Shown here: piece by piece, positions 1 through 22,594 of the stretch
How positions within the stretch are numbered: the stretch's first letter is position 1
Layout of the letters: each line of letters starts with the position of its first letter
Virus record (IMG/VR): IMGVR_UViG_3300017730_000102
Span: 1-22,594 of that record
Source: a virus
DNA length: 22,594 nt
Reading direction: 5' to 3' (one strand)
The notes under the pieces: model-generated
Seen by the model: the letters and a program-made list of their open reading frames with translations, nothing else
What the model was told of the DNA's origin: nothing
The model's database searches: none
Translations under genes and position numbers: made by a program

Positions 1-118
1 ATTGATGCCAAACTTTGGCACTACCATTTAAAAGATAATCTGTATCTATACTTCTTGCAGTGCCATCTATCTGTCCACTTGTTGATAATGTATCAAATGC
101 TATTGTTCCGTTTGCCAT
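1..118 (-). CDS. Tail-fibre-associated protein, 5' part only (third tandem paralogue)
   Basis: The first 39 codons of a gene that continues beyond the left edge. The ATG (118-116) shares one base with the TAA of the preceding gene (TAATG), so it is probably translated by coupling. The visible protein begins MANGTIAFDTLS and reaches NGSAKVWHQ. The G-x-AK-x-W anchor matches the KAW anchor of the two genes upstream on this strand (GLSKAW and GLAKAW), so I read it as another member of that family of receptor-facing fibre or tip proteins. I recall similar N-termini in marine phage fibre genes but cannot check this here. Function is inferred from position and similarity only. Confidence 0.7.
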   Translation of the reverse strand, partial: MANGTIAFDTLSTSGQIDGTARSIDTDYLLNGSAKVWHQ

Positions 119-546
119 TATGCTAAGTCTCCTATTGCTGCTCCACAAGGTTGAGTATCACCTGCACTACCATCAGTAGAACCTATACCTTTTTGTCTAA
201 CTCTAGTAGTAAGCACACCAGTAGTTAATATTACATCATTTCCTGTTGTATTAAGTGTGGCACAAGGATAGGCATAGTCATCATTAGCCATAGCATTAGT
301 AAAGGTAAAATCATACGTTGAACCTGCCACATCAGTTATACTAGCTATATTAAAACTATCTTTTAAAGTAACATCATTGGAACTCCACCATGCCTTTGCC
401 AACCCTTGCTGAATACTTGTCTGATTGCTACCCTCACCTCTAATAGTCATAGAGTTTGCACTTGCACTAACTACAGGTGTTGAGCCAATGGTTATGGTTG
501 TTGCAGTGGACTTGCCTGTGATTGTGTCTAATACTACTGTACTCAT
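118..546 (-). CDS. Small tail-fibre or tail-tip protein (second tandem paralogue, 142 aa)
   Basis: A 142-aa Ser/Thr/Asn/Gly-rich, probably beta-structured protein. The reading frame is open for 10 more codons upstream, but I choose the ATG at 546: it forms an ATGA overlap with the preceding stop, has GGAG about 7 bases upstream, and gives the N-terminus MSTVVLDT, which parallels MSTIKVDT of its neighbour. The core holds GLAKAWW, then DSFNIASITDV and, after a short stretch, FTNAMANDDYAY. This series (KAW, DSFN, SxTD, NAM, YA) is a recurrent fibre domain of marine phages, where it is normally part of one long fibre. The C-terminus GDLA is identical to that of the neighbour. Likely role is a virion surface or receptor-binding subunit. 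The family resemblance is fairly clear; the role is inferred. Confidence 0.75.
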   Translation of the reverse strand: MSTVVLDTITGKSTATTITIGSTPVVSASANSMTIRGEGSNQTSIQQGLAKAWWSSNDVTLKDSFNIASITDVAGSTYDFTFTNAMANDDYAYPCATLNTTGNDVILTTGVLTTRVRQKGIGSTDGSAGDTQPCGAAIGDLA

Positions 547-1016
547 GCTAAATCTCCGTGTATTGAATAACTCCAATATGCATAATCACCCATGCCTGAA
601 GCATTTGATGTAACATAAGAATGTACTAATGCTATACTTGCAGTTGCAACACTACCATCTTGCAAAGGTTGACTTTGGTATTGATACGCAGTTTGGTCTG
701 AGCCATCAGCATTTGCTCCTGCTATAGAGTAACCTTTTGCAGTAGCCATGTTATTACTAAAAGATATTGTTGATTTTCCTGCTGTTACATCTGTTGAAGA
801 ACTAAAATTTAAACTATCTGTAACAGATATACTACCACTGCTATTATCTCCAGCAATCCATGCTTTTGATAACCCACCTTGCAGATTTGTTGTGTTTGTT
901 CCACCTTCTGCTACTACAGATATAGAAGATGCACTTGATGCACCTTTTAGTTTATCAATAGCTATCTCTGATGCACCACCACGAGTTAAATATGTATCTA
1001 CTTTAATTGTACTCAC
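543..1016 (-). CDS. Small tail-fibre or tail-tip protein (first tandem paralogue, 157 aa)
   Basis: A 157-aa protein starting at GTG (1016-1014), which overlaps the previous stop as GTGA; no better ATG lies near. The N-terminus MSTIKVDTYLTRGG is of a type common on marine phage fibre genes. The middle has GGLSKAW, then DSLNFSSSTDVTAG and FSNNMATAKGY, equivalent to the anchors in the next gene downstream. The C-terminus ends HGDLA. Gly/Ser/Thr content is high, there is no signal peptide or membrane helix, and the fold is probably beta-rich. It is co-transcribed and coupled with its neighbours behind the main tail fibre, so I infer a fibre-tip or accessory adhesin role. Confidence 0.75.
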   Translation of the reverse strand: MSTIKVDTYLTRGGASEIAIDKLKGASSASSISVVAEGGTNTTNLQGGLSKAWIAGDNSSGSISVTDSLNFSSSTDVTAGKSTISFSNNMATAKGYSIAGANADGSDQTAYQYQSQPLQDGSVATASIALVHSYVTSNASGMGDYAYWSYSIHGDLA

Positions 1017-1462
1017 GATACCACCAACCTTCCACCATCATTGACAGTCAATGTAATCCCACTATTTACAGTAAGTGTTCCTGTTACCTGTGCATTTTCT
1101 GTGGCAAGTATTGTTACGTTTGTATCTAAGGCTTGTGCATTAGTTCTAAACAAACCACCACCTTTAAAGTTACCTTTAAACTCTGCTGTAGGTGTTATTG
1201 TTCCTGCCGCTAATTCAAGAAAGTATACAAAGATATTGCCTGTACCACTTGAAGGTGCAGCCGAGAATGTCAATGTTGAACCATCAGGTACAGTATAAGC
1301 CGCACTATCTTGGACAACACCATCAACACTTACAAGTATTTCTTGTACTGAACCTATTGTTCTTCCAAGTGCAAAGGTTGTATCAGAACCATCACCATTA
1401 AATCTTACGACAGCAGGTGGAGCTTGAAAATTAGCTGGTACTACGTTTCCAATATAAGCCAT
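1013..1462 (-). CDS. Fibre accessory protein with a short gp17-N-terminus-like domain (149 aa)
   Basis: The ATG at 1462 has AGGAG five bases upstream. Residues about 18-85 follow the pattern FNGDGSDTTFAL, then a VSVDG strand, YTVPDGSTLTFSAAPSSG and a final strand IFVYFLEL. The same series (GNGSTTTFAYGF, HYTV, VVFGSAPASGVTVVIRR) occurs in the N-terminal domain of the large fibre gene at 1809-3152, a T7 gp17-like virion-attachment domain. Residues about 105-149 are a repetitive Thr/Asn/Val stretch (VTGTLTVNSGITLTVNDGG) that looks like a beta-helical stem and ends in GGRLVV. I infer a second, very short fibre or an adaptor for the small downstream proteins. No enzymatic motif is seen. Confidence 0.7.
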   Translation of the reverse strand: MAYIGNVVPANFQAPPAVVRFNGDGSDTTFALGRTIGSVQEILVSVDGVVQDSAAYTVPDGSTLTFSAAPSSGTGNIFVYFLELAAGTITPTAEFKGNFKGGGLFRTNAQALDTNVTILATENAQVTGTLTVNSGITLTVNDGGRLVVS

Positions 1463-1470
1463 ATTTACTC

Positions 1471-1797
1471 CTATGTACTAATTGCATCCACAACAGATAC
1501 CCAAACATCTGCTGAACTTGCAACACTTGCCTTTACCTTTAAGGCATCACCTGAAACCATAACAATCTTAGCACCACCATCAAGAATCTGCAATGTTCCT
1601 CCTACTGGTATTGGTGCATCTTTAACAATGTGTATGTCGTTTGATCCATCATTGATGTAAACTTCTACTGTAATTTGTGCTGTATGCACATTTGCTACTG
1701 TTATACCAACTATGGCATCATCTGAGTTTGCAGTTCGCAGTGTCGTTGCACCTGTACCAACTGCATTTGCTGTATTTCTTTCAAAATCTTGTGCCAT
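1471..1797 (-). CDS. Small putative virion structural protein (108 aa)
   Basis: The ATG at 1797 is preceded by AGGAGA about 5 bases upstream, and this ribosome binding site directly follows the TAA of the tail fibre gene. The 108-aa product begins MAQDFERN and then alternates short hydrophobic strands (ITVANVHTAQITVEVYIN; VWVSVVDA) with polar turns, which suggests a compact beta-sandwich. There is no membrane segment and no cysteine. Similar small beta proteins sit beside fibre genes in other tailed phages, so a tail or fibre attachment component is plausible. I do not recognise a named family, and the function is inferred from location. Confidence 0.65.
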   Translation of the reverse strand: MAQDFERNTANAVGTGATTLRTANSDDAIVGITVANVHTAQITVEVYINDGSNDIHIVKDAPIPVGGTLQILDGGAKIVMVSGDALKVKASVASSADVWVSVVDAIST

Positions 1798-1808
1798 TTA
1801 CTTCTCCT

Positions 1809-3152
1809 TTAAAGTGCAATCGCCATAGCTGTAGCAAAACCTTTTGTTGCAGCACCAATATCGCTTGCAACTTCGCTTGTACTTCTACTTTCTAGTCCAT
1901 TAGCTGTAAATCTAGCATATTCATCATCTGCAACGCTACTGCTATCTATTTTTACTGCGTTTGTATTTGAAATACCAAATGTTAAAGATGCTTGTCCACC
2001 TATATCTGATAATACTTCAGCAGCACTTCTGCCTTCTACAGAAGTGCCATCTATTCTTAAAAAATCATTATCTGCAACACCTGATGTAAATACAGCTAAA
2101 TCACCACTAGATATGCCTGTGGTAAAACTTTGTATTGTTTGCCAAGCTGAACCATTGTAAACCTTTAATACATTGGAGCCAGTATTAAAATACAAATCAC
2201 CTGCATTAAGTGCGTCACCATCATTATCTACAGACGGATCACTTGATTTTGCACCTAAATATGTATCATCAAAATTATCCAAAGCTGATGCTGCACTAGC
2301 TGCACTAGCTGCTGCTGCTGTTGCACTATTAGAAGCATTAGTTGCTTGTGTAGATGCTGTGCTTGCACTTGTGCTTGCATTTGATGCCTGAGTAGATGCC
2401 GTGCTTGCACTACTAGCTGACGCTGTTGCACTGTTTGCTGAAGCTGTTGCAGAACTTGCTGCGTTTGTAGCTGATGTCGCTGCCGTAACTGCGTCAACCA
2501 ATAATGCAAAATGGTCTGTATCTGTTAGTGTATCCCCAACAACGGAAGCTGCCACACAGATATAAACATTATTAAGTTGCCCAGCAGTTGTTGATTTTAT
2601 TATATCTCTTTCGACATAAGCTGCTGTTGTAGTTGTTGCATCTGTGCCCTTAAAAATACCTAACTCTTGTGTAACAGATAACTCTCCTGAACTATCAAAA
2701 GCTAAAACTTTACTTGCTCTGTCTGATGCACCTACTGTGAATTCTGTAGATGTCATAGTATTAGTACGAGATATTTTTATAGACCTGTCTAATTCTTCTT
2801 GCATTTGTTGGTTAATAAATGTCAACCTGTCTAAAGCATCTTCATGTGTAGCTGCTGGAAAAGGATCATTTGCAACATAGTCTGTGGCTTGTGTAATAGC
2901 CATGTTGCGTCTTATAACAACAGTAACACCACTAGCAGGAGCACTCCCAAAAACAACATTACCACCACTAGAGTTACCTGCATTTGTAACTGTGTAATGC
3001 GTTGTAAGAGATTGCACAGTTTCAATTCCTGTGCTTGCTCTAAGTATTACAGTTAAATCAGCATCAGCAAATATCTTAAAGCCATAAGCAAAAGTAGTGG
3101 TACTGCCGTTGCCACTATAGCTGTTTCTTGTTGTGGTGCTACTAACTGTCAT
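1809..3152 (-). CDS. Tail fibre protein with T7 gp17-like N-terminal domain (447 aa)
   Basis: The main fibre. Residues about 1-125 form the T7 gp17-type attachment domain (SGNGSTTTFAYGFKIF, then HEDALDRLTFINQQMQEELDRSI), which in T7 docks the fibre to the tail. Residues about 130-220 are a linker. Residues 221-290 are almost only Ala, Ser and Thr with Asn/Gln, a trimeric coiled-coil-like stalk. Residues 291-340 contain DNFDDTYLGAKSSDP and LYFNTGSNVLKVYNGSAW, a very common phage fibre motif. Two repeats follow at 360-386 and 408-434, each ending in an SDIG motif. There is no long C-terminal receptor domain; the gene stops soon after the second repeat, and several small genes follow that may supply tips. 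It has its own upstream gap with a candidate promoter. AGGT about 7 bases before the ATG is a modest ribosome binding site. Confidence 0.9.
   Translation of the reverse strand: MTVSSTTTRNSYSGNGSTTTFAYGFKIFADADLTVILRASTGIETVQSLTTHYTVTNAGNSSGGNVVFGSAPASGVTVVIRRNMAITQATDYVANDPFPAATHEDALDRLTFINQQMQEELDRSIKISRTNTMTSTEFTVGASDRASKVLAFDSSGELSVTQELGIFKGTDATTTTAAYVERDIIKSTTAGQLNNVYICVAASVVGDTLTDTDHFALLVDAVTAATSATNAASSATASANSATASASSASTASTQASNASTSASTASTQATNASNSATAAAASAASAASALDNFDDTYLGAKSSDPSVDNDGDALNAGDLYFNTGSNVLKVYNGSAWQTIQSFTTGISSGDLAVFTSGVADNDFLRIDGTSVEGRSAAEVLSDIGGQASLTFGISNTNAVKIDSSSVADDEYARFTANGLESRSTSEVASDIGAATKGFATAMAIAL
2283..2492 (-). repeat. Low-complexity Ala/Ser/Thr-coding stretch in the fibre gene
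   Basis: The codons for residues 221-290 of the fibre are degenerate repeats built on units such as AS-x-AST and AT-x-AS. On the plus strand this shows as recurring GCACTTG, GATGC and GTTGC words. It encodes the stalk and is not a satellite repeat. Such DNA is prone to slippage, so stalk length may vary between relatives. Confidence 0.75.
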
Positions 3153-3169
3153 ATCTACCTCATTTTTTT

Positions 3170-3198
3170 GTTATATACTTTTTTTGTAAAATAATCAA
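3170..3198 (-). promoter_or_regulatory. Candidate sigma70-type promoter for the fibre module
   Basis: Read on the minus strand, TTGATT (3198-3193) is followed by exactly 17 bases and then TATAAC (3175-3170). The -10 matches the consensus at five of six bases and the -35 at four of six. It lies in the only gap of note (47 bases) between the internal virion proteins and the fibre gene, and would start transcripts about 10-12 bases before the fibre ATG. The sequence is also rich in A/T runs, so chance similarity is possible. Confidence 0.45.
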
Positions 3199-3199
3199 A

Positions 3200-5800
3200 T
3201 TAAAACCTTACTGCTGATCTTGATGGTGGTATGTAATATTCTTGGTCCATGTCCTTTTCTATTCTTCGTTCCATTCTTTTTAAATAACCAGGATTTGTTT
3301 TTTCCATTATTCCGTATAAAAAAAGATAATCTAAAGCTGTTTTTGTATAAAATAAATTTATGTATGGAGTATTAGAAACTAACATTTGAAAACTTTTTCT
3401 TGTTGCTGCATCTGTTTTGCCTTCTTTTAAATCAGCATACAAACTAAACACATCATCAGCCGTTCCAAAAGTAGGTCCAGCCATAGTTGCTAAAAAAGAA
3501 CGACCAAATCTATTAAACTCACCAAAAACAAAATCACCATATATACCAGCACCACCACCCTGCGTAAATGCTCTTACAAAAGTTATGTAATTAAAACCCT
3601 CTCTATCATCATATACTTCTGCTGGACTTTTACCTTTCAATATATCTTTAGTTGTCATAGATAAATAACCCATAACAGTAGTACCAACCATCATTTGTGC
3701 TATACCATATATACCACTTTCTCCAGCTTGTTTTTTTGCATGATATTGTTGTGACATACCTTTGGTAACATATGTTATTGGAAACCCTTTTAACTGCATG
3801 ATTGCTCTGATAGCTTCGCCTAATACTGTACCTCTTTCTGTACCCATATTCATTATGGCTCTTTCTTTAGCACCTGGAGTTGGTATAGCTGTATCGGCTG
3901 CATCTGTTAAGTATGATGACAACTTTGTTCTAAGATTATCTTTGTACCTTTGTATTTCTACATCAGTTACTTTTCTTAATTTTCTTTTTCTTGTTAGGTT
4001 AGCTTCTCTTAAAGCACCTGCTTGTAGTATAGAAGCATCAACATCATCAACAGCAGACGGAACCAAGTAATCGTTACCATCTAACGCTTTTTTTTCCATA
4101 GAACTATAAACTGCCCAATCTTCTGCATTTATGCCGTATCTTTGTAGATTAAGCCTTGTCTTTGTAGGTATACTATCAAATGCTCTGTTTGTGTATGACG
4201 CTAAATCTGCTGAGATCATTCTTGCCAATCCAGTTTTTTGTGCATTGTTCCACCAAGTCATACCATTTAATCTAAAAAACATCTGGTGCATTTTACCCAT
4301 CATTCCTGGCAAACTATCATTAGCACCAAACCTAGAGTGCACATCACCTAAAAAGTTTTCAACACCTACATTTAACAAGTAAGCTAATTGTTTTTGTTCT
4401 TTACCACTATAGTTCCTAAAAATATCACTAAATGCTTTTGCATATGAGGTAAATATATTTCTATCTGTTCTTGAGTTGATAAAAGATGCTTTTGTAGCTA
4501 TATCTGAAAATGATGATATTGTTGCTGCACCTAGTTTTGCCATGTTTTGTAACATACGCCAAGCTGCACCTATACCTGCAAAATCAACAGTTCCACCTAA
4601 CAATAATCTGCCTGAACCTCTAGCTCTTGTTGTGCCATCTAACTCTTTAAACTGGTTTTCTAACCTTTTTGTTTTTATTGTATCTTTAGCCTTAAAGTTA
4701 GTTTTATTTATTTTTTGTGCGTCTTGTAATATTTTATCAAACATAGCTTTTGGATTAGTGCCAAATGTTTCCATCAAACCTATTGACTGACCATCATGTA
4801 TTATACCATTGGTGACTGCTTCACTAAACTTTTGTCTGGTAAATTTAGACGCATACTCAAATGCAGCTTGACCATCCTTAAAATGTATTACTCTTGATGT
4901 ACTAAGTTTTTTAGCTAAGTTAGATGGTCCTGTAAATCCAAGTAACTGATCTCCCATTTTGTCTGTACCATCTACTTTTTGATGTTGTCCTGACACTAAG
5001 TTGTCATATATATCGCCTATAAAATCTTGATCTGTATATTCAACACCATCTTTAAACTGACTTTTACTTTCAAATGTCTGCTCACTAAGTCTAATATATG
5101 AACCACTACCATCCTGCTCTAACATATAATTTACCCAATTATCTTTACCTTCTTTTCTCAACATAATTGGATCATGTCCTTGACGCACAACATAATTTTT
5201 CAGTTCGCCTATCACAGCACCATTTCTATTTTTTCTTTGTAAAATTTGTTTTTGTAATTTTTGCACAATTTGTGCTATTTCAACTGCTTCTTTTGCACCA
5301 GATACACTTAAATCCATAGAATCAGGTCCATCAAACATAGCCTTATATATCAACTCATCTAAATCACCTGACTTAAATAAATTTTCTAAATCTTTGTTTC
5401 TTAGAAGTGCAAGTAATTGTCCTGTGTATTCCGTACTTATTGCTTGTTGTCTTCTGTCAACGCTGCCTAATCCATCATCAATAACCCTTATGTCACCAGT
5501 TAATATTGCTTCTAACGCAAGACCTGGATTGTCAGGATTATCTTTTAACTTTGTCATAATTTTTGTGTAGGCTCTCATGTTGAGCAACCTAGTTTTTCTC
5601 ATAATAGCAGCGTTTATTCTTGCCTGTTTTGCTATTTCTTTTGCTAAATTAAATAAATCTAAGTTTTGATCTGCACCTGCATTAGCCATTTTTTTAGCTA
5701 ATTTTTTTTCTAGTATAGCTACTATCTCTTGAGCTTCATCTGCTCCTAAGTTTATACCTGCTCTTTTAGCTGCTTCTAATACCTCATCCACGCAACTCAT
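3200..5800 (-). CDS. Large internal virion (ejection) protein, C-terminal-type partner of the gp16 position (866 aa)
   Basis: An 866-aa mostly helical protein in the position of T7 gene 16, immediately before the fibre gene. It begins MSCVDEVLEAAKRAG and has long charged helices (for example around residues 170-200 and 370-390). Around residues 410-560 lies an aromatic-rich stretch (WRMLQNMAKLGAATISSFSD, then MHQMFFRLNGMTWWNNAQKT) of a kind I associate with very large podoviral internal proteins. The ATG at 5800 overlaps the previous stop (TAATG), and AGGAG is about 9 bases upstream, so initiation is genuine and not a frameshift artefact. No lytic transglycosylase or peptidase motif is visible. 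Likely role: packed inside the capsid and ejected to help DNA cross the envelope. Family is inferred mainly from size, position and sequence character. Confidence 0.7.
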   Translation of the reverse strand: MSCVDEVLEAAKRAGINLGADEAQEIVAILEKKLAKKMANAGADQNLDLFNLAKEIAKQARINAAIMRKTRLLNMRAYTKIMTKLKDNPDNPGLALEAILTGDIRVIDDGLGSVDRRQQAISTEYTGQLLALLRNKDLENLFKSGDLDELIYKAMFDGPDSMDLSVSGAKEAVEIAQIVQKLQKQILQRKNRNGAVIGELKNYVVRQGHDPIMLRKEGKDNWVNYMLEQDGSGSYIRLSEQTFESKSQFKDGVEYTDQDFIGDIYDNLVSGQHQKVDGTDKMGDQLLGFTGPSNLAKKLSTSRVIHFKDGQAAFEYASKFTRQKFSEAVTNGIIHDGQSIGLMETFGTNPKAMFDKILQDAQKINKTNFKAKDTIKTKRLENQFKELDGTTRARGSGRLLLGGTVDFAGIGAAWRMLQNMAKLGAATISSFSDIATKASFINSRTDRNIFTSYAKAFSDIFRNYSGKEQKQLAYLLNVGVENFLGDVHSRFGANDSLPGMMGKMHQMFFRLNGMTWWNNAQKTGLARMISADLASYTNRAFDSIPTKTRLNLQRYGINAEDWAVYSSMEKKALDGNDYLVPSAVDDVDASILQAGALREANLTRKRKLRKVTDVEIQRYKDNLRTKLSSYLTDAADTAIPTPGAKERAIMNMGTERGTVLGEAIRAIMQLKGFPITYVTKGMSQQYHAKKQAGESGIYGIAQMMVGTTVMGYLSMTTKDILKGKSPAEVYDDREGFNYITFVRAFTQGGGAGIYGDFVFGEFNRFGRSFLATMAGPTFGTADDVFSLYADLKEGKTDAATRKSFQMLVSNTPYINLFYTKTALDYLFLYGIMEKTNPGYLKRMERRIEKDMDQEYYIPPSRSAVRF

Positions 5801-7494
5801 TAGCTTTTACTCCTAATAACGCATTGTGCTCCAACCTGTGTTGCCGTATCATAAGATACTCTTGCTTTTTCTGCTGCATCATCTACTTCTTTCATAGTCC
5901 TTTTTGCACCTTCTAAAGTTTTCTTGGCAACATCTGGTAGTGAATTTATTATTTCAGGGTCCTCTAATTCTAACATCATAGCTTCGTTTTCTGCTTCTAT
6001 ATCTTCTACTTTAATTTCTCCTAGATCAGCAGTATCGGAATCTATTTCATCTACTTTGTCAGCATACTCGTCTAATTTACCTAACTTTTGCTGACCTATA
6101 CTTGCTGTATCTCTTTGATCGTTAAGTTGCTGTGGTGTTAGCTGTGCACCTTCTTGTGTAGTTACAGTTTCTTCTATAGTGTTTGTATCTTTTGCACCAG
6201 CTTCGGCAGTTTGATTAGTAATAGGGTCTTTAGGTCTAACAACAGTTTCTCCTTTTAGTTTTCGTATTTGAATATCTAATGCTTTTAGACTTGCTTGTTT
6301 ACTTGCAACCTTTGACTCATCTACAATCGTTTTTTCTTTTTTAAATATTCCCTGTTTTACTTTAGTTCCTTTTTTTGCATCTTCTAATTGACTACCTATA
6401 ATAAATTTTGCATCTTCTAAAGATTTAATTGCTTGTTTTTTGTTCATGCCACCAGATTGACCAACTCTTGTTAGATCGTTTACAGTCGCAGACATATCAT
6501 CAAGACCAACCTCGCTTAAATCAATGACAAAATCTTCATCATAAATAGATTTGCTAACTACATCACTTTGATCTACAACCTTTTCTGTACCATCAGTATC
6601 TTTAATAGTAACGATACCCTCGTCATCAACCCTTACCTTTTCTACTATTCTTGGCTCGCCATTTGTATTATAAACTGTAATAGTCTCATTTTGTTCTGTT
6701 TCAGGTTTTATTGTAGTTGTTTCTGCATCTTTTATTATAGGCTCAACTTTTACTTGCTGATCTCCTAATGCTTGCCCTAGTGCAGTTTGCTCTGCTCTTG
6801 CCCTTGTCTGTGGTGGTGTTTTATTTATTCTATCTGATATTTTACCAAACCCAACATGAAGTCCACTTCCTAAAGCACTACCTACAGCAACATTAAGAAA
6901 ACTATCTAACAAAGTATAACTTTGATCTTGTTCAGCAGCAGCAGCACCTATAATTAATGGCTCTAAAACAGCAGCACCAACGGCTCCGTCAACAGCACCT
7001 TTCATAGCTCTTGAACCACTTTTGCCAAACTTAGCTGCCATTGCTGCAACTCTAGCAGGACCAACGGCAGGGATAAAAGCACTGGCTATATTTAACGGAT
7101 CAAGAAAGCTACCAGCTATAGCTACACCAAATTGTGCAGCACCTAGACCAAAACCACCCTTAGATCTTTGTAGAGTTATTTGAAAATCACGCCTTCTATC
7201 AACTCTTTCAGCTAAAAGTTGTGCCAATCCTTCTTTGATGCCATCATCACCAACTTGTATTCCATCTCTGTAATATTCGCTTTCTTTCCATGTTTCTTTC
7301 GATATAATATTACCTGCATCTGCTTTGCCTGTGTATTGTTCAGCTAGTCGGTCTAAAGCATTTAAAGGATTATAGTACATAGTTTCTTGAAATGTCGCAC
7401 CTAAAACATCTAAGGTTCCAGCCTTTGATAAATCAAAATATTGGTTTGTTAAATTAGGATCGTCAGTCTGCTCTGGTATATACATTCCTACCAT
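5800..7494 (-). CDS. Internal virion protein with hydrophobic Gly/Ala-rich segments (564 aa)
   Basis: A 564-aa protein that starts with an ATG overlapping the stop of the gp15-like gene (TAATG at 7494). Residues about 110-150 and 165-215 are Gly/Ala-rich and hydrophobic (for example GAAQFGVAIAGSFLDPLNIA and VLEPLIIGAAAA), as expected for a segment that inserts into or spans a membrane during DNA ejection. After about residue 225 the protein becomes very polar, Thr/Glu/Asp/Lys-rich and probably partly disordered (LGEIKVEDIEAENEAMMLEL near the end). In T7 order this and the next gene occupy the place of gp16; their summed length (1430 aa) is close to T7 gp16 (1318 aa). No N-terminal transglycosylase catalytic motif is visible, unlike T7 gp16. 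Function is inferred. Confidence 0.65.
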   Translation of the reverse strand: MVGMYIPEQTDDPNLTNQYFDLSKAGTLDVLGATFQETMYYNPLNALDRLAEQYTGKADAGNIISKETWKESEYYRDGIQVGDDGIKEGLAQLLAERVDRRRDFQITLQRSKGGFGLGAAQFGVAIAGSFLDPLNIASAFIPAVGPARVAAMAAKFGKSGSRAMKGAVDGAVGAAVLEPLIIGAAAAEQDQSYTLLDSFLNVAVGSALGSGLHVGFGKISDRINKTPPQTRARAEQTALGQALGDQQVKVEPIIKDAETTTIKPETEQNETITVYNTNGEPRIVEKVRVDDEGIVTIKDTDGTEKVVDQSDVVSKSIYDEDFVIDLSEVGLDDMSATVNDLTRVGQSGGMNKKQAIKSLEDAKFIIGSQLEDAKKGTKVKQGIFKKEKTIVDESKVASKQASLKALDIQIRKLKGETVVRPKDPITNQTAEAGAKDTNTIEETVTTQEGAQLTPQQLNDQRDTASIGQQKLGKLDEYADKVDEIDSDTADLGEIKVEDIEAENEAMMLELEDPEIINSLPDVAKKTLEGAKRTMKEVDDAAEKARVSYDTATQVGAQCVIRSKS

Positions 7495-10103
7495 TAGAAT
7501 AATTGCCCTGTTGTTTTAAAATGATCTATTAGCTTACGTTTTTTTTCTATTATCATACCTGCACCAGACTCTATTTCATTATACTTATCTAGTGTTAAAG
7601 CAAGATTTTCAAAACTTACAGTTATAAATTGTGACATACCTGACGGAACTCCAGGCATTGTACCTGAGTCTTTTCTTTTTACCATGTTACCTAGTTGATC
7701 TACCATATATACACCAGTGCCATCTGTTGTTGTTCTCCATGTACCTCTTTGGGTAAGATCTGTATAATATTGTTCTCGCCATTTACTTTTTGCTGCGTCA
7801 TCTAATCCTAATGGTGCAGGTGGTGCTTCTATTGTTTGTTTTAAATAATCAACATTATAAACTATAGATGTTTGTAAAATATCACCAAGAGAGTTAGCAA
7901 CAGGTTCATATTCAATTCCAAATCTTACAGGCGTTTCATTGACCTGAACAAAGGTATTATGATTTCCAACAACTTCATTGTATGCCCTTTTAGCTGCTTC
8001 TGTAGGATCGGAAACCAAGCCTTCTCTCAAATAATAATTAGCTGTATTTATTGCTATGCTTCTTAAATTTTGAATATGGTTAGCTCTACCTTTTGTAAAA
8101 CCACCACTTAAAACATCATCAAATCCACCACCAACTATACTTATAGAATAATCACTAAACAAAGTAGACATTTCTGAACTTACAGTTTCTCTGTCAGTTT
8201 TAGGCACGCCAACAATAGAATCTTTGTTCAATTTAATATTTTCTGCTGTGTTAGCAGTTATTGCACCTTTAATCCTTACATCATTCGGATAAGCAAGCAA
8301 AAGATTATCTACAGTGGATATTTTTCCTGTATTTATTAAATGTCGTAAAACTTTGTTTTGATGTGCTCCAAAACTTTGTATAAAATCATTACCAATTTTT
8401 GCTTTTTGGTTATACGAAATACCTGTTTCATTAAACTCTGTTTCAAACGCATCTAACTGTGCATTAGATGTAACCCTTCTTTCCATTGCAGATATATCCA
8501 TTTCAGTTTGTATGCTTAACATTTTGCTTATAGTTATTTCTTCTGTAGGATTTTGTGATTTATAATAACCAATAAAATCATCTTTTATTAATTTATCTCT
8601 TACACTTACTTGTGCTTTAAAGGAATTATAAACTAATTTATCCTCTTTTTTTCCTGATTTATTCCAGTTAAGTTTTAATTCATTCAACTTATCTGCTGTC
8701 GCTTGTTTGCTGTTAAACTTAATTGATTGAAAAGCACTTGATGCTTTGATTTCAGCGTTTATTGTTTGTTTAAATTCATTAGCCAGTTTATATTCTTCTG
8801 CTAAATTTAAAGTGTTAAAAACCTGATCTACTTTCTGTTTGTTTTCGTCACTAATAACACCATCACCACGCAAATCAGATGTTATGTCACCAATAACTGT
8901 TACAGAATTAGCAACTTCCCTTTTTGCCTTTTCTTTAATTTCTGTATTAATAATTTGCCTTATAACTTCCCTTGAACCAGCGTTTTCTATTTCAGGAAAC
9001 AATCTATCATTCCCTTTGACATCAAGATTGTTAGACATATTTTTAAGCTCAGACAATGATTTACCTTGAATATTTACATTAAGATTATTTCTTATGTCAT
9101 TGATTTCTTTAGATAATAATTCGTTACGTCTTGTTTCTGCTTTTGCTTTTACGCTTTCTAATATTCTTATAGGTAACTTACTTGGATCTACTTTTATCTT
9201 TATTCCTTTTTTATTTGTAATTTCTATTAAACCACCAGACTTTAATTTTTGTAATTCTTTTTCAAATTCTTTGTCATCAGTGTATGCTTTGTCATTAGTT
9301 AAAAATATATTACTTGCTAATCCATCTGCGTATTCGTTTTCTATTCTTTTTTCTTCTGCGTCTAATAATGTGTTTAACTTTAAACTTGTATCAGGCATAA
9401 ATGTTTCGTTTTTTAAATTAGCTTTTAATTCAGTTACTTCTTCTAAGCTATTCGCATTTCCTGATAATAAAGTATAATCATTTATCTTTATGACATTAGA
9501 TGCTTCGTCATATGTTTTATAATCTAAGTTTGCAGTTTCACCATTTTCGGTAGCTATATTTATAGTCTCTCGAAGCTCTTGCTCCATAGCATTTCGTAAA
9601 GGATTACCTATAGGTAACTTACTTATTTCAACAATTAAAGCATTGCTACTATTTTTATGCAATGTAGAATTATAATCTCTACCTCTGTCAAAAGCTAAGT
9701 TTTTGCCAACTTGCATCTTTGATCCCTGATGCAGAATCATTTGTGTTTTTATCGACTTAATTTGATTAGGTGTCAATTTCAATTTAGAATAATTTTTTTC
9801 AAATTTTTTATTATAATCTTTCAATTCATCTTCAGCTTCTTGCGTACTTGTAGCCTTACTATTTCTTATCAAATCATTTACTTCATTATTATATTGTGTT
9901 TTTAATTCGGCAAATGCAGCTTTTGTATTTTCTTCTTTTTCTTTCATGCCAAACTGATAAGCTACATCACCAGCCTTTTTAAATAAATCAGCCGTAGCTA
10001 GTTGAGCACTAACAAATGCCTGTGGGTTTGCTCTAACATTAAATTGAGTTGCAGGAGCCTTTACTCTCTGTCCTAGTTGGTCGTATGTAGGTATCTTTGG
10101 CAT
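7494..10103 (-). CDS. gp15-like internal virion protein (869 aa)
   Basis: An 869-aa protein placed between gp14-like and gp16-like genes, as is T7 gp15 (747 aa). The N-terminus MPKIPTYDQLGQRV, followed by an FNVRANPQAF segment, is of a form I associate with podoviral internal proteins. Most of the chain is Lys/Glu/Asn-rich and predicted by eye to be long helices and coiled coils (for example residues 45-120, KEKEENTKAAFAELKTQYNN). The C-terminal 150 residues are less charged and contain a stretch resembling a folded domain (YYTDLTQRGTWRTTTDGTGV). No signal peptide or enzymatic motif is seen. The start at 10103 is preceded by GGGATAAGAT. The expected role is a component of the ejected trans-periplasmic channel, inferred from synteny. 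Confidence 0.7.
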   Translation of the reverse strand: MPKIPTYDQLGQRVKAPATQFNVRANPQAFVSAQLATADLFKKAGDVAYQFGMKEKEENTKAAFAELKTQYNNEVNDLIRNSKATSTQEAEDELKDYNKKFEKNYSKLKLTPNQIKSIKTQMILHQGSKMQVGKNLAFDRGRDYNSTLHKNSSNALIVEISKLPIGNPLRNAMEQELRETINIATENGETANLDYKTYDEASNVIKINDYTLLSGNANSLEEVTELKANLKNETFMPDTSLKLNTLLDAEEKRIENEYADGLASNIFLTNDKAYTDDKEFEKELQKLKSGGLIEITNKKGIKIKVDPSKLPIRILESVKAKAETRRNELLSKEINDIRNNLNVNIQGKSLSELKNMSNNLDVKGNDRLFPEIENAGSREVIRQIINTEIKEKAKREVANSVTVIGDITSDLRGDGVISDENKQKVDQVFNTLNLAEEYKLANEFKQTINAEIKASSAFQSIKFNSKQATADKLNELKLNWNKSGKKEDKLVYNSFKAQVSVRDKLIKDDFIGYYKSQNPTEEITISKMLSIQTEMDISAMERRVTSNAQLDAFETEFNETGISYNQKAKIGNDFIQSFGAHQNKVLRHLINTGKISTVDNLLLAYPNDVRIKGAITANTAENIKLNKDSIVGVPKTDRETVSSEMSTLFSDYSISIVGGGFDDVLSGGFTKGRANHIQNLRSIAINTANYYLREGLVSDPTEAAKRAYNEVVGNHNTFVQVNETPVRFGIEYEPVANSLGDILQTSIVYNVDYLKQTIEAPPAPLGLDDAAKSKWREQYYTDLTQRGTWRTTTDGTGVYMVDQLGNMVKRKDSGTMPGVPSGMSQFITVSFENLALTLDKYNEIESGAGMIIEKKRKLIDHFKTTGQLF

Positions 10104-10106
10104 ATC

Positions 10107-10559
10107 TTATCCCATCAAAGTTGCAGCTTTAGAGCCACTTTCTATTAAATTTGCATAGGCTTGTGTTTTAAGAGCAGAAGATCTTGACGCACCTTCTGCT
10201 CTTATCATAGCAGCTTGTGCTGTTTTTGCTTGTTCTTGTATACTGCTTGCATACCTAATTGCTATAGCATCTTCTTCTGTTTTCATAAATGTATCTCTTA
10301 ATGCAAGCAAATTACTACCAGTACCTACAACAACACCTGATTTTGCAGCAGATACTCTTTGTGCTGAAACAAGTTTATCCGAACCTTCTCTAAGTTTAGC
10401 TTGTTCATCTCTTGCAGAACGCTGTAATAAAACTTTTTCATTTTCAGCAATTTTAGCATTGTACTCAGCAGTCAACTTAGCGTTTTTAGCTGCTGCTTGA
10501 CTTGCTTTAAATCCCATAATAGCAGTTATGCCTGTTGCTGCTGCTGCTTGATTACTCAT
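10107..10559 (-). CDS. gp14-like internal virion protein (150 aa)
   Basis: A 150-aa Ala-rich, helical protein (T7 gp14 has 196 aa). It opens with a short hydrophobic helix (AAAATGITAIMGFKASQAAA) and continues as a long amphipathic helix containing NAKLTAEYNAKIAENE and LQRSARDEQAKLREG. The segment KSGVVVGTGSNLLALRD is a hallmark of podoviral gp14-type proteins, with G-S-N-L followed by a helix. The C-terminus holds RSSALKTQAYANLI. The ATG shares a base with the stop of the gp13-like gene (TAATG). In T7, gp14 is the outermost ejected protein and sits in the outer membrane. Assignment rests on motif character and exact gene order. Confidence 0.8.
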   Translation of the reverse strand: MSNQAAAATGITAIMGFKASQAAAKNAKLTAEYNAKIAENEKVLLQRSARDEQAKLREGSDKLVSAQRVSAAKSGVVVGTGSNLLALRDTFMKTEEDAIAIRYASSIQEQAKTAQAAMIRAEGASRSSALKTQAYANLIESGSKAATLMG

Positions 10560-10981
10560 TACGCCACCCTCGCAAAACGATAATAGTCTGAACCATCAGG
10601 ACCATACTTTTTCATTAAACCTTCATTTTCAAAACCTAACCACTCTACATATCTAACAGCTTGCTTATCATTTGTATGCACGCTTGCCTGAATACGTTTT
10701 AACTTAGCGTTATCTTGCACATGATCTAACAATAAACTAGAATATTTTGCAGCAGCAAATGGCTTTTTGTAAGCCATGCTTGACATAATAAACCATGCTT
10801 CACCTACGTTTTCCCACAATCCATATACACCACCAATCATAAAAACCTTGCTTTCCTGCAATGCTGTGTATGCACTAATACAACTTTCTTTCATCATAGC
10901 TGCTTTTGAGCTTTCTGGAAAATGAAAATTAGTTTCTATCATTTCTAAATCTTTTTTTTCAAAATTTTTAATTTTAAGCAT
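10559..10981 (-). CDS. gp13-like GNAT-fold protein (140 aa)
   Basis: I choose the ATG at 10981 (overlapping the nozzle stop by 8 bases) over a TTG one codon upstream. The product (140 aa; T7 gp13 has 138) resembles the GNAT acetyltransferase fold: strands VFMIGGVYGLW and GEAWFIMSS, a helix, then ASVHTNDKQAVRYVEWLGFE, the typical C-terminal GNAT pattern N-x3-A-x3-Y-x2-LGF, and a final YYRFARV strand. The acetyl-CoA pyrophosphate loop (Q/R-x-x-G-x-G/A), expected near KKPFAAAKYSSLLL, lacks its glycines, so catalysis is doubtful. T7 gp13 is needed for morphogenesis of the internal virion proteins. The fold and position are convincing; an enzymatic role is not. Confidence 0.8.
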   Translation of the reverse strand: MLKIKNFEKKDLEMIETNFHFPESSKAAMMKESCISAYTALQESKVFMIGGVYGLWENVGEAWFIMSSMAYKKPFAAAKYSSLLLDHVQDNAKLKRIQASVHTNDKQAVRYVEWLGFENEGLMKKYGPDGSDYYRFARVA

Positions 10982-13382
10982 CAAATGTATTAGACCTTCT
11001 CATAATAGCTAATATTGTCATAGGCAATGGCTGTGTCTGCCTTATAACAATCTTTGCATCATTATCATACCCTGATGGAAAAGATATTTCTTTATCACCA
11101 GTAAACAATGGTACAGCTTCATCCATATTCATACTGCTATCTCTAAATGGCAATCTGTCAAGGTTACTTGTATCAGGACCTAACTCTGCACCAACTGTTT
11201 GAAAGAATCTAGCCGTAACACCATGTATTCTTTTTATTTTACCTTGTGCAATACCATCTTCTGCACCTGCTTCCATACGCAATGTTTCTAATGATGATGT
11301 ATAACCATAACCAATATGAACTTTAGATGAGCTTCTATCTAATGTAATTGCACCACCACTAACTGTTTTATCAGCGTGTGCAGACCCATCAGCTAAAATG
11401 GTTACTGTTACACCTTCAAGATGATTTAAGCCTGTAATAGACGTTGTAGCACTACCACTGTATGTTAACCCACTATCTACAAAAAAAGCATCTGCCACAG
11501 CATCATTAAAATATAATGACTTGAGAAAAACTATATGTCTTACAGTCGCACTGTTAATAGTTCTCTTTACACTTAGATAAACCTGATCTTCTGCACCACT
11601 GGGTATAGCTGTAATACTTTCTACCACACCACTACCACCTAAACTGTGCTCATGCCAACCCACTGTAGCATTAGCTCTGTCATAAGTTAACCCAATAAGT
11701 CTGCCATCACTATGAACAAACCACAATAATAACTCAGGCTCCTGTTGCCAAACCATGTCAGTTAAGCCACCTCTAGCCAAATGATCTGCTAATACAGTTA
11801 AATCAACACCCAACAATCCATCTGTATCTAAATCAAAGGTAATCTCTTTTACTTTTTCTGCACCTTTTTGTATTAATATTGTACTGTTACCTGCTCTCAA
11901 TGGCTTTACATTACCTGTACCAAACGTAGTTTCTCTAAGGACATTTACATTTGTAGGTGTGACTGGCTCTGAACCTGCACCACCTGATAACGTAAACTCA
12001 GCACTTGTAGTTAATAACTGTAAGAATCTAGCTGGTAATAAATGCTTTATCACGTTTACTTGGTCTGAAGCTATCGTTACATTTATAGCTGCATCATCTG
12101 TGGTTCCTGGTGTATGGTTTTCAAAATCAGCAGAAACACTACCAAATATAGTCTGTGGTTGATCTGTGGTTGCTGCAAAATACAAGCGTTCCTCATAAAA
12201 TCCGATAGCTCTTGGAAACCCTGTAGTTGCACTAAAACTACCTAATGACCACTTTGTTGTCGCATTGCTTGATCCAACAACCTGTGCTGGTAGAACAGCT
12301 ATGCCACCATCATCTGTTTGAACTGAAGCTGTAACAGTTGTTGCGTTTGTATACCCTGTAATCTTTACATAGCCAGTATCATCATGCCTATATTCCCAAT
12401 TTAAACTGCCATATGTTTCTGTGCCTGATGTGTGTACTGGTGGCGTGTTACCTGATGTCTGCGTAGATCCAGTCGTATGTTTATAAACATGACCATTATA
12501 TCTCACAAAAACATTGTTTGCATAGCTTGTGCTTGCTGCCCATTCATCATAAGTTATTTCTAATACCTCACGAAACCTAATTAATCTACCAACATCTGTG
12601 CTTGCAAATAAATCAGCACTTGCTGTTATTGTTACAGAACCATTATCTGCTGAAGCGTACAAAGTAGTTGTCGTTATGTTTTCATCAAGATAAGGACCAT
12701 CAGTAAAATCAATGTCTGTTAATGTCCATGATGTATGACTTGTTCTTGTTAACTTTGCAGGTTCATGACTGTTATGTGCAAGAAACAAAACATCTGCTGA
12801 CTGTGCAAAGTTAATGCTGGATAACTGACTTGTCGTGTAAGTTGTTGTTATCTCTACTATTTTTCCAACTGTTCCTGCACTTCCATAAGTTGTAAAAGAT
12901 GAACTGTTTACACCACTTAACTGGAATGTATTTGTTGTCTTTCCTGCAACTGTAAACTCTTTGTTGTTTACCTCTGTCATACCAACAACACCAGTAATAA
13001 ACACTCTGTCACCATTATTCAAACCATGTGAATTAGATGTCACCACTGCTGGGTTTGCTTTTGTTATTGCAGATATTGTTGTTGTAGCTTCTGTCACTAA
13101 GCCACCATCTTTAAATACTCTTATGTAATTATTACCAAATTCTAATACATAGGCTTGTGTATCACTAAACTCAAAGTTAATTAATCTTACCTGACCACCA
13201 TCTTTTGTGGTTCCTGCGTAATATGTTCCAGGTCTACGAGTAACACCACCTTGAGGAAACACAATCATGTTCTCTAATTCTTTTACAGCTTCATTATATT
13301 TCTGTAAATCAATTCTACCCTCTAGGCGTGGAGATATTTCACCTGCCCTAAAGTTAGTGATAATAGACGATACTCTAGCCAT
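10974..13382 (-). CDS. Tail nozzle protein (T7 gp12, tail tubular protein B-like; 802 aa)
   Basis: 802 aa against 794 for T7 gp12. The N-terminus is diagnostic: MARVSSIITNFRAGEISPRL, then GRIDLQKY, ELENMIVFPQGGVTRRPGTYY and VLEFGNNYIRVFKDG, the classic F-x2-GEISP-x-L-x-GR-x-D-x2-Y and GG-x3-RPGT pattern of podoviral tail tube B or nozzle proteins. The body is Thr/Ser/Val-rich and beta-structured. It follows the adaptor gene directly (the ATG lies just after the TAA) with AAGG as ribosome binding site. The protein forms the hollow end of the short tail, attaches below the adaptor ring and carries the fibres. Confidence is high. Confidence 0.92.
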   Translation of the reverse strand: MARVSSIITNFRAGEISPRLEGRIDLQKYNEAVKELENMIVFPQGGVTRRPGTYYAGTTKDGGQVRLINFEFSDTQAYVLEFGNNYIRVFKDGGLVTEATTTISAITKANPAVVTSNSHGLNNGDRVFITGVVGMTEVNNKEFTVAGKTTNTFQLSGVNSSSFTTYGSAGTVGKIVEITTTYTTSQLSSINFAQSADVLFLAHNSHEPAKLTRTSHTSWTLTDIDFTDGPYLDENITTTTLYASADNGSVTITASADLFASTDVGRLIRFREVLEITYDEWAASTSYANNVFVRYNGHVYKHTTGSTQTSGNTPPVHTSGTETYGSLNWEYRHDDTGYVKITGYTNATTVTASVQTDDGGIAVLPAQVVGSSNATTKWSLGSFSATTGFPRAIGFYEERLYFAATTDQPQTIFGSVSADFENHTPGTTDDAAINVTIASDQVNVIKHLLPARFLQLLTTSAEFTLSGGAGSEPVTPTNVNVLRETTFGTGNVKPLRAGNSTILIQKGAEKVKEITFDLDTDGLLGVDLTVLADHLARGGLTDMVWQQEPELLLWFVHSDGRLIGLTYDRANATVGWHEHSLGGSGVVESITAIPSGAEDQVYLSVKRTINSATVRHIVFLKSLYFNDAVADAFFVDSGLTYSGSATTSITGLNHLEGVTVTILADGSAHADKTVSGGAITLDRSSSKVHIGYGYTSSLETLRMEAGAEDGIAQGKIKRIHGVTARFFQTVGAELGPDTSNLDRLPFRDSSMNMDEAVPLFTGDKEISFPSGYDNDAKIVIRQTQPLPMTILAIMRRSNTFDA

Positions 13383-13383
13383 A

Positions 13384-13980
13384 TTAGAACCTTGCGTTAG
13401 TGTAAGTATCTGCCTGTAATTGTTCTGGATAACCCTCTAGTGCATCCATGCTCCTAGCTTCACTAAGCCTTGCCTGATATAAAGAATACATAGATTGAGC
13501 CAAAGCATTACTACCAGTTATAGCATAAGCTGTTTCAGACGCTAACCTGTGTGCAATAGTGCTACTAAGCAAAGAATCAAATTGTTCTGTATCTGTAACC
13601 CTACCTATATAAATAATAGAACAAGTACCCTCATTAGAAAGTATTTTCCTGCCTTCTATTTTATACATAACATTACTGTCATACGCAGCAATTTCATTGT
13701 TAACGTTAGAGTTCCAAAAAGAAATAACTCTTAAACAATAAGGATCTGTAGGTAATGTAAATTGATAAGTAAATCCAAACGAAGGTGCAGTGCTATCTTG
13801 TGCTAAAGATGTCCTTGATATAGCTACATTCCAAGTGTGTGCTCTTAAAACAGCATCTCTTACTGTTTCAAATCTTCTATTACAAAGTCGTGCTTCTTTA
13901 GAGTTTTCTGTCAATGCAGTAATGGTCGCTGCACCAAGTAAATCCATAGCTTCATTACAAATGTCTACTACTGACGGCAT
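13384..13980 (-). CDS. Tail adaptor protein (T7 gp11, tail tubular protein A-like; 198 aa)
   Basis: 198 aa against 196 for T7 gp11. It begins MPSVVDICNEAMDLLGAATI, then LTENSKEARLCNRRFETVRDAVLRAHTWNVA split by short linkers. The N-A/E-A-L-x-x-LG-x2-I followed by E-x4-C-x3-Y/F-x3-R-x4-HPW/HTW pattern is typical of podoviral adaptor proteins that bind under the portal. The C-terminal part is helical (LASETAYAITGSNALAQSMY). AGGAG lies 7 bases upstream of the ATG, right after the hairpin at 13997-14021. It sits between the capsid module and the nozzle gene, the T7 order. Confidence 0.88.
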   Translation of the reverse strand: MPSVVDICNEAMDLLGAATITALTENSKEARLCNRRFETVRDAVLRAHTWNVAISRTSLAQDSTAPSFGFTYQFTLPTDPYCLRVISFWNSNVNNEIAAYDSNVMYKIEGRKILSNEGTCSIIYIGRVTDTEQFDSLLSSTIAHRLASETAYAITGSNALAQSMYSLYQARLSEARSMDALEGYPEQLQADTYTNARF

Positions 13981-13996
13981 ATCAAACTCCTAAAGG

Positions 13997-14031
13997 TAAG
14001 GAGCAGATTAACTGCTCCCTACATTTTTTTT
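13997..14031. terminator. Hairpin with T tract downstream of capsid and decoration genes
   Basis: Arms TAAGGAGCAG (13997-14006) and CTGCTCCCTA (14012-14021) enclose a 5-base loop; seven pairs next to the loop are perfect and three more form when one wobble is allowed on the minus strand. On the plus strand the stem is followed two bases later by eight T, the form of an intrinsic terminator facing antisense transcription. On the minus strand, the sense direction, the eight A precede the stem and no U tract follows, so sense termination would be weak. It may instead protect or process the upstream capsid mRNA. Confidence 0.6.
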
Positions 14032-14512
14032 AGTTAACAACATAGTGTATGATAAATGACATATCACCTGCTGTTCCACCTGTTGCATTAAAAGTCGCTG
14101 CAACGTAGTAGTAACCACCTGGATCAACTGAAGCACCAGCATTTTCCCATAACTGAGTACCAATAGTATTTATATCGGCTGCTTCTGTTCTGAGATCTGC
14201 CACTGCTGTAGTTCCATCAGCAACAGAAGTTGCATATAGATCTTCGTCTACAACTGTTCCATTTGTCTGATATAACCCTACGTTAAATGTGCATGATCCA
14301 CCGAGTGCATCTGCTGCAACACTTAAAGCTGTGATTGATGCGTTACTAGGAATTGGTGCAAGCATAACAATATCATTGTCTGTGCTATCACCAGCAGCTA
14401 GTGCGACTGTGCCTTGAGCAACACGCAAAACGCCATGTAACTCGTGAGCATTACTTGCAACTTGAGGAGTAGCTTCAAAATTTGCTACAAGAGTTGTGTT
14501 TTTAGTAGTCAT
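14030..14512 (-). CDS. Probable capsid decoration or head-associated protein (160 aa)
   Basis: A 160-aa Ala/Thr/Gly-rich protein encoded directly downstream of the major capsid gene, with GGGAG 8 bases before the ATG. Residues 25-75 show LRVAQGTVALAAGDSTDNDI and MLAPIPSNASITALSV, then a FNVGLYQTNG strand and a C-terminal PGGYYYVAATFNATGG, all consistent with a beta-sandwich. There is no membrane helix. Proteins of this size, composition and place commonly decorate the capsid or form head fibres. I do not recognise a named family, so the role is inferred from position and fold character. A strong hairpin begins immediately after its stop. Confidence 0.65.
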   Translation of the reverse strand: MTTKNTTLVANFEATPQVASNAHELHGVLRVAQGTVALAAGDSTDNDIVMLAPIPSNASITALSVAADALGGSCTFNVGLYQTNGTVVDEDLYATSVADGTTAVADLRTEAADINTIGTQLWENAGASVDPGGYYYVAATFNATGGTAGDMSFIIHYVVN

Positions 14513-14525
14513 TGTTCACTCTCCC

Positions 14526-15389
14526 TTAAGCTGATTCATCACAATCGATTTGCACAATCTTAGATTCTTCCATGCGTGTGGCTCCAACACTCATGCAATA
14601 ATAAACCTGAGTAGCATAACCTTTGTCTGCTCTCTCGTCTATTCTTGCTGCTACGTCTTTACCTATGCCTAGAGCAATCCCATCCTCTGCCCATGCAAAG
14701 CATGATCGGATGTTTGATGCAAGCGATAGTCTGTTTGTTACAATAAACTTGAAACCCATAAAAGTATCAACTTCACCCTGAACAAGAGCCTTAACTGTAT
14801 TAAAGTCAGAACTTGTTACTGATGTAGTATTTAACAGAGCTTCAATCTGATTAGGACCAACTGCAATATATCTTGGTATTGATGGGTCAACGTCAGCTAA
14901 ATCTAATATTTTTTTAGCTTGAATTAACTTAGCAACAGACATATCTGCACTACCATTTGCAATCTGATTATCAGATGAAAAAGCAGTAGTAGTTGAACCT
15001 GTTTCGCCTGTAAAAGCATTTCCAAGTGCAGCAGTAATGATAACGTCATCCATTGCTCTACCCATTGCAGCAGCAGCAGCCATTGCATAAGAAGATGTTG
15101 GATCGATTAACATTCTGACTTTATCTTGGTCATCAATTAAATCGGCATACTCGTAATCAGCTAAACTCACTCTACGCCTTGCGTGAGGTGTGTCTATCTG
15201 TGGAGTGTCGGCATGACGGCTGGTACGCAACTGAGCAGTAGCAACGCCTACCTGATCGAAAAAAGCATTTTTCCCTGTAATATTCTCTACACGAACTGCA
15301 TCTCTAAGACGGCTTCCCATCTGTTGAGACAGCATCTGTACGTTAGCAGAATACTGTTGGACAAATGCTGTAGTTACTGTGGCTGACAT
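14526..15389 (-). CDS. Major capsid protein (287 aa)
   Basis: A 287-aa protein with the strongest ribosome binding site of the operon (AAAGGAG, 8 bases before the ATG), as expected for the most abundant product. It begins MSATVTTAFVQQYSANVQML. It contains HADTPQIDTPHARRRVSLAD followed by YEYADLIDDQDKVRMLIDP, a pattern typical of the small podoviral capsid family (I recall a Phage capsid Pfam family of this type), then a helical spine (AMAAAAAMGRAMDDVIITAA), an A-domain-like IPRYIAVGPNQIEALL and C-terminal VYYCMSVGATRMEESKIVQI. It lies after the scaffold gene. An HK97-type fold is presumed from the class and not visible directly. No separate prohead protease is seen nearby. Confidence 0.9.
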   Translation of the reverse strand: MSATVTTAFVQQYSANVQMLSQQMGSRLRDAVRVENITGKNAFFDQVGVATAQLRTSRHADTPQIDTPHARRRVSLADYEYADLIDDQDKVRMLIDPTSSYAMAAAAAMGRAMDDVIITAALGNAFTGETGSTTTAFSSDNQIANGSADMSVAKLIQAKKILDLADVDPSIPRYIAVGPNQIEALLNTTSVTSSDFNTVKALVQGEVDTFMGFKFIVTNRLSLASNIRSCFAWAEDGIALGIGKDVAARIDERADKGYATQVYYCMSVGATRMEESKIVQIDCDESA

Positions 15390-15434
15390 TTAAGTCTCCT
15401 TTGTAAAAGTTACATTTGATTTATTTGCAGTGTG

Positions 15435-15653
15435 CTACCCTTTACGGACACTCCTAGTTTTTAAAGCCGACTTTAGGCTATCGTCTATCCGATTGTCTTG
15501 AGGACTCGTTGCCAAGCTACCCTGCATAACCCATTTGTAATATATATCAGCTTGTTTCTCTGGATGCAACAAATCTCTTTGCGTTCCAAATTCTACAGCA
15601 AATCTTAAACATTCCAAACGAATATGTTGAATTGGGGTTAACTCATTATCCAT
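15435..15653 (-). CDS. Small protein between scaffold and capsid genes, unknown (72 aa)
   Basis: 72 aa, start ATG at 15653 overlapping the scaffold stop by 8 bases, with GGGG about 8 bases upstream. The sequence is helical and charged: LTPIQHIRLECLRFAVEFGT, then HPEKQADIYYKWVMQG and a basic tail ending in TRSVRKG. There is no membrane segment. The IRLECLR..A pattern near the N-terminus recalls small podoviral proteins found beside the capsid gene, but I cannot name a family. Gene position suggests a role in head assembly. The 45 bases between its stop and the capsid ATG hold little besides the capsid ribosome binding site. Confidence 0.65.
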   Translation of the reverse strand: MDNELTPIQHIRLECLRFAVEFGTQRDLLHPEKQADIYYKWVMQGSLATSPQDNRIDDSLKSALKTRSVRKG

Positions 15654-16491
15654 GAATGTACCCCATTAATTCTTGCATACGTTCTATAGCACGTTGCCTT
15701 CCTATAGGATCTTTCTTATTCCAATAGGCGTGTGTTTTATCGTTCATTATAGTATCAACTTCTTGTTGTGCCATCTGTGGTGTGTAAGCTCTATTAGTTG
15801 CATTGTCACTAACAGTATCTTCACTTGTTACAGTAGATTTAAAATCTCCCATAGCAGCAAAAGCCTTTATAAAAGCTGGGTGATTGCCAATTAATGTTCC
15901 ATCTTCTAGTTTCATTTTCAACAAATCACTACCACCAAACTGCTCAACAATATCTTTTGCAGCCGTTACTTTTTGCTCAAAAGCCTGACCCCATTCTTTC
16001 TGAAGTTCTGCTGCTGTCTGCTCTGCTTGTTCTTCTGCTTGCTGTGCTAGACCTTCGCTTGTTTGTTGAACTGTACTTTTATAATAATCCAACACACCTT
16101 GTGCTTGTTGTGGTGTAAGTCTTAGATTATGTGCAATGTCTGCATATTGTGTAGCTATTTCTTCAGTTATAACATTACCATCAACAGGCAACTCATATCC
16201 CTGTGGTGTTTCTGGTCTGCCTAACTTACTATAAATATTATCTAAATCTTCGTCTGTAGGATTTTTTGGTAACGGAACCTTGTCGCTACCTATCAATCTC
16301 TGTGCATTTACATAACTCCTAGCTAAATTACCAACATCTTTTATTGGTGATAGACTAGGATGTTCTCTTAATTCTTCTGGTATCATTTCCATGAAACTGT
16401 TACCAGACCCACCTTGTGCAACCTCTGATGGTGTTTCCATCACTGTAGGCTGTACTGGTTCGGCTACCTGTTCAGCAACTTGTTCAGACAT
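15646..16491 (-). CDS. Scaffolding protein (281 aa; T7 gp9-like position)
   Basis: 281 aa (T7 gp9 has 307), acidic and Gln/Glu-rich. The N-terminus repeats EQVAE. Residues 35-60 hold EMIPEELREHPSL and DVGNLARSYVNAQRLIG, then LGRPETPQGYELP near residue 92, a motif I associate with podoviral scaffolds. Residues about 125-175 form a helical coiled-coil region (AQQAEEQAEQTAAELQKEWG). The C-terminus (YWNKKDPIGRQRAIERM) is the conserved short helix segment that in such scaffolds contacts the capsid protein. AGGAG precedes the ATG by 6 bases. It lies between the portal and capsid genes, the usual order. Confidence 0.88.
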   Translation of the reverse strand: MSEQVAEQVAEPVQPTVMETPSEVAQGGSGNSFMEMIPEELREHPSLSPIKDVGNLARSYVNAQRLIGSDKVPLPKNPTDEDLDNIYSKLGRPETPQGYELPVDGNVITEEIATQYADIAHNLRLTPQQAQGVLDYYKSTVQQTSEGLAQQAEEQAEQTAAELQKEWGQAFEQKVTAAKDIVEQFGGSDLLKMKLEDGTLIGNHPAFIKAFAAMGDFKSTVTSEDTVSDNATNRAYTPQMAQQEVDTIMNDKTHAYWNKKDPIGRQRAIERMQELMGYIHG

Positions 16492-16493
16492 AT

Positions 16494-16697
16494 CTACTCC
16501 TCTTTCATCATGTTATATATGTGTAGTATTACTGCCCTTTTACCTTCTTCAAAGGCTGTAGCATTGGCATCTCCAGCTACATAACTTGAAGCACGCCAGT
16601 TACAACGTATCTCCAAATCTTTTAAAACTTTTTTACCAGCGTTACCTTCAAAAGCATCTTTATACATTACTTTTAGTTGTGCTATCTGTTCACTCAT
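16494..16697 (-). CDS. Bbp19-like small phage protein (67 aa)
   Basis: The frame is open from TTG or GTG codons at 16706 and 16703, but I choose the ATG at 16697, which overlaps the portal stop by 8 bases and has GGTGG just upstream. The 67-aa product contains FEGNAGKKVLKDLEIRC and then TAFEEGKRAVILHIYNMM. The pattern F-x3-G-x2-VL-x-DL, then TAF-x-EG-x-R-x-V-x-L-x-I is that of small proteins related to Bbp19 of Bordetella phage BPP-1, encoded beside portal genes. Their function is not established as far as I know. Family match by recognition, moderate confidence. Confidence 0.7.
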   Translation of the reverse strand: MSEQIAQLKVMYKDAFEGNAGKKVLKDLEIRCNWRASSYVAGDANATAFEEGKRAVILHIYNMMKEE

Positions 16698-18282
16698 TTC
16701 CACCAACCATTCTTACAGCTTGAGCAGCTTGTCCTACTGTAGCAACATCTTCTTGCTCCATTTGTCTTTCCATTTGTTCTTGTTGCATCATTGCACGCTG
16801 CTCTCTTTCCTCATCAATAGATGACTGTGGCTTTAAAACTTTTTTCGGAACTCCTAATGATTCCGTTAAGTAATTTACTAATCCATCAGGATCTATATGA
16901 TCTCCAACTGGTAATTGTTGTGATAGTGGCATTAGTATTTCTAATGCTCTTATTACACCATTTACAGAACTTGACTTTTGTGCTCTAGCTAATGGTGACA
17001 CATATTCAATATCAATATCTAATCCTTGTAAAACCTCTGGTGGTGTAGCAAGCATATCTGCACGAAGCATCAAAGCAAACGCCCTGTCAATCAAAGGTCT
17101 TAGCATTTCGTTCATTAATCTACCAAGCACAGGACCTATAACTCTCATTCTTTCTTCTTGTCTTTGTATAACTTCTGTCGCTGTCATGTTAGGTGTACTG
17201 CCACTTAATAATTGGTCAACGAAGAAAGCAGAACGAATTGCTAATCTTCGTTGTTCTTCCATATTTAATCCAATAGGTATGTTTGCACCAGTTTGTAGTG
17301 GTGTTATTGTATCTCTTGAGCCTGATCTGTAAAAGTTGAGACCTCCAGGCTGGGTTCTAATGGGGAGTAAGAACCCATCATCAGGCACTAATAGTGGAGG
17401 ATCTATCATTTTTTGTGCTGCTTGTATGATTGTTTTAGACATTAAGTTAATCATCTTTACGTCTGGCAATGCAACCATAGCTGGAGATCTACCCATCACT
17501 TCTCCTGTTGCCTTTAAGAAGCGTGGTACAACGTAAGGTAGTTCCTGAAAACCACTCTCTGCCAATATCATTTTTGTTTCCATGCAAATATACATAGATG
17601 CAAATGGCATATTCTTATTATCTTGTTTCGTTGGATCTCTTTCTTTTCTAGGCATCACAACATGAAGTATCTCTACATTTTCATCAGGCTTCTTTTCAAA
17701 TGTCTTTCTTATAAATGGACCTACATTATCAACGCCAAATCTTTGCACAGCTTGCCTTGCAGGAAGTTCATACTTTCTAAACACTGTATCAACAATACCA
17801 TACTGATCCTCTGTTACATAAAACTCTGATATATGCCTTGTGCTAAATCGTAATGTCTTGTCATCCATTTCAACAAACATACACCCAGTACCAAATACAA
17901 CAAGGTCAACATACATTTCATGGACTTCTGTTTCAAAGTTAGACATAGTAAAAGCACGCATCATTCTTTGCGAACTATCTTCTAACCATCTTTGTACTTC
18001 TTCATCCCTGCCCAGTTCTTCATTTTTCATAGTTAAATGAAACCAAGCACTTGCACCTGATGTAAGCATACCATGCAAACTAGATGATAATAAATCTACT
18101 GATTGCAGAGCCGTACCATCAAAGATAAGTTCCATTCTCTTTTCACCACGACTTCTTTTCTTAACTATGTCTGCTTTTCTTGGCAACATATAGTCAGCTA
18201 ACTCTTGGTAATGATTATTCCAGTTATCTCTCTGACCTTCAACGTGTTGAAATCTAGCAACTATATCTTTGACATTCATCAT
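16690..18282 (-). CDS. Portal (head-to-tail connector) protein (530 aa)
   Basis: 530 aa against 536 for T7 gp8. Conserved marks of the T7-type head-tail connector family are visible: RDNWNNHYQELADYMLPRK near residue 18, FDGTALQSVDLLSSSLHGML near residue 54, GTGCMFVEMD near residue 132, and NMTATEVIQRQEERMRVIGP in the C-terminal half. The last 40 residues are Gln/Glu/Met-rich. The dodecameric ring forms the DNA entry and exit vertex, binds terminase during packaging and the adaptor afterwards. The start is the first of two ATG codons, with AGGATA 7 bases upstream. Its 3' end overlaps the Bbp19-like gene. Confidence 0.93.
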   Translation of the reverse strand: MMNVKDIVARFQHVEGQRDNWNNHYQELADYMLPRKADIVKKRSRGEKRMELIFDGTALQSVDLLSSSLHGMLTSGASAWFHLTMKNEELGRDEEVQRWLEDSSQRMMRAFTMSNFETEVHEMYVDLVVFGTGCMFVEMDDKTLRFSTRHISEFYVTEDQYGIVDTVFRKYELPARQAVQRFGVDNVGPFIRKTFEKKPDENVEILHVVMPRKERDPTKQDNKNMPFASMYICMETKMILAESGFQELPYVVPRFLKATGEVMGRSPAMVALPDVKMINLMSKTIIQAAQKMIDPPLLVPDDGFLLPIRTQPGGLNFYRSGSRDTITPLQTGANIPIGLNMEEQRRLAIRSAFFVDQLLSGSTPNMTATEVIQRQEERMRVIGPVLGRLMNEMLRPLIDRAFALMLRADMLATPPEVLQGLDIDIEYVSPLARAQKSSSVNGVIRALEILMPLSQQLPVGDHIDPDGLVNYLTESLGVPKKVLKPQSSIDEEREQRAMMQQEQMERQMEQEDVATVGQAAQAVRMVGGNE

Positions 18283-18286
18283 AATT

Positions 18287-18499
18287 CTATCCTAACAAAG
18301 TTGGTGTGCCACCTGTAGTGTCTGTTGTATCGCCTAATGCACCAGCAACAATCGTACTGCCACGACCTCTGCGTTTTTTTCTTTCTTGTGCTTCAGCTTC
18401 TCCAGCCAATGCAGCAGCCTTTTCGTAATCAGCTTTTTCAGGTTCTTCTGGAACTGGTGGTGGTGGTGGAACATATACTTTTGGTTTTAAAAATGACAT
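18287..18499 (-). CDS. Small proline-rich portal-adjacent protein (70 aa)
   Basis: 70 aa: a short N-terminus MSFLKPKVYV, a proline run PPPPPVPEEP, a charged helix (YEKAAALAGEAEAQERKK) and a C-terminal RRGRGSTIVAGALGD followed by a Gly/Thr tail ending TLLG. I recognise this layout (poly-Pro, helix, GR-x-ST-I) as a common but uncharacterised small protein next to portal and terminase genes in many tailed phages. AGGAG lies 6 bases before the ATG. It may be a virion or packaging accessory peptide; the function is unknown. Confidence 0.72.
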   Translation of the reverse strand: MSFLKPKVYVPPPPPVPEEPEKADYEKAAALAGEAEAQERKKRRGRGSTIVAGALGDTTDTTGGTPTLLG

Positions 18500-18508
18500 T
18501 ATAATCTC

Positions 18509-19135
18509 CTACGTTACTGCTCTTTTAGAAGCAGGTCTTGTTAATACTCCATAACCTTCCATAATAGTACCAGCTTGCCCAACACGCCTTGTTCTTTTTC
18601 TAGCGTATCTTGTTGTTATAGGCTCGTCATTAGGTATTATTTCAGGCGTAACTTCTGGGGTTTTTTCAGGCGTCAGATCTGCTTTTTTAGGTGGTTGTGT
18701 TGGCGTGTTGTCATCACTACCTTTATTGCCGTCACCTATAGGATCAAAGTCTGGATTACCACTGTAAACCCTTGCACCTAAAAAGTTTTTACCAACAACA
18801 CCTTGATAATCTCCTTTATCGTCAGTAATCATTTCACCACCACGCCTTAACTCTTTAGCTTGTTGTGCTTTTGAAAATTGTGTAACTAATGATAAAGTAC
18901 CTGCACCTGGTATTGCAGCATCCATTAATTTATTGCCAGTAATTGACGCAGCTTCTGCTTCTCGTTCTAATTTTTGTGCTTGCAAATTTTCTGTAAGTCT
19001 TGTGAAATCAAGTGGATCTTGCACACCTGATTTTGCCATTTCTTTCCTTTGTTTGTTAGCTTTTGCTTTAGCTACATCTTTGTTAGTCATAGAGTTTCCT
19101 GCTGAATCTCCACCACCACTAGGACCACCACCCAT
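18509..19135 (-). CDS. Unknown structural-module protein with basic GTI C-terminus (208 aa)
   Basis: 208 aa. The N-terminus is Gly-rich (MGGGPSGGGDSAGN), followed by charged helices (ADVAKAK-type region at 18-60 and FSKAQQAKELRRGG near 90), a VVGKNFLGARVYSGNPDF segment and a Pro/Thr/Glu-rich linker at about 145-170 (TPEKTPEVTPEIIP). It ends in TRYARKRTRRVGQAGTIMEG and a YGVLTRPAS tail. The arginine-rich G-x-GTI end resembles the RGRGSTIVAG end of the neighbouring 70-aa protein. The ribosome binding site AAAGGAAAG lies within the last codons of the HlyC-like gene. Not recognised as a named family; placed between terminase and portal, so a head or packaging role is likely. Confidence 0.6.
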   Translation of the reverse strand: MGGGPSGGGDSAGNSMTNKDVAKAKANKQRKEMAKSGVQDPLDFTRLTENLQAQKLEREAEAASITGNKLMDAAIPGAGTLSLVTQFSKAQQAKELRRGGEMITDDKGDYQGVVGKNFLGARVYSGNPDFDPIGDGNKGSDDNTPTQPPKKADLTPEKTPEVTPEIIPNDEPITTRYARKRTRRVGQAGTIMEGYGVLTRPASKRAVT

Positions 19136-19136
19136 G

Positions 19137-19544
19137 TTACTTTCCTTTCACAATATGCCACCCTAACTTTTCAGTTTCAGGTCTAAACCAAAAGGCTTTT
19201 TTAAAACCACTACGCATAAGCATCCTTTTTAAAACAAGGAATCCCATTCTTGTATAACCTTTTTTTGCAATAAAGTCTACTAACCAAACATCACTGCCAC
19301 CACCTTTATATCCATTTACAGGAAAATGTTTTGTTTCCACATACTCATCTACCTGTTCATTTGTAGGGAATCCCCATGTAGCAAAAACTAACGGCTCATG
19401 TAAATCGTTCTTCATAATTTTATACTGTCTAATTGATAAAGGTTTTTCAATATATTTTTGTATCATACCAACATCCCAATTTCTGTGATGCTCACTATAC
19501 TGCACCATTTCTAAAGCATCTTCATAGTCTTGACCATACATCAT
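19137..19544 (-). CDS. HlyC-like (RTX toxin-activating) lysine acyltransferase homologue (135 aa)
   Basis: 135 aa, start ATG at 19544 forming an ATGA overlap with the terminase stop. It aligns by eye along most of its length with HlyC of E. coli: HHRNWDV at 19-25 against LHRNWPV; QYKIMKNDLHEPLVFATWGF at 40-59 against QYVLLTRDDYPVAYCSWANL; SDVWLVDFIAKKG at 84-96 against DRKWFIDWIAPFG; and FRPETEKLGWHIVKGK at the end against VDPKTHVGKVSEFHGGK. The catalytic His (HlyC His23) corresponds to H20 and the essential Asp (Asp92) to D90, with almost the same spacing. HlyC-type enzymes move fatty acyl chains from acyl-ACP to lysines of RTX toxins; the fold is GNAT-like. No RTX toxin or Gly-rich calcium repeats are present here. 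The phage substrate is unknown; a virion protein or host target is possible. Confidence 0.82.
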   Translation of the reverse strand: MMYGQDYEDALEMVQYSEHHRNWDVGMIQKYIEKPLSIRQYKIMKNDLHEPLVFATWGFPTNEQVDEYVETKHFPVNGYKGGGSDVWLVDFIAKKGYTRMGFLVLKRMLMRSGFKKAFWFRPETEKLGWHIVKGK

Positions 19545-20827
19545 AGCGTAAACGGATTGTACTCATTCACTGCCACAGACTGTGGTGGTTTACTCATTAC
19601 AGTACGATTCTCCAACCCAATAGCTAAATACCTAAACGCATCAGCACTGTGACTCGTAAAGTCATGGCGTGGCTGATCTCTAAATATCCTTTTTCTTTCA
19701 TCCCATTCCTGCCTATATTGCCGTAACATCTCTAGACCTTCAGCACATTTATCCCTATCAAAGTAACATTTAGGTATCATCATCCTTGCAGCATTGATAC
19801 CATCAGCAACTTTCATCTTCGGTATAACCCTAAAACGTATACCCAAACTAAAGGCAGTCTCTAATCTCGATTTCCCACTACCCAGTTCTCGAACCTCAAT
19901 ATCATGTGGAGCAAGATGATCTCCCCAGTGATAATCTTTCTTTCGCAATACTTCAGCGTAATGGTCCAAACCAACGCCACTATTCTCATAATAATCAATA
20001 ACATTAACAGCACCCCCTCTGTAAACCTGTGCAAACCAAATAGCCGTACTATCATTAATACCTAAATCCCAAGCCGTATGTACTGGCAGTGCAGGATCGT
20101 ATGGCACTCTCGTAATCTTTCCATTGTCATCTAAGTCAGCAAGCAACTTACCATAATACGCACCAATAATCGCAGCCGTAAACGAACACTCATACTCTTG
20201 CTCATACTGCTCTGGTGTCATTTGCACTTGTGCAGCTTCTAACTCTGTGTCTTTTACAAGTTTTGTCTCACTAGCTTTTGCAATTTTCCAATACCACTGA
20301 TCAGAACCTTCTTCACCCTGTTCTTTAGCTTGTTGCAATATATCAAAAAAATGATTATGCCCTGCTGGTGTACCTAAAAAGATGGCACTACCCTCTCTAT
20401 CCGATAGTGCTGGTCTTACAACCTCCCCCCATACTCTAGGGTTCTGCATCCCATACTCGTCAAACACACACAAATCTAAGTATATACCTCTCAACGCATC
20501 TGGATTCTCACCTGACAATAACATAATCCTACCATTATTAGGAAAGTCTGCCCTTAACTCAGTTTCGTTAAACGTTACGCCTGGTATAACTCCAGCATAA
20601 TACTTTACATAATCCCAACTAATCCTCTTAGCTTGCGTAAACGTAGGAGCCACCAAAGCAACTCTTGGTCTTGGTAAAGGACAAGTCAAAACGTGCTTTA
20701 TCATATGATTGACAGCAAACACAGTCTTACCAAATCGTCTGTGCATCACAAGCACATTCCATCTTTTCAACTTATTGTGCATTTCAGCCTGTAAGTCTCT
20801 AGGCTTATAGGGTATCTTAACTTGCAT
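19541..20827 (-). CDS. terL: Terminase large subunit, ATPase and nuclease (428 aa)
   Basis: 428 aa. ATPase domain: a deviant Walker A at residues 29-35 (HRRFGKT), Walker B with catalytic acid at 119-124 (LCVFDE), and the coupling motif FLGTPAG at 150-156. Nuclease domain: an acidic residue at D254 (HTAWDLGINDST) and the late DAFRY motif with D396 (TSHSADAFRYLAIG), consistent with an RNase-H-like fold. The N-terminus MQVKIPYKPRDLQ is typical. It drives DNA into the prohead through the portal and cuts the concatemer. The ATG overlaps the small subunit gene by 11 bases. GAGG sits directly against the ATG, so the better ribosome binding site may be GGGAG about 12 bases upstream. Confidence 0.95.
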   Translation of the reverse strand: MQVKIPYKPRDLQAEMHNKLKRWNVLVMHRRFGKTVFAVNHMIKHVLTCPLPRPRVALVAPTFTQAKRISWDYVKYYAGVIPGVTFNETELRADFPNNGRIMLLSGENPDALRGIYLDLCVFDEYGMQNPRVWGEVVRPALSDREGSAIFLGTPAGHNHFFDILQQAKEQGEEGSDQWYWKIAKASETKLVKDTELEAAQVQMTPEQYEQEYECSFTAAIIGAYYGKLLADLDDNGKITRVPYDPALPVHTAWDLGINDSTAIWFAQVYRGGAVNVIDYYENSGVGLDHYAEVLRKKDYHWGDHLAPHDIEVRELGSGKSRLETAFSLGIRFRVIPKMKVADGINAARMMIPKCYFDRDKCAEGLEMLRQYRQEWDERKRIFRDQPRHDFTSHSADAFRYLAIGLENRTVMSKPPQSVAVNEYNPFTL

Positions 20828-21206
20828 CCTCTGTACCAGTCTCCCAAACTATCTTCAATGAACCATCACTAATCTCAACGCCTGTTCTATTCTTAGCTTC
20901 ACCAAACCTGTCTGGCAATACCTTCTGCACCTTCCATCTCACATGATGCCCATAATCCCTCAATAAATTAGGGTCATAGTTCTTTCGCCCATGCAACGCA
21001 TCACCATACATATCCTCTAGCTCCTCAAGTGCTTTCTCAGCAGCCTGACGTTGTGCAGTCTTAACACTGGTGTCTAGTTCTGTATCTTTGCTCATATAGC
21101 GATATAACGTAGCACGACTAACCTTTGCATCTTGACAAGCCTTTACCAAGCTGTGCCCGTCTGTAATGGATGATATGATGTGCTCTTGTTTTGCTTTGCT
21201 TATCAT
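20817..21206 (-). CDS. terS: Terminase small subunit (129 aa)
   Basis: 129 aa. A helix-turn-helix occupies residues 19-38 (SLVKACQDAKVSRATLYRYM), followed by a helical region with EKALEELEDMYGDA and DYGHHVRWKVQKVLPDRFG near residues 85-103, then a short beta C-terminus (GSLKIVWETG). The arrangement resembles Sf6-type and Bbp24-type small terminases: DNA-binding N-terminus, oligomerisation core and C-terminal tail that contacts the large subunit. It recognises the packaging site and is first in the operon; its 3' end overlaps terL. Only a weak ribosome binding site (TAGGTAG, about 12 bases away) is seen, so the start is fair but not certain. Confidence 0.88.
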   Translation of the reverse strand: MISKAKQEHIISSITDGHSLVKACQDAKVSRATLYRYMSKDTELDTSVKTAQRQAAEKALEELEDMYGDALHGRKNYDPNLLRDYGHHVRWKVQKVLPDRFGEAKNRTGVEISDGSLKIVWETGTEDAS

Positions 21207-21241
21207 GTGTGTGTAGAACTACCTATTAACATATATAAATG

Positions 21242-21286
21242 CGTGCTGGTCGTGCTGGGTGGTATACCTTATTATTTACCCCCCCC
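21242..21286. repeat. CGTGCTGG direct repeat and C8 tract upstream of terS
   Basis: CGTGCTGG occurs at 21242-21249 and again at 21251-21258 (9-base period). A GGTATACC palindrome follows at 21261-21268, then eight C at 21279-21286. This GC-richer patch stands out in an AT-rich gap. Its closeness to terS makes a packaging recognition site a reasonable guess, but nothing in the sequence proves it. Confidence 0.55.
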
Positions 21287-21390
21287 ATGCCTTACCTTTT
21301 TGCGTTGTATATACTTTTTATTATTGCTTGGTTCATGTTTTTTAATTTGCCGTGCAAGATTGTCTTAACTCAATGTGAATTGAAACGTAA

Positions 21391-21418
21391 ATACTATCCC
21401 TCTTTTATATGCAATCAA
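21391..21418 (-). promoter_or_regulatory. Weak candidate promoter for the structural operon
   Basis: On the minus strand TTGATT (21418-21413) is followed by 16 bases and TAGTAT (21396-21391). Each hexamer matches consensus at four of six bases. The same TTGATT hexamer is used in the better candidate before the fibre gene. It would give a leader of about 180 bases before terS. Other AT-rich alternatives exist, and the real promoter may be unlike sigma70 sites if the phage has its own polymerase. Confidence 0.25.
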
Positions 21419-21433
21419 TAAACTATATTGCTA

Positions 21434-21461
21434 TTACAATCAATAATATTTTTACTATAAT
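21434..21461 (+). promoter_or_regulatory. Candidate promoter for the rightward early-type genes
   Basis: A perfect -10 hexamer TATAAT (21456-21461) lies 16 bases after TTACAA (21434-21439), a poor -35. A second possibility is TTGCTT (21516-21521) followed 17 bases later by CTATAT, which would overlap the palindrome at 21524-21544. In AT-rich DNA such hexamers arise by chance, so confidence is modest. Confidence 0.3.
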
Positions 21462-21523
21462 AAATAACTACTGCTGAAATTAATTTGCTAAGTCATTGTT
21501 TTTATTTGTTTCTTTTTGCTTGT

Positions 21524-21544
21524 ATATAGAAATTATTTCTATAT
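21524..21544. promoter_or_regulatory. 21-bp perfect palindrome, operator-like
   Basis: Arms ATATAGAAAT (21524-21533) and ATTTCTATAT (21535-21544) are exact reverse complements around a single central T. It lies 36 bases before the first rightward ATG and within the spacer or -10 of one possible promoter. Dimeric repressors bind sites of this form, so an operator is the simplest reading; a transcript hairpin is less likely because the loop would be too small. Confidence 0.5.
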
Positions 21545-21579
21545 CATTATATATATTAATAACTAGCAAAGGAAGTAAA

Positions 21580-21753
21580 ATGAAATATCAGACATTCTTA
21601 TTAATAGCATTGTTTCAATTTATACTAATATTACCAATTAGTTTCTACTTAATGACTATTGGCTATGTTGGTCTATATTTTACATTGCTAATGATTAGCA
21701 GTTTAATCGCTGTAATAGCTTTATATTATCCATTAATTAACATTAACGACTAG
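21580..21753 (+). CDS. Small membrane protein with two predicted helices (57 aa)
   Basis: The frame is open for 28 more codons upstream, but I start at the ATG at 21580, which has AAAGGAAG about 5 bases upstream and follows the CTAGCAA leader word. The 57-aa product is almost wholly hydrophobic: a first helix at about 5-26 (TFLLIALFQFILILPISFYL), a short turn (TIGYVG) and a second helix at about 32-50, ending in a polar tail ININD. It should sit in the host inner membrane. As the first gene of the divergent cluster it may be an early host-interaction or exclusion protein; a holin is an alternative given two helices, but no endolysin is nearby. Not a recognised family. Confidence 0.7.
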   Translation: MKYQTFLLIALFQFILILPISFYLMTIGYVGLYFTLLMISSLIAVIALYYPLININD

Positions 21754-21765
21754 AAAGGCAAAGAC

Positions 21766-22119
21766 ATGACAAATTATATTGACAATGACAATTATAAACA
21801 CTCTCACAAATACGAAGAAATAAAAGAAACTTTTGATGACTTCATTAATGAAAATTCAAACTACTTGGAGGAGATAGGCGAAGAATTACATCATGAATGT
21901 TTTAATGCTGATTATTACATAATAGGGAGATATAAAGCTACTCAATGGTTAGGAGACCAGGTATTCAACATCATTGATATTATAGCAACATATGAAAAGG
22001 ATAATTTTGGAGAAGTTACAACAGACTTCAAAGAGCCTGAAAGGGTTGTGAATATGTACGTTTATATTCTTGGAGAATACATAGTCCAAGACTATCAAGA
22101 CCAATTAGAAACAGTTTAA
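21766..22119 (+). CDS. Highly acidic early-type protein of unknown function (117 aa)
   Basis: 117 aa with about 26 Asp/Glu against about 8 Lys/Arg (hand count; net near -18). ATG at 21766 has AAAGG 8 bases upstream. Sequence landmarks are EEIKETFDDFINENSNYLEE, ELHHECFNADYYIIGRYKAT, QWLGDQVFNIIDIIATYE and PERVVNMYVYILGEYIV; the protein is aromatic-rich and probably helical and compact. I believe homologues occur in marine phage sequences but know no function. Its acidity and length are like T7 Ocr (117 aa), a DNA mimic that blocks restriction enzymes, though there is no sequence similarity that I can see. The gene position next to the control region fits an early function. Confidence 0.8.
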   Translation: MTNYIDNDNYKHSHKYEEIKETFDDFINENSNYLEEIGEELHHECFNADYYIIGRYKATQWLGDQVFNIIDIIATYEKDNFGEVTTDFKEPERVVNMYVYILGEYIVQDYQDQLETV

Positions 22120-22132
22120 TCTTGTTACTCTT

Positions 22133-22184
22133 GTTAGTCTGGCTTGTCCAGACTAGCGAGAGCTACAAGCTCACAACCTAGCAA
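22133..22184 (+). other. Structured intercistronic element, copy 1
   Basis: Hairpin 1: GTTAGTCTGG (22133-22142), loop CTTGT, CCAGACTAGC (22148-22157); ten pairs with one wobble. Hairpin 2: GAGCT (22160-22164), loop ACA, AGCTC (22168-22172). Then CTAGCAA (22178-22184), a ribosome binding site (AAAGG) and the ATG at 22202. There is no U tract, so it is not a typical terminator. The same series recurs before the last gene of the window. Confidence 0.65.
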
Positions 22185-22201
22185 CAAAGAAAGGCTATAA
22201 C

Positions 22202-22345
22202 ATGACTAAATTTGATTTTTACGCACTGTGTGGCAAGTATCTAATTGACGTTGATATTGCTTTACAAAGTGAAGAACTAAAAGAGCTTTTAAGAAACAAA
22301 GCCAACACAGAAACAATAGAAAACTTTTTAAAAGAGCAATTCTAA
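22202..22345 (+). CDS. Small soluble protein (47 aa)
   Basis: A 47-aa frame: MTKFDFYALCGKYLIDVDIA, then a charged helix LQSEELKELLRNKANTETIE and the end NFLKEQF. ATG at 22202, with GAAAGG about 8 bases before it and the CTAGCAA leader word further upstream. The FDFYALCGKYLID-type start followed by a Leu/Glu/Lys helix is seen, as far as I recall, in small conserved phage proteins of unknown function. It has no membrane segment. Its stop is directly followed by the ATG of the next gene. Confidence 0.7.
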   Translation: MTKFDFYALCGKYLIDVDIALQSEELKELLRNKANTETIENFLKEQF

Positions 22346-22447
22346 ATGAAAAACATATTTAAATTAATAGCTATTAGCTTAATAGAATTATTATTTTTAT
22401 TTACTATATTTGGCTATGCAATATTCATACTAATAATATTTAGCTAA
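22346..22447 (+). CDS. Tiny single-helix membrane protein (33 aa)
   Basis: 33 aa: a basic start MKNIFK, then one continuous hydrophobic helix (IAISLIELLFLFTIFGYAIF and onwards) with a single Glu at residue 14. The ATG comes immediately after the TAA of the 47-aa gene, and AAGAG lies about 9 bases upstream, so the two are probably coupled. The positive N-terminus predicts insertion with N inside. The small size makes the call less certain, but frame, ribosome binding site and tight junction support it. Possible roles: membrane regulator or lysis or exclusion peptide; unknown. Confidence 0.6.
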   Translation: MKNIFKLIAISLIELLFLFTIFGYAIFILIIFS

Positions 22448-22455
22448 CAAAGAAT

Positions 22456-22536
22456 TGTATAGGCTGGTTTTGTACCAGCTTATACATTAACAGAGCTACA
22501 CGGCTCTTAAAACGGCAACAATGCCATAACTAGCAA
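22456..22536 (+). other. Structured intercistronic element, copy 2
   Basis: Hairpin 1: TGTATAGGCTGGT (22456-22468), loop TTTGT, ACCAGCTTATACA (22474-22486); 13 pairs with one G-U. Hairpin 2: AGAGC (22492-22496), loop TACACG, GCTCT (22503-22507). A third small hairpin GGCA/TGCC (22514-22525, loop ACAA). Then CTAGCAA (22530-22536), ribosome binding site AAAGAGAAAG and ATG at 22554. Loop sequence, second-hairpin word GAGCTACA and leader word match copy 1, although stem sequences differ. Confidence 0.65.
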
Positions 22537-22553
22537 AAGAGAAAGCATAAAAC

Positions 22554-22594
22554 ATGACAAAAGAACAACAACAAAAAATAATCGATCTTGTTAA
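22554..22594 (+). CDS. Start of another early-type gene, cut by the right edge
   Basis: The first 13 codons are visible: MTKEQQQKIIDLV. AGAGAAAG stands about 10 bases before the ATG and the CTAGCAA leader word before that, as for the other rightward genes. The residues form a Lys/Gln/Glu helix. Nothing more can be said about function. Confidence 0.6.
   Translation, partial: MTKEQQQKIIDLV

Follow-up and report, generated by a model that had tools for sequence, protein, structure and literature searches.

Structured RNA linkers with two mutually exclusive folds between early genes of uncultured phages close to the HTVC010P group

Uncultured phages close to the HTVC010P group carry at least three types of RNA linker (A, B, and C) in their early operon. 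HTVC010P-type pelagiphages are the nearest cultured group and have been ranked among the most abundant marine phage groups. The RNA of type A was able to pair into a duplex of about 22 bp beginning at the upstream stop codon, and it was the pairing, not the sequence, that was under selection. The 3' part of the same RNA can fold as a small hairpin (H2) just 5' of the unpaired CUAGCAA leader and the ribosome binding site (RBS), and both folds were kept in two clades. The linker may be an intergenic site of mRNA processing and stability like the early RNase III sites of phage T7, with H2 capping the downstream message; from the analysis below, we put the probability of this reading at roughly 40%.

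The stretch of DNA analyzed, here called the window, is a 22.6-kb contig (22,594 nucleotides) of an uncultured virus. Its terminase was about 51% identical to the terminase of HTVC034P and HTVC010P, both phages of Candidatus Pelagibacter, and its virion genes were podovirus-like. The virion genes run leftward. Small genes form an operon in the rightward direction, which begins near 21580 and is truncated by the contig end. A CTAGCAA leader, an RBS, and an ATG precede the first early gene (57 aa) at 21563-21582 on the + strand, where the hairpin series was absent. The exchangeable early genes include ORF 21766-22119, which lies 5' of linker A and matched PHROG 10208 (E 3e-18), a family of unknown function. 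The host search found neither a large-terminase (TerL) relative nor the linker among genome contigs, and a blastn comparison of the region with cultured phages yielded spurious matches only.

Linker A (22120-22184, in gap 1, 22120-22201) spans the distance from the stop codon of one gene to the next ATG and starts at the base after the TAA stop (22117-22119) of ORF 21766-22119. All features of both gaps lie on the + strand. The foot, P0, has the 5' arm CTTGT (22121-22125), which pairs with the 3' arm ACAAG (22165-22169) and covaries across relatives. Above the foot is an internal loop of TA (22126-22127) opposite CT (22163-22164), followed by the stem H1, which consists of the 15-nt 5' arm CTCTTGTTAGTCTGG (22128-22142), the loop CTTGT (22143-22147), whose letters vary among relatives, and the 3' arm CCAGACTAGCGAGAG (22148-22162). 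The final GAG of this arm is common to the alternative fold H2, GAGC-TACAA-GCTC (22160-22172), which is incompatible with P0 and with the lowest pairs of H1. The leader CTAGCAA (at 22178), the RBS AAAGAAAGG, and the ATG (at 22202) of a 47-aa ORF (22202-22345) follow at 22178-22204. Read as a whole, gap 1 carried the 15-bp stem with its loop and the foot, then GAGCTACAAGCTC, and then CTAGCAA, RBS, and ATG. The RNA folding z-score of gap 1 was -4.2, and 0 of 200 shuffles folded as well.

Linker B was found in gap 2 (22448-22553). Its H1 is a 13-bp hairpin, TGTATAGGCTGGT-TTTGT-ACCAGCTTATACA (22456-22486), which is followed by H2, AGAGC..GCTCT (22492-22507), with a second allele AAGCCTG..CAGGCTT in relatives, and by H3, GGCA-ACAA-TGCC (22514-22525), for which GCCA..TGGC was also present in relatives. 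The leader CTAGCAA (at 22530), an RBS, and the ATG (at 22554) of an ORF cut by the contig end occupy 22530-22556. The folding z-score of gap 2 was -6.2, and again none of the 200 shuffles matched the native fold. Among 18 relatives, all 12 aligned pairs of the type B H1 were kept at 100%, three of them with double changes, and 98.6% of the cells of H3 were paired, one pair alternating between GC (10) and CG (8). Both alleles of the type B H2 were able to pair. A further pairing across type B, TAGC/GCTA, was rejected because it was not kept in relatives. In four relatives (L154, L156, L135, and L032), H2 and H3 of type B occurred without H1 in the early region, right behind the apparent end of a coding region, and the parts of type B are therefore separable. 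In the GC-richer relatives L183, L184, and L189, hairpin linkers of other kinds shared the ACTAGCAA leader; at 2966-3050 of L184 (reverse strand, numbered from TerL), GGCTCTTAAA and the type B GCCA..TGGC hairpin were found behind an unrelated 11-bp stem.

Both hairpin series described in the earlier note were confirmed where it had placed them, and the observation proved larger than claimed. The 5-bp foot of gap 1 and the third hairpin of gap 2 had been missed. The short hairpin followed by CTAGCAA, RBS, and ATG was seen in both gaps, with the GGCA..TGCC hairpin in between in gap 2. Stems of 10 and 13 pairs had been claimed; the length of 13 stood, and that of 10 had to be corrected to 15 (plus the 5 of the foot). 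The two gaps had been taken for copies of one element, but they represent two related classes, A and B. The supposedly fixed YTTGT loop was replaced in relatives by loops such as CATTGT, TTAACG, and ATCTTT. Because loops and stem letters differ among relatives, YTTGT is not part of the element, and it is, like the CTGG/CCAG closure, an accident of these two copies. Neither GAGCTACA alone (2 found against 0.82 expected by chance) nor CTAGCAA alone was rare in the window; the evidence rests on structure and on relatives. A motif search for TTGT..CCAG..GAGCTACA in viral contigs was discarded, as it matched at least 120 stretches, mostly by chance. The view that the gaps are not ordinary terminators held, with 0 intrinsic terminator-like sites (stem and U tract) in 21100-22594.

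The relatives were examined in a sample of 80 loci around TerL relatives, out of 405 TerL relatives. When the region upstream of the terminase was scanned for hairpins, most loci proved to have this series between their small genes, often several times per genome, with differing stem letters and loops. Type C was recognized as a hairpin around GTTGCA..TGCAAC preceding the leader. For 32 close relatives, the early region was represented by at least 2.6 kb; of these, 28 carried type A, 20 type B, and 21 type C, and 30 had at least one type; type A was absent from six cultured isolates. Up to three type A linkers and one type B were present in a single operon (L179). The earlier note would have been refuted by a lack of further copies or by stems failing to covary; a covariance model recovered further copies between small genes of relatives, and the stems did covary. 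This model found 47 type A copies above 48 bits in relatives, all oriented like the early genes, with scores of 48-82 bits on the gene strand versus 40 bits or less on the opposite strand; a copy outside the model seed (L146, 1981-2049) scored 70.6 bits. The suggestion that this RNA family had not been described before agreed with Rfam 15, in which the best matches were far below the gathering scores, and with a literature search, in which the element was not reported. The pelagiphage transcriptome paper deals with other groups (PMC12753301).

The geometry of type A was constant in the aligned copies, with a P0 of 5 bp, a 2x2 internal loop, an H1 of 15 bp, and a loop of 5-8 nt, and stem length and P0 start were fixed across copies. 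However, the letters were not: 20 distinct 5' stem arms occurred among 44 copies, and 284 of 300 pairs were kept over those arms. In 31 type A sequences, 94.9% of cells were paired and 13 of 20 pairs changed on both sides. Double-change cells numbered 123, compared with 35.7 ± 5.4 after shuffling, a control that leaves relatedness in, and with 24 or fewer in slid registers, which retain relatedness and stay low; these tests ignore phylogeny. So many distinct arms with nearly all pairs kept, together with the low slid registers, leave little doubt about the covariation, which bears out the earlier proposal of a selected RNA structure with compensatory stem changes.

The strand under selection was indicated by mismatched pairs. 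In 25 stems, G-T oppositions numbered 40 and A-C oppositions 4, and this excess identifies the selected molecule as the gene-strand RNA. A DNA-level element, either an inverted repeat recognized by a DNA-binding protein or a cassette recombination site, would suit the many-to-many gene combinations at the junctions described below. However, a ratio of 40:4 requires selection on RNA, so that this reading is largely refuted and very improbable; the DNA-binding inverted repeat in particular was rejected by the strand bias. Stem letters were unrelated even within one genome (L179), and hence no DNA word is shared. Shuffling is more likely a consequence of the linker than its purpose.

We also analyzed the two folds of type A. 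Because H2 (GAGC..GCTC) contains the 3' arm of P0, ACAAG, and uses the GAG that closes H1, P0 and H2 are incompatible. P0 covaried with the loop of H2 (CTTGT/ACAAG, CTTAT/ATAAG, and CTTTAA/TTAAAAG), and their complementarity gave 116 paired positions versus 100 ± 3.3 after shuffling, a value reached in 0 of 5000 shuffles. A diverged clade followed the same logic with other letters: TTTACTT is the partner of AAGTAAA in one fold and serves as the 5' arm of GATTTAC..GTAAATC in the other. Energy models without constraint gave P0 in 44 of 44 copies and H2 in 0 of 44. When the first 12 nt were blocked, as by a terminating ribosome, H2 formed in 44 of 44, a result largely built into the shared GAG overlap; in these models the flip shows that H2 is possible, not that it is used.

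The main rival to the processing site arises from these folds. In a translation-sensing switch, a ribosome at the upstream stop would cover the 5' arm of P0 and so favor H2, an untranslated RNA would form the P0-H1 duplex, and the fold state would set the fate of the downstream gene through stability or translation start. The 5' arm of P0 lies 0-5 nt past the stop in type A and overlaps the stop in the second clade, both folds are conserved, and the 12-nt block flips every copy in silico. However, the flip is nearly inevitable given the shared GAG, type B has no P0-like alternative, and the RBS stays exposed in either fold, being located 3' of them in a leader that is mostly unpaired, so that the switch has no visible output. 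We consider it doubtful, though conceivable. Equally doubtful is a standardized RNA switch in which the terminating ribosome would select either a cuttable long duplex or a small protective hairpin, and each exchangeable cassette would have its own coupling device. If true, the switch reading would mean a new class of phage regulatory RNA.

Next to the folds, the position of the linkers was regular. In 42 of 42 type A junctions, the linker filled the whole gap of 78-89 nt, starting -1 to +4 nt from the stop codon (0 in the window) and ending 11-20 nt before the ATG. These junctions combined 14 upstream and 20 downstream protein families in 34 combinations, many families occurring in several. 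The order of the operon was packed genes, linker A, packed genes, linker B, packed genes, linker C, and then a conserved 59-aa protein. The linker belongs to the sense strand of a polycistronic early mRNA; co-transcription we infer from strand and spacing. As every linker is self-contained, modules of genes would be exchangeable at the linkers, and exchange itself was partly shown by the junctions.

Of the functions listed in the earlier note (RNA processing, protein binding, and translational control), we favor processing. In the favored reading, the long duplex would be cut by a host double-strand endoribonuclease, probably RNase III, which would separate the gene modules of the early transcript. 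Once the upstream arm was removed, H2 could fold at the new 5' end and shield the downstream message, and the remaining stem might slow 3' exonucleases on the upstream message. The division of the operon into tightly packed gene blocks by linkers A, B, and C speaks for this reading, as do the covariation, the strand bias, the regular placement, and the two folds with their counterpart in the second clade. Against it, the type B stem of 13 bp and the type C stem of about 10 are short for a double-strand nuclease, and cultured HTVC010P-type relatives do without the element. An RNase III cut at the internal loop would cost H2 its GAG arm, which means that cutting further up the stem would be required.

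The host polymerase synthesizes the T7 early transcript, in which five sites are cut (PMC4858673), and RNase III sites share a stem-loop structure without a strong consensus (PMC8708148). Like T7 sites such as R1.1, the linkers are intergenic hairpins with an internal loop, several per operon, in an early polycistronic transcript, lying directly 5' of the RBS of the next gene and keeping structure over sequence. Type A also has the stem of about two turns with an internal loop (B and C are shorter), and the linkers are candidate members of this class. In contrast to the T7 sites, the linkers have a fixed geometry of 15 bp, 2x2 loop, and 5 bp starting at the stop codon, a second, exclusive hairpin, the CUAGCAA leader, and three classes.

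An exonuclease barrier and 5' stabilizer acting without cutting would share part of this mechanism, with H1 stopping 3'-to-5' decay, H2 shielding the downstream RBS region, and differing expression of modules within one operon as the outcome. The stable stem right behind the stop codon fits, and element similarity was 0.70 by upstream family versus 0.65 by downstream family and a background of 0.64. However, this link with the upstream family is weak, with relatedness as a confounder, and the reading leaves unexplained both the fixed geometry of 22 bp and the mutual exclusion of P0 and H2, as a plain GC-rich hairpin would suffice; we regard the barrier as unlikely. The constant stem length and the invariant CUC/GAGC and CUAGCA letters beside the variable type A stem could instead mark a site recognized by an RNA-binding protein of phage or host, either a translational repressor or an early-gene coordinator. 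Loop letters are free between copies of one genome, unlike those of known operator hairpins, and no partner protein was in view, which makes such a site decidedly unlikely.

Least probable of the readings is processive antitermination through a nut-like or put-like site. It draws on the likeness in size between type A, with two hairpins in about 65 nt of early-operon RNA, and HK022 put, and on GCTCTTAAAA of type B, which resembles a boxA of the lambda nut sites. However, several different linkers lie deep inside each operon, and the boxA-like word is lost in the common type B allele CAGGCTTAAAA, so that the CAGGCTT allele weakens the boxA/nut reading. The put element is a two-hairpin RNA of about 70 nt, single in each early operon, with base-specific contacts to the polymerase (PMC9378689); in contrast, the linkers occur several times between genes and their stem letters are free, and they differ from put in number and position.

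By position, the nearest described repeats are the SAS/ESAS of Cluster K mycobacteriophages, a start-site repeat for a subset of genes, about half of which have an inverted repeat just upstream, its function unknown (PMC3203893). SAS is the 13-bp GGGATAGGAGCCC, and ESAS are sequence-conserved 17-bp words with few departures that track gene family (PMC3203893). The linkers have the leader CTAGCAA instead of GGGATAGGAGCCC, their stems change freely with compensation, and gene families and linker variants recombine; by sequence, they do not qualify as SAS/ESAS.

With its strong covariation, two exclusive folds, and fixed stop-to-start position, the linker makes phage mRNA processing beyond the T7 model accessible to experiment. 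It suggests a route by which hypervariable small-gene regions could be reshuffled without breaking expression, and it can serve as a marker for finding such gene cassettes in metagenomes.

Other features of the early region were also noted. The 59-aa protein after linker C (MQLTKEQFKTIRTELQYTQKEFATLLGITIRMISYYESGQ) was found upstream of TerL in L124, L128, L150, L156, and L144, beyond the window end, and looks like an XRE/Cro-type helix-turn-helix regulator. A long, perfect palindrome, TATCTATGCACTGC-TATA-GCAGTGCATAGATA, ends the early operon in most relatives, with a T run about 40 nt later; its candidate roles are those of terminator, origin, and operator. It was found on the reverse strand of L125, about 2570 nt upstream of TerL, and also in L124, L127, L128, L150, L154, and L156, reaching 20 bp in L158. 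A 13-bp hairpin, GACTTCTTCGTTT-GTTACA-GAACGGAGAGGTC, was conserved about 7.3-8.4 kb upstream of TerL in L144, L150, L154, L156, L158, and L179, possibly inside a coding region.
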